Shown here: piece by piece, positions 1-50,941 of the stretch
Position numbering within the stretch: position 1 is the first letter of the stretch
Layout: each line of letters opens with the position of its first letter
Source: an uncultured Verrucomicrobiota bacterium
GTDB taxonomy: Bacteria; Verrucomicrobiota; Verrucomicrobiia; Limisphaerales; UBA9464
NCBI GenBank assembly: GCA_903907925.1
Contig: CAIVQB010000130.1
Span: forward strand, 1 to 50,941
Length of the DNA: 50,941 bases
Direction: 5' to 3'
Program-made: the position numbers and the translations under genes
The notes under the pieces: generated by a model
The model's input: only the letters and a program-made list of their open reading frames with translations
The model's database searches: none
What the model was told of the DNA's origin: nothing

Positions 1-129
1 GTCAGGCAAGGCCTCGAAGACTACGAGCGCAAATACCGCGAAAGAATGCTCCATCACCTCAACAAAACCGCCGCCAATCTCGGCTTCATGCTTACTCCCC
101 AACCGCCATCCACACTCGCAGTTTCTTAG
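1..129 (+). CDS. C-terminal fragment of a transposase-like protein (partial)
   Basis: An open frame enters from the left edge and stops at TAG 127-129, giving 42 residues. The stretch DYERKYRERMLHHL followed by KTAANLGFML resembles the basic, helical end of several transposases, in which a Tyr/Glu/Arg-rich helix is followed by 'AxxLGFxL'. No catalytic motif lies in the visible part, so the family cannot be fixed. The opposite edge of the window also ends in a transposase tail, which makes a mobile-element reading more likely. It could equally be the end of another basic protein. Confidence 0.45.
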   Translation, partial: VRQGLEDYERKYRERMLHHLNKTAANLGFMLTPQPPSTLAVS

Positions 130-287
130 AAGGAGAAGCGGAGGAAGGGAATCGGTGGTGGTGGATCGATCGCGGGTTTCGTTCGTGGCTGTCGCTCAAA
201 TCGGGAGCGGAACCGTGCATTGTTCCCGTCCTCTCGTTTTCCCGTTTTCGTTCCGCCCTGCTCCTCCTGCTTTCCTGCTTTCCAGAT

Positions 288-1385
288 TCAAATCCCCTCC
301 GCCAGCGACACCAACTGTGCGACCGACGTCTCCTGCGTCAGGGCGTCACCTTCGCGGGAGAGGACGCGGTATTCGCGGATTTGGAAGCTGATCTCGTCAC
401 CTTCACTGATGCCGAGGCGGTTGAACTCCTCCTTGATGATCCGGGCGCGCAGAGTGAGTCCGCTCGGGGTTTCCAGTTCGAGCCGGAGCAGGACGCCGAG
501 GAAGAAAATGTGCTTCAACGTGCCGCGATAACGGTACTCGCCGAGGTTCGCGGAAATCTGGACGGCGTACGGCCGGAAGCCGATCCGGAGCGTGTTGCCC
601 TCTGGAACGCCGTGGGCGGGGAAGGAGAGTTCGCCGAGACGCGACTGGCCGTCCTGAACCTTCAATTCCAGAACATTGAGAACGCCGATGAAGCGGGCGA
701 CGAATTCGTTGGACGGTTTTTCGTACACCTCGCGCGGGGTGCCGATTTGTTCCAATCGACCGCGGCTGAAGATGACGATCCGGTTGCTGACTTCGAGGGC
801 TTCCTCCTGGTCGTGGGTGACGAAGATGGTGGTGACGTTGAGATCGTGATGGAGGCGCACCAGCCACTCGCGGAGTTCCTGACGGATCTTGGCGTCGACC
901 GCGCCGAACGGTTCATCGAGCAGCAGCACACTGGGCTTGGGCGCGAGCGCGCGGGCGATGGCAACGCGTTGTCGTTGGCCGCCCGACAACTGATGCGGAT
1001 AGCGTGAACCAAGTCCGTCGAGTCCGAACAGTTTGAGGAGTTCCTGAACCCGGGCCGCGATGTCAGCGCGTTTCCATTTCTTGATCTTGAGACCGAAGGC
1101 GATGTTTTCGTGAACCGTCATCGTCTTGAACAGGGCGTATCCCTGGAAGACGAAGCCGATGTTGCGTTGCTGGACGCTGACGTCGTTGACCCGTTGGCCG
1201 CGAATGAAGAGATCGCCGCCGGTCGGGGTTTCGAGCCCGGCGATCATGCGCAGCACCGTGGTCTTGCCGCCGCCGCTGGGTCCGAGGAGGGCGACCAGTT
1301 CACCTTCCTGAACGGTGAACGACACGTCCTCGACGGCGCGGACATCGCCGAATTGCTTGGAGACCTGACGGAGTTCGATGCTCAT
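288..1385 (-). CDS. cysA: Sulfate/thiosulfate ABC transporter ATP-binding protein CysA
   Basis: 365-residue ATPase that powers sulfate import through CysTW. Visible motifs: Walker A GPSGGGKT (about 35-42), ABC signature LSGGQRQ (133-139), Walker B VLLLDEP (153-159) and the switch His in FVTHD (about 191). A C-terminal regulatory (TOBE-like) region follows, as usual for CysA. The frame is open upstream, but the start chosen is the ATG of MSIELRQVSKQFG at 1385. That start overlaps the cysW stop by four bases (ATGA), giving translational coupling. It is the last gene of the minus-strand sulfate locus, and no terminator was recognised in the 158 bases before the left-edge gene. Confidence 0.95.
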   Translation of the reverse strand: MSIELRQVSKQFGDVRAVEDVSFTVQEGELVALLGPSGGGKTTVLRMIAGLETPTGGDLFIRGQRVNDVSVQQRNIGFVFQGYALFKTMTVHENIAFGLKIKKWKRADIAARVQELLKLFGLDGLGSRYPHQLSGGQRQRVAIARALAPKPSVLLLDEPFGAVDAKIRQELREWLVRLHHDLNVTTIFVTHDQEEALEVSNRIVIFSRGRLEQIGTPREVYEKPSNEFVARFIGVLNVLELKVQDGQSRLGELSFPAHGVPEGNTLRIGFRPYAVQISANLGEYRYRGTLKHIFFLGVLLRLELETPSGLTLRARIIKEEFNRLGISEGDEISFQIREYRVLSREGDALTQETSVAQLVSLAEGI

Positions 1386-2275
1386 TCGGCGGAAGGATCG
1401 GATTGCGCGCGGGCGAAGTCGGCGGTCTGGCGATGTTCCAGCCAGGTTTTGATGCCCAACGTGACCAGGGCGAGCAGGGCCAGGACACTGGCAACGGAGA
1501 ACGCCGCTGCCTGGTTGTATTCGTGATAAAGTTTGTCGACCCGCAGCGGCAACGTGTCGGTCTGGCCGGTGATATGGCCGCTGACCACGCTGACCGCGCC
1601 GAATTCGCCCATGGCGCGGGCGTTGCAGAGAATCACACCGTAGATCAGGCCCCATTTCACGCTGGGCAGGGTGACCTTGAAGAACGTCTGCCATCCGCTG
1701 GCGCCGAGGGTGAGGGCGGCTTCCTCCTGATCACTCCCCTGAGCTTGCATGATCGGGATCAACTCGCGGGCGACGAAGGGAAAGGTGACGAACATCGTCG
1801 CCAGGGTGATGCCCGGAATGGCGAAGATGATCTTGAGATTGTGGTCCAGCAGCCATTCGCCGAAATAGCCCTGCAAGCCGAACAGGACGATGTAGATCAG
1901 GCCGGAGACCACCGGAGACACGCTGAACGGCAGGTCGATGAGCGTCAGGAGCAGCGCCTTGCCGGTGAAATCGAATTTCGAGATCAACCACGCGGCGACG
2001 ACGCCGAAGAATACATTCAACGGGACCGCGATGAGGGCGATCGTCAACGTCAGCAGGACGGCCGATTGCGTGTCGGGATCGGCGAGAGCGCCGAAATAGT
2101 GGGCGACGCCTTTGCTGAACGCCTGGAGGAAGACGTTGGCCAGTGGCAGCACCAGAAAGAGGCTGGCGAAGGCGACAGCGATGCCGATCAGGACACGTCG
2201 GACCCACGGGAGTTCCTCGGTACCCCGCTGGGAGCGCGTGGTGCGGGTCAGTCTCGATGCGGCGGATCCGGCCAT
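1382..2275 (-). CDS. cysW: Sulfate ABC transporter permease CysW
   Basis: 297-residue inner-membrane permease with multiple hydrophobic helices. Near the C-terminal half is the cytoplasmic EAA loop (EEAALTLGASGWQTFFKVTLP), which docks on CysA. The following NARAMGEFGAVSVVSG segment is characteristic of CysW, and CysT has the sister version ARAIGEYGSVVFIAG. I chose ATG 2275 (MAGSAASRL), one base after the cysT stop; a longer frame to 2323 would run into cysT. Its stop overlaps the cysA start. It forms the heterodimeric channel with CysT. Confidence 0.94.
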   Translation of the reverse strand: MAGSAASRLTRTTRSQRGTEELPWVRRVLIGIAVAFASLFLVLPLANVFLQAFSKGVAHYFGALADPDTQSAVLLTLTIALIAVPLNVFFGVVAAWLISKFDFTGKALLLTLIDLPFSVSPVVSGLIYIVLFGLQGYFGEWLLDHNLKIIFAIPGITLATMFVTFPFVARELIPIMQAQGSDQEEAALTLGASGWQTFFKVTLPSVKWGLIYGVILCNARAMGEFGAVSVVSGHITGQTDTLPLRVDKLYHEYNQAAAFSVASVLALLALVTLGIKTWLEHRQTADFARAQSDPSAE

Positions 2276-2276
2276 A

Positions 2277-3104
2277 TCAGTTTTGGAAACGCGACGCCCA
2301 GCGTTCGAGGAGGTTGATGCCAATGAGCAGGGTGAAGGAGAACAGGAGCATCACCACCGCGATGGCCATGGCGCCGGTGTAGTCGTATTCCTCCAACCGA
2401 AGGAAGATCAGCAGCGGGGTGATCTCCGATTCATTGGGTTTGTTGCCGGCGATGAACACCACCGAGCCGTATTCCCCGATCGCCCGGGCGAACGACAGCG
2501 CGAATCCGGTCAGCAACGCCGGAAACAACGTGGGCACGATGACACTGCAAAAGGTGCGGAGCCGTCCCGCGCCGAGGGTGGCGGCGGCTTCCTCCACCTC
2601 GCGCTCCAGGTTTTCGAGGACGGGTTGAAGCGTGCGGACGATGAAGGGAATGCCGATGAAAGTGAGGGCGACAATGATGCCCAGCGAGGCGTAGGCCACG
2701 TGGATTCCGGCGGGCACCAGAAAACGTCCGAGCCAGCCGTTTTTTGAAAACAAGTCGGCCAGGGTCAGACCGGCGACGGCGGTGGGAAGGGCGAAGGGAA
2801 AATCCACCAGCGCATCGAGCAGGCGGCGACCCGGAAATTGGTAGCGGGTGAGCACCCAGGCCAGGAGGGTTCCAAACACCGAATTCACCAGCGCGGCGAC
2901 GAGCGATGCGCCGAAGGTGAGTCGGTAGGACATCAGAGCGCGATGAGTGGTCGCCAGTTTCCAAAACTCCACCCAACCCATGTGAGTGACCACGCGGAGG
3001 AACAGCGCACCCAGCGGGATCAGGACGATCAACGACAGGTAGAAAACCGTGTAGCCCAGCGAGAGACCAAAGCCGGGCAGGGGGCTGGGTTTCTTGAAGG
3101 CCAT
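2277..3104 (-). CDS. cysT: Sulfate ABC transporter permease CysT (CysU)
   Basis: 275-residue inner-membrane permease. The N-terminus (MAFKKPSPLPGFGLSLGYT) is the typical CysT start, followed by about six hydrophobic segments. The EAA loop reads EVEEAAATLGAGRLRTF, and the family-typical ARAIGEYGSVVFIAG follows. It is the first of the tightly packed cysT-cysW-cysA set. About 320 bases separate it from the upstream hydrolase gene, with a terminator-like hairpin and a dispersed repeat in between, so cysTWA may have its own promoter there. Confidence 0.94.
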   Translation of the reverse strand: MAFKKPSPLPGFGLSLGYTVFYLSLIVLIPLGALFLRVVTHMGWVEFWKLATTHRALMSYRLTFGASLVAALVNSVFGTLLAWVLTRYQFPGRRLLDALVDFPFALPTAVAGLTLADLFSKNGWLGRFLVPAGIHVAYASLGIIVALTFIGIPFIVRTLQPVLENLEREVEEAAATLGAGRLRTFCSVIVPTLFPALLTGFALSFARAIGEYGSVVFIAGNKPNESEITPLLIFLRLEEYDYTGAMAIAVVMLLFSFTLLIGINLLERWASRFQN

Positions 3105-3184
3105 CAGGTGCGGCGGAACGACAATTCGGTCAGTGATGTCACGCAGAGATCGGTCGGAAATGGCACCGGATTATGACGGCAAAA

Positions 3185-3206
3185 GCGAGCCCCAAAAGAG
3201 GCTCGC
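3185..3206 (-). terminator. Terminator-like hairpin between the M14 hydrolase gene and cysT
   Basis: A perfect 7-bp stem (GCGAGCC/GGCTCGC) with an 8-base loop; on the minus strand it is followed by TTTT. It lies 220 bases after the M14 gene and 80 bases before cysT. The short U-run makes it a weak intrinsic terminator at best. If active, it would uncouple the binding protein from the permease genes. Confidence 0.4.
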
Positions 3207-3320
3207 CCCGGCGCAGTGACCGCAGGTGGGAGACGGGATTTCAGACAAACCTTCAGTGAAATCGACGCGGCAAAAGTGGGTATCCGGAGGTCATGTTGCT
3301 TCGGCTGTATTCTCGAAGGT

Positions 3321-3396
3321 TGAGACAGAATGGACTGAATGAACCGAATAAGACCGGCATTTTAGGAATCGGTGTGAATCGGTGAAATCCGTGTCG
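3321..3396 (+). repeat. Dispersed repeat family C, copy 1
   Basis: Copy of a roughly 80-base intergenic repeat containing GAATGAACCGAAT, then GGAATCGGTGTGAATCGG and TGAAATCCGTGTC. Related copies lie at 27951-28033, 45174-45254 and 46498-46575. Here it sits between the M14 hydrolase gene and cysT, on the strand opposite to their transcription. No coding potential is visible. Confidence 0.8.
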
Positions 3397-3424
3397 TTCC
3401 ATCATTTTTTGAATCGTTTCCGGC

Positions 3425-4264
3425 TCAGATGTTTTGCGCGACGGCCTGGAGGTAGCGGTATTCGGTCAGGATGGTTTCAAGTCCTGCCGTGAGGGCATCC
3501 ACCTGGCGGTGAATCGGCGCCTTTTGTGGCGTCTCCAGGGTCAATTCGAAGGGTGGATAGTCGAGGTTGGGCACTGATTTCAGCATGCCCCGGTAGCCGT
3601 CGTGGATGATGCCGGCGTTGGCCTGGAAGCCGTCGATGATCGGCTGATGATTTCGCGGGAGAAACCGGCCGGCGGATTGCAACGCCGGTTCGAGGAGATT
3701 CCGGCTGAGCACGTCGCCCCCGACGAATCCATAGAGCCCGTCGCTGGTGTCGTCGCTGTGAAGGGTGACGATGCCGTGGAAGGCCTGCATCCAGATCTCG
3801 GATTCAAGGAAGCGGATTTCCGGCTCTGCCGATTGCTTCCAGAACTGGCGGTTGAGATCGAGACCATTTCGATTGTGTCGGGTGTTGTCTTCGAATCCGG
3901 TTGGATTGCAGAGCGGATAGATGTAGAGGGCGTAACCGGTGGCGAGGTCGGGATTGCGGTCGAGGTGGCTGAGGAACCGAGCCAGGGCGAGGGCACCTTC
4001 CGGTTCATCGCCGTGAAGGGTGGCGAAGATTCCAAGCCGGAGGGTGTCGCCACCGCCGCGGGGGCCAACGAACAGATACCGGGGCAGGATGTAGTTTCGC
4101 CCGGAATCCTCAAAGCGGCCGACGGATTTTCCGATCAGGTACCGCGAATGCTCCGCGAGGTGATCGATCGGGGCTAGCAGACGCTCGATTGAGCGACGGG
4201 CGGGGCGAGGATCCACGGCAGCGGGCTGGGTGGTGGGATGGGTGGTGGGATGGATGAGAGTCAT
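3425..4264 (-). CDS. M14-type zinc hydrolase (succinylglutamate desuccinylase/aspartoacylase-like)
   Basis: 279 residues. The zinc-binding His-x-x-Glu of the M14 family is visible as HGDEPEG (H84, E87), with the third ligand His in VTLHSDD (H169). DLNRQFW (about 137-142) supplies the substrate-binding Asn-Arg, and FELTLETP (E240/E244) the probable catalytic Glu. This set fits the AstE/AspA carboxypeptidase-like group acting on amide bonds of small molecules. There is no signal peptide, so it is likely cytoplasmic. The first residues contain a short HPTT repeat. It lies between the sulfate-binding protein and the permeases, in the same direction. That position is unusual, and its substrate cannot be read from the sequence. 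Confidence 0.75.
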   Translation of the reverse strand: MTLIHPTTHPTTQPAAVDPRPARRSIERLLAPIDHLAEHSRYLIGKSVGRFEDSGRNYILPRYLFVGPRGGGDTLRLGIFATLHGDEPEGALALARFLSHLDRNPDLATGYALYIYPLCNPTGFEDNTRHNRNGLDLNRQFWKQSAEPEIRFLESEIWMQAFHGIVTLHSDDTSDGLYGFVGGDVLSRNLLEPALQSAGRFLPRNHQPIIDGFQANAGIIHDGYRGMLKSVPNLDYPPFELTLETPQKAPIHRQVDALTAGLETILTEYRYLQAVAQNI

Positions 4265-4306
4265 CGGAGGAGATGTTCGAGGTCGGGACCTTGAGAACGA
4301 ACCCGA

Positions 4307-5314
4307 TCAGGGCTTGTAGATTTGGTCGAAGACACCGCCGTCGGCGAAGTGGGTCTTCTGGGCTTCCTTCCAACCGCCAAACGCCTCGGCGATGGTGAAT
4401 AGCTTCAACTGGGGCAATTTGGAACCCAGCTTGGCCACCACCGCCGGGTTGCGGGGGCGGTAGTGATGGCTCGCGATGATTTCCTGGCCGGCATCGGAGT
4501 AGAGGAAGTCGAGGTAGGCCTTGGCGACCGCCTCGGTTCCGCGGCGTTTGGCGACACGGTCGACGACAGCGACTGGCGGTTCGGCGAGGATGCTTTCCGA
4601 GGGGACGACGATTTCAAACTTTTCGCGGGCGAATTCGGCTTGGGCGAGGAAGGCCTCGTTTTCCCAGCCGACCAGCACGTCGCCGATCTCTTGTTGCGCG
4701 AAGGTGGTGGTGGCTCCGCGGGCGCCGGAATCGAGCACCGGCGCGTTCTTGTAGAAGCGGGCGACGTAGTCCTTGGCTTTGGCCACGTCCCCGCCGTAGC
4801 GATGGAGGGCAGCACCGTAGGCTGCGAGATAGGTCCACCGGGCTCCGCCGGAGGTTTTGGGATTGGCCGGAACGATGCCAATGCCCGGTTTGACCAGATC
4901 CTCCCAGTCATGGATGGCCTTCGGGTTCCCCTTACGAACCAGGAACACGATGGTGGAAGTGTAGGGCGAACTGTTGTTGGACAGGCGGGATTGCCAGTCG
5001 GCCGGCAGCAGACGTCCGCGCTCGGCGATGGCGTCGATGTCGTAGGCCAGCGCGAGGGTGACGACATCGGCATCGAGACCGTCGATCACCGAACGAGCCT
5101 GCTTGCCGGAACCGCCGTGGGATTGCTTCACGGTGACCGTGTCGCCGGTCTTCGCCCTCCAATAGCTCTGAAAGGCCTTGTTGTAGGCGCCGTAAAGCTC
5201 GCGGGTCGGGTCGTAAGAAACGTTGAGCAGGGTGATTTCCTTGGCGGACACGCTCAGCACCGCGGCGAGACCGATCAATGCTGTGAGGGCCGGGCGAAAG
5301 AATGGAAAGTTCAT
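4307..5314 (-). CDS. sbp: Periplasmic sulfate-binding protein (Sbp/CysP family)
   Basis: 335 residues with a signal peptide ([19 protein letters not shown], cleavage likely after SVSA, residue 24). The mature start [11 protein letters not shown] and the segment [16 protein letters not shown] are signature regions of the prokaryotic sulfate-binding family, as is the later SGGARW. It captures sulfate or thiosulfate in the periplasm for CysTWA. The start is ATG 5314, where the signal peptide begins; the frame is open further upstream but runs into the porin gene. It follows the porin by 38 bases. Confidence 0.93.
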
Positions 5315-5352
5315 GAGAGCGGGCGATTCAGAGTATATCGGGATTATAGAGA

Positions 5353-6855
5353 TTAGAATGCAACCTGAAATCGGGTGAGAATCACGTTTTCCGAGTGCTT
5401 GTTGCCCGTGGCGCCGTTTCCGCCGTCGTAATCGGTCAGGGTGTAGTTCACCGAGGCGCGGAAAATGCGGTTCGGGTACCAATTTAATCCAACCACAATT
5501 TCATGGGCGTCGCGGGCCGACTTGGTGGGGTCGGCGAATCCATTGAAGGCGGCGCGATCGATGTCCAGTTCGGAATAGCGCGCCACCAGTTCGAGGGCAC
5601 CCCAGGTGTGGTCGGTGAGGCTCAAGTTGTGACGCGGACTGACACCCTTGTAGCTCGCGTCTTCGCCGGTGAGGACATAGCTGACGGCGACCTGCCAGGC
5701 GGTGTTGTCGAGGGTGGCGAACTTGAAGGGAACCGCGGCCGTTCCGTTTCCGGCGCGGTAGCGTTGATCCGAAATGACGTACTCACCCAGAAGGCCAAAG
5801 GGTCCGTAGTAGTAGTACCCCTGCGGTGTCACCCGCCAATGGGTGCCGTCGGTGACCGCTCCGGTGGTGTCGCCGGCGATGCCGGATTTGTAGGTGAACC
5901 ACGTCTGCTGACTGTCGGTGACGTAGGTGCCCTTGCCGCCGTTGGGGAGATTGGCGGCGGTTTCCTCGGTGCCGTAGCTGCCGCCGACACCGAAGCCGAG
6001 TCCGCGGATCCAGTCGTGCGAACTGCCAACGAACGGTTGAGCGAACAGGCGGCCGGCGGCCTCCTTTTTGCCTTCGACGTCGGTGTTGTTCGCGTTGGAA
6101 TTATCCGCAGTACCGTTGAGCACGGCCGCGGCGTAGGACAGGCGTCCGTCGAACAGATCTCCGGAGACCTGAACTCCGAGATCACGATTGGGGATCAATT
6201 GAGTGGGGAAGGCGCTTTCCACGAAGGATCGGTCGCGGTCCTGTTGCAGGACTTCGAGGCCCACAGGTGATTTGAACTTACCGCCCTTGACCGACAGCCA
6301 GGGTGCGACGCGATATGAAACGTTGGCGTCGAGAATGGACGGCGATTGAGCGGTGGAACTGCCACCGCCGAATTCGGTCACCAATTGATAGTCGAAGTCG
6401 TGGAAGAACGTGCCCTCGGACATCAGGCGCGCCCGGCGGAGTAGGAAGGTTTCGGACGGTGTGCCGCCGCCATTTTGAATGAACCAACGCGAATCGGCTT
6501 GGAGCAATCCGCGGATCTTGACGATGAAATTGGTGTCGGCGGAACGGATCTGGAAGCCCTGACCGTTCATGGTTACGACCGGTGCCGTCCGGGCTTTTTC
6601 GGTGGCCACCTCGTTGTCGAGTTCGTTCTTCCGGGAGAGGACCTTGACCTGTTGCTGGAGATCATGGATCGCCGGCGAAGTGGCATCCGCAGCGGCGGGT
6701 TGGGGGTGCTCCAGCACGGAGACCTTCTTTTCGAGATCCTCGATGCGCTTGAGGAGGGTCGCGATCGTGGCAGCCGAATCGTCCGCAAGAAGCGGAGAGA
6801 CTGCCAGAATGGAGGCGACGAGGGCTGCGGTGGTGAGACGGGGAGTGGAGGACAT
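5353..6855 (-). CDS. Outer-membrane porin, OprP/OprO (phosphate-selective porin) family
   Basis: 500 residues. A signal peptide covers roughly residues 1-25 (ends SPLLADD). Coiled-coil segments follow (about 29-49, [15 protein letters not shown], and 62-86). The rest is a long beta-rich barrel starting around [21 protein letters not shown] and ending in the aromatic [10 protein letters not shown], the usual barrel-closing C-terminus for outer-membrane insertion. The family transports anions. Placed directly upstream of the sulfate-binding protein, this copy is probably a sulfate or sulfonate entry porin rather than a phosphate one; that is inference from context. Confidence 0.87.
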
Positions 6856-7358
6856 GCGAGGAAACGTCGGGGGTGGCGATGGTTACCGGTGTGTGGATCT
6901 GGGGGACAAGGCCGTGCGCGGGGACGATTTGGCGTCCCGGACCGAAGCCCCACGGACGGCTTGAGCCGCTTGGAGGGGAATCCGGTTCCCAGAAGCAGTT
7001 TGAGACACGACAGCGATCACGGAGACCTTTCTAAGCTAAACAACTACTAAGTCAATAGACAAACATAACAATGTAACTTCGATCGAACTCGAACTCGGGC
7101 TTGGATCGATGCGGGAGCGCAGTGGATTGTGTTGGTTTGCAGAGGTTTCCCGGGAGTTCCGTCGGTGATTTGGTCCCTCTCGTCCTCCCGTTTTCAGGTT
7201 TTCCCGTCTTCGATCCCCTCGGGGAGGATTGAGGCCTATCGCTACCCATCGAGGGGTTCAGACGAACCTTCAGCCATGGCTCCGGCCCGGAAATCGTGGG
7301 TTTTTCAATTCCCCACTTTCGTCCCCCGACCGGAACGCGATAGTGGGCGAGCAACACC
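6856..7358. other. Divergent intergenic region upstream of the sulfate locus and the propeller gene
   Basis: About 500 bases without a convincing gene. The small frames here have unusual composition and no recognisable product. The only clear feature is an AT-rich island at about 7031-7080, listed separately as a candidate promoter/operator. The remaining sequence should hold the promoter for the plus-strand propeller gene, but I see no clear -35/-10 pair for it. Confidence 0.6.
7041..7055 (-). promoter_or_regulatory. Candidate promoter/operator of the sulfate uptake locus
   Basis: On the minus strand this reads TTGACTTAGTAGTTG, inside a roughly 50-base AT-rich island in otherwise GC-rich DNA, about 190 bases before the porin start. 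TTGACT could serve as a -35 box, but no convincing -10 follows at normal spacing. It may instead be the binding site of a sulfur regulator. The assignment rests on position and composition only. Confidence 0.35.
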
Positions 7359-8663
7359 ATGAAGCGCATATCCCTATCGATCGCCTTCCTCTTGGAATTC
7401 GTCGCCGTTCTTGGCGCAGGTGCCGAGAATTGGCCCCAGTGGCGCGGGCCTCACTTCGACGGCTCAGCCCGGGCGTCCGGTCTTGCGACCGATCTCAGCG
7501 TTTCAAACGCCGCGTGGACCGCACCGCTCCCGGGAAAAGGCGGCGCCACCCCGGTCATTTGGGACGACACGGTGTTCGTCACCAGTCCGGACGCCCAACG
7601 ACAGCTCAACTTGTTTGCGCTGGACCGTGCCACCGGCAAGCAACGCTGGTCGGCGATGGTTGCCGTGGGGGACAAGGATGTCGGCAGGAACAACATGGCG
7701 TCGCCCTCGCCCGTGACCGATGGGAAACGGGTGATCGCCCTCTTCGGAACCGGCGATCTCGCGGCCTACGACTTCGCCGGCACGGAACTCTGGAAGCGCA
7801 ATCTGGGGAAGGACTACGGCAAGTTCGCCGTCATGTGGCTTTACGGCAGCAGCCCGGTGCTCTTCGAGGGCCGACTCTACATTCAGGTCCTCCAACGCCC
7901 GGAGGTTCCGCCCGACTACCCGCAGATCGACGGCAATCCCACCCGCGAATCGTACCTGCTGGCACTCGATCCCGAGAGCGGCAAGACCCTGTGGAAACAG
8001 GTTCGTTACACCGATTCCACCAAGGAATCGAACGAAGCCTATTCCACGCCGGTTCCCTACACCGGTGCGTCTGGAACCCAATTGCTGGTGGTCGGTGGCG
8101 ATCACATCAGCGGTCACCGGTTGTCCGACGGCTCGGAGATCTGGCGCTCGCGGCTCTATGAAAAACGCGATGACTGGTACCGTATCGTGACCTCGCCGGT
8201 GGCCTTCGATGGGATGATCTATGCCAGCGGTCCCAAGGGCCAACCGGTGGTGGCGTATCGCGAGGGCGCGAAAGGTGAGGTGGGCGACGCGCAGGTGGCC
8301 TGGCGCTTCCAGGAAAATCCGACCGACTGGAGCACGCCGCTGGTGTTCGACGGCAAACTCTTCGTGCTCGATGGCGGCAAACGGGTTTTGTCCCGGTTGA
8401 ATCCGAAAACCGGAGCCGTGGTCTGGACCGGAAAACTTCCGGGGACCGGACCGATCTGGGGATCGCCCACCGGCGCGGACGGAAAAATCTATCTCGTCTC
8501 GGAAGATGGCACGACGTCGGTCGTCTCGGCGGGCGACGAGTTCAAGATTTTGAACACCACCCGATTCACCGATGAATCGCCCTTCCGCGGCAGCGTTGCG
8601 GTGGCCCAGGGCGAGGTGTTCATCCGGTCGGCCCGGCAATTGTACTGCTTCCGGAGCCATTGA
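7359..8663 (+). CDS. Secreted PQQ-like beta-propeller protein
   Basis: 434 residues with a signal peptide (MKRISLSIAFLLEFVAVLGAGA). It is followed by NWPQWRGPHFDG, the N-terminal hallmark of a large group of verrucomicrobial and planctomycete quinoprotein-like propellers. Blade repeats of the type 'LxALDxxTGKxxW' recur (LFALDRATGKQRW, LLALDPESGKTLW, LSRLNPKTGAVVW). This supports a BamB/PQQ-fold eight-bladed propeller in the periplasm. Whether it binds PQQ or acts as an enzyme is unknown. The amidase gene overlaps its end by four bases, so the two are probably co-transcribed. Confidence 0.88.
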   Translation: MKRISLSIAFLLEFVAVLGAGAENWPQWRGPHFDGSARASGLATDLSVSNAAWTAPLPGKGGATPVIWDDTVFVTSPDAQRQLNLFALDRATGKQRWSAMVAVGDKDVGRNNMASPSPVTDGKRVIALFGTGDLAAYDFAGTELWKRNLGKDYGKFAVMWLYGSSPVLFEGRLYIQVLQRPEVPPDYPQIDGNPTRESYLLALDPESGKTLWKQVRYTDSTKESNEAYSTPVPYTGASGTQLLVVGGDHISGHRLSDGSEIWRSRLYEKRDDWYRIVTSPVAFDGMIYASGPKGQPVVAYREGAKGEVGDAQVAWRFQENPTDWSTPLVFDGKLFVLDGGKRVLSRLNPKTGAVVWTGKLPGTGPIWGSPTGADGKIYLVSEDGTTSVVSAGDEFKILNTTRFTDESPFRGSVAVAQGEVFIRSARQLYCFRSH

Positions 8664-9772
8664 CCCCGGGGTTCCTTCGTTTGCTGCGTCCCCAACGATA
8701 CTCCACTGCCGTGCCGCCGCCGCTGTCCCGCGGAATTTCCGGTCCGACCTGCCGACGGTGGCTCTTGTCGCGTGGACGGGCGCTGACGTTGACGTTGGTG
8801 CTGCTCGCGGCGTGGTGTGTGGCGCTTCCGCTGAATGCCGCTCCCGGTCGACCCGATCTGGGCCGGGTGATTCTGAACGGCCGGCCGTACCTTGAATTGG
8901 CGGAATGGGCCGCTGCCAACCGCCTTTCGGTCCGGTGGAATCCGCGTTCCGGTGAAATTCGCCTCACCAACCGGTGGGCACGTCTGGACTTCAAGGCCGA
9001 CACCCAGCGTGTTGAACACGACGGAGTGATTCTCTGGCTGTCCTATCCGATTCTGAGAACCGGCGACCGTCTTTATGTGTCCCAACGCGATCAGGAATCC
9101 GTCCTCAGCCCGTTGATGCAGCCGCCGCGGTTGCCGACCGGCCGGAAGATTCTGACCGTGGCATTGAACGCCGGTCACGGCGGCAAGGATCCGGGCAACC
9201 TCGCCGGTGCACGTCAGGAGAAGCTGTATGTTCTGCAACTGGCACTGGAACTTCAGCTCCAATTGCGTCGGGCCGGACTCAAGGTGGTGATGATCCGTGA
9301 TCGCGATGTGTTCGTCCCATTGGAGGAACGGCCGGCGATCGCGCGGGCCCGGGCGGCGGATCTCTACATCAGCCTTCACTACAATGCCACACCGGGTGGA
9401 GACGAGGCCCAGGGATTGGAAACCTACTGCCTAACGCCGGCCGGCAGCAGCTCGACAAACGACCGCGGAGGGCACGGTGCGGGCTATCTTCCGGGCAATC
9501 GTTTCGACCGGGAAAACCTGCGGCTCGCTTACGAGATTCATCACTCGATTCTCGGCCAGGTGGAATTCACCGATCGCGGTGTCCGTCACGCCCGGTTCAA
9601 GGAATTGACCCTGGCCCAGATGCCGGCGGTGCTCCTCGAAGGCGGCTTTATGAACAGCCGGGAGGACGGCCGGAAGATCTTCAGCATCACCGGTCGCGCG
9701 CGCTACGCGGCGGCAATTACCGACGGCATTCTCGCCTACAAACGACTGGTCGAACGCGGCCTCCCGGAATGA
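8660..9772 (+). CDS. N-acetylmuramoyl-L-alanine amidase (Amidase_3)
   Basis: Up to 370 residues. Zinc ligands and the catalytic Glu of the AmiC/CwlV family are visible: H173 (LNAGHGGKDPGN), E187 (ARQEKLY), H240 (DLYISLHYNA) and E327 (AVLLEGGFMNS). They define a peptidoglycan amidase that cuts between MurNAc and the stem peptide. A hydrophobic export segment lies at about 41-60. A region like the copper amine oxidase N-terminal fold (about 65-150) may be a wall- or regulator-binding module. The start is uncertain: TTG 8660, overlapping the propeller stop, has GGAG just upstream; GTG 8711 and TTG 8765 are in-frame alternatives. Confidence 0.88.
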   Translation: MTPGFLRLLRPQRYSTAVPPPLSRGISGPTCRRWLLSRGRALTLTLVLLAAWCVALPLNAAPGRPDLGRVILNGRPYLELAEWAAANRLSVRWNPRSGEIRLTNRWARLDFKADTQRVEHDGVILWLSYPILRTGDRLYVSQRDQESVLSPLMQPPRLPTGRKILTVALNAGHGGKDPGNLAGARQEKLYVLQLALELQLQLRRAGLKVVMIRDRDVFVPLEERPAIARARAADLYISLHYNATPGGDEAQGLETYCLTPAGSSSTNDRGGHGAGYLPGNRFDRENLRLAYEIHHSILGQVEFTDRGVRHARFKELTLAQMPAVLLEGGFMNSREDGRKIFSITGRARYAAAITDGILAYKRLVERGLPE

Positions 9773-9824
9773 GCCACGGGTTGGGGCTTGCGTGCCTGGG
9801 AAACGAAACCAATTTGGCACCCTC

Positions 9825-10361
9825 ATGAGCATTGCCACACGAACCGGGGATGCCGGCACGACCGGATTGATGTACAACCGCCGGGTTTCCAAGTGCCACC
9901 CGCGGGTCGAAGCCTACGGATCGGTGGACGAACTCAACGCGGCCATCGGCACCGCGCGGGCGCACGCGACGGAGCCGTTTCTTCAGGACAACCTGCTCGC
10001 CATCCAGGGCGATCTGGTCGTTCTGATGGGAGAACTGGCCACTGGCGTGGACGATTTGGAACGTTACGTGCGCGACGGGTACCATCGGGTGACGCCGGAG
10101 CTCACCGCGCGATTGGATGGGTTGGTGGCGACCATCGAAGCGCAGAAAGTTTCGTTCAAGGGCTGGGCCACACCGGGTGCGAGCGTGTTGTCAGCGGCGT
10201 TCGATGTCGCGCGAACCACGGCCCGCCGTGCGGAACGCCGGGTGGTGGCGCTGCACGAGGCCGGCCAGCTCGACAACGCCGAGATCATTGTCTTTCTCAA
10301 CCGCCTCAGCGATCTGCTCTGGCTGTTTGCGCGTTGGGTGGAAACGCGGTCCGCGGTTTGA
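9825..10361 (+). CDS. Cob(I)yrinic acid a,c-diamide adenosyltransferase, PduO type
   Basis: 178 residues. The N-terminal ATP-binding motif TRTGDAGTTGL and the C-terminal RLSDLLWLFAR helix are diagnostic of PduO-type ATP:cob(I)alamin adenosyltransferases, as is the central EAYGSVDELNAAIG. The enzyme makes adenosylcobalamin in the cytoplasm as a homotrimer. I chose ATG 9825 because the family motif starts a few residues later; GTG 9792 is possible. No cobalamin-dependent enzyme or other corrinoid gene is adjacent. It lies 52 bases after the amidase gene and converges on zur. Confidence 0.92.
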   Translation: MSIATRTGDAGTTGLMYNRRVSKCHPRVEAYGSVDELNAAIGTARAHATEPFLQDNLLAIQGDLVVLMGELATGVDDLERYVRDGYHRVTPELTARLDGLVATIEAQKVSFKGWATPGASVLSAAFDVARTTARRAERRVVALHEAGQLDNAEIIVFLNRLSDLLWLFARWVETRSAV

Positions 10362-10384
10362 TGGAGCACAAACTCGCCGGAGTT

Positions 10385-10867
10385 TTACGCCAGTTTTTGA
10401 ACCCGGCACTCCGGACAAACGCCGAAGAATTCGAGTTTGTGGGAGATCTGGGTGAAGCCGTGCCGGGCCGCGAGCGCAGCTTCGAGTTCGGCCGGAAAAC
10501 AATCTTCGATCTCCACCACCGTTGAGCACCGGGTGCAGACCAGGTGGTGATGGTGGCCGTCGTCCCCCTCGGTCAACAGTTCGAAGCGAGCCACGCCATC
10601 ACCGAAGTCGAACCGCCGGACCATGCCCATTTCTTCGAGCGTGTTGAGATTCCGGTACACGGTGGCGAGATCGCATTCGAAGCCCGCGAGCGCGGCGTGA
10701 ATCTCCCGGTTGGTGAGCGGATGCTGGTGGCGTCGGAGGACATTGAGGATGGCCTGCCGTGAGGCGGTGATCTTGCGCGAGTTGCGGCGCAACTGGGCGG
10801 TGAGATCGGTCAACGACGGCTGGATCAACCGATGCCGGTGCGTGTGCTGCGAGCAGGGACCCTTCAT
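10385..10867 (-). CDS. zur: Fur-family regulator, probable zinc uptake regulator Zur
   Basis: 160 residues. The winged helix contains TASRQAILNVL, the recognition region DLATVYRNLNTLEEMGMVRR, and the metal-binding HHHHLVCTRC. The two CxxC pairs of the structural zinc site are present (CTRC and CPEC). It is the last gene of the znu operon, and its ATG at 10867 overlaps the znuB stop (ATGA). This argues for a zinc rather than iron sensor and for autoregulation through the operon promoter. The frame extends further upstream into znuB, but the coupled ATG is the natural start. Confidence 0.9.
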   Translation of the reverse strand: MKGPCSQHTHRHRLIQPSLTDLTAQLRRNSRKITASRQAILNVLRRHQHPLTNREIHAALAGFECDLATVYRNLNTLEEMGMVRRFDFGDGVARFELLTEGDDGHHHHLVCTRCSTVVEIEDCFPAELEAALAARHGFTQISHKLEFFGVCPECRVQKLA

Positions 10868-11688
10868 GGAACTCTCGGACGCAGGAACGGGGTTCGACGC
10901 TGTTGGCGGGCCGCCAGGGTCGTCAGGAACAGCGTCACGCAAACCAGAACGATGGACGGGCCGCAGGGCAGGTTGAACAGGAAGCTTGCGGCGACGCCGC
11001 CGAATCCGCCGATCGCACCGGCGGCGACGGCGCCGACCAGTTCCTGCCGAAGATTCCGCGCCAGATTGCGAGCCGCGGCGGGGGGAATGACCAGCAGCGA
11101 GGTCACCAGGATGATTCCAAGCAATCGGATGCTGAGCGCCACCACCACGGTGAGGATGAGCACAAACGCGTAGTTGAGTGCCCGGACCGGAATGCCCGAA
11201 ACATGCGCCAGATCCTCATGCGCGGTGATCAGGGCGAGGGCGTTGAGGTTCCACAACACCCAGCCGCCGACCACGAAGGTCACCACGCCGGCGAGGGCGA
11301 CATCCGTCGGTCCGACGCTCAGGATGTCGCCAAAAAGATAGCGGTCCAGTTCACCGCGGAAGCCCTTCAGCAGACTCATCACCACAATGCCAAAGGCCAC
11401 CGAACCGCTGAGCAGCAGGGCCATGATGGTGTCGGTGAGCAGCTCGGTGCGCTCCTTCAACCACAGCATCAACACCGCCACGCCCAGGCTCACCAGCGTC
11501 ATGGGAAGGGTCGGATCGGAGAAGCCCAGCCAGAATCCCACTGCGATGCCGGCGAGGGCGGCGTGGGAAATGGTGTCGCTGAAAAAGGCCATCCGGCGCG
11601 CGGTGACGAACACGCCGATCAAGCCGCAGAGCGGGCCGAGTAGAAGGGCGACGATCAGCGCCCGCTGCATGTAGGCTTCAGTGAACAT
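10864..11688 (-). CDS. znuB: Zinc ABC transporter permease ZnuB
   Basis: 274-residue ABC-3 family permease with about eight hydrophobic segments. The start AYMQRALIVALLLGPLCGLIGVF and the internal SHAALAGIAVGFWLGF are typical of zinc/manganese permeases. It forms the inner-membrane channel driven by ZnuC. It overlaps znuC by 11 bases and zur by 4, so the operon is tightly packed. Metal choice (zinc rather than manganese) is inferred from the neighbouring regulator. Confidence 0.92.
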   Translation of the reverse strand: MFTEAYMQRALIVALLLGPLCGLIGVFVTARRMAFFSDTISHAALAGIAVGFWLGFSDPTLPMTLVSLGVAVLMLWLKERTELLTDTIMALLLSGSVAFGIVVMSLLKGFRGELDRYLFGDILSVGPTDVALAGVVTFVVGGWVLWNLNALALITAHEDLAHVSGIPVRALNYAFVLILTVVVALSIRLLGIILVTSLLVIPPAAARNLARNLRQELVGAVAAGAIGGFGGVAASFLFNLPCGPSIVLVCVTLFLTTLAARQQRRTPFLRPRVP

Positions 11689-12466
11689 GGTGATGTCCGG
11701 GCGGATGATCGTGGTGATACGGGGTCACGTGGATGCCGTACGCCTGTCGCAACGAATCGGCATTCATCACTTCCTCCGGTGTTCCCTCGCAACACACGAC
11801 GCCGTTCAGCGCGTACACCCGGGTGGCATGCCGGTAGACCATCGAGAGGTCGTGCGACACCAGAACCACGGTGAGCTTCAATCGCTGATGAATCGCGGTG
11901 ATGAGTTCGTAGAAGGAACGTTCGCCCGGATTATCGACGCCGGCGGTGGGTTCATCGAGCAACAGCAGTTCCGGTCCGGTGAGAAGGCTAAAGGCGATCA
12001 AGACGCGCTGGAGCTGACCGCCGCTCAGGCCGGCGAGCGGCCGATCGAACAGTGCCTCAATCCCCACGTCGGCCAGTGCGGCGCGCAGGAGATCATCGGT
12101 CTGGCGATGCCCCTGCCACATCCAGCGGCGCGCGGATTTCAGGCGCAGGCAAAGGAATTCGCGGACGCTGAGAACGAAGTTTCGGTCGAGTTGGAGCCGT
12201 TGCGGGACGTAGGCGACTCGTTGCAGCACCTTGGGTCCGACCGGTTCGCCGAGGAGACGAATCTCGCCGGAGTCGGGTTTTTCGAGACCGAGCAGGCAGC
12301 GGAGCAGGGTGGTTTTTCCGGATCCGTTGGGACCAATCAACGCAACGATGGCGCCGCGCGGCACGTGGAGGTCGACGCCGCGCAACACCGCGGTGTCACC
12401 GAGCCTCAAGTGCAGGCCCCGGACCTCGACGGCCAGGCCGGCACGATGAAAGCGGATTTCGGCCAT
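11678..12466 (-). CDS. znuC: Zinc ABC transporter ATP-binding protein ZnuC
   Basis: 262 residues. Walker A GPNGSGKTT (about 45-53), signature LSGGQLQR, Walker B LLLLDEPTAGVD and the His switch VLVSHD are all present. The C-terminus ends in a His-rich tail (HHDHPPGHHHVH), common in zinc-transport ATPases and probably metal-binding. It lies five bases after znuA and energises ZnuB. Confidence 0.93.
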   Translation of the reverse strand: MAEIRFHRAGLAVEVRGLHLRLGDTAVLRGVDLHVPRGAIVALIGPNGSGKTTLLRCLLGLEKPDSGEIRLLGEPVGPKVLQRVAYVPQRLQLDRNFVLSVREFLCLRLKSARRWMWQGHRQTDDLLRAALADVGIEALFDRPLAGLSGGQLQRVLIAFSLLTGPELLLLDEPTAGVDNPGERSFYELITAIHQRLKLTVVLVSHDLSMVYRHATRVYALNGVVCCEGTPEEVMNADSLRQAYGIHVTPYHHDHPPGHHHVH

Positions 12467-12471
12467 GGGAT

Positions 12472-13476
12472 TCAGCGGAGGTATTTTCGAAGCGTCGCGA
12501 GGTTCCGCCGCTGACCTTCCTCGTACGCGTCCGCAGTCAGGGCACCCGTCTCCAGGACGTCGAGTTCTGCCACCGGGATTGCCAGATCAGTGGCCAATTG
12601 ACGGGCCAGTCGCGGATTGAACTGGGTTTCGGTGAAGAGCACGCCGACATGGCGTTCGCGCACCAGTTTCAGCAGCGCGGCGAGATGTCGCGGAGTGGGA
12701 CCGTTGCCAGGCACTTCCTCAATCACGCCGACCAGATCGAGATCATAGCGGCGACAAAAATAGGGAAAGGCATCATGGAAGGTGACCACCGGCCGGGATT
12801 TCCATTGGGCGGTGGCCGCGCGAAACTCAGCGTCCAGGCGAGTGAGCCGATCGAGGTAGGTCCCGGCATTGGCGCGGTAGCCGGCGGAGTTTTCGGGATC
12901 AGCGGATTCGAGTGCGTGGAGAATCTGGGTGACCGCATGGATCGCGAAAATCGGATCCAACCAGACATGGGGGTTCGGTTTTCGCGCCGTGTTGGCAGCG
13001 ATCGACGGCGTCGGCCGGGTAACGGCGGGATCGGACACGCCAGGGAGGTCGTAAATCAGGTTGGTTGCCGGCCATCCCTCTGAGACCGCCACAACCGACG
13101 CGCCGGGGGCGGCTTTGTTTTGTTGCAGCGCGCGATCCAGCCATTGTTCGAGGCCGAGACCGTTGATGAGGATGAGATCGGCCGACTGGATCCGTTTCAG
13201 ATCGCGCGGACGGAACTGGAAATCGTGGGGCCCGATGTCCGCCGGAAGAAGATTCTCCACGATGGCGTTGGTTCCGGCGACCGCCGCCGTCCAGGAATAG
13301 ATCGGGGCGATGGTGGTGAGGACGCGCAGCGGGTGCGAGGCATCACGTGGAACCGGACCCGCGGAAACTGACGACATCAACAAAAGTAGGGAACACCCCG
13401 CGACCCACGCCCGGGCCAACCCGCGGCCCAATGGGGCGAACCATTTCCGTTTCCTGTTGATGCAAATCAATTGCAT
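12472..13476 (-). CDS. znuA: Periplasmic zinc-binding protein ZnuA
   Basis: Zinc ligands of the cluster A-I binding proteins are visible: IGPHDFQ, KPNPHVWLDP, VTFHDAFPYF and an acidic residue in ELDVLETG. There is no His-rich loop. An export signal spans LARAWVAGCSLLLLMSSVSAG. The start is uncertain. A GTG at 13497 lies inside the rpsR terminator and is unlikely. The ATG at 13476 (MQLICINRK) is used here but overlaps a palindrome proposed as a Zur box. A TTG at 13431 would give a more standard signal peptide. First gene of znuACB-zur. Confidence 0.88.
   Translation of the reverse strand: MQLICINRKRKWFAPLGRGLARAWVAGCSLLLLMSSVSAGPVPRDASHPLRVLTTIAPIYSWTAAVAGTNAIVENLLPADIGPHDFQFRPRDLKRIQSADLILINGLGLEQWLDRALQQNKAAPGASVVAVSEGWPATNLIYDLPGVSDPAVTRPTPSIAANTARKPNPHVWLDPIFAIHAVTQILHALESADPENSAGYRANAGTYLDRLTRLDAEFRAATAQWKSRPVVTFHDAFPYFCRRYDLDLVGVIEEVPGNGPTPRHLAALLKLVRERHVGVLFTETQFNPRLARQLATDLAIPVAELDVLETGALTADAYEEGQRRNLATLRKYLR
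13460..13476 (-). promoter_or_regulatory. Candidate Zur box at the znuA promoter
   Basis: A 6-5-6 perfect palindrome, ATGCAA-ATCAA-TTGCAT. Its 15-base core TGCAAATCAATTGCA has nearly the 7-1-7 symmetry of Fur/Zur-type operators (for comparison TGATAATNATTATCA). It lies between the rpsR terminator and the znuA coding region, where the operon's control site should be. The operon encodes its own Fur-family regulator. No experiment or alignment supports it yet. Confidence 0.55.
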
Positions 13477-13487
13477 TTGGTGGCCAA

Positions 13488-13512
13488 GAAAAAACACCGG
13501 CCGCAGCCGGTG
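13488..13512 (-). terminator. Intrinsic terminator after rpsR
   Basis: Minus strand reads CACCGGC-TGCG-GCCGGTG followed at once by TTTTTT. This is a 7-bp GC-rich stem with a tetraloop and a U-run, 15 bases after the rpsR stop. It separates the ribosomal protein transcript from znuA. Confidence 0.88.
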
Positions 13513-13527
13513 CTGTCGCCACGGGCG

Positions 13528-13776
13528 TTACTTCATCAACAGCATCTGGCGGGCCCGCTTGATGGCGGTGGCCAGGCGGCGTTGATAATGCGCGGGCAGC
13601 CCGGTGTACTTCCGGGGAAGGATGCGACCGTTTTCCGTCACGAACTGCTTGAGCAGGGTGACGTTCTTGTAATCGATCGCATCGACGGTGAAGTCCACCT
13701 TGGGCTTGGGACGCGGGGTCCGTGAGCCAGCAGCGCGGCGCTTCTTCTTTTCGTCAATCTTGGTCTTGCGGGGCAT
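13528..13776 (-). CDS. rpsR: 30S ribosomal protein S18
   Basis: 82 residues. The S18 core is clear: [39 protein letters not shown] and a C-terminal KRARQMLL. It binds the 30S platform with S6. A basic N-terminal extension ([17 protein letters not shown]) precedes the core. It lies three bases after rpmG, so the two are translated from one transcript. The usual partners rpsF and rplI are not in this cluster. Confidence 0.97.
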
Positions 13777-13779
13777 GGT

Positions 13780-13947
13780 CTACTTGATTTCGCGGTGCAG
13801 GGTATGCCGGCGGAGGGCAGGATTATACTTCTTTTTCTCCACCTTCTCCGTCTGCAGCTTCTTGTTGCGTGTCGTCTGATAGCGGCTGGGGGACTTTCCC
13901 TCCTTGCGCGCTTCGGTGCACTCGATGGTGATGATTTCCCGGGGCAT
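13780..13947 (-). CDS. rpmG: 50S ribosomal protein L33
   Basis: 55 residues: [20 protein letters not shown], then [20 protein letters not shown] and [15 protein letters not shown]. This is the L33 pattern (TxxC, RYxTxKNK, KYxPxxxxHxxxxE). It retains only one cysteine, so it is a zinc-free (C-minus) type. That is of interest because it sits beside a zinc-uptake operon, but no C-plus paralogue is in the window. Its ATG at 13947 is 30 bases after the DksA-like gene. Confidence 0.95.
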
Positions 13948-13977
13948 AAAATCAGTGTCTGATCGTTAATCCGACCG

Positions 13978-14592
13978 TCAATCCTTGTCCTTCGAGGCAG
14001 GCTTCTCGTCCGGTTCGTCGTCGTCGCCGTCGCTGTCAGGGCCACCGGCGGCGTCCACCGTTCCGAGCTGGCCGAGACGGCGCTGCTTGAGGGCACCTTC
14101 GCGCTCCAGCTGTGCCTGGGCTTCGACGGTAAACCGGGCCCAGGGAATCGCCTCGAGGCGGGCCTTCGGAATCGGCTTGGTCGTCAGCTCACAAATCCCG
14201 TAGGTGCCCTTTTCAATTCGCTTCAGCGCTTCTTCGATCTCGTAGATCGCGTCCTGATCGGACGAAAGGAGGCTGAGCGCGAAATCACGGTCAAAATTGT
14301 CAGTGCCCGAATCGCCCATGTGGAGACTGTAGCTCTCCATCTCGGATTGGGACTCCTTGGCCAGGCCGCTCATCTGGTCCCGAAGACGGGCGTGCAGATC
14401 AAGGAGGTTCTGGTAGAACTTCTGCCAGTCACCCTTGATTTTGCTACTCGCGGTCCAGCCCGGTGCCCCCGCCTTGGCGTTCTTCGCCAACGGGCGCCCG
14501 AGGATCGATGCCGCACTGGCGGTGCCGACCGTCTTGCCCCGGATGGGTTCTTTCGATGCCGGTTTCTTGGCCGGAGTCTTGTTGGCGCTCAC
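13978..14592 (-). CDS. TraR/DksA-family protein with degenerate zinc finger
   Basis: 204 residues. A Lys/Ala-rich N-terminus (1-45) precedes the coiled-coil typical of DksA (about 50-110, with GDSGTDNFDRDFALSLL). The globular zinc-finger region follows (GTYGICELTTKPIPKARLEA, then IPWARFTVEAQAQLE) and an acidic tail. In the family this region is GxCxxCGxxI...RLxAxPxAxxCxxCQ; here only one of four cysteines remains, replaced by T, T and E-type residues. DksA-like proteins enter the RNA polymerase secondary channel, and zinc-free variants exist. Located upstream of rpmG-rpsR, probably in one operon. Confidence 0.85.
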   Translation of the reverse strand: MSANKTPAKKPASKEPIRGKTVGTASAASILGRPLAKNAKAGAPGWTASSKIKGDWQKFYQNLLDLHARLRDQMSGLAKESQSEMESYSLHMGDSGTDNFDRDFALSLLSSDQDAIYEIEEALKRIEKGTYGICELTTKPIPKARLEAIPWARFTVEAQAQLEREGALKQRRLGQLGTVDAAGGPDSDGDDDEPDEKPASKDKD

Positions 14593-14806
14593 GATGTAAG
14601 ACGTGATTCGAGCTTAGGATGCCTCGCCTGTCCGGATCACCGACCACGGTGACGGGCAGGAACGAAGGCCGCGCAAAGTAGCAAAGGGGTTTTCCAATGC
14701 CACAAAAATCTTCGGAAACCTCTGCGGCGTCCGGTTCGGGAACCACCTTCCTCCGTGGTTCGGTTGGCATTTCCGGATGATGACCCTACTATCCCATCCG
14801 GAACCG

Positions 14807-16273
14807 ATGGATAAAATCCTACTGATCGATGACGAGGCGGACGTGCAGTACTCGTTCCGGCGCATTTTTGATGCCCCGGACATCGAGCTGCACACCGTCT
14901 CCAGTGGTGAGGAGGGGTTGCGTCAAATCCCGATCCTTCGCCCCGACCTCGTCATCACCGACATCCGCATGGCGGGCATCAACGGCCTGGAAACGTTGAA
15001 GCGCATCCGGCAGCTCGACCCGAAACTGCCGGTGATCCTGATGACGGCCTACGGAACAACCCAGATGGCGATCGAGGCCATGAAGGTCGGTGCCTACGAC
15101 TACCTGCTCAAACCGTTCGACGTTCCGCGCCTCAAGGCACTGGTGTTCGCCGCCCTCAAGGCCGCGCGCGACATGCGCCAGACGGTGGTCGTCCAGCCGA
15201 TTCTCGAGGCCGAGGATTACGACGTGGGCGTCATCGGTCGCAGCGACGCGATGCAGACGGTGTTCAAGCTCGTCGGCCAGACCGCGGCGGCCGATGCGAC
15301 GGTGTTGATCACCGGCGAAAGCGGCACCGGCAAGGAACTCGTCGCCCGGGCGATCTATCATTACAGCCGGCGGGCGGATCGCCCGTTTCTGGCCATCAAT
15401 TGCGCCGCCATTCCCGAAAACCTTCTCGAGAGTGAATTGTTCGGACATGAAAAAGGGGCCTTCACCGGGGCCACCCAGCTTCGCATTGGGAAGTTCGAGC
15501 AATGCCATGGTGGAACGTTGTTCCTCGATGAAATCGGGGACATGACGCCCGCCACCCAGACCAAGATTCTGCGGGTTCTCCAAAATGGAACCTTCGAGCG
15601 CGTCGGTGGAAATGGGGTTATTCAGGTCGACGTCCGGGTGATTGCCGCCACCAACAAACGTTTGGAGGAAGCGGTCGCTGCGCGTCAGTTCCGCGAGGAC
15701 CTCTTCTATCGTCTGAATGTTGTCCGCATCCAGTTGCCGCCACTCCGCGACCGGCGCGACGACGTGCGGTTGTTGGTGGATTATTTTCTCCGCAAGCTGG
15801 CGGTCCCGGGCGGCCGCGCGAAATCCATCGGCCGACCGGCGCTTCAAGCCCTCGAGGCCTACCATTGGCCTGGTAATGTCCGCGAACTGGAGAATTCGAT
15901 CCAACGGGCGATCGTGGTTTCCAAGGGACAGGCCATCCTGCCCGCCGATCTGCCTCCCGAGGTGTTGGCGGGTTCGCCTCAAACACCTTCCGTCGGGGGT
16001 CCCACCTCCGATGTTCCGAACGCACCGCGCCCGGCGGCGGCCTCCGCGCTGGCGGGCGATTTTCCAGCCCTGGCCCAAGCCTTGTTCCGCCTGGCCCGAC
16101 ACGACACCCGACTCAAGGTCATTCCGGCCGTCGAGCGGGAACTGGTAATTGAGGCGCTCAAGGAAACGTCGGGCAATCAGGTCCGCGCCGCACGCATCCT
16201 CGGCATCACCCGCGCCACCCTGCGCAAACGGGTGGAGAAGTTCGGCATCAAACAGGAACTCGACGTCCGGTAG
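14807..16273 (+). CDS. Sigma-54-dependent response regulator (NtrC family)
   Basis: 488 residues from ATG 14807 (MDKILLIDDEADVQ); ATG 14777 is an in-frame alternative adding ten residues. Receiver domain about 1-120 with phospho-acceptor D52 (VITDIRMAG) and K102. AAA+ domain with Walker A GESGTGKE (170-177), the sigma-54 contact loop GAFTGA (217-222) and Walker B GGTLFLDEIGD. C-terminal Fis-type helix-turn-helix (NQVRAARILGITRATLRKRV). It activates transcription from -24/-12 promoters. No sensor kinase is adjacent, so its signal is unknown. Divergent from the DksA-like gene. Confidence 0.94.
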   Translation: MDKILLIDDEADVQYSFRRIFDAPDIELHTVSSGEEGLRQIPILRPDLVITDIRMAGINGLETLKRIRQLDPKLPVILMTAYGTTQMAIEAMKVGAYDYLLKPFDVPRLKALVFAALKAARDMRQTVVVQPILEAEDYDVGVIGRSDAMQTVFKLVGQTAAADATVLITGESGTGKELVARAIYHYSRRADRPFLAINCAAIPENLLESELFGHEKGAFTGATQLRIGKFEQCHGGTLFLDEIGDMTPATQTKILRVLQNGTFERVGGNGVIQVDVRVIAATNKRLEEAVAARQFREDLFYRLNVVRIQLPPLRDRRDDVRLLVDYFLRKLAVPGGRAKSIGRPALQALEAYHWPGNVRELENSIQRAIVVSKGQAILPADLPPEVLAGSPQTPSVGGPTSDVPNAPRPAAASALAGDFPALAQALFRLARHDTRLKVIPAVERELVIEALKETSGNQVRAARILGITRATLRKRVEKFGIKQELDVR

Positions 16274-16284
16274 TCCGGTCCGCC

Positions 16285-17742
16285 ATGGCCCTGCCGGTAC
16301 TGACCGCGGAAGAAATGAAGGCTTGGGAGGCCGCCACCTGGGCTGCGGGCATCCGCGAAACCGAGGTCATCCGCCGGGTCGGTGAGCGACTCGCGGCAGC
16401 TATTCTTGAACGGACTCGCACCGGGGAGAGTGTTGTTCTCCTGGCCGGCCGGGGCCACAACGGGGACGACACCCGCGCGGTGGTACCGTTCCTTGCCGAC
16501 CGCGAGGTGCATCTGGTTCACGGATTCAAACCCGCCGTTGCCGCCACCGAACTCGCCCTGCTGCTTCGATCGGGTCGCCGCCCCGCGCTGATCGTCGACG
16601 GCCTGTTCGGGATGGGACTGAACCGCGATCTGGAAGCTCCGTGGATTGAGTTCATCGAAGCGATCAACGGCTGCGGCATTCCCATCCTCGCCGTCGATGT
16701 TCCGTCAGGGCTGGACGCCGCCACGGGACGGCCGCGGGGTGCGGCCATTCGGGCGCGTTGGACGGTCACCGTGGGAGCACCGAAGACCGGCTTGTTGGAA
16801 TCCACCGCCTGGGATTACGTTGGCCGGCTTGAGATTCTCGATGAGGTCGGCCTGCTGGTGCGGCCTTCGGGTATTCCACGGCTCCATTCCAACCGGGACG
16901 GGGAAGAACCGGACGCGTGGAAATCGGATCTGTGGTGGACCCGCGATGCCGATTTTACGGGGTTCCCACCACCGCGTCCGGTGGCCTCCCACAAGGGTGA
17001 TTTTGGGCACGTGGTCATTGTCGCCGGTTCGGTGGGATTTCACGGTGCCGCAGTGTTGGCCGCTCGCGCCGCCGCCGCTGCGAGACCGGGGACGGTGACC
17101 GTGATGACGCCTCCCGACGCCTATTCCGTGGTGGCCTCGCAACTGGCGTCGGTCATGGTCCGCCCGTGGGATCCGACCGCGGCGTTGCCCGCCAACACCT
17201 CGACCGTGCTGGTGGGTCCGGGACTGGCCGGAAGGGGACTCAACGCGGAACATCGATCCTGCGCTGTTCAATGGTGGCGGGAATTTCCCGGACCGATGGT
17301 GGTGGATGCCTCCGCATTGGACTGGATTCCGAAACCCGCTCCACCGACGGGAGCGATTCGCATCCTCACGCCGCATCCGGGTGAGGCGGGGCGTCGGCTG
17401 GATCTTTCCGCGGCCGCCGTGAATGCCGGCCGGCCGGCCGCCGTTCGGGCGTTAGCCGACTCGACGGCATGGGTCGTGCTAAAAGGGCATCAGACCCTGG
17501 TGGGAACGGCGACGGGTCCGATCTGGGTCAATTCGACCGGGAATTCCGGCCTTGCCCAGGGCGGAACGGGCGATGTTCTGTCGGGGTTCATCGCCGGATT
17601 GATCGCGCAACCGGGTTTGGCAGCGGATCCGCAGCGGACCCTGCGTTACGCCGTCTGGGAACACGGTCGGGCCGCGGATCGGCTCGAAACGCGCGGACGC
17701 AACTGGACGGCGGTGGAACTCGCGTCGGAAGTCGGGCGATGA
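16285..17742 (+). CDS. nnrD: Bifunctional NAD(P)H-hydrate epimerase / ADP-dependent dehydratase
   Basis: 485 residues. The N-terminal YjeF_N epimerase (about 1-210) has LLAGRGHNGDDTRAV, LIVDGLFGMGLNRD and AVDVPSGLDAATG. The C-terminal YjeF_C dehydratase (about 225-480) has HKGDFGHVVIVAGSVGFHGA, LTPHPGEAGR and the nucleotide-binding NSGLAQGGTGDVLSG. Together they repair damaged NAD(P)HX, the hydrated form of NAD(P)H. ATG 16285 follows the regulator stop by 11 bases, so the two are probably co-transcribed. The canonical N-terminal start (LTAEEMKAWE) is intact. Confidence 0.94.
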   Translation: MALPVLTAEEMKAWEAATWAAGIRETEVIRRVGERLAAAILERTRTGESVVLLAGRGHNGDDTRAVVPFLADREVHLVHGFKPAVAATELALLLRSGRRPALIVDGLFGMGLNRDLEAPWIEFIEAINGCGIPILAVDVPSGLDAATGRPRGAAIRARWTVTVGAPKTGLLESTAWDYVGRLEILDEVGLLVRPSGIPRLHSNRDGEEPDAWKSDLWWTRDADFTGFPPPRPVASHKGDFGHVVIVAGSVGFHGAAVLAARAAAAARPGTVTVMTPPDAYSVVASQLASVMVRPWDPTAALPANTSTVLVGPGLAGRGLNAEHRSCAVQWWREFPGPMVVDASALDWIPKPAPPTGAIRILTPHPGEAGRRLDLSAAAVNAGRPAAVRALADSTAWVVLKGHQTLVGTATGPIWVNSTGNSGLAQGGTGDVLSGFIAGLIAQPGLAADPQRTLRYAVWEHGRAADRLETRGRNWTAVELASEVGR

Positions 17743-17813
17743 CGGGAGAGGCCACCTGTTGTGCCTTTCGTCTCGCGATCACGGATTTCGTTTTCTAGGC
17801 TGGCGGACGTTAC

Positions 17814-20747
17814 ATGAAGCATTGCTTGCTGGTGTTATGGGTCCTCGCGACCCAGTCGGTAGTGAGGGCGGCCGTACCCGTCGAGGCGCCGCCCGCGGTC
17901 CACGGTGCGCGTCCGGCATCTCCGCATCCGGTTCATCCGGCTCGTCCGGCGTCGGATCAGCCCCAATACGACATTGGCGATCCGACGGACGACGAGCAGT
18001 TGTTTCTGGAGTTGATCAACCGGGCCCGGGCGAACCCCGCGACCGAGGGAGCCCGCCTTGCCGCGAGTACTGACTCCAACATCCAGGCGGCGCTCCAAGC
18101 CTACCAGGTCGACCTGACGAAACTGCAGATCGACATTGCCACCAATCCTCCCGCGCCTCCGTTGTCCTTTGAACCCCGCCTCTTGTCCTCGGCCCGGCAG
18201 CATTCGCAGTGGATGCTGGATCACGCCTGGCAGGCGCATGAAGAGACAGATCCGGTGGGCGACATCGATCACATCGTCAATACGACCTTCGACCGGATCA
18301 CCGCGACCGGCTACGACTACGCGACGGCCGGCGAGAATGTGTACGCCTATTCGTTTTCCCCCGAATACGGGCACGCGGGATTTGAGGTGGATTGGGGATT
18401 CGGGCCGGGCGGGGTTCAGTCGGAACTGGGACACCGCCTGAACAATCACAATCTCGACTTCACCGAGGTCGGCATCGGCCTTTTCAACGGCACGCGATCG
18501 GGGCCGGTCGTCGTGCAGGTTTCCGGGACCAACACTATCATCACCAACACGGTCGGTCCCCAGGTTGTGACCGTCGATTTTGGGTCCCGTTTTGATGGCA
18601 TGCCGTTGATCACCGGTGTCGTTCACTATGATTTGAACGGAGACCAGTTTTACGATGTGGGCGAAGGTTTGGAGGGGGTCCGGGTCGATGTCGACAGTGG
18701 GCCGACCTTCGCGGTGACCGCTGGATCGGGTGGGTATGCGATCCCGGCGGTGGAGGGTCCACAGACGGTGACGTTCTCCGGACCGGGTCTCTCACCGGTG
18801 CAGCAAAAAATCGCGGTAACCAACGGCCACAATGCCAAGCTGGATCTGCGCCTCGCCTATCCGCCGCCGATTCTGACCCTGCCGACCCAGGTTTATTCCT
18901 CAGTGCCGAACGTTTTCTCCTGTTCCGCCGTTCCGCTCGCCACGGCCTACGATTTGGAAATCGGTACGGTGGTGCCCTACACGGCGGTCATTGATCCGAA
19001 GAACGGGATCGGCCCATTTTTGCCGGAAGTGACCACGAACGGCACCGCTCCGGCGTACAGCCTTGTTCTCGGTGATTTCTTCACCTCGACGCTCGGATTT
19101 CATCTCGCCAGTCCAACCCAGGACCCGCAGCGGCTGGTGCTCGGGACACGGCTGCGCGTGGGCACGGGGGCCAAGATCTCGTTTGCGACCGAACTGGCGG
19201 TGGCCGGCACCAATCAATATGCGCGGCTCGAAATCTCCACCAACAGCGGCGTCAGTTGGTCGAAGCTGTGGGAACAACGCGGTCGCGCGGTCAATAATTC
19301 GGTGACGATCGAGCCATCGTTCACTGCGCGATCGGTGTCGCTGGTGGCGTATGCCGGTTGGGAATGTTCGTTTCGCTTTTCGTACGTTGTCGAACTGGAT
19401 GCGACCGGCACCGGCAGCTTCCAGATCGGCACCGGCAAGGAGAGCGGCTTCTTCTTCAACGCGGTCAGCTTCACCGCCGTGGATGCCCTCACCCAGACCG
19501 GCTCTCAAACGACGGCCACCAACCTGTTTGTCCTCACTCCGGCATCGACGGGATCGCAGTATCTGCGCGTCTGGCCCAATGCCGGAAGCCGGTCGCTACC
19601 CGCCGGTCCGATCAAGCTGGTATCCGTCGTTGCTCCGTCTGCCGTCGTCCACCTGACCGCGTCGGTGGTCGGAACCGGCTCAGTCGCCGTGTTCCCGCCG
19701 GGTGGAATCTATGCCAAAGGGACGCAGGTGACGCTGACCGCGACCCCGGCGGCGAACTGGAACTTCTCTGGATGGTCCGGAGGTGCGACGGGTACTTACA
19801 ATCCGCTGAACCTCACCCTCCAGGCGGATGCTGCGGTGACGGCAACCTTCGTTCCCGCGACGGTTCAACTCACCACCGCTGTGATCGGAACGGGCACGGT
19901 GACGGTGTCGCCGTCGGGCGGAACTTACGCCAAGGGAACGCCGGTGACGCTGACCGCCACGCCGGGTTATGGCTGGATCTTCTCCGGTTGGTCGGGCGAG
20001 GCTGCGAGTGCGGCAAATCCATTGAACCTGACCTTGTCGGCGGACACGGCCGTAACGGCGACCTTTGTTCCCGCAGTGGTTCAGCTCACCACAGCGGTGG
20101 TTGGAACGGGTTCGGTGTCGGTGTCGCCGCCGGGTGGAACCTACACCCTGGGAACGGCAGTGACGCTCACCGCCACACCCGGTGACGGCTGGACCTTCTC
20201 GGGCTGGTCGGGCGGGGTCATGAGCGCCGCGAATCCGTTGAACTTGACCGTGTCGGCGGACACCGCGGTGACCGCGACGTTTGTTCCCGTGGTGGTCCAG
20301 CTCACCACGGCGGTGGTCGGAACCGGTTCGGTGTCGGTCTCGCCGTCGGGAGGATCGTATCCCAAGGGCACTACCGTGACCCTGACCGCAACGCCGGGAA
20401 CGGATTGGACCTTCTCTGGGTGGTCGGGTTCGGTGACCAGTTCGGCGAATCCGTTGATCCTGATCGTGTCGGCGAATACCGCGGTGATGGCCACGTTTAT
20501 CTCTGCGGTACCGCCGGCGGTGTCGATCACCGCATTGACCGCCGGGTCCGAAGGCACGCTGACCCTCGACTTCGATCTCACCCAGGGAAGCGCCGGAGTG
20601 TTCACCCTCGAAGGGGCGGACAATCCAGTGGGTCCGTGGAATCCGTTGTCGGTGCCGCTGACCACCAACAGTCCGACTAAATTCACCTTCAAACCGATTG
20701 TTCCTGGAAGCAGTCCCGAGAGTTTCTATCGTGTCCGAGTTCAGTGA
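17814..20747 (+). CDS. Large secreted CAP-domain protein with InlB-type B-repeats
   Basis: 977 residues. Signal peptide (MKHCLLVLWVLATQSVVRA), then a CAP/SCP-like domain (about 55-240): ELINRARANPATEG, ARQHSQWMLDH, ATAGENVYAYS, LGHRLNNHN. Next is an SdrD-like B-type domain (VVHYDLNGDQFYDVGEGLEG, about 265-350), then a region shared with the next gene (FHLASPTQDPQRLVLGTRL, ARLEISTNSGVSWSKLW). Four 72-residue repeats follow (613-900) of the divergent InlB B-repeat type, each with VTLTATP and FSGWSG. The last 75 residues end in ESFYRVRVQ. The product is extracellular or surface-bound; its activity is unknown. Confidence 0.85.
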   Translation: MKHCLLVLWVLATQSVVRAAVPVEAPPAVHGARPASPHPVHPARPASDQPQYDIGDPTDDEQLFLELINRARANPATEGARLAASTDSNIQAALQAYQVDLTKLQIDIATNPPAPPLSFEPRLLSSARQHSQWMLDHAWQAHEETDPVGDIDHIVNTTFDRITATGYDYATAGENVYAYSFSPEYGHAGFEVDWGFGPGGVQSELGHRLNNHNLDFTEVGIGLFNGTRSGPVVVQVSGTNTIITNTVGPQVVTVDFGSRFDGMPLITGVVHYDLNGDQFYDVGEGLEGVRVDVDSGPTFAVTAGSGGYAIPAVEGPQTVTFSGPGLSPVQQKIAVTNGHNAKLDLRLAYPPPILTLPTQVYSSVPNVFSCSAVPLATAYDLEIGTVVPYTAVIDPKNGIGPFLPEVTTNGTAPAYSLVLGDFFTSTLGFHLASPTQDPQRLVLGTRLRVGTGAKISFATELAVAGTNQYARLEISTNSGVSWSKLWEQRGRAVNNSVTIEPSFTARSVSLVAYAGWECSFRFSYVVELDATGTGSFQIGTGKESGFFFNAVSFTAVDALTQTGSQTTATNLFVLTPASTGSQYLRVWPNAGSRSLPAGPIKLVSVVAPSAVVHLTASVVGTGSVAVFPPGGIYAKGTQVTLTATPAANWNFSGWSGGATGTYNPLNLTLQADAAVTATFVPATVQLTTAVIGTGTVTVSPSGGTYAKGTPVTLTATPGYGWIFSGWSGEAASAANPLNLTLSADTAVTATFVPAVVQLTTAVVGTGSVSVSPPGGTYTLGTAVTLTATPGDGWTFSGWSGGVMSAANPLNLTVSADTAVTATFVPVVVQLTTAVVGTGSVSVSPSGGSYPKGTTVTLTATPGTDWTFSGWSGSVTSSANPLILIVSANTAVMATFISAVPPAVSITALTAGSEGTLTLDFDLTQGSAGVFTLEGADNPVGPWNPLSVPLTTNSPTKFTFKPIVPGSSPESFYRVRVQ
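19650..20513 (+). repeat. Four tandem 216-bp intragenic repeats
   Basis: Units at 19650-19865, 19866-20081, 20082-20297 and 20298-20513, in frame, each coding 72 residues. The pattern is QLTTAVVGTGSVSVSP, then VTLTATPG, FSGWSG, NPLNLT and TAVTATF. Units 2-4 are the most alike at the DNA level; unit 1 is the most divergent. Such arrays change copy number by recombination or slippage. Confidence 0.95.
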
Positions 20748-20834
20748 GCCGAGAGGGTCTGGCGTGGAGATCGGGTCGGTAACCGAGTGAGTGGCGTTGG
20801 ACGTGCTTCGGATGCGATGTTCATGGAATTGATT

Positions 20835-22919
20835 ATGAAACGGTCGACCGGATGGAATCGTGGCTTCGGATGCTGGGCGGCATCGCAATGGCTGCTTGGC
20901 GCCGCGATCGCCGGTGGGTTGGATCCGGTGATCCCGCTCGTGGATTTGGGTGAAGCGCCCCAGGCCCCACGGGATGCGGTGGTTGCTCCGGGAACGGGCC
21001 AGATACGTCCGCTTTCGGTGACCGGCGGCTTCACGGTGACCACGGCCTCCCGCGAGGCGAGCCGGGTATTTTACAGCACGGTCTATGCAGCGTCTGAAGG
21101 CATTCCCGAGGGATGGACGGGCAACATCCTGAGCGGCGTGCCGGGGACCAACAGTCCCCAGTTTGACGAAGCGGTTTTGCGGAGGATCAATTACTACCGC
21201 GCCATGGCCGGCGTGCCGGCGGCGGTGACGTTTGATCCCGACTACGCCCGCAAGACGCAGCAGGCGGCCTTGATGATGAGTGCCAACCGGCAGTTGAGTC
21301 ACACGCCGCCGACCACTTGGATCTATTACACGGCCGAAGGGGCCGAGGCTGCCGGGAAATCGAACCTGGCACTGGGTTATTCGGGTCCGGCGGCGATCGA
21401 TGGGTTGATCTTTGACACTGGGGCGAACAACACGGCGGCCGGACACCGGCGATGGTTTCTCTATCCGCAAACCCAGAAAATGGGGACCGGGAACGTCTCC
21501 TCAGACCAGGGTTATCCGTCGTCGGATGCCACCTGGGTGATCGATTCAAACTATGGTTTAACCCGGCCGGCCACACGGGATGACTTTGTCGCGTGGCCGC
21601 CCGCGGGATTCGTCCCGTATTCGCTCGTGCCGGCCCGCTGGACCTTTTCGTATCCGGGATCGTTCATCGACGCCACCGTCACGGTCACGCGCGACGGCGT
21701 CCCCGTGCCCGTCCGGGTGGATTCGCAGGGGAGCGGTGCGGGTGAAAACTCGATTGTGTTCATCACCGGGGACCTTGATCCGAATTCGGGTCCGGCCACA
21801 CCGTTTGCCCGACCGGCGGTGGATTCCACCAACGTCATCGTGGTGGGCCCCATCCGGGTGGGGGACGGCCAGCAGAAGACCTTCACCTACTCGGCAGTTC
21901 TCTTTGATCCGGCCCGGCCTGGACCCGATGCCGTTGCTGCCACTCTTTCCGGGCCGGACACCGTCATCGCGGGGCAGGGGAGCGATTTCGCTTTCACGCC
22001 GGTTCCCAATGCCGATGCCTATCGGTGGCGGCAGACCGGGCTGGCCGCATATTCCAAAATCGAGGGCGCGGAGGATGCGGTTCCGGCGGTGGAGATTGTC
22101 TCGACGGCGGGATATTCGGTGATTGCCACCGGTGTTGCCGCCAGCGGGTCGAGGTCGTTCCACCTGGCTCATGCCAAGCCGGAGCGCCAGCAGGTGACGC
22201 TGGCCGCCTCACTCCTGGTCAGCGCGACTTCCGAGCTTCGTTTTTCCGCGTTCGTCGGTGTCGGCAGCCCGGCGCAAACGGCCCGGGTCCAGATCACCGC
22301 GGACGGCGGTGGGAACTGGCAGGATGTTTGGACTCGAACCGGTACCAACACGGCGTCGGTCACGGTGCCGAAGGTGGTGTTCCAACCCGTCAGCGTTTCG
22401 TTGGCTCAGTTCTCCGGTCAGGTGGTCCAGGTCCGGTTTCTGTACGATTACCTCGTGCCGGGCGCGCTGTACTACGGTCAAACCGCCAATGGTTTTGGAT
22501 TCCATTTTGACGACGTGGCGGTCACTGGAGCGCAACAGTTGCAGGCCGAGGTGACGAGTCTGGCTACCGCGACCACGCTGCACTTTGTGCCATCGACCGC
22601 CGGGGATTACCTGCTTCAGGTGCAGCCGCGGTTCTTTGGCGAATTCTACGGCGCGTATGGTCCGGTGAAGACAGTCGTGGCGACGACACAGGGATTGACG
22701 GTCACCTCGATTGCCGGCGGATCCGGTTCAACGTTGACGATCGAATTCACCGCTCCGCCCGGGGTGACCAGCGGGTTCCTCCTGGAGCGTTCGGATCAGC
22801 CCGGAGGCGCGTGGGCACTGGCACCTGGAACCGCCACCGCCGGTTTGAATGGACGATTCCGCTTCACCGCCATTGCGACGACCAGTGCGGCAGGATTCTT
22901 CCGGATTCGTACGCCTTGA
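20835..22919 (+). CDS. Second large secreted CAP-domain protein
   Basis: 694 residues from ATG 20835. An export signal covers about residues 1-35 (CWAASQWLLGAAIAGG). The CAP-like domain (about 95-230) shows LRRINYYRAMAGVPA, LMMSANRQLSH and NTAAGHRRWFLYP. The middle region (about 430-560) matches the upstream neighbour (FHLAHAKPERQQVTLAASL, ARVQITADGGGNWQDVW). The last 75 residues resemble its C-terminal domain (FLLERSDQPGGAW, ending FFRIRTP). The two genes are 87 bases apart and appear to be diverged paralogues; this one lacks the InlB-type repeats. The function is unknown; CAP proteins bind lipids, wall components or metals in other systems. Confidence 0.82.
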   Translation: MKRSTGWNRGFGCWAASQWLLGAAIAGGLDPVIPLVDLGEAPQAPRDAVVAPGTGQIRPLSVTGGFTVTTASREASRVFYSTVYAASEGIPEGWTGNILSGVPGTNSPQFDEAVLRRINYYRAMAGVPAAVTFDPDYARKTQQAALMMSANRQLSHTPPTTWIYYTAEGAEAAGKSNLALGYSGPAAIDGLIFDTGANNTAAGHRRWFLYPQTQKMGTGNVSSDQGYPSSDATWVIDSNYGLTRPATRDDFVAWPPAGFVPYSLVPARWTFSYPGSFIDATVTVTRDGVPVPVRVDSQGSGAGENSIVFITGDLDPNSGPATPFARPAVDSTNVIVVGPIRVGDGQQKTFTYSAVLFDPARPGPDAVAATLSGPDTVIAGQGSDFAFTPVPNADAYRWRQTGLAAYSKIEGAEDAVPAVEIVSTAGYSVIATGVAASGSRSFHLAHAKPERQQVTLAASLLVSATSELRFSAFVGVGSPAQTARVQITADGGGNWQDVWTRTGTNTASVTVPKVVFQPVSVSLAQFSGQVVQVRFLYDYLVPGALYYGQTANGFGFHFDDVAVTGAQQLQAEVTSLATATTLHFVPSTAGDYLLQVQPRFFGEFYGAYGPVKTVVATTQGLTVTSIAGGSGSTLTIEFTAPPGVTSGFLLERSDQPGGAWALAPGTATAGLNGRFRFTAIATTSAAGFFRIRTP

Positions 22920-22968
22920 ATCTTCGGGACAGGGGCACTTTGCGGAATGCAGACCTTGCAACCCGCGC

Positions 22969-22997
22969 TTACTCAGACGGAAAGGGCTGCTTATAAT
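22969..22997 (+). promoter_or_regulatory. Candidate promoter for sdhCAB
   Basis: A perfect -10 hexamer TATAAT at 22992-22997 lies 90 bases before the sdhC start in GC-rich surroundings. At 17-base spacing the -35 position reads TTACTC, a weak match to TTGACA. The -10 is unusual for this DNA; the -35 is not convincing. Confidence 0.45.
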
Positions 22998-23087
22998 CCT
23001 CGGTGATGCGTTGACGGTGGTGGGTTTACGCCATTAGATCCGCTGTACTTGTCCACCCGCAGCACGGGGGTGGATGCGGATGAGTCG

Positions 23088-23867
23088 ATGAACCTTCTTT
23101 TTCAGATCTGGCGATCTTCCCTCGGGAAGAAGTACATCATGGCGTTGAGCGGCGCGGGATTGTTCCTGTTCGTCGTGGGCCATCTGGTGGGCAACCTCCA
23201 GTTTTTCCTCGAGCCCGCGGCGATCAATCGCTACGGACATTTCCTCAAGTCCACGCCGGAATTGCTGTGGCCGGCGCGGATCGGGCTTCTCACCCTGATT
23301 GCGCTTCATGTTCTGTCGGCGATCCGGTTGAGCGCCGAAAACAAGGCTGCCCGTCCGCAGGCGTACGGCGCTGGCGTTGCCCCCAAGGATGCCTCCCTGG
23401 CCTCGCGGACGATGTTGATGTCGGGCTTGGTGATCGCTGCGTTCATCCTCTACCACCTGCTGCACTTCACGGTGCAGGTGCCGGAAGTGAATTTTGCGGG
23501 CACCGATTTCGATCAACTGTACGAACCGAACAGCGGCGGGGCGGATGTCTTCGCCATGATCGTCTGCGGATTCAGCGTGTGGTACGTCTCTTTGTTTTAT
23601 CTGGTGGCGGTCGGCCTGCTGTGTGTCCACCTCGGTCACGGCGTGGCCGCGATGTTTCAATCCCTCGGTCTCCGCAACCACACCTGGGCGCCGCGAATCG
23701 CCATCGCCGCCCGGGTGGCCGCGGTGCTCATTTTCCTCGGGTACGCCTCGATTCCCGTTTCGGTCCTGCTGGGCCGCGGGCGCGAGTATGCGCGCCGGAT
23801 TCAAGCCGGGGTTGCACCTGACAAGGCCGGGTCCGGAATCAAAGCCGTGAAAGGAGTCCAGAAGTAA
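23088..23867 (+). CDS. sdhC: Succinate dehydrogenase cytochrome b subunit
   Basis: 259 residues from ATG 23088 ([20 protein letters not shown]). It is a B-type (b558) membrane anchor with five hydrophobic segments and well-placed His residues for two hemes: [33 protein letters not shown] and [14 protein letters not shown]. It anchors SdhAB and passes electrons to quinone. An earlier TTG at 23049 is in frame but adds an atypical N-terminus. First gene of sdhCAB, with sdhA one base later. Confidence 0.93.
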
Positions 23868-23868
23868 C

Positions 23869-25827
<1,959 letters not shown>

Positions 25828-25885
25828 ACCCCCTTCCGAAACGGGGTTCGAAACTCCATTCGCGGAACCCAGCCAAAGTTTCCCC

Positions 25886-26659
25886 ATGAAAGTGACGTTG
25901 AAAGTCTGGCGCCAAAAGGACAGCCATTCGCCCGGCGAGTTTAAGACCTATGTCTCGCCCGAGCTGAACGCGAACATGTCGTTCCTCGAGATGCTCGACG
26001 TGGTGAATGAGGAGCTCGCGGTGTCGGGTGAGGAGCCCATCGCCTTCGACCACGATTGCCGTGAGGGCATTTGCGGGACCTGCTCGCTGGTCATCGACGG
26101 CAAGCCGCACGGGCCGCACAAGGGCATCGCCACCTGCCAGACCTACATGCGCAGTTTTTCCGATGGCGATCAGATCGTCGTCGAGCCGTTTCGCGCCAGG
26201 GCGTTTCCGCTGATCCGCGACCTGGTGGTGGATCGCAAGGCCTTCGACCGCATCCAGCAGGCCGGCGGTTTCATCAGCGTCCGCACCGGGGCCGCCCCCG
26301 ACGCCAATTCCATTCCGGTGCCGAAGGAGAATGCCGATCTCGCGATGGACGCCGCCCAATGTATCGGCTGCGGCGCCTGCGTGGCCGCCTGCAAGAATGC
26401 GAGTGCCATGCTCTTCGTTGCCGCCAAAGTCTCCCACTTTGGTTTGATGCCCCAGGGCCAGCCCGAGCGGCATCGCCGGGTGAAGGCGATGGTTGATCAA
26501 ATGGACGCCGAAGGTTTCGGCAACTGCACCGTGACCGGTTCGTGCGAGGCGGTCTGCCCGAAAGAGATCAGCCTGGATTTCATCGCCCGGATGAATCGCG
26601 ATTACCTGATCGCACTGCTCAAAGGCGATCCCAAGTCCACTCAGGGCGGCGCCGGCTGA
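25886..26659 (+). CDS. sdhB: Succinate dehydrogenase iron-sulfur subunit
   Basis: 257 residues. The N-terminal [2Fe-2S] ferredoxin domain has [15 protein letters not shown] and the later Cys in IATCQTY. The C-terminal domain carries [13 protein letters not shown] and CEAVCPKEI, which bind the [4Fe-4S] and [3Fe-4S] clusters. It passes electrons from SdhA to the cytochrome b subunit. It follows sdhA by 58 bases, and the operon ends here. Confidence 0.96.
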
Positions 26660-26697
26660 GGAGCTTGGGTCAGGACCTCCACCCGGCTCTTCGTCTT

Positions 26698-26841
26698 CCT
26701 CTTTTTCTTAATCTTAATCCTAATCTTGATCGCACATTCAAGTTCCGGCCCCGAACTAGTTTCGGGGTGAGACTGCGATTTGGGTTAAGATTACGATGAA
26801 GATTACGATGAAGATTACGATTAAGAGTAGGAGTAAGAGGG
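26698..26841. repeat. AT-rich simple repeat arranged as a long imperfect inverted repeat
   Basis: Left arm 26698-26734 is made of TTAATC-type words (CTTAATCTTAATCCTAATC). Right arm 26774-26841 contains three 12-base units AAGATTACGATG (26787-26822) and ends in AGAGTAGGAGTAAGAGG. The arms are roughly complementary. Between them is a perfect hairpin CCCCGAA-CTAGT-TTCGGGG (26749-26767). It lies downstream of sdhB and of the convergent outer-membrane protein gene, so it may end both transcripts, but there is no U-run. The remaining bases to 26983 show no gene. Confidence 0.8.
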
Positions 26842-26983
26842 AATGAAGTGGGTCGGCCAAACGTGATGCCGATGGGGTTCGCCCCGCCTCGGGATCGATT
26901 CTTCAAAAGAAAAAGCGGCGGTGACTTGCGCCACCACCGCCAGGAAGGAGCCGGATCGGATGGGTCCGGCAAACGGGCACTTA

Positions 26984-27844
26984 CTAGAAACGCCAACTGA
27001 TGTCGACTGTAAAACGATCCTTAAAGATATCGGTTTGCCGGGTGACCTCGATTTCATAGGCAAATCCCAGGTCCAGATTGGACTTCAAACGACTCCGGAA
27101 GCCGCCCCCGACTGCAGCCTGCGTCTGGCCATTGGCGTGGCCGCTGCCGAAGTTGATCAGATCAAAACCCTCGGTGTTGATCGCCAGTCCGCCCGCCGCA
27201 TTCAGGGTGCTGAACGCATTCACTGCCACGAACGGGGTGAACCACTGGCAGACGTAGTAGTCGAGCTGCCCGCTGTAATGGAGCGAGGCGGTGTTCTTGC
27301 TGAAGTCGTTCGGAACGCGGGCACCGACGTTGGCGGAGGCGTGGAAGTCGCCGAACCCCTTGATGGCCGAGACGAACACGTTCCATTCACCCTTCCCGTT
27401 ACCCTGGAAAACCTTCTCGTTCCCAGTGGGCAGCGTGACGGTGAAGCCGGGGGTCAACTGGAACTGGTTCGCGTCGTCGCGGATCACGGCGTACTTCAAT
27501 CCCGCCGCCAGATCCGCCCAGCCACCGCGGTTGCCGATGCCGGGCGTGTGGGTATCGATGTAGCCGTCCTTGGTGGCGATCAGCGCCAGGCGATCGTTCA
27601 AGGCGTAGCGCAACTGGAGCGCATAGACATCAATGGACCCGCCGCCAACGAATCCATCGTCGAGCCGATGGTGGAGGAACAGCGGGCGCACTTCGCTTTG
27701 GATCTGCGCGCTCTCGAAGAAGATGGGGTTGGTGACCGGATTGGCCGCATGTTCCAGCCAGTCCCCGGTGGCCAGTGCGGGCGCGGCGAGGGAGGTGGCG
27801 GCGGCAAGAGTGAGGGCGGAGGTTTTGATGGATGGAGTTCTCAT
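26984..27844 (-). CDS. Putative outer-membrane beta-barrel protein (phenol-degradation MetA-like family)
   Basis: 286 residues from ATG 27844, with a signal peptide (MRTPSIKTSALTLAAATSLA, cleaved after APALA). Alternating beta strands dominate, with LTPGFTVTLPTGNEK and the C-terminal FTVDISWRF, whose terminal Phe is typical of outer-membrane barrels. The motif 'GF...LPTG' is common in the 'MetA pathway of phenol degradation' transporter family. The substrate is unknown. The frame is open upstream to 27940 but without a signal peptide there. Confidence 0.72.
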   Translation of the reverse strand: MRTPSIKTSALTLAAATSLAAPALATGDWLEHAANPVTNPIFFESAQIQSEVRPLFLHHRLDDGFVGGGSIDVYALQLRYALNDRLALIATKDGYIDTHTPGIGNRGGWADLAAGLKYAVIRDDANQFQLTPGFTVTLPTGNEKVFQGNGKGEWNVFVSAIKGFGDFHASANVGARVPNDFSKNTASLHYSGQLDYYVCQWFTPFVAVNAFSTLNAAGGLAINTEGFDLINFGSGHANGQTQAAVGGGFRSRLKSNLDLGFAYEIEVTRQTDIFKDRFTVDISWRF

Positions 27845-27950
27845 GACGGGTGTCAGAATGAGCCGAAGCCCCAGTGTCCGCCTGACATCCCTTGGCTCTT
27901 TCTTTGCGTGTCTTGTTCTGGGATGCGACCTCGCCGGCAACCCCGGAGAT

Positions 27951-28033
27951 GGGATCGGGACACGATGCGCCGAATGAGCCGAATCCGATCAGCCCCTCAG
28001 GAATTCGTGTGAATCCGTGAAATCGGTGTCCTC
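27951..28033 (+). repeat. Dispersed repeat family C, copy 2
   Basis: Contains GAATGAGCCGAATCCGATC, then CAGGAATTCGTGTGAATCCG and TGAAATCGGTGTCC. It is the closest match to copy 4 at 46498. It lies between the divergent barrel-protein and DUF1080 genes and ends about 85 bases before the latter's start. Confidence 0.85.
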
Positions 28034-28117
28034 TTCGCTTCTTCTAAATTAGACGAGACCCGGCCGGTCGCGAAGACTCCGCTGGACATCCGGCGGTCCG
28101 ATTTCCATCGTGGGGTC

Positions 28118-28741
28118 ATGCGTCCCCTCCTTCCAGCGGCTCTCGCCCTTCTGGCGGCGTGCCAAGCCTGCGCGGCTTCCCGTATTTCGCTCTTCGACGG
28201 CCGATCCTTCAAGGGCTGGGACGGCGACACCAATCAGACCTTCCACATTCGCGACGGCATGATTGTCGGCGGCACCTTCTCGCGCATGCAGCCGCGCAAC
28301 GAATTCCTCGCCACGACGGCGCGCTACACCAATTTCGTTCTGCGGGCGAAGTTCAAACTGACCGGCACCGAGGGCTTCGTGAATTCGGGCATCCAGTTCC
28401 GCAGCGAACGGGTGCCCAACGACAGCGAGATGAACGGCTACCAGGCCGACATCGGTGCAGGCTGGTTTGGCACGCTCTATGACGAATCACGCCGAAACAA
28501 GCCGATGGCCAAACCGTCGGAGGCCGCGGTGAAGAGTGCGGTGAAGATCGGTGACTGGAACGACTACGAGCTGCACTGTGTCGGGCCGCACATCGTGCTC
28601 AAGATCAACGGCGTCCTCATGGTCGATTACACCGAGGCCGACGCCTCGATCCCGCAAACCGGCCGTTTCGGACTTCAAGTGCACGGCGGCGGCCGCACTG
28701 AGGTGTTCTTCAAGGATCTCTACCTCTATCCGCTACCCTGA
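28118..28741 (+). CDS. Secreted DUF1080 protein (3-keto-disaccharide hydrolase family)
   Basis: 207 residues with a signal peptide (MRPLLPAALALLAACQACA). The fold signature is clear: SLFDGRSFKGWDG at the start, FVLRAKFKLTG, NSGIQFRSERV, DWNDYELHCVGPHI and KINGVLMVDYTE. This is a concanavalin-like beta-sandwich domain. Family members cleave 3-keto-glycosides or bind glycans in the periplasm. A second DUF1080 protein is encoded at 45680. The gene ends seven bases before the convergent propeller gene. Confidence 0.9.
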   Translation: MRPLLPAALALLAACQACAASRISLFDGRSFKGWDGDTNQTFHIRDGMIVGGTFSRMQPRNEFLATTARYTNFVLRAKFKLTGTEGFVNSGIQFRSERVPNDSEMNGYQADIGAGWFGTLYDESRRNKPMAKPSEAAVKSAVKIGDWNDYELHCVGPHIVLKINGVLMVDYTEADASIPQTGRFGLQVHGGGRTEVFFKDLYLYPLP

Positions 28742-28748
28742 TCGGGGT

Positions 28749-29657
28749 TCAGCGACGAATAGCGCCCGCGATGACGTTCCCGGGAACGTCCATCAACTGG
28801 ATTTGATTGATCGTCTTGAAGTGAGCGTCGTCGCGGAAGGACCAGACGAGGTGTTTGTCGGCGGTGATCTCGAAGACGCACGGCTGGGTGGCCACGTGGC
28901 CGTGTCCGAGGTAATTGCAGATTACCGTGTTTCCGTTCGGCAACCGCTGGCAGCCGGCGGTCAGGCGCAGCGGATTTCCGGGAATGTCATTCTCGTTGAG
29001 TTCCCAAACGGTGCGGCCGGCTGAATCCACTTCGATGACCTTGTGGCCGTCGCCGCAGGTGATGAGGAGATGTCCGTCGGGCAGGGAAACCGCGGCGTGA
29101 GGATCACCCGCGACGGCGATGGATTTCAATTCGTGACCGACGCCGTCGAGTTCCACCACCCGGTTGTCTCCCTTGAAACAGACAACATAGTGCCCGTTGG
29201 GGAGCTTTCGGGTGCCGCGGAATTGATTGTGGGTCTGGACGCCGGCCTTGGCGGTCAGCGGGATTTCAGTGACCACGATCCCCTTGTCATTTAATTCCAG
29301 AATCCGGCTCGTGCCGCCTTCGACGAGGAGAGTGCGGCCATGGGGCAGCGGTTGGCAGGAGTGAACCTCGGCTTCCTTCGGCGCGTGGTATTCCCAAATT
29401 GTCTTGTGGTCGAGGGTCACCTCCATCACGCCGCCGACATAGCAGAGCAGGATGTGGCCGTTCGGCAGGCGCCAGCAATCCTGGGGTGCCTTGCAGGCGT
29501 GCGACCATTCGATTCGCCCGTCTGCGCCGACCAGTTTCACGGCACCGTCGTTGTAATCGCAGCAGAGGAACGGATGGGTGATGCCGGCGTTGACCGCGGC
29601 CGTGGTCAACATACACAGCAGCGAAATGCGTCCGAGACAGCGAAGCAGGGAGGTCAT
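28749..29657 (-). CDS. Secreted beta-propeller protein of unknown function
   Basis: 302 residues from ATG 29657 with a signal peptide (MTSLLRCLGRISLLCMLTTA, then AVNA). Repeated blades of the form 'LPNGHxLxxxxGxxxVxEVDxxGxxVWE' are visible: RLPNGHILLCYVGG, KLPNGHYVVCFKGD, SLPDGHLLITCGDG, RLPNGNTVICNYLG. This is the NHL/arylsulfotransferase-like propeller layout. The conserved Cys and His residues may bind metal, but no catalytic assignment is possible. The frame continues upstream without a plausible N-terminus. Confidence 0.75.
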   Translation of the reverse strand: MTSLLRCLGRISLLCMLTTAAVNAGITHPFLCCDYNDGAVKLVGADGRIEWSHACKAPQDCWRLPNGHILLCYVGGVMEVTLDHKTIWEYHAPKEAEVHSCQPLPHGRTLLVEGGTSRILELNDKGIVVTEIPLTAKAGVQTHNQFRGTRKLPNGHYVVCFKGDNRVVELDGVGHELKSIAVAGDPHAAVSLPDGHLLITCGDGHKVIEVDSAGRTVWELNENDIPGNPLRLTAGCQRLPNGNTVICNYLGHGHVATQPCVFEITADKHLVWSFRDDAHFKTINQIQLMDVPGNVIAGAIRR

Positions 29658-29828
29658 GGGGGCAGGATGGAAAATCCCGGGACAGAAATCACGCTGCAAT
29701 CTGAACCTGGTGGAAGCCGGGTGTCGGCAGCACCCGAGTTTTCGCCGCGCGTCGGTACCGAAAAAACAGCGTCCGGCATGTTTTCGCGTGTGATTTGTCG
29801 AGGCCAGGGGTAAACCGGGGTTCATCGG

Positions 29829-30638
29829 ATGACACCCAAACAGGATTCAAATTCGACCCTCGCCGTGTTCCTGGACCTCGAGAACATCGCCCTGGGTGCC
29901 CGCGACGCGCGATTTCCACCCTTCGACATCCGCAAGGTTCTCGAGCGGCTACTCCTCAAGGGACACATCGTGGTCAAGAAGGCCTACTGCGATTTCGAGC
30001 GGTACAAGGATTTCAAAAAAGGCCTGCATGAAGCCGCGTTCGAGCTGATCGAAATCCCCCACGTGCGGCAGTCGGGCAAGAATTCGGCCGACATCCGGAT
30101 GGTCGTGGACGCCCTGGACCTCTGCTACACCAAGGGACACGTTGACACCTTCGTGATCATCAGCGGCGATTCCGATTTTTCACCGCTGGTCAGCAAGTTG
30201 CGCGAGAACGACAAGACGGTGATCGGCGTCGGGGTCAAGAATTCCACATCGGATCTCTTTCTCAACAACTGCGACGAATTCCTCTACTACGACGAATTGG
30301 TCCGCCGTGAGCCGGTGCAGAACCGTCGTCGAACCGGATCGCCGGCTTCCGGCGCGCCACGCACCCCGCCCGCGGATGTGGACCCCGCCGACCTCGAAAA
30401 AACCCTTGATCTGATCGTAGAAACGCTGGAGGCCATCAGCGAAGAACGGGAGGACGACGACGCGATCTGGGGATCGATGATCAAGCAGGCCATCAAGCGC
30501 CGGCACCCTGGTTTTTCCGAGCGCGCCCACGGCTTCAAGTCCTTCAACGACCTGCTGCTGGAGGGCCAGAAACGCGGTCTGATGCGGGTTCAAGCGGACG
30601 AAAAATCCGGCGGCTACACCGTGCGTCCCGCCGAGTAG
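29829..30638 (+). CDS. NYN-domain ribonuclease-like protein with LOTUS/OST-HTH domain
   Basis: 269 residues. The N-terminal NYN (PIN-like) domain has the expected acidic residues in AVFLDLENIAL, SADIRMVVDALDLC and FVIISGDSDFSPLV, which form a metal-dependent RNase centre. A proline/arginine linker (about 160-180) follows. The C-terminal LOTUS/OST-HTH-like domain (about 190-265) has GSMIKQAIKRRHPGFSE, HGFKSFNDLL and RGLMRVQAD, a fold that binds G-rich or structured RNA. The combination suggests RNA recognition plus cleavage. The gene stands alone and no toxin-antitoxin partner is visible. Confidence 0.88.
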   Translation: MTPKQDSNSTLAVFLDLENIALGARDARFPPFDIRKVLERLLLKGHIVVKKAYCDFERYKDFKKGLHEAAFELIEIPHVRQSGKNSADIRMVVDALDLCYTKGHVDTFVIISGDSDFSPLVSKLRENDKTVIGVGVKNSTSDLFLNNCDEFLYYDELVRREPVQNRRRTGSPASGAPRTPPADVDPADLEKTLDLIVETLEAISEEREDDDAIWGSMIKQAIKRRHPGFSERAHGFKSFNDLLLEGQKRGLMRVQADEKSGGYTVRPAE

Positions 30639-30768
30639 CAGAATTCTCTCCGCGCGACCGGGAGCGCCGTCATCCTGCCGACGAGTCCGTCCCTTGGTTC
30701 GAAGTGGTGGAGCCGGTAAAACGTCACGAAGGTTCCTGTTCTGTGAACGTTCGGGCCCTACCGGCAGC

Positions 30769-30802
30769 AAAAAAACGGCACCCCGCTTCTCGCAGGGCAC
30801 CG
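30769..30802 (-). terminator. Intrinsic terminator after rpsT
   Basis: On the minus strand CGGTGCCCTGC and GCGGGGTGCCG form an 11-pair stem (with G-U pairs) around the loop GAGAA, followed immediately by TTTTTTT. It lies 47 bases after the rpsT stop and could also serve the convergent NYN gene. Confidence 0.88.
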
Positions 30803-30848
30803 CAAAGGTGTCTCAGGTTTTGGCGTCGAACGACGCCCACCTCGGGGA

Positions 30849-31130
30849 TTACTTTTTGGCCGCAGTGGCGGCAGCGGCGTTCAGGCGGAGCTGAAGACGG
30901 CTGCGCTTGCGGCTCGCGTTCTCCTTCTTGATGACGCCGCCCTTCGCGGCCTTGTCGTAGGCGGAGGCGACTTCGGTGAGAGCCTTGCGGGCATCGTCAA
31001 CCTTGCCGGTCGAAACCAGGGTCAGGTACTTCTTCTCCAGCGTCTTGACGCGGGACTTGATGGATTTGTTGCGGACGGCCTTCTTCGCATTGCTGCGGGC
31101 GCGCTTACCGGCGGACTTCGTATTCGGCAT
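30849..31130 (-). CDS. rpsT: 30S ribosomal protein S20
   Basis: 93 residues, highly basic and Ala-rich, with the S20 pattern MPNTKSAGKRARSNAKKAVR at the start, VKTLEKKY, and the conserved KGGVIKKENASRKRSRLQ near the end. It binds 16S rRNA early in 30S assembly. Monocistronic, with its own strong terminator. Confidence 0.97.
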   Translation of the reverse strand: MPNTKSAGKRARSNAKKAVRNKSIKSRVKTLEKKYLTLVSTGKVDDARKALTEVASAYDKAAKGGVIKKENASRKRSRLQLRLNAAAATAAKK

Positions 31131-31189
31131 AAAACGGACTTAAAATGAGCCGCGACGGTATCGGGCAAGGCCGCCTTGTCAACGGGTTG

Positions 31190-32503
31190 TTATGAGCCCG
31201 TCGCCGTGGCCGGGGCGGAAGGCCCGGTGGCCCAGGGCGGTTCCGGCCGGTGATAAACGGTCTGGGACGGGAACGCGAATTCGATGCCTTCGGCGTCAAA
31301 CCGGCGTTTTACCTCAAGGTTCAGGATCTGCAGATCGGCGAGTTGCGCCCGCCCGTCGGTACCGTTCCACCAGTAGACCACCTGCAAATTGAGCGCAGAA
31401 TCGAGGAACTTGTTGAAGGTGACGATGGCGTCGTAGGTGCGGGGATGAGTTCGATAGATTTCCTCGAGGATCTGGATCGCGCGCTGGAGTCGATCAACCG
31501 GCGTGTCGTAGGTCACCCCGAAATTCATCTCCGTCTTGATGGTGGGCCGCCGGGTGATGTTGGTCACCGTGGTGTTGCCGATGGTCTTGTTCGGCACGGT
31601 GATCAGGAAGCCGTCGAGCGACCGGACCTGCGTGGACCGCAATCCCATTTCCTCCACCGTCCCGTCGACCTCCCCGACCCGGATGCGGTCGCCGATCTGA
31701 AACGGTTTGTCGACGAACACCGAGACCGCGCCGAAGAGATTGGCGACGGTGTCCTGCGCTGCGAGGCCGAGGGCAAGGCCGGCCACTGACACCGAAGCCA
31801 GCGCGGCCTTGATGTCGAAATGCAGGTTGTCGAGCGTGGTCAGGACCGAGACCACGATCACCGCGCCCTTGATCAACTTGCCGATCAGGATGAGGAACTG
31901 GTCGTTGAACGCCTTCTCATTCGCGGTGCCGGAATGCCGACCCTTCCAGATCTCCACCACCGCATCGACCGCCCGCAGCAACACCACCAGCACGGCGAAG
32001 CCGACGATGATGATGGTGATCTTCGAGACCCAGAGTTCGAGCTGGTCGGGCCAGTCGAACAACGTCAAACCGATGTGAAGCAGGATGACGAAGAGCACCA
32101 CTTTGACGGGGCCGTCCAACATCTTCACGAACAGATCGTCCCAGGGCGTGTCGGTCTTGGAGGCCCAGTTCTTCAACCGGTTTTGAATCACCCAATCCAC
32201 CGACTTGGATACGATCGAGGCGAGAATCAGGTAGAGCAGGCTCGCCACGTATTGCCACCGTGGACGGCCCATCAGGTCGGGCTGGAGCCCTTGAACCTGG
32301 CTGAGTCCGAAAGAAAGGGTGTCGGAATGCTGGCGGGCGAAGTCGCCCAGTTTGTCGGCGTGGGCGGTGAGGGTCGTCACGGGCGGAGCGTTGGTGGATT
32401 CCGCGGCACTGGCTGATCCCGGCCATAAGGACCAGATCAACAGACCCGTCAACAGGGCCATCAGCCCTCGCATTCCGTTTTCCGCCGTGAACAGCCGTCG
32501 CAT
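31190..32503 (-). CDS. Mechanosensitive ion channel, MscS family
   Basis: 437 residues from ATG 32503. A signal-like N-terminus (LMALLTGLLIWSLWPGSASA) and a short periplasmic part precede three to four membrane segments. The pore helix and beta domain follow: ASVSVAGLALGLAAQDTVAN, LFGAVSVFVDKPFQIGDRIR and GTVEEMGLRSTQVRSLDG, then VPNKTIGNTTVTNIT. These are the MscS signature. It releases solutes on hypo-osmotic shock. It is longer than E. coli MscS because of the extra N-terminal region. The upstream frame to 32572 lacks a plausible start. Confidence 0.92.
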   Translation of the reverse strand: MRRLFTAENGMRGLMALLTGLLIWSLWPGSASAAESTNAPPVTTLTAHADKLGDFARQHSDTLSFGLSQVQGLQPDLMGRPRWQYVASLLYLILASIVSKSVDWVIQNRLKNWASKTDTPWDDLFVKMLDGPVKVVLFVILLHIGLTLFDWPDQLELWVSKITIIIVGFAVLVVLLRAVDAVVEIWKGRHSGTANEKAFNDQFLILIGKLIKGAVIVVSVLTTLDNLHFDIKAALASVSVAGLALGLAAQDTVANLFGAVSVFVDKPFQIGDRIRVGEVDGTVEEMGLRSTQVRSLDGFLITVPNKTIGNTTVTNITRRPTIKTEMNFGVTYDTPVDRLQRAIQILEEIYRTHPRTYDAIVTFNKFLDSALNLQVVYWWNGTDGRAQLADLQILNLEVKRRFDAEGIEFAFPSQTVYHRPEPPWATGPSAPATATGS

Positions 32504-32579
32504 CAGGACCGCGATGTAACGTTTGCCGTACAGGTTGGCAAGTTTGCTCCCGTGCCCGTGGAACGCCGCCACACTCCGT

Positions 32580-32610
32580 CCCTCCCCTCCATTCGGAATG
32601 GAGGGGAGGG
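32580..32610. repeat. Perfect 14-bp inverted repeat (purine/pyrimidine strand bias)
   Basis: CCCTCCCCTCCATT-CGG-AATGGAGGGGAGGG: a 14-bp perfect stem with a 3-base loop, in the divergent region between the MscS and FAD-oxidase genes. It has no U-run on either side. One arm is nearly all pyrimidine and the other purine, so it could form a cruciform or triplex. It resembles a mobile palindromic repeat more than a terminator. Confidence 0.8.
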
Positions 32611-32754
32611 TGCCCGGAGGGCGGGAGAGGAGGTGCGACCCCGCGAATCCCCCCGGAGTATAACTGCCAATGCTCGTTCTGACCGAATCGATTTGGTCAG
32701 GAGTCGGCTTTCATTTTGTTTGCGGCGTCTCCCACCCAAGGCGAGCGTTTTCCA

Positions 32755-34218
32755 ATGGCATCCGTCCCCGCGCCGTCGGGTGAATCCCACTCCCGGTCCC
32801 CGCGCGCAGTCCGCGCGACTTCCGCTGAACGCAAGAAAACTGCCCGCATCCATTCCGCACTGCAGGCGCTTGCAACGCAGCTCGAACCGGGTGAGATCGA
32901 CTTCACCCCCTCCACACTGAATTCCCACGCGGGCGACAAGTGGTTTGCCAGTCATCTGCCCGAAGCTGTTGCGTTTCCACGGAATACGGCCGCCGTCTCA
33001 ACGATTCTCGCGCACGCCAATCGTCACGGCATTCCGGTGACTGCCCGTGGCGCGGGATACGGCTACGTGGGCGGTTGCGTTCCCGAGCGCGGCGGAATCG
33101 TACTGTCGCTCCAACATTTCAACCGCATTCTCGAAATCGCCGGCGACGATTTCGTAACGGTGGTTCAGCCCGGCGTTGTGACCGGGGTTCTCCAAGCCGC
33201 GGTTGAAAAAAAGGGGCTCTATTATCCGCCCGATCCGGCGAGCCGCGCGGATTGTTCGATCGGCGGCAACATTGCCACCAACGCCGGCGGTCCGCGTTGC
33301 CTGAAATACGGCGTGACCCGGGACTATGTCCTCGGCCTCGAAGTCGTTTTGGCGGACGGCACCGTGGCGCGGTTAGGATCTCGGACCCACAAGAACAAGA
33401 CCGGTTTCGATCTGCACCGGCTGTTCGTCGGAAGCGAGGGAATGCTCGGCGTGGTCACCGAGGCGACGCTCAAGCTGATTCCACTGCCGCCGTTCCGTGC
33501 CTGTCTGGGCGTCGGATTCTCCGGGATGCGCGATGCGGTTCGCGCCATCCGCGCGGTGTTTGCCGCGGGGTTCCATCCGAGCGCGTTGGAACTCGCGGAT
33601 GCCTTCACTCTGGCGGCCGCGCGGAAGCGGACGGGCTCGGCGCGCCTGGCGGGTTGTGCCGCCCACATGATCATCGAGCTCGACGGACAGGAACGCAGTG
33701 TCCGTGCGGAAATTCGGGCGCTGGCCGCGGTTTTGAAGCCGTTTCAACCGCTGTTCATTGACCGCGGATTCGGACCGGACGGCTGCGAGGCATTGTGGCA
33801 GTTGCGTCGACAGTTCAGCTACGCACTCCGCGACACCGGGCTGACCAAGCTCAACGAGGACATCGTGGTACCGCGCGGAAAGCTGGAGGCGTTGTTCCGG
33901 CTGGCGGCGGGTCTTCAGCGGAAGCACGGAATCCAGGTCGCCTGCTTCGGGCACGCCGGCGACGGCAACATCCACGTGAACCTGATGGTGGACGAAACCA
34001 GCGCCGCGCAAAAAGAGGCCAGCGAACGCGCTTTGGACGAGTTGTTCCAGGGAGTGCTCGCGCTCGGTGGCGCGATCACCGGGGAGCATGGAATCGGGTT
34101 GGCCAAGAAGCCCTGGTGGCCGCTCGCCGCCGGCACCGCGGTGCGCGATCTTCACCGCCGCATCAAGCACGCCCTGGATCCGCGGGGAATCCTCAATCCG
34201 GGCAAATTCCTCGACTGA
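32755..34218 (+). CDS. FAD-linked oxidase, GlcD / D-lactate dehydrogenase type
   Basis: 487 residues from ATG 32755. The PCMH-type FAD domain is shown by VTARGAGYGYVGGCVPERGG, CSIGGNIATNAGGPRCLKYG and FVGSEGMLGVVTEATLKL. The C-terminal cap/substrate domain has FGHAGDGNIHVNLM and ITGEHGIGLAKKPW, ending DPRGILNPGKFLD. Members oxidise D-lactate, glycolate or 2-hydroxyglutarate. No glcE/glcF partner is adjacent, so a single-subunit D-2-hydroxyacid dehydrogenase is likely. An earlier TTG at 32716 is in frame. Confidence 0.92.
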   Translation: MASVPAPSGESHSRSPRAVRATSAERKKTARIHSALQALATQLEPGEIDFTPSTLNSHAGDKWFASHLPEAVAFPRNTAAVSTILAHANRHGIPVTARGAGYGYVGGCVPERGGIVLSLQHFNRILEIAGDDFVTVVQPGVVTGVLQAAVEKKGLYYPPDPASRADCSIGGNIATNAGGPRCLKYGVTRDYVLGLEVVLADGTVARLGSRTHKNKTGFDLHRLFVGSEGMLGVVTEATLKLIPLPPFRACLGVGFSGMRDAVRAIRAVFAAGFHPSALELADAFTLAAARKRTGSARLAGCAAHMIIELDGQERSVRAEIRALAAVLKPFQPLFIDRGFGPDGCEALWQLRRQFSYALRDTGLTKLNEDIVVPRGKLEALFRLAAGLQRKHGIQVACFGHAGDGNIHVNLMVDETSAAQKEASERALDELFQGVLALGGAITGEHGIGLAKKPWWPLAAGTAVRDLHRRIKHALDPRGILNPGKFLD

Positions 34219-34290
34219 ATCGGGCGGCTGGCCCGCCGGTTCGCCGGATTTTTCTTCAACGACCGGCGGACGGAGTGTTTGCTCACACCC

Positions 34291-35460
34291 ATGACACCCC
34301 GTTCCGTCGCTCGTTTCGCCTGCCTTGCCGGAGCCTTCACTGCACTCACGATGTCCACCTCTCCAGCTCTAGCCGCATCCAGCATCGCCTATGTCGGGAC
34401 CTACACCGGCCCCAATAGTGCCGGCATCCACGCCTGGCGTTTCGACAGCGAAACCGGAGTGGCAACGCCCATCGGACTGGTGGCCACTTCGAAGAATCCC
34501 ACCTTCCTCGCGATTCATCCCGATCATCACCATCTCTACGCCGCCAATGAGACCGACACCTGGAATGGCAAGCCCGGCGGCTTCGTCACCGCCTATCGCA
34601 TTGAGTTTCCATCGGGCCGCCTGGTTGAAATGGGTCAGCAGTCCACGGTCGGAAACGGACCCTGCCATTTGAACGTCGATGCCACCGGCCACGCATTGAT
34701 CGCGGTGAATTACGGCGGCGGCAGTCTCGCCTCTTTTCCGATTCACGCCGATGGATCGCTCGGTGAACACGCCACCTTCATCCAGCATCAGGGCTCCAGC
34801 GTGGATCCATCCCGCCAGAAGGAACCCCATGCCCATTCGGTGAACCTGTCGCCGGACAATCGCTTCGCACTGGTCTGCGATCTCGGTCTCGATCAAGTCC
34901 TGTCCTATGCGCTGGATCCCGTGACCGCCCGTTTGACGACACCGCCGGCGTCGATTGCGCACCTGCCGCCGGGCAGCGGGCCTCGTCACCTTGCGTTCAG
35001 TCCCGACGGCGCATGGGCCTTCGTCAACGGCGAGATGCTCAGCACCGTCAGTTCCTTTCGTTTCAACGCCGCCCGCGGTGAATTGACCCGTCTGGGCACC
35101 GTGTCGACTCTTCCGGGCGATATCGCCCCTGAAAAGGCGCATGCCAGTTCGACGGCCGAGATCCGGGTTCATCCGAGTGGGCGATTCGTGTATGTCTCCA
35201 ATCGCGGACACGATTCCATCGCGATTTTCCGGCACGACGGAAAAGGCGGATTGGAGCGGACGGGCAACGTTTCGACCGGTGGTCATACGCCGCGGAATTT
35301 CAACTTTGATCCCAGCGGCCACTTTGTCTGGGCTGAAAACCAGGGTTCGGACTCGATCCTAATCTTCGCTGTGGATGCCAAGACCGGCGATCTGAAACCG
35401 ACGGGCCAGACCCTGAAGGTGGGGCAGCCGGTGTGTGTTCGTTTTGTGACCGAAAAGTAG
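34291..35460 (+). CDS. Secreted lactonase (7-bladed propeller, YbhE/Pgl type)
   Basis: 389 residues from ATG 34291 with a signal peptide (MTPRSVARFACLAGAFTALT, ending SPALAAS). The lactonase family pattern is clear: AYVGTYTGPNSAGIHAWRFD, NPTFLAIHPDHHHLYAANE, GPCHLNVDATG, KEPHAHSVNLSPDNRF and GSGPRHLAFSPDG. 6-phosphogluconolactonase YbhE is the best-known member. The signal peptide places this protein outside the cytoplasm, so its substrate is probably another sugar lactone. It follows the FAD oxidase by 72 bases. Confidence 0.9.
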   Translation: MTPRSVARFACLAGAFTALTMSTSPALAASSIAYVGTYTGPNSAGIHAWRFDSETGVATPIGLVATSKNPTFLAIHPDHHHLYAANETDTWNGKPGGFVTAYRIEFPSGRLVEMGQQSTVGNGPCHLNVDATGHALIAVNYGGGSLASFPIHADGSLGEHATFIQHQGSSVDPSRQKEPHAHSVNLSPDNRFALVCDLGLDQVLSYALDPVTARLTTPPASIAHLPPGSGPRHLAFSPDGAWAFVNGEMLSTVSSFRFNAARGELTRLGTVSTLPGDIAPEKAHASSTAEIRVHPSGRFVYVSNRGHDSIAIFRHDGKGGLERTGNVSTGGHTPRNFNFDPSGHFVWAENQGSDSILIFAVDAKTGDLKPTGQTLKVGQPVCVRFVTEK

Positions 35461-35551
35461 GGCGGACCTGTCGGGTCGGGGCCCCTCATGGATCCAGACC
35501 GACGGATTGAAATCTATCGCTGCCGGGCGGGTGTTCGAGCATGCTGGAGGT

Positions 35552-36427
35552 ATGCGATCGATGACCGGCTACGGCCGGGGTGAACATTCCCAGGATGGGA
35601 TCAAGATGACGGTGGAACTGCGTTCGGTGAACCGGAAACAGGCGGAGATTCTCGTTCGTTTGCCGGGAGAAATCGAGGGCCTCGAAACCCGGCTCCGCGA
35701 GGAATTGAACCGGACGGTTTCCCGCGGACGGGTGGAATGCCAGGTGGTGATGGAAAAACCCGGCGGGCGACTGGGGGGCGGGATTAACCGCGAGGTCGCC
35801 GCGGCATTCGCCGTCGAATTGCGCGCTCTTGCCCAGGACCTGGGTTTGACAGGAGGCGTCACGTTGGAGGCGTTGATCCGCTGTCCGGGCGTCGTTGAAA
35901 CCGAAACCGCATCGACCGATCCGGACACCGCGTGGCCCCGCGTCGAACCGGCCTTTCGTCAGGCGGTGAAGGCCTTCAACGCCATGCGCGATCGCGAGGG
36001 CTCCGCCTTGGAAGCGGATCTCGGCGTGCGCATCGCCAGTCTCAAGGCGGGCGTTGGCCGGATCCTGGTGCAGGCACCCGAGGTTCAACGTCGGTTTCGC
36101 GATCAACTCTTGCAGCGGATTCGTGCGGCCGGATTGGAATCGATTGCCCCAGATGACGAACGGCTGTTGAAGGAGGTCGTGTTCTTCGCCGATCGTTCGG
36201 ACGTCGCGGAGGAATTGGCGCGGCTCGAAAGTCATTTCGCGCAATTCGAAGATACGCGGCGCGCGACCGAGCCGGTCGGCCGCAAGCTCGATTTTCTGGC
36301 GCAGGAGATGAATCGCGAGGTGAACACCATTGGGTCGAAGGCGAATGACGCGCTGATTTCCGGCGACGTGGTGCTGCTCAAAACCGAGCTGGAGCGGTTC
36401 CGGGAGCAGGCGCAGAATGTGGAGTGA
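35552..36427 (+). CDS. yicC: YicC family endoribonuclease/adaptor
   Basis: 291 residues. The N-terminus MRSMTGYGRGEHSQDG and the conserved VELRSVNRKQAEILVRLP define the YicC_N domain. The C-terminal DUF1732 domain has GRKLDFLAQEMNREVNTIGSK. E. coli YicC influences small-RNA decay. I chose ATG 35552; GGAGG lies just before it, and ATG 35561 would have better spacing to that site. It directly precedes gmk, a widespread arrangement. Confidence 0.9.
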   Translation: MRSMTGYGRGEHSQDGIKMTVELRSVNRKQAEILVRLPGEIEGLETRLREELNRTVSRGRVECQVVMEKPGGRLGGGINREVAAAFAVELRALAQDLGLTGGVTLEALIRCPGVVETETASTDPDTAWPRVEPAFRQAVKAFNAMRDREGSALEADLGVRIASLKAGVGRILVQAPEVQRRFRDQLLQRIRAAGLESIAPDDERLLKEVVFFADRSDVAEELARLESHFAQFEDTRRATEPVGRKLDFLAQEMNREVNTIGSKANDALISGDVVLLKTELERFREQAQNVE

Positions 36428-36434
36428 ACGGAGC

Positions 36435-37052
36435 ATGAACCGACCTGTTCTATTCCTGATTTCGGCACCATCCGGCGGGGGCAAGACCACCGTTTGCGGG
36501 GCGTTGCTGGCCGCTAATCCGGGACTCAAGCGGGTGATCACCTGCACCACTCGTCCGCCCCGGGCGGGCGAAGTGAATGGCGTCGATTATCATTTCTTTG
36601 AACCGGCGGAGTTCGACCGTCGGGTGGCGGCAGGCGAGTTCTTGGAACACGCGCGGGTTTACGAAAAATCCTATGGTACGCTGAAATCCTCGGTGACCGA
36701 TCTGCTCGCCTCCGGCTCGGACGTGCTGCTGAACATCGACGTCCAGGGTGCCGCCTCGGTGCGCCGGGTGGTTGCGGGCGATCCGGTGCTGGCCGCCGCG
36801 TTGGTGACGGTGTTCCTGACGCCGTCGACGCGGGCGGAATTGGAGCGGCGCCTGCGGGGACGCGGGGCGGATGCCGAGGACGCTATCGCCCGGCGCATGA
36901 CCGAGGCGGCGGTGGAGATCGCTCGTTGGGGGGAATTTGATTATCTGGTGGTCAGCGGCTCGCAGGCGGACGATGCCCGGCGCATGCAATCGATCTACGA
37001 GGCCGAACGGCTCCGGACGGACCGGGCCGGGTTTCATTGGAAGGAATCCTGA
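36435..37052 (+). CDS. gmk: Guanylate kinase
   Basis: 205 residues. P-loop APSGGGKT (11-18), GMP-binding TCTTRPPRAGEVNGVDYHF and the lid region with RRLRGRGADAEDAIARRM. Phosphorylates GMP to GDP in the cytoplasm. Start at ATG 36435 (MNRPVLF); the ATG at 36417 inside the yicC end is an alternative. It is followed four bases later by coaC. The rpoZ gene that often sits between gmk and coaBC is absent here. Confidence 0.95.
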   Translation: MNRPVLFLISAPSGGGKTTVCGALLAANPGLKRVITCTTRPPRAGEVNGVDYHFFEPAEFDRRVAAGEFLEHARVYEKSYGTLKSSVTDLLASGSDVLLNIDVQGAASVRRVVAGDPVLAAALVTVFLTPSTRAELERRLRGRGADAEDAIARRMTEAAVEIARWGEFDYLVVSGSQADDARRMQSIYEAERLRTDRAGFHWKES

Positions 37053-37055
37053 ATC

Positions 37056-37604
37056 ATGGAGGCACCACGCAACATCGTCCTCGGCGTCACCGGTTCGATT
37101 GCCGCCCACAAGGCCATCGACCTCGCCAGCCAGCTCACCAAGGGCGGCGCTTCCGTTCACGTGGTTCTCACTGCTGACGCGCAGAAATTCGTCACCGCAC
37201 TGCCGTTCAAGACGCTGTCGCGGAATCCGGTGATCACCGATCTGTACGACGAGGAGGAGGGATGGAAGCCCGCCCACGTCCGGCTCGCCGACGAGGCCGA
37301 CCTGCTGCTCATCGCCCCGGCGACAGCCAACACCCTGGCGCGTTTGGCGGCCGGGATGGCCGATGACGCGTTGGGCTGTATCTATCTGGCGTTGAGTCCG
37401 GGCGCCCGAATTCTGGTGGCCCCGGCGATGAACGGGAAGATGTGGATGCATCCGGCCACCCAGGCCAATGTCGCCACGTTGAAGAGCCGTGGCGTCGAGT
37501 TTATCGGACCGGAGGAGGGTCTTCTGTCCTGCGGCTACGAAGGCATCGGCCGGTTGTGGCCGATTGAACCATTGGCCGCCCGCGCACTGGTCCTGGCCGG
37601 CTGA
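37056..37604 (+). CDS. coaC: Phosphopantothenoylcysteine decarboxylase, stand-alone CoaC
   Basis: 182 residues, an HFCD-family flavoprotein. Motifs: VTGSIAAHKAIDL (FMN binding), the catalytic-His region PAHVRLADEADLLLIAPATANT, the PAMNxxMW motif as PAMNGKMW, and the substrate clamp LSCGYEGIGRL. It converts 4'-phospho-N-pantothenoylcysteine to 4'-phosphopantetheine in CoA synthesis. The usual fused CoaB synthetase half is missing: the gene stops after the decarboxylase domain and the next gene is a kinase. CoaB must lie elsewhere. Confidence 0.9.
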   Translation: MEAPRNIVLGVTGSIAAHKAIDLASQLTKGGASVHVVLTADAQKFVTALPFKTLSRNPVITDLYDEEEGWKPAHVRLADEADLLLIAPATANTLARLAAGMADDALGCIYLALSPGARILVAPAMNGKMWMHPATQANVATLKSRGVEFIGPEEGLLSCGYEGIGRLWPIEPLAARALVLAG

Positions 37605-37635
37605 AAAGCGGCACGGAAACTGCGACACCACCGCG

Positions 37636-39060
37636 ATGTCTCCGTCTGAAGCCTGGATCGTCGCGCGCCAGACATTGGGGCGATGGAAGCGGCTCGCGGA
37701 TGCCCCGCCGCCTGACGAGGCGGTGTTCCTCAAGCGGGTGCGTTTCGTCGAGCGCGGCGTGATGCTGCCGGTGAAGGCGGCGATGCTGCTGCTGCTGCTC
37801 TATTTCCTCTTTTACGCGCACTGGTTCGTGAACCTCACCCAGCCGCGTGAGGACGCGCTGAACGGGTTGCGGAATTTCTTCCTGGCCTACTTCGCGCTCA
37901 ACGTGGGGACCGGAATCATGTTGTGGGGGATGGACGATATCTCACCCCGGCTGCTGGAGCGGGTGGTGTACAGCACGGCCATCCTCGACGGTGCCGTGGT
38001 GGCGGCGTTGACGTTGGTGACCGGCGGATTCGACAGCATCCTCTATTACGCCTTCTTCGGACTGATCATCCGAAACGCCGCGATCATTGCCCATGCGGAC
38101 GTTCAGATCGTGGTCAATCTGACCGTCAGCGGGTGCTACGTGGTGGCGGGCTGGCTGGACGTGGCGCTGGAACAGATGGAATTGGAAGTCGTCCGCACGG
38201 TCGGTCGCGGGGATCTCGGCGGCGAATGGGCGGACGTACCGAGCCAGTTGCACGCCGAGCCTCTGGTGTTGCGGGTGCTGATCCTCCTGCTGCTGACCGC
38301 CTGTTGCTACGGCATCCAGATGCTGGTCGACCGGCAGCGCCAGAAGGAAAACGAGGCCCAGGAATTCGCCGTGAAACGGCAGCAGTTGGAGGCGGCGGGA
38401 CGGATTGCCGCCGAAATTGCCCATCAGCTCAAGAACCCGCTCGGCATCATCAACAACGCCGCTTACACGCTCCACAAAAGCGTTCGCGAGGGCAAGACCA
38501 TCACCCAGCAGATCGCCATCATCCGCGAGGAGGTGGAGAAATCCGACCGCATCATCACCGAATTGATGGGGTACGCCAAGCTGGCGGAAGGGAAGGTGGA
38601 GCGGGTCAACATCATCGACGAACTCGAACGAGCCGTGGCCCAGGTGCTCCCGGAGGCGGCCAAATTCGACATCCGGATCCACCGTGACTACGCTCTGGGA
38701 TTGCCACCATTGCTCGGACAGTCGGGCCATTTCTCCGAAGTGTTCGTCAATCTTTTGACCAATGCCCGCGAGGCCATGGACGGAAAGGGGGAGATCTTTT
38801 TGTCGGCTAGGGCGGAGTCCGATTTCTCGGTGGTGGTGACCCTGCGGGATACCGGTCCGGGAATTCCACCCGATGTTCTGCCCAAGCTGTTTGAGGCCTA
38901 TTTCACGACCAAGGAAAAGGGGACCGGCCTTGGGCTGGCCATCGTCCGGCACAACACCGAACTCTATGGCGGATCGGTCTCCATTGAATCGGTGCTTGGC
39001 AAGGGGACATCCTTTGCGGTCAAGCTGCCCGCCCGGTCACTGATGCGAATCCGAAAATGA
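37636..39060 (+). CDS. Membrane sensor histidine kinase
   Basis: 474 residues from ATG 37636. Five to six hydrophobic segments (about 45-230: LLLLLYFLFYAHWFV, FFLAYFALNVGTGIM, VLRVLILLLLTACCYG) form the sensor. The cytoplasmic kinase follows: H-box AAEIAHQLKNPLGIINNAAY (H263), N-box FVNLLTNAREAMDG, G1 DTGPGIPP and G2 GTGLGLAIV. Its stop overlaps the start of the next gene (ATGA), so it is the cognate kinase of that NtrC-type regulator. The signal is unknown. The large in-frame upstream extension overlaps coaC and is rejected. Confidence 0.93.
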   Translation: MSPSEAWIVARQTLGRWKRLADAPPPDEAVFLKRVRFVERGVMLPVKAAMLLLLLYFLFYAHWFVNLTQPREDALNGLRNFFLAYFALNVGTGIMLWGMDDISPRLLERVVYSTAILDGAVVAALTLVTGGFDSILYYAFFGLIIRNAAIIAHADVQIVVNLTVSGCYVVAGWLDVALEQMELEVVRTVGRGDLGGEWADVPSQLHAEPLVLRVLILLLLTACCYGIQMLVDRQRQKENEAQEFAVKRQQLEAAGRIAAEIAHQLKNPLGIINNAAYTLHKSVREGKTITQQIAIIREEVEKSDRIITELMGYAKLAEGKVERVNIIDELERAVAQVLPEAAKFDIRIHRDYALGLPPLLGQSGHFSEVFVNLLTNAREAMDGKGEIFLSARAESDFSVVVTLRDTGPGIPPDVLPKLFEAYFTTKEKGTGLGLAIVRHNTELYGGSVSIESVLGKGTSFAVKLPARSLMRIRK

Positions 39061-40478
39061 AACTCCCGCCGCTGCTCGTCGTGGATGACGAGAAAAACAT
39101 GAGGCTCTCCCTCGAGACCGTACTCCGTGCGGAGGACTACGACGTGCGGCTGGCCGACTCGGCCGAGGCCGCCCTCAAGCTGATTGGCGACGAGGAAGTG
39201 TTCATGATCATCACCGACGCGCGGCTCGGCGGGATGAGCGGCTACGAATTCCTCAAGGAGGCGGCAAAGCGCAAGCCCGGGTTGCCGATCCTGATGATGA
39301 CCGCCTACGCGACCCCCAAGCTGGCGGTCGAGGCCATCAAGAACGGCGCGATCGATTATCTGGGCAAGCCATTTGATCCCGATGAATTGCTGCATGCCGT
39401 GGCGCGTTGCGCGGAACGGCATCAACTCCTCGCCGAGAATGCCGCGCTCAAGGCCCGCGCCGGCGAATCCTACCGGCTGGAACACATCATCGGCGAAGCG
39501 CCCAAGGTTCGTGAACTGCGACAGTTGATCCAGACCGTGGCGCCCACGGATGCGACGGTGCTGATTCTCGGGGAGAGCGGCACCGGCAAGGAACTGATCG
39601 CCGGCGCGATCCACACCCTCAGCCGGCGGACCGGACAGGCCTACATCCGGCTGAATTGCGCCGCGATTCCGGAAACGCTCCTCGAAAGCGAATTGTTCGG
39701 GTACGAGCGGGGGGCCTTCACCGGAGCTCACCGGACCAAGCGGGGTTATGTGGAAGAGGCGGACGGGGGCACCTTGTTCCTGGATGAAATCGGCGACATG
39801 AGCCGTCCATTGCAGGCGAAATTGCTTCGGTTCCTGGAGGATGGATCGTTCACGCGAGTGGGTGGAACCCAGGAATTGAAGGTCAACGTCCGGCTCATTG
39901 CCGCGACCAACCGGAACATCGTGGAGGCGATCCGAAAGGGGGAATTCCGCGAGGATCTGTTCCACCGGCTTAACGTCATGCAGTTCCGTCCGCCACCCCT
40001 GCGGGAGCGATCGGGCGACATCCTGTTGCTGGCGGGACATTTTCTCCGGCAGTTTTCGTTTCGCCTGGCCAAGAACATCACGACGATCAATGAACCCGCA
40101 CGGGCCGCGTTGGTGGCCCATTCGTGGCCGGGAAATGTTCGCGAACTGCGCAACGTGGTGGAACGGGCGGTCATCCTGGAGACTACCGTGGAAGTGACGC
40201 CGGCTAGTCTGCCGGACTTCGAGGTGGAATCCCGGCTTCGCGAGGGGCGCGGCACCGGCGACTGGCAGCGGCCGGTGGCGGCGGATGAACCGGGCATCTC
40301 CCTGAGCGAGGCCCTGGTCCGGTTCGAGCGCGAACTGATCCTTTCGGCGATCGAGCGTCACCACGGCGACCTCGACCGCACGGCGGGCGAGCTGAAACTG
40401 TCGCGCAGCACCCTAAGATACCGGATGAGCCGTCTCGATCTGCCGGTGGACGGAGCCGTTGACGAGGGACCTCCCTGA
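39057..40478 (+). CDS. Sigma-54-dependent response regulator (NtrC family)
   Basis: 473 residues. Receiver domain with D54 (IITDARLGGM) and K104. AAA+ domain with Walker A GESGTGKE (172-179), GAFTGA loop (219-224) and Walker B GGTLFLDEIGD (237-247). C-terminal Fis-like helix-turn-helix (GDLDRTAGELKLSRSTLRYR). Paired with the overlapping upstream kinase. Its target may be the following membrane/hopanoid genes, but I found no clear -24/-12 (TGGCAC-N5-TTGC) element in the window. Confidence 0.95.
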   Translation: MKLPPLLVVDDEKNMRLSLETVLRAEDYDVRLADSAEAALKLIGDEEVFMIITDARLGGMSGYEFLKEAAKRKPGLPILMMTAYATPKLAVEAIKNGAIDYLGKPFDPDELLHAVARCAERHQLLAENAALKARAGESYRLEHIIGEAPKVRELRQLIQTVAPTDATVLILGESGTGKELIAGAIHTLSRRTGQAYIRLNCAAIPETLLESELFGYERGAFTGAHRTKRGYVEEADGGTLFLDEIGDMSRPLQAKLLRFLEDGSFTRVGGTQELKVNVRLIAATNRNIVEAIRKGEFREDLFHRLNVMQFRPPPLRERSGDILLLAGHFLRQFSFRLAKNITTINEPARAALVAHSWPGNVRELRNVVERAVILETTVEVTPASLPDFEVESRLREGRGTGDWQRPVAADEPGISLSEALVRFERELILSAIERHHGDLDRTAGELKLSRSTLRYRMSRLDLPVDGAVDEGPP

Positions 40479-40497
40479 CCGGCAAGGTTTGGCGCGC

Positions 40498-40866
40498 ATG
40501 GAACTGTTTGGAGTGTTCAGCATTTTGGCGGCGGGGGGGATTGAGATCGGCGTTCCGACCGGACTCGATTCCGACTCCCGTCACATGCTCGGCGGGGCCT
40601 ATCCGGTCATCATCGCCATTCTCATTCTTCTCGGAGGGCTCGTCGTCTGGGCGGTCTTTATCCGAAAGCCGGCCCGGCGCCGGGACCGGGGCCGGGTGAT
40701 CGCGACCACGGCCGCCCCCGCGCCGGACGACGATTCCAGTGGATCGTCCTCGCAACGCCGCCGTCGACGTCGACGCGGGCGGAATCGCGGACGCAATCCA
40801 ACTCTGGCGGATACCGGCGGCCTGCCACCGATTGGCTCGGGCGATCCCAAATCCCCGTCTTTGTGA
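40498..40866 (+). CDS. Small single-span membrane protein with Arg-rich tail, unknown
   Basis: 122 residues from ATG 40498. One strong membrane helix (about 33-53, YPVIIAILILLGGLVVWAVF), then a basic cytoplasmic stop RKPARRRDRGR, a Ser/Asp-rich linker, and a second cluster of seven arginines (RRRRRRRGRNRGRN). No family is recognised. The basic tail could bind nucleic acid or acidic phospholipid. Its stop overlaps the GTG start of hpnD, so it is probably made together with the hopanoid-type genes. Confidence 0.65.
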   Translation: MELFGVFSILAAGGIEIGVPTGLDSDSRHMLGGAYPVIIAILILLGGLVVWAVFIRKPARRRDRGRVIATTAAPAPDDDSSGSSSQRRRRRRRGRNRGRNPTLADTGGLPPIGSGDPKSPSL

Positions 40867-41732
40867 CCACCGGGGCGAGCGAGCAAATCACCCAACGCAG
40901 CGGCTCAAACCTGGCGCTGGCGTTTGTCGTGCTGCCCAAGGAGAAACGGTCGGCCATGACCGCGCTCTACGCCTTTTGCCGCGAAGTGGACGATGTCGCC
41001 GACGAGGAGACGGCTCCCGTGGCAGACCGTCGTGCCCGATTGGCAGCCTGGCGGGAGGATGTCCGGCGCGCGTGCGACGGAGGCAGCCCGGAGTTTCCCG
41101 TCAACCGTGAGCTTCAACCGGTCATCGAGCGGTTCCATCTGCCCTTCACCCTGTTCGATGAATTGATCAAGGGAGTGGAAATGGACCTGGATCAAACCCG
41201 CTATCCCGACAATGCGGCGTTGGATGCCTACTGTTACCGGGTCGCTTCGGTCGTGGGTCTCTTGAGTATCGAGATTTTTGGCTACAGCGATCCCCGGTGC
41301 CGGGTTTATGCCGAAGCCCTGGGAAAGGCCCTTCAGCTCACCAACATCCTCCGCGATGTCGGCGATGATGCCGTCCGTGGCCGGATTTACCTTTCCGAGG
41401 CGGAATTGGCGCGGTTTGGCGTCAGCCCGGACGAGATTCTTCGTCGGGAGGATTCAGACCGATTCCGTCGACTGGCGGCCAGTGTCGCGGCCCGGGCTCG
41501 CGGGTTTTATACGATCGCGAAAAACAGTCTTCCGGACGCGGATCGCAAGTCGATGGTGGCCGCGGAATTGATGGGTTCGGTGTATTGGACCCTCCTGCGC
41601 AAAATTGAGGATTCCGGATTTCCGGTCCTGGCCGATCGTCGGACCCGAATTCACCGCTTTCAGAAGATCTGGCTCATCCTCCTGGCTTGGTTCAGGGTTA
41701 AAACCGGAATTCCCATTGCCACCTATGGGTGA
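40863..41732 (+). CDS. hpnD: Squalene/phytoene synthase family, HpnD-like presqualene diphosphate synthase
   Basis: 289 residues. Both Asp-rich metal-binding motifs of trans-isoprenyl head-to-head synthases are present: CREVDDVADE (about 39-48) and LTNILRDVGDDAVRGRIYL. FELIKGVEMDL-type residues (LIKGVEMDLDQTRY) also fit the family. The HpnD assignment is by the hpnK neighbour and by the absence of carotenoid genes; a phytoene synthase is the alternative. Start GTG 40863 overlaps the preceding stop (GTGA). Its end overlaps hpnK by eight bases. Confidence 0.85.
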   Translation: MTTGASEQITQRSGSNLALAFVVLPKEKRSAMTALYAFCREVDDVADEETAPVADRRARLAAWREDVRRACDGGSPEFPVNRELQPVIERFHLPFTLFDELIKGVEMDLDQTRYPDNAALDAYCYRVASVVGLLSIEIFGYSDPRCRVYAEALGKALQLTNILRDVGDDAVRGRIYLSEAELARFGVSPDEILRREDSDRFRRLAASVAARARGFYTIAKNSLPDADRKSMVAAELMGSVYWTLLRKIEDSGFPVLADRRTRIHRFQKIWLILLAWFRVKTGIPIATYG

Positions 41733-42564
41733 ACAACCCTTCGACCCTCGCATCCGGCTCATCATCAACGCCGATGATTTTGGAATCTCGCACGGTGCGA
41801 ACCGCGCGATCATCCGGGCCCACAGGGAGGGAATCCTGCGGTCCGCCAGCCTGATGGTGAACGGCGATGCCTCCAACAATGCCGTCATGCTGGCGCGGGA
41901 AAATCCGACTCTCGCCGTCGGTCTCCACCTCACCTTGGTTTCCGGAAAGTCGACGCTCAAACCCAGCGAAATCATCGGGGTGGTCAACCAGCGTTTTGAG
42001 TTCGACGAGAGTCCGGTCAGGGCAGGCCTCCGCTATTTTTTTAACAGCGATCTCGACGCCTATCTCAAGCAAGAGATCGACGCCCAGTTTCGTGAGTTCC
42101 GCATGGCGGGCCTGGAGTTGGACCACGTCAACGGTCACCTTCATTTCCACCTCCACCCGACCATCTTCAATCACATCAAGCGCCACTATCAGACCTGGGG
42201 GATCCGCGCGCTCCGGCTGACTCGTGAGCCGCTGGTCATGAATTTGCGGCTGGCGTGGGGAAAATACTTCTACCGGATCAGCCACGATTTCATCTTCGAC
42301 CGCCTTGCACTCGGTGCGCAACCGGCGCTGCAGCGGCGCGGCATCCGGCATGCCGACTTCACCTTCGGCCTCCTCCAGAGCGGGAGGATGAACGAGACCT
42401 ACCTCCTGCGCCTGCTGGAGAATCTGTTTCCCGGCACCTTTGAAATTTATTTCCATCCCGATGAGGAGGAACACGCCCACGAACTCGAGGCGTTGATCAG
42501 TCCCAAAGTGACGGAGATGATCCGGCAGCGTGGGATCGAGCTGATTCGTTACCAGGACCTCTGA
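41725..42564 (+). CDS. hpnK: Hopanoid-associated YdjC/ChbG-family deacetylase HpnK
   Basis: 279 residues from ATG 41725. The metal site of the YdjC (carbohydrate deacetylase-like) family is visible: LIINADDFGISHGANRA, VGLHLTLVSGK and DHVNGHLHFHLHP. Later EIYFHPDEEEHAHE supplies more His/Glu. HpnK proteins occur in hopanoid or squalene clusters and probably deacylate a sugar head group; the substrate is not established. Coupled to hpnD by overlap. Confidence 0.87.
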   Translation: MGEQPFDPRIRLIINADDFGISHGANRAIIRAHREGILRSASLMVNGDASNNAVMLARENPTLAVGLHLTLVSGKSTLKPSEIIGVVNQRFEFDESPVRAGLRYFFNSDLDAYLKQEIDAQFREFRMAGLELDHVNGHLHFHLHPTIFNHIKRHYQTWGIRALRLTREPLVMNLRLAWGKYFYRISHDFIFDRLALGAQPALQRRGIRHADFTFGLLQSGRMNETYLLRLLENLFPGTFEIYFHPDEEEHAHELEALISPKVTEMIRQRGIELIRYQDL

Positions 42565-42565
42565 T

Positions 42566-42988
42566 ATGATCCGTCTTCTGCCGGTGTTGGTGGTGGGCCT
42601 GTTGATGGAGGCGGTCGGTGTCGTGTTCCTCAGCCGGGGCCTCAAGGAAATTGGCGAGATGACGAAGGTCTCGATTCCCGAAATCCTGGGCTTGTTCGGT
42701 CGCGGGGTCACCAATCGTCACATCCTGGGCGGCGTGGCGCTCGAAGCCGCCTTCTTCGGATGCCTGCTGTTCCTGATGTCGCGCGCTGATGTCAGCTTCA
42801 TCTGGCCGCTGACGGCATTGAGCTTTGTCTTTTCGACCCTCGCGGCGATTTTTTACCTCGGTGAAAAGGTCAGTCCGTTGCGATGGCTGGGCATCGTGTT
42901 CATCCTGATCGGCGCCGGGGTGATCACCTACACCGAGAAGGTCAAGGAACGGGAAGAGGCCGCGGCCCGACAATCCACGTCGCCATAG
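42566..42988 (+). CDS. Small DMT/EamA-type membrane protein
   Basis: 140 residues with four predicted membrane helices (LLPVLVVGLLMEAVGVVFL, ILGGVALEAAFFGCLLFLM, FIWPLTALSFVFSTLAAIFY, LRWLGIVFILIGAGVITY). The half-size EamA pattern with GEKVSPLRWLGIVFILIGAG resembles SMR/ArnE-type flippase subunits. It starts two bases after hpnK. It may move a lipid-linked sugar together with HpnK chemistry (inference). Small multidrug resistance activity is an alternative. Confidence 0.8.
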   Translation: MIRLLPVLVVGLLMEAVGVVFLSRGLKEIGEMTKVSIPEILGLFGRGVTNRHILGGVALEAAFFGCLLFLMSRADVSFIWPLTALSFVFSTLAAIFYLGEKVSPLRWLGIVFILIGAGVITYTEKVKEREEAAARQSTSP

Positions 42989-43094
42989 GCGGCCGTCTGT
43001 AAATTGGGTATAGTCCCGCGGCAATGGGTTTTGTCGTCTGCCGGTGTAACGAAGAGGGAGCAATAGGGTCGCATCTGATCATTTGATTTGGGAT

Positions 43095-43124
43095 CAAGAA
43101 TCACAGTGCGGCCTCTGATTCTTG
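43095..43124. repeat. 9-bp perfect inverted repeat after the DMT gene
   Basis: CAAGAATCA and TGATTCTTG separated by 12 bases (CAGTGCGGCCTC). It lies 107 bases after the DMT gene stop and directly before the hairpin repeat cluster. There is no U-run. It may be the end of the inserted repeat element or a weak transcript end. Confidence 0.6.
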
Positions 43125-43140
43125 CCAACGCTTACCCTCC

Positions 43141-43332
43141 GAAGCGCCAACGGCGCGGCCCCATACCAGACTGGGGCAACGCCCCGGGATTGGGAATACC
43201 CCAGTCTTTCAAGGGCTGAAGGCCCGCTCCATCGCTCCATCCGGAAATGGCACGGCCGTTCGCCCCAAACGGGAATGGATTGCCGTCCTGGGGCGCTGCC
43301 CCAGGCTGGTATGGAGCGGGCCTTTGGTCTTG
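43141..43332. repeat. Hairpin repeat cluster: family A (two inverted copies) and B
   Basis: Copy A1 (plus, 43141-43190) has CCATACCAGACTGGGGCAAC then GCCCCGGGA. Copy A2 (minus, 43285-43332) is the inverse and has CCCCAGGCTGGTATGGAGCG. Unit B (43210-43233) reads CAAGGGCTGAAGGCCCGCTC. Each A unit holds a short hairpin (CTGGGGC-AAC-GCCCC type). The pair of inverted copies could form a larger fold. No gene is present from 42989 to 43429. Confidence 0.85.
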
Positions 43333-43429
43333 ACCGCAGCCCGTGTGGGGAAAGCGGTCGCCAATGACACAGGCAGAATAGAGCGACGTTGGCGGATGAA
43401 GTGGGGTTGAGTATCGAGCAGAATTGACC

Positions 43430-44233
43430 TCATTGCTTCGTTGCCTCTTCTGTATTGGCCGCGTCGGTCGGGAGCTGTCCGCGCAGATTTTCCAAGAGTA
43501 ACTGAAGTCGACGCGGGTTCGCTGGATCCGATGTGTTGCCCTCGCGCCCGCCCGCGGGGCCGGCGTCGAGGGCTCGGTCCAAGGCGGTCACCAGCACGGC
43601 CAGATCGCCGGCGGCCAGCGGAAGAGTGATCTTTTCCTCCTGCGCCAGTTTCATCGCCCGTCGGGCCAGATCGAGCAGCAGGGCGCAGGGTTCCAGACAG
43701 GGAAGGTCCGATTTTTCGGCGGCACCATCGGGTTCGAGATCCGGGGCGGTCCAGAGGCGTCGTCGCAGACAGAACCGCGCCGAGCAGCACGCGCGGATGG
43801 TCCGGTTCGCCAACGGCCCGGGAAGGAGCGTGGTGATGCGATACAACCCCGTCTGTCGCGCGGCGAATTCGCGAAATCCAGTCACCGGTGGGTTGCCCTG
43901 CCATGCCGCGTACCAATCCGGAATTCCACCCGGATAAAGATGGTCGATCGCGATTCCCAATTCGGCAAGGGATTGGATTCGACAGTTCCATCCGCGTTGC
44001 AGGCCCGGAGCCGCCTTGTTCGGACGGAATGAACCCGCGGGCGTGGTCCGCGAGATCCGTCGCAGATCGCCCGTGAAAACCGATTCCAGTGATTCCACCG
44101 GCCGATCCACATCGTCCCGGTGACGCAGTTCAAATCCGCTGGCGAGCGGACGGATCCAGACCTCGACCAGTACCCGTCCGGCACCGATTGACTCGGAGAA
44201 GGCCTTCAATGCCGGGTTGAGAAAGGGAACCAT
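43430..44233 (-). CDS. DR2241-like Fe-S cluster protein without chelatase domain
   Basis: 267 residues from ATG 44233. The segments GSFRPNKAAPGLQRGWNCRI, LGIAIDHLYPGGIPDWYAAW and REFAARQTGLYRITTLL match the conserved core I recall from DR2241-type proteins. In those, this region stabilises a 4Fe-4S domain and is often fused to a CbiX chelatase. Cysteines C149, C150, C155 (ACCSARFCLRRRLW) and C179, C183 (PCLEPC) could bind the cluster. The CbiX domain is absent. The role is unknown; tetrapyrrole metal chemistry is a guess from relatives. The C-terminus is low-complexity. Confidence 0.6.
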   Translation of the reverse strand: MVPFLNPALKAFSESIGAGRVLVEVWIRPLASGFELRHRDDVDRPVESLESVFTGDLRRISRTTPAGSFRPNKAAPGLQRGWNCRIQSLAELGIAIDHLYPGGIPDWYAAWQGNPPVTGFREFAARQTGLYRITTLLPGPLANRTIRACCSARFCLRRRLWTAPDLEPDGAAEKSDLPCLEPCALLLDLARRAMKLAQEEKITLPLAAGDLAVLVTALDRALDAGPAGGREGNTSDPANPRRLQLLLENLRGQLPTDAANTEEATKQ

Positions 44234-44370
44234 GCCGCGGAAAAGGTATCGTGGAATGGACGGAGGGCGAACCGGTTTGTTTCCGCCGATTGGAGCCAAC
44301 CGGGGTGGTGGGCCGACCCCGCCCTATTTTCTGTGTTGCAGCCCTGATACGATCCGCTTGGATCGCCGGC

Positions 44371-45168
44371 ATGAAGACCCCGTTGCTGTTTCTTGTCGCG
44401 CTCGTTGCCGCCGGGATGGTTTCCGCCCAGGACTGGGCGAAGGCCCGCCTGGAAAAATCACCCCGCCACATGGAATGGGTGAAGGTGAAGCAGGGTGACC
44501 GCGTGGTGCAGTGCTACATCGCCTATCCCGAGGTGAAGACCAAGGCGACCGCTGTGTTGGTGATCCACGAAATCTTCGGGCTCACCGACTGGGTCCGTGG
44601 CGTCACCGATCAACTGGCGGAAGCCGGTTACATCGCCATCGCCCCCGATTTGCTGTCCGGTGCCGCGCCGGGCGGCGGCGGAACCGCTGAATTGGGCGGC
44701 GGTGACGGCGTGCGAAAAGCGATTTCCAGTCTGCCCCCGGACCAGGTGACTGCCGATCTGAAGGCGGTGCTGACGCATGTCGCAGCATTGCCTGCGTGCA
44801 ACGGAAAGGTGGCGGTCGCCGGATTCTGCTGGGGCGGTGGTCAAACCTTTCGTTTCGCGACCCACGAGCCGCGGGTGGTTGCTGCGTTCCCGTTTTATGG
44901 CACGGGTCCCGATCGCGAGGAGGACATCGCCCGAATCTCGGCACCGGTCTTTGGCTTCTACGGTGGGAACGACGCCCGCGTCAATGCCACCATCCCGGGT
45001 TCGACCGATCTGATGAAGAAGGCCGGCAAGCGTTACGAGCCGGTGGTCTATGACGGTGCCGGACACGGTTTCATGCGGGCCGGTGAAGCTCCCGATGCCT
45101 CCGATGTGAACAAGAAAGGCCGCGACGAGGCGTGGAAACGTCTGAAGGAATTGCTCGGCCGGCTCTGA
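44371..45168 (+). CDS. Secreted dienelactone hydrolase family protein
   Basis: 265 residues from ATG 44371 with a signal peptide (MKTPLLFLVALVAAGMVSAQ). The alpha/beta hydrolase triad of dienelactone hydrolases is visible: C153 in GFCWGGG, D201 in YGGNDAR and H232 in GAGHGFM. VLVIHEIFGLTDWVRG is the family oxyanion-hole region. It probably hydrolyses a small ester or lactone in the periplasm. It is divergent from the DR2241-like gene, with 137 bases between the starts. Confidence 0.91.
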   Translation: MKTPLLFLVALVAAGMVSAQDWAKARLEKSPRHMEWVKVKQGDRVVQCYIAYPEVKTKATAVLVIHEIFGLTDWVRGVTDQLAEAGYIAIAPDLLSGAAPGGGGTAELGGGDGVRKAISSLPPDQVTADLKAVLTHVAALPACNGKVAVAGFCWGGGQTFRFATHEPRVVAAFPFYGTGPDREEDIARISAPVFGFYGGNDARVNATIPGSTDLMKKAGKRYEPVVYDGAGHGFMRAGEAPDASDVNKKGRDEAWKRLKELLGRL

Positions 45169-45173
45169 GCCAG

Positions 45174-45254
45174 GATTGAGACAGAATGGACCGAATGAAC
45201 CGGATGGGATCGGCTCTTCAGAAATCCGAGTGAATCCGTGAAATTCGTGTCCCT
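45174..45254 (+). repeat. Dispersed repeat family C, copy 3
   Basis: Contains GAGACAGAATGGACCGAATG, then GAGTGAATCCGTGAAATTCG and TGTCC. It begins within a few bases of the hydrolase stop codon. The opening GAGACAGAATGGAC is shared with copy 1. Confidence 0.85.
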
Positions 45255-45377
45255 CATCGGCCCTTTCCAAATCGCTTTGACGCGGCGCGGGTTCGGGCTG
45301 CGTGCGATACGAAAACACGATTGTCCCTGGATGCGGTTCAAGTTGTCCGCCGGCAAGCCGATACACTAGTGGGATCT

Positions 45378-45417
45378 CCGGGAGAGGACGGGGATCCGGC
45401 AAGCCTCCCGGTTTTTT
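45378..45417 (+). terminator. Intrinsic terminator or attenuator, first of a pair
   Basis: CCGGGAG pairs with CTCCCGG across 20 bases, followed by TTTTTT (45412-45417). The upstream bases GGATCTCC (45372-45379) can pair instead with GGGGATCC (45389-45396 region), which would compete with the terminator stem as in attenuators. It could end the hydrolase transcript or a short leader RNA. Confidence 0.65.
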
Positions 45418-45422
45418 GTGAG

Positions 45423-45514
45423 CACGGTCGCTGACATTTGGCACGCGGGTCCTCCTCACCTGCGCTGCTGCCCCTCACGACGTTAGCGGCCGTGTTCACT
45501 CCGGGTGGAGGAGG
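45423..45514 (+). ncRNA. Candidate structured RNA between two terminators
   Basis: CACGGTCGCTGAC (45423-45435) pairs over 13 positions, with G-U pairs, with GTTAGCGGCCGTG (45482-45494). Inside is a second stem CGCGGGT/ACCTGCG closing the loop CCTCCTC. Downstream GGTGGAGGAGG (45504-45514) is complementary to that loop, so a pseudoknot is possible. A terminator follows at 45520. I matched it to no known RNA family. It may be a standalone small RNA or a leader of the DUF1080 gene at 45680. Confidence 0.4.
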
Positions 45515-45519
45515 CTGGT

Positions 45520-45553
45520 GCCGGTCGCAGTTTTTCCTGCGACCGGCCGTTTT
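45520..45553 (+). terminator. Strong hairpin terminator, second of a pair
   Basis: GCCGGTCGCAG and CTGCGACCGGC form a perfect 11-bp stem with the loop TTTTTC, followed by CGTTTTC. It stands 127 bases before the DUF1080 start. Position and strength suit the end of a small RNA or an attenuator in the leader. Confidence 0.75.
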
Positions 45554-45679
45554 CATTTCAATCCTCGGTGGCCGGCGTGCGGGGCTGGCCTCGCATTGAC
45601 CCCGATTTATTTCTTTCCCGCACCGCGCTTCGTAGGTCCATTCTCCGCCGTCCCAATTCGCACCGCACTCCCGACTCCC

Positions 45680-46465
45680 ATGACCTTTCCCGCCGCACTC
45701 CACCGGTTGACTGTTGCCGCCGTTGTTCTCCAAGCCTCCGCCGTGAGCGTCTTCGCCGCTGTGGGAGTCGGTGCCAAACCGCTTCCGGGTGCCGAAGTGA
45801 TCATCGACGGCAGCCGGAAGATGCTCGATGACAAGTGGACCTACTGGCAGGGGCCGCGCTTCGGGTCGTCGCTCCCCATCAAGTGGAAGATCGTCGAGGA
45901 TCCGGTCGACAAGGGAACCGTGGTGATGACGGATGATCCGGCAGCCGCCGGCGGCAAATATGGGGCCGCTGACATCGTCACCAAGAAGGCTTACCGGGAT
46001 TTCCGGTTGCACGTCGAATTCCTGGTGATGAAACCCAGCGGTAACAGTGGTGTGTACCTGCAGAACCGCTACGAGATCCAGATCATGGACGGCGACAAGA
46101 CGCCGCACGGCATGGGAGCGGTCATCAACGAGACGCCGTCACCGTATGCCCTCTACAACGGTCTCGGGAAATGGAACGCCTACGACATCAACTTCCGCGC
46201 GGCCCGCTTCAAGGAAGGCAAGAAGGTGGAGCCCGCCCAGGTCACGCTCTACTTCAATGGAGTCAAAGCCCATGTGAACCAGTCGATCTCGCAGGTCTGG
46301 GGCGGACCCAATTCAGGCATTGACGGCGGCAATGACGGTGGCAAGGGGATCACCGACGTGCCCGGCGGTTTGAAATTGCAGTGCGAGGGCCACGACGTCC
46401 GTTTCCGCAACACCTGGATCAAGGCGATCGATCTCAAGGATTCGCCGACCGATTTCGTGAAGTAG
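45680..46465 (+). CDS. Secreted DUF1080 protein (3-keto-disaccharide hydrolase family)
   Basis: 261 residues from ATG 45680 with a signal peptide (LHRLTVAAVVLQASAVSVFA). Family features: FRLHVEFLVMKPSGNSGVYL, QNRYEIQIMDGDKTPHGMG, NAYDINFRAARF, VTLYFNGVKAHVN and a C-terminal LKLQCEGHDVRFRNTWIKAI. This is the carbohydrate-acting beta-sandwich seen also at 28118, but a more complete and distinct subgroup. Probably periplasmic glycan turnover. The leader holds two terminator hairpins and a candidate structured RNA, so attenuation control is possible. The in-frame region back to 45518 is not a plausible N-terminus. Confidence 0.9.
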   Translation: MTFPAALHRLTVAAVVLQASAVSVFAAVGVGAKPLPGAEVIIDGSRKMLDDKWTYWQGPRFGSSLPIKWKIVEDPVDKGTVVMTDDPAAAGGKYGAADIVTKKAYRDFRLHVEFLVMKPSGNSGVYLQNRYEIQIMDGDKTPHGMGAVINETPSPYALYNGLGKWNAYDINFRAARFKEGKKVEPAQVTLYFNGVKAHVNQSISQVWGGPNSGIDGGNDGGKGITDVPGGLKLQCEGHDVRFRNTWIKAIDLKDSPTDFVK

Positions 46466-46497
46466 TCGCGGCATCAATCCGGATCCATGCCGTGGGA

Positions 46498-46575
46498 TTG
46501 AGATCGGATGGTTCGAATGAACCGAATCCGATTGGTTGTTCAGGAATTCGTGTGAATCTGTGTAATCAGTGTCCT
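46498..46575 (+). repeat. Dispersed repeat family C, copy 4
   Basis: Contains CGAATGAACCGAATCCGATT, then CAGGAATTCGTGTGAATCTG and TGTAATCAGTGTCC. It starts about 33 bases after the DUF1080 stop. With copy 3 it brackets the DUF1080 gene in the same orientation. Confidence 0.85.
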
Positions 46576-46607
46576 TCCGCGGCGTCTTCGTCAGGTCCCG
46601 CCTAGAT

Positions 46608-47900
46608 TCACCGCAGTCCCTTGGCCGCGATGTCGCGCCGAAATTGCATTCCCTCAAAGTGAATATGATCCAGCGCTGCGTACGCGCGATCGCGGGCTGA
46701 CGCGAGCGTCGGAGCCCACGCCGTGACACCCAGGACCCGGCCACCGCTGGTGACGCAATGGCCGCCGCGGTGCGCTGTTCCGGCGTGGAACACCTTCACC
46801 CCGGGTAGGGCCGCCACCTCGTCGAGACCGGTGATGATTTTGTCACGCGTGACGGGGCCGGGATAGCCGGCGCTCGCCGCAACCACACACACGCAGGCGT
46901 CGGGTGACCATTTCAAATCGATGCGATCCAGGGTACCGCCGACACTTGCCATCAGCAGTTCGAACAGGTCGTTTTCGAGCCGGGGCAGATAAACCTGCGT
47001 TTCGGGGTCTCCGAAGCGGGCATTGAATTCCAGGACCTTGGGACCGGACGCAGTGAGCATCACCCCCGGGTAGAGAAGACCGCGGAAATCGATGCCATCG
47101 ACGGCGCAACCGGCCAGCCAGGGTTGGAGGATTTGTTGACCCACCCGTTCCAGTTCGGCGTCGGTGAGGAAGGGTGCGGGCGAATAGGTTCCCATGCCGC
47201 CGGTGTTTAATCCGAGGTCCCCATCGAGCGCCCGTTTGTGGTCCTGCGCCGTCGGGAACAACTTCGCCGTCCGCCCGTCGCACAAGGCGTGCAGAGAGAT
47301 TTCCATGCCCTCCAGCAATTCCTGGATCACCACCTGGGAACCCGCCGCGCCGAACGATTTATCGACGAGAATTTCGTCCACGGCTCGTTCGGCCTCGGCG
47401 AGTGTGGAGGTGAGGAGCACGCCCTTGCCGAGTGCGAGTCCGTCGGCCTTCACGGCGCAACGGCCATTGAGCCGGGCGCAGAATTCCTTGGCCGCAATCG
47501 GTTCGGTGAAGACGCCGGAGAGGGCGGTGGGAATGCCATGGCGCTCCATGAATTCCTGGGAGAACGCCTTGGACGCCTCGAATTGGGCGGCCCGCTGATT
47601 GGGACCCCAGATGGTGAATCCCTCCTCCTGAAAACGATCCACGACGCCGAGGGCGAGGGGATTGTCGGGTCCGACCACGGTGAGGTCCGGATGATGGGTC
47701 CGTGCAAACTCCAGTAGGGCCTCGATGTTGTCCGCGGCAATCGGGACGTTTTCGACCGGTCCACCGGAGACGCGCAAGTGCTCGAGAGCGGTGCCCGCAT
47801 TGCCGGGCGCCACCCAAAGCCGGCTGACATGCCGCGAGTGCGCTAGTTTCCAAACCAACGCGTGCTCACGACCGCCGGAACCGAGGACAAGAAGTTTCAT
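46608..47900 (-). CDS. purD: Phosphoribosylamine-glycine ligase
   Basis: 430 residues from ATG 47900. The N-terminal MKLLVLGSGGREHALVWKL, the ATP-grasp region KADGLALGKGVLL, EGMEISLHALCDG and the conserved GGMGTYSPAP, GLLYPGVMLT and EFNARFGDPETQVYLPRL are all GAR synthetase hallmarks. It catalyses the second step of purine synthesis. The frame continues upstream into repeat family A, which yields a spurious N-terminal extension, so the ATG at 47900 is the start. No other pur genes are nearby. Confidence 0.96.
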   Translation of the reverse strand: MKLLVLGSGGREHALVWKLAHSRHVSRLWVAPGNAGTALEHLRVSGGPVENVPIAADNIEALLEFARTHHPDLTVVGPDNPLALGVVDRFQEEGFTIWGPNQRAAQFEASKAFSQEFMERHGIPTALSGVFTEPIAAKEFCARLNGRCAVKADGLALGKGVLLTSTLAEAERAVDEILVDKSFGAAGSQVVIQELLEGMEISLHALCDGRTAKLFPTAQDHKRALDGDLGLNTGGMGTYSPAPFLTDAELERVGQQILQPWLAGCAVDGIDFRGLLYPGVMLTASGPKVLEFNARFGDPETQVYLPRLENDLFELLMASVGGTLDRIDLKWSPDACVCVVAASAGYPGPVTRDKIITGLDEVAALPGVKVFHAGTAHRGGHCVTSGGRVLGVTAWAPTLASARDRAYAALDHIHFEGMQFRRDIAAKGLR

Positions 47901-48050
47901 GGTGCGCCGCCGATGCAAACAGGAAGACACCGCGGGCGGGAGCGAAAAGGATCGGGGTGGATTCGACCCGAAATTGTACGGCCGCTCGAAATGCGCGCCG
48001 CCGCTGGTTTCATGATGCCCCAATCCGATGATCCCGTTGCCTTGTGTTTG

Positions 48051-48199
48051 AGGACCAAAGGCCCGCTCCATACCAGCCTGGGGCAACGCTCCAGGACCGC
48101 GCCTTGTCCCATCCTGAGGGCCGAGGGCCCGGCTCCATACCAGCCTCGGGCAACGCTCGAGGACCAACCGCGTAGACTCCCAAGGGCTGAAGGCCCGCA
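48051..48199. repeat. Hairpin repeat cluster: family A (two direct copies) and B
   Basis: A3 (48051-48097) reads AAAGGCCCGCTCCATACCAG then CCTGGGGCAACGCTCCAGGA. A4 (48111-48164) reads GGCTCCATACCAGCCTCGGG then CAACGCTCGAGGA. In A4 both stem arms carry a compensating change (CCTCGGGC/GCTCGAGG), which keeps the hairpin. Unit B (48180-48199) reads CCAAGGGCTGAAGGCCCGC. It lies upstream of purD. Confidence 0.87.
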
Positions 48200-48330
48200 A
48201 CAATTCCGACTCGAAACCGGCAATCTAAAACCGATTCGGACCCATTTCGCCAAACGGCCGGGGCAATATGACAGGCCTTCGGTCCTTGAAACACGAAAGT
48301 GATTGGATACACCTCGGTTGACCTCGCGCG

Positions 48331-48700
48331 GCAAGATGGTGCAGACGCCTGTCGTCGTGGACTGCGGAGGCTCGCCACCGCGGTGGAGCGGGACTCTGGA
48401 TGGCGAATCACGGTTCCATCCGGCAACCGCACTTGTCCTGCGAGTCGAGCTCGTCCGGCAAAGCGGCGGCTTCGCTCCTCTCCGCCGCACTGACTCCATG
48501 ACGCTGTCGCGACGGCCGTTTCCGAGTGCGCCGGTGACATCCGGCTGTGCCCCCCCGTCTCAACCCCAACCTGATCGCCCCGCGTTCGGCAATCTGGCAG
48601 TGAACGCCCGGAGAACTGGTCCACTTGATCCGTCGACCGATTCTGGCGTGCGCGGCGTCAAAAACGCCTCGACAAAGAAGGTAAAGCTGATGATTTTCGA
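48331..48700. other. Non-coding stretch, probably a decayed repeat
   Basis: No convincing gene. 48331-48500 contains GGTGCAGACGCCTG, GGACTCTGGATGGCGA and GCGGCTTCGCTCCTCTCCGC. I recall such wording as common in long intergenic repeats of Verrucomicrobia; this could not be checked here. The frames through it code for low-complexity Arg/Pro/Ser-rich peptides. Confidence 0.4.
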
Positions 48701-48714
48701 ATCAACGCAATATC

Positions 48715-48778
48715 AATATTGCCGCAGAGAGCGCTGCACACGCCAATGCACACCGTCATCAATACTAATATTGCCGCA
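48715..48778 (+). repeat. 12-bp direct repeat pair in an AT-rich patch
   Basis: AATATTGCCGCA occurs at 48715-48726 and 48767-48778, each preceded by an ATCAATA-like word. The patch is clearly more AT-rich than its surroundings and precedes the cassette-like ORF. It could mark an insertion boundary or hold a promoter. Confidence 0.6.
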
Positions 48779-48819
48779 ATTGCCCGCTTCAACCGCGGCT
48801 CACTACGTTGTTAGACCCC

Positions 48820-49122
48820 ATGTCTTGCACAGAACCCGCGGCGTGGTCCGAGATCCAGCAGGCGATTACGTTCGGATACTATTGCGCAGTGGCCGGGGCG
48901 GTAGTTACGGCGACATTGGCCTACGAAGCGGTGAGATCTAGGCGCACTGGAGTTGCCTTGCCACTGGCCGTTCTCATGCTTTTGCTGCACCCAGCGTGGA
49001 CCGTTAGTGCGACTCGTGGAGAGTGGTGCCCTGGATTTAGGGCTCAGGCGTCGGCTTTGGTTACCGTTGCCTATTTAGGGTTGTTTATTCTTCAGTATGT
49101 TTCGTCACGACGGCGTGTCTAA
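48820..49122 (+). CDS. Orphan small membrane protein, cassette-like
   Basis: 100 residues from ATG 48820. Three hydrophobic segments are visible (FGYYCAVAGAVVTATLAYEA, GVALPLAVLMLLLHPAWTV, ALVTVAYLGLFILQYVS), and the C-terminus is basic (SSRRRV). No family is recognised. The sequence GTTAGAC (48810-48816), which fits the integron core GTTRRRY, lies four bases before the ATG. GTCTAAC (RYYYAAC) overlaps the stop region at 49117-49123. Its base use is less GC-rich than the housekeeping genes. It is probably an acquired cassette gene. Confidence 0.6.
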   Translation: MSCTEPAAWSEIQQAITFGYYCAVAGAVVTATLAYEAVRSRRTGVALPLAVLMLLLHPAWTVSATRGEWCPGFRAQASALVTVAYLGLFILQYVSSRRRV

Positions 49123-49123
49123 C

Positions 49124-49178
49124 ATTAAAGGGTGTAGTTGCTGGCTCCGCTCCGCTCCGCAGCAATACACCCTTTAAT
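49124..49178. repeat. Long 19-bp stem hairpin after the small membrane protein
   Basis: ATTAAAGGGTGTA-(G)-TTGCTG pairs with CAGCAA-TACACCCTTTAAT around a GCTCC-type repeated loop (49144-49159); one G is bulged. Flanking GGCGTG (49111-49116) and CACGCC (49188-49193) can extend the pairing. It starts two bases after the membrane protein stop. It resembles a folded attC body or a transcript-end hairpin without U-run. Confidence 0.75.
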
Positions 49179-49193
49179 GATGGACACCACGCC

Positions 49194-49282
49194 GCCTAAC
49201 ATCGGTTCGAGCCAACCGCCATGAGCCTGCAGCTTCCAGTCCACCGCCGGCGGTTGGCGGTGACTCACCCGGCACGCTGAGC
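49194..49282 (+). other. attC-like recombination site (degenerate)
   Basis: GCCTAAC (49194-49200) fits RYYYAAC. It is followed by ATCGGTTCGAGCCAACCGCC, much like the left half of known attC sites. The right side has GGCGGTTGGCGGTGACTCA and then GCTGAGC (49276-49282), one base off GTTRRRY. The arms CCAACCGCC/GGCGGTTGG are complementary. No integron integrase is in the window, so this is a structural resemblance only. Confidence 0.45.
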
Positions 49283-49298
49283 TTGGGTCGCTGGGCTC

Positions 49299-49607
49299 TT
49301 GTGCGCGTCGTTTTTCAACGAACGCAAGATAACGCTCTCACCAATTCCAGTCGCCAACATTGTGCCATCCAATCCTAAAACCGCCGCCAAGCGTTTCCGC
49401 ATCGTCGCAATCGTGTTTGCCGTGGTGGAAGTTCTCCTTTTCGCCCTTGCCTACGATGAACATCGAATCGGCGAGCGCCCGAACTCCGCCATCGCGCAAG
49501 GCGTTATCTTTCTCTCGCTCTGCGTGGTGTTCCTTAGCATTGCCCGCATGCGCGAGCGCAGATCGACCCAATCCGGCGAAAAGACAGCTTCGCCGGAATC
49601 CAAATGA
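49299..49607 (+). CDS. Second orphan small membrane protein, cassette-like
   Basis: 102 residues from GTG 49299; GTG 49362 (MPSNPKTAAKRFRIV) may be the true start, as the hydrophobic part begins soon after. Two membrane segments are visible (IVAIVFAVVEVLLFALAY and AIAQGVIFLSLCVVFLSIA), then a basic, Ser/Glu-rich tail. No family is recognised. It starts just after the attC-like site, the expected place for a cassette ORF. Confidence 0.5.
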   Translation: MCASFFNERKITLSPIPVANIVPSNPKTAAKRFRIVAIVFAVVEVLLFALAYDEHRIGERPNSAIAQGVIFLSLCVVFLSIARMRERRSTQSGEKTASPESK

Positions 49608-49735
49608 CCGGGCACATCTTGACACTGTTCCCAATGGAAGCCCGTTGGAACAACATTGGGCATGCATCCGACTCACGACGGCCGATCCACCGCGTACCCA
49701 AACGAATATGGGGCTCGGGTGGAACCAAGCCCTCC

Positions 49736-49786
49736 ACCTTGGGCGGTGCCCAAGGCTGGTATGGGGCGGACCGTTGGCCCTGAAAA
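49736..49786 (-). repeat. Hairpin repeat family A, single inverted copy
   Basis: Plus strand reads CACCTTGGGCGGTGCCCAAG then GCTGGTATGGGGCGGACCG and TTGGCCCTGA, the inverse of the family A unit. The stem has compensating changes (CTTGGGC/GCCCAAG) compared with other copies. The rest of 49608-49949 holds no convincing gene. Confidence 0.82.
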
Positions 49787-49949
49787 CAGTGGAAGTTTTG
49801 CCTTCCCCGCCCTGGAGCGCGGGTCTGTGACCCGCAGCAACGTTGCCATCGAGCGGCGGGTAGAATGAAACTCTGAGTCGATGGAACCGCGACTATCTTC
49901 CCCATCGCGATGCCGTTCCCGCCTCGCCTTGAACCTTTGGCCATGATCT

Positions 49950-50233
49950 CAAGTGTCGAATGATTTGGTACGCCCGGACGCCTTGGGCTTCAGGGTCAAA
50001 GGCCCGAACTATACCAGCCTGGGGCAACGCCCTGGGACCCCGTCCCGTCCCCCACTGAGGGCCAACGGTCCGTTCTATTCCCGGGTTCATCGATGGAGCG
50101 GGCCTTCAGCCCTGGGGATGCCGAGATGCAACAGACCCCGGGACGCTGCCCCGTCTGGTATGTAACCGCGCCGTTGGTGCTTCGGAGGGATCAACGTTCA
50201 CGAGAATCAAATGTCGAATGATTCAATACGGCC
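49950..50233. repeat. Repeat cluster A/B bracketed by 26-bp direct repeats
   Basis: The direct repeats at 49950-49975 and 50208-50233 follow the pattern CAARTGTCGAATGATT, then YRRTACGSCC. Between them are A (plus, 49991-50038), half-unit A (50052-50085), B (minus, 50090-50117) and A (minus, 50137-50186). The arrangement, with outer direct repeats around inverted hairpin units, looks like a composite inserted element. No gene is inside. Confidence 0.8.
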
Positions 50234-50290
50234 CCATTTCCTTTCCCCAGCGCGCAACTTTGTCGCGAATCCGTTGTTTGACTTGAGACC

Positions 50291-50632
50291 GTGAAACACC
50301 GCGCATCACTCACCGCACTCGCATTGCTTGCATTGACATTCGTCGGTTGTTCCAAGCATTCACGAGACGCGACAGTTGCCGGCCCGCAGGTTCGGGATTT
50401 GGGTGTAGTCGAAGTGTCGGATGGAGTACAGAGTCGGCATGATTTGGGAGGTGGCAGGGTTTGCGTCATCACTCCGGCCATCCAGAAAGACGGCAGCGTT
50501 TTGTTATCCATGAGCATCGAGGAGTCAGGCAAAGTGTTGGCGAAACCAAGAGCACAGACTAGATCTGGCGTGCCCTTTCAGGTTTCAATCGGAGATATCG
50601 GTATCGGAATGACGCCTGTGATCGGAAAATGA
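50291..50632 (+). CDS. Small putative lipoprotein with secretin-like beta segment
   Basis: 113 residues from GTG 50291. The N-terminus (MKHRASLTALALLALTFVGC) is a lipoprotein signal with Cys20 as the likely lipidated residue. The mature part has VITPAIQKDGSVLLSMSIEE, LAKPRAQTRSGVPFQVSIGD and ends MTPVIGK. This pattern resembles the 'TPxIxxDGxxxLxxxxE...PxxxxxxGxxxxIxIG' strands of secretins (type II/III/IV secretion), but only one such segment is present. No secretion genes are nearby. Function unknown. Confidence 0.6.
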   Translation: MKHRASLTALALLALTFVGCSKHSRDATVAGPQVRDLGVVEVSDGVQSRHDLGGGRVCVITPAIQKDGSVLLSMSIEESGKVLAKPRAQTRSGVPFQVSIGDIGIGMTPVIGK

Positions 50633-50854
50633 CGCTCTGTGCTGTAGCGAATCCGGCCGTCGCATCACTGTGGCAATCCAGCGTCCCGTGGATCGGGTCA
50701 ACTGAGCTTCGTTTTTAAGCATCCTAGCGCGCACCTATGAACATCACCTCCCGATACTCTGATATTCCCGAAGTGGCGATTGACGAGTCGAAGATTCCAA
50801 CGGCAGTTCTTCACCTTCGGCCGCGCAATTTTCTTTCTGTAAAATCGGTGAGCA

Positions 50855-50941
50855 TCAGTTGGTGAGTGGATTTGAGGGGGCGATGCTGAGGTAGATTTTT
50901 CCTGTTTCCCAATCCTCGGAGAGTTCTGTGAGGAGAGCGGA
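50855..50941 (-). CDS. C-terminal fragment of an IS256/mutator-type transposase (partial)
   Basis: A minus-strand frame enters from the right edge and stops at TGA (50857-50855), coding 28 residues: SALLTELSEDWETGKIYLSI, then APSNPLTN. The wording 'W.TG/RRYLS' near the end is typical of IS256-family transposases. The catalytic DDE residues lie outside the window. The bases from 50633 to 50854 show no other gene; a 42-codon plus-strand frame at 50737-50865 overlaps this fragment and is not supported. Confidence 0.5.
   Translation of the reverse strand, partial: SALLTELSEDWETGKIYLSIAPSNPLTN

Follow-up and report, generated by a model that had tools for sequence, protein, structure and literature searches.

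A conserved, covarying RNA behind a flagellin-type promoter in one genus of Verrucomicrobiota, a probable small RNA of the flagellar regulon

Small RNAs made under the flagellar sigma factor are known from Escherichia coli, in which the sigma-28-dependent UhpU, MotR, FliX and FlgO tune flagellum synthesis (PMC10578931), and from Campylobacter jejuni, in which CJnc170/FlmR is FliA-dependent (PMC11187230) and CjNC1 and CjNC4 depend on sigma-28 (PMC4626219). For CjNC1 and CjNC4, action in trans on flagellar 5' UTRs has been predicted, and their repression of reporters in E. coli does not need Hfq (PMC4626219). A different precedent comes from the mycobacteria, in which two unpaired cytosine-rich loops of the small RNA B11/6C pair with ribosome-binding sites (PMC10470900). 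For the PVC group, which includes the Verrucomicrobia, Table 1 of a review gives 8 annotated distinct small RNAs, compared with 345 for the Proteobacteria (PMC9029176).

Computation shows at the locus analysed here an RNA of about 185 nt, conserved and covarying, that is made up of a 5' hairpin, a long rod with two unpaired C-rich segments and a terminator; the site ahead of it is built like the flagellin promoters of its genus. The likeness of the RNA to UhpU, MotR, FliX and FlgO is that of small RNAs under the flagellar sigma factor; those, as their description has it, are UTR-derived, Hfq-binding and conserved in some Enterobacteriaceae, whereas the present RNA is intergenic, has its own promoter and terminator and belongs to no Rfam family, and by this description it is set apart from them (PMC10578931). 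With the C. jejuni RNAs it has in common sigma-28-dependent transcription, predicted here from the promoter (PMC11187230, PMC4626219). However, CjNC1 and CjNC4, identical to each other at 37 of 44 nt, are far shorter and come from a different phylum, which again sets them apart by description (PMC4626219). B11/6C resembles it as a structured RNA with two unpaired C-rich segments, although B11/6C too belongs to a different phylum and the C-rich parts are here predicted to be the hairpin loop and an internal bulge of one rod (PMC10470900). A CCUCCUC-type motif is also present in CcsR1 (Rfam RF02791, the conserved CCUCCUCCC motif RNA); its match scored 11.4 bits (E 6.8), below the gathering score of 65.3, which ruled out membership of that family. 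By Rfam the RNA is a new family, and its kind, a small RNA of the flagellar regulon, is already known.

The window, that is the whole stretch of 50,941 nucleotides, is contig C130 of an assembly (G000) of 148 contigs and 4.6 Mb that is 96% complete. The predicted small-RNA gene lies on its plus strand at 45369-45553, with the start placed from the promoter position and the end from terminator T2, and together with its promoter (45338-45553) it is best read as one stand-alone gene, not as a two-terminator attenuator. It is intergenic, between two enzyme genes, and is conserved and covarying in three genomes, G000, G006 and G007. Upstream, in all three, stands a dienelactone hydrolase family gene (44371-45168 in the window, plus strand; PF01738, 143 bits). 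The downstream neighbour in the window, a DUF1080/3-keto-disaccharide hydrolase gene (45680-46465, plus strand; PF06439, 95 bits), has its start codon about 130 nt after T2 and is found in the same order and on the same strand in G000 and G007; the G006 contig ends just past the RNA, before DUF1080, and in that genome the DUF1080 gene begins on another contig, about 140 bases in from its end. The window also holds repeats. Copies of a dispersed repeat, 76-97 nt in length and 70-83% alike, occupy 45176-45251, 46498-46573, 3320-3395 and 27955-28030, the first two flanking the block of RNA and DUF1080 at a distance of 1322 bases from each other. A second dispersed repeat of 37 nt (for example CCATACCAGCCTGGGGCAACGCTCCAGGACC) is found at 43155-43191, 48062-48098, 48129-48165 and 50003-50039, with two copies extending to 93 nt, and a tandem repeat with a 216-base period, its copies 72-75% alike to the reference, covers 19647-20404.

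A DNA search of 58 related genomes returned two strong homologues of the RNA, both from the same genus, in G006 (E 5.9e-42, 80% identity) and G007 (E 8.5e-40, 82%), which are two of the seven congeners of G000; the remaining matches were short, with E 0.0018 or worse. At E<=0.01 a 91-base core matched three of 50 genomes of the family, these being three of the eight genomes of the genus, G000 included. The covariance model R1 recovered the same three members, at E<1e-44, from 320 genomes of the order, and beyond them only six weak matches (E 0.1-0.83), which were not kept since on re-scoring they reached 17.5-22.2 bits against 210-213 for the members; diverged copies could have escaped this search because it scored the best 8 candidates per genome under stricter filters. 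Opposite-strand matches of R1 at the member loci (26.7, 18.2 and 14.7 bits) overlap T2 and were set aside. The pattern of two C-rich segments occurs in 89 stretches of a genome contig collection, and among the 80 that were modelled the strong R1 matches were confined to two loci of Verrucomicrobia MAGs, L102 and L123, which are the G006 and G007 copies, the best other locus having E 0.11. None of the three pattern matches in viral contigs was found by R1 at E<=10, and plasmid and phage collections searched with the core yielded short matches only, in 1 and 3 records. Rfam at gathering score had no match anywhere in the window; at E<=10, the region 45150-45720 gave six sub-threshold matches with E 0.28 or worse, the best at 15.5 bits against a gathering score of 46.7, leaving the RNA without a match above the gathering cut-off. 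A limited literature search by titles, covering RNAs in Verrucomicrobia and flagellar terms, found no description of this RNA. A reading of the DNA from its letters alone (the sequence-only reading) had suggested here a small RNA of no matched family, a suggestion now supported by conservation, by covariation and by the absence of an Rfam match.

On the plus strand, 45361-45565 has a folding energy of -105.7 kcal/mol, compared with a mean of -78.5 for shuffled sequences (z -6.1, 0 of 200 as good), and the minus strand gives z -2.9, with 2 of 200 shuffles as good. Folded separately, the G000, G006 and G007 sequences share one architecture, in which hairpin P1 is followed by the long rod P0-P2-P3 and by terminator T2. 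In a three-row alignment (A4), 167 of 168 cells (99.4%) hold standard pairs and eight pairs have changed on both sides (three in P1, two in P0 and three in T2), the structure having been derived from the same three related sequences in which covariation was tested. The sole unpaired cell is a T.T at 45406/45506 in P0 of G000. The covariation score was reached by 0 of 500 shuffles, and slid versions of the alignment pair at 33-52%. A lack of conservation or covariation in relatives was among the outcomes that would have counted against the sequence-only reading, and the reading passed this computational check.

All elements of the RNA lie on the plus strand. P1 (45372-45380/45389-45397) has 9 bp, 100% paired in the three sequences with a pair probability of 0.97-1.0, and a purine-rich loop, GGAGAGGA. 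P0 pairs 45404-45411 with 45501-45508 in G006, in G007 and in a 205-base stretch of G000; in a 181-base stretch of G000 the same 5' arm pairs a few bases further 3', and P0 is thus predicted to have two registers in that genome. The long-range stem P2 (45418-45435/45482-45499) counts 18 bp, not the 13 first reported. Inside it lies hairpin P3 (45444-45450/45458-45464), whose loop CCUCCUC (45451-45457) is invariant in the three sequences and has an unpaired probability of 1.0, and the second C-rich segment, GCCCCUCACGA (45470-45480), also invariant, is mostly unpaired (mean unpaired probability 0.77-0.88). Loop and bulge have CYCCUCAC in common, the last two bases of which close P3 in the loop. 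Neither P2 nor P3 varies in the three sequences, and for this reason they are without covariation support; both are predicted from energy and sequence conservation. A pseudoknot between the loop CCTCCTC and a complementary downstream GGAGGAGG had been pointed out, and both partners are in the window, but GGAGGAGG is absent from that place in G006 and G007 and the pairing was rejected. Terminator T2 (45520-45530/45537-45547, running to 45553) is the perfect 11-bp stem with a T-rich tail that had been noted there; its 11 pairs are kept in the three sequences and put it at the top of a 5-kb terminator scan, the other eight sites having 5-6 pairs. As a whole, the elements were present where the sequence-only reading had placed them, but the anatomy that they form is a different one.

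Conservation peaks in the central part of the RNA rather than at T2. The hyperconserved core (45418-45500, plus strand), which is P2 with P3 inside, is identical at 83 of 83 positions between G006 and G007, compared with 52% at 132 fourfold-degenerate sites of the adjacent hydrolase gene in the same pair, and the G000 core matches each of them at 94% identity and differs by one 1-base indel. Over the three genome pairs the hydrolase gene is 76-77% identical as DNA and 38, 44 and 52% identical at its fourfold sites (124-132 per pair). In 20-column windows, identity is 85-100% within the core and 45-85% in the DNA outside. Since the core is conserved far above both the fourfold sites and the outside DNA, these alignments indicate that it is under strong purifying selection. 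P2 is invariant, G.U pairs included, which goes beyond what base pairing by itself would require.

The start of the gene is preceded by a sigma-28 (FliA)-type promoter (45338-45364, plus strand), with TCAAGTT at 45338-45344, a spacer, and GCCGATAC at 45357-45364. The TACACT at 45362-45367, previously proposed as a -10-like box, exists, but it overlaps the much better sigma-28-type -10 element GCCGATAC. The site is present in all three RNA members, in which the DNA upstream of the RNA has diverged except for the invariant TCAAGTT and the CCGATA-type element. Sixteen flagellin-domain loci of the genus were scanned with the familiar sigma-28 consensus, and in ten of them a site lies 162-186 bases ahead of the matched domain. 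Of the remaining six, four are the second members of tandem pairs in which the first gene carries the site, and two (L078 and L089) are without one. The ChIP-mapped sigma-28 sites of E. coli agree with this consensus, and the mapped flgKL site, TCAAGTCCGGCGGGTCGCTGCCGATAAT, shares the form of the RNA promoter (PMC4183435).

Score matrices were made from these flagellin sites. The largest joined the ten sites with two more from flagellin clusters of G003 and G005, the former followed by a flagellin-like leader, and left the RNA sites out. With these 12 sites, the RNA site scored 20.5 bits and came top of the 101,830 window positions, the next reaching 15.4, and the homologous sites scored 21.3 (G006) and 23.9 (G007), compared with 20.8-25.8 for the flagellin sites themselves; among 1,169,550 positions in 80 scan loci, the two that reached 20.5 were the two homologues. 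The RNA site also came first, at 19.9 against 15.6 bits, with a matrix of the ten sites directly before a flagellin, and the two background positions at that level were again the homologues. A six-site matrix, restricted to genomes without the RNA (G002, G003 and G005), placed it second in the window, at 15.5 bits, behind a short tandem-like stretch at 26785 with 16.6; in the background, four positions scored at least as high as the RNA site, two of them being the homologues. The simple pattern AAGTTN{11,13}CCGATA was not enriched in eight genomes (14 matches against 20 for the reversed control); 13 of these 14 matches have a 13-base gap, and three are the RNA itself. A further site of sigma-28 form, at L090:2380, was left out of the matrix.

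FliA was found over the cut-off in G002, G003, G005, G006 and G007, with FlhA encoded near it in G007; in G001 it is split over two contigs and is 95-96% identical to the FliA of G006, but at 54% completeness this genome says little. Neither FliA nor FlhA was found in G004 or in the G000 assembly. G000 has two flagellins, a third flagellin-domain match, an FlgK-like protein and CsrA on contig C18, and the first of the flagellins has a promoter of the same sigma-28 form; the absence of FliA and FlhA from G000 is probably a hole in the assembly. G004 is without flagellin and also without the RNA. The RNA was not found in G002, G003 and G005, which have FliA and flagellins, and it is therefore not a fixed part of the regulon. 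Matches to csrA occur in six of the eight genomes of the genus, the three RNA carriers among them, always on a contig with a flagellin-domain gene. Separately, we observed that 14 flagellin leaders, each taken as roughly the 150 bases ahead of the flagellin start, are long and seemingly structured; they show two hairpins that bear A-N-GGA loops, one of them enclosing the ribosome-binding site (for example AACTC-ATGGATG-GAGTT). By eye, stem bases change in step in seven aligned leaders, which look like paired CsrA sites; a search of eight of these loci gave no Rfam match.

The promoter might instead be thought to drive DUF1080, with the RNA as a cis-acting leader that decides at T2 whether transcription continues. 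Such an arrangement would fit the common order and strand of RNA and DUF1080 in G000 and G007, the closeness of the start codon to T2, the alternative pairings that exist in G000 and the two P0 registers predicted there. A two-stage attenuator of DUF1080 had in fact been proposed, with a terminator 1 (45378-45417, plus strand) formed by CCGGGAG (45378-45384), CTCCCGG (45405-45411) and T6. These letters are in place, but theirs is judged an alternative, non-preferred pairing: the competing pairing GGATCTCC/GGGGATCC, noticed at the same time, is P1, which outcompetes terminator 1 in all three genomes, by 7.6 (G000), 3.9 (G006) and 11.5 (G007) kcal/mol on the prefix ending at the U-tract, and the pair probabilities of terminator 1 in the full RNA are 0.0. 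The weakest of the three, that of G007, is not intact, having a mismatch, an inserted base, 5 contiguous pairs and a U-tract broken as TATTTCTT. (The 5-kb scan missed terminator 1 because its loop exceeds the length allowed there.) Its 3' arm is overlapped by the 5' arm of P0 and, on the predicted fold, is better explained as that arm. Moreover, no conserved pairing that would open T2 was seen, the strongest conservation is away from T2, by eye neither the RNA nor the hydrolase gene is present within 700 bases upstream of DUF1080 in G002 or G005, and at 27 DUF1080 loci besides those of G000 and G007, several shortened by contig ends, no model match was better than E 2.1. We consider control of DUF1080 in cis unlikely. 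Far less credible still is a small protein gene whose translation would conserve the core: by eye, a frame of 22 codons that opens with GTG runs across the core in G000, but it is shifted by the 1-nt indel that separates G000 from the other two genomes, and the changes outside the core are accounted for by stem compensation.

Two further explanations accept the RNA and dispute its regulon or its mode of action, and to each we assign a rather small chance, slightly below that of the cis-acting leader. Sigma-28 control could be wrong, and transcription of a conserved small RNA, or of some other element, under a different sigma factor would agree with the missing FliA of G000, with the FliA-positive congeners that have no RNA and with the lower rank of the RNA promoter under the six-site matrix; it is opposed by the 12- and ten-site matrix results, by the invariance of TCAAGTT and the CCGATA-type bases within otherwise diverged DNA, and by a search of 43000-48000 that found no sigma-70-type site where 1.0 was expected by chance. 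Alternatively, the RNA may bind a protein, for example as a CsrA antagonist, its purine-rich P1 loop or invariant P2 capturing a regulator and so freeing the flagellin mRNAs. The distribution of csrA, the paired A-N-GGA hairpins of the flagellin leaders and the conservation of P2 beyond the demands of pairing all speak for this. CsrB-type RNAs carry many A-N-GGA loops, yet by eye the motif is absent from the P1 loop in 3 of 3 sequences and the GGA elements of the linker differ between genomes.

The explanation preferred here is a small-RNA gene that stands on its own between genes and belongs to the flagellar (sigma-28/FliA) regulon, a reading to which we give a probability of about 60%. Its promoter looks like those of the flagellum filament genes, so the RNA probably takes part in the control of swimming as a small RNA. 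FliA, which in model bacteria is free once the hook is built, would transcribe the RNA together with the flagellins; released at T2, the RNA would act in trans, and its C-rich loop and bulge would pair with the G-rich ribosome-binding regions of target mRNAs and lower their translation. Pairing with ribosome-binding sites is suggested by the two predicted unpaired C-rich segments. Perfect 10-mer complements in the three genomes numbered 27 for the loop (20 for the reversed control) and 22 for the bulge (39 for the reversed control), three in each case being the RNA itself, and none lay before a start codon in orthologous genes; apart from the RNA, one orthologous pair was seen, L203/L208, but it runs antisense within a conserved reading frame and was discarded. 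Duplex energies were computed for 45 start regions (10 flagellar and 35 window controls) with approximate ORF starts, several of the flagellar ones (e.g. flaA, flhA and flgH) visibly not being the true start. With these starts, flagellar genes supplied three of the top six for the loop (flgG, flaB and flgK) and, with flhA, the best for the bulge, while motA and flgI were among the worst; the energies do not decide the targets, and we draw nothing from them.

A more elaborate version is possible but doubtful, in which the sequence-frozen RNA couples the hook-completion checkpoint to translation: FliA would make it alongside flagellin, the C-rich segments would block chosen ribosome-binding sites without a chaperone, and the P2 duplex would have a second, sequence-specific role, such as protein docking. 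The near-frozen P2 duplex does need an explanation beyond pairing alone. A conserved RNA that its promoter links to the flagellar regulon would offer a concrete entry into the post-transcriptional control of motility, in a region of the tree with few catalogued small RNAs.
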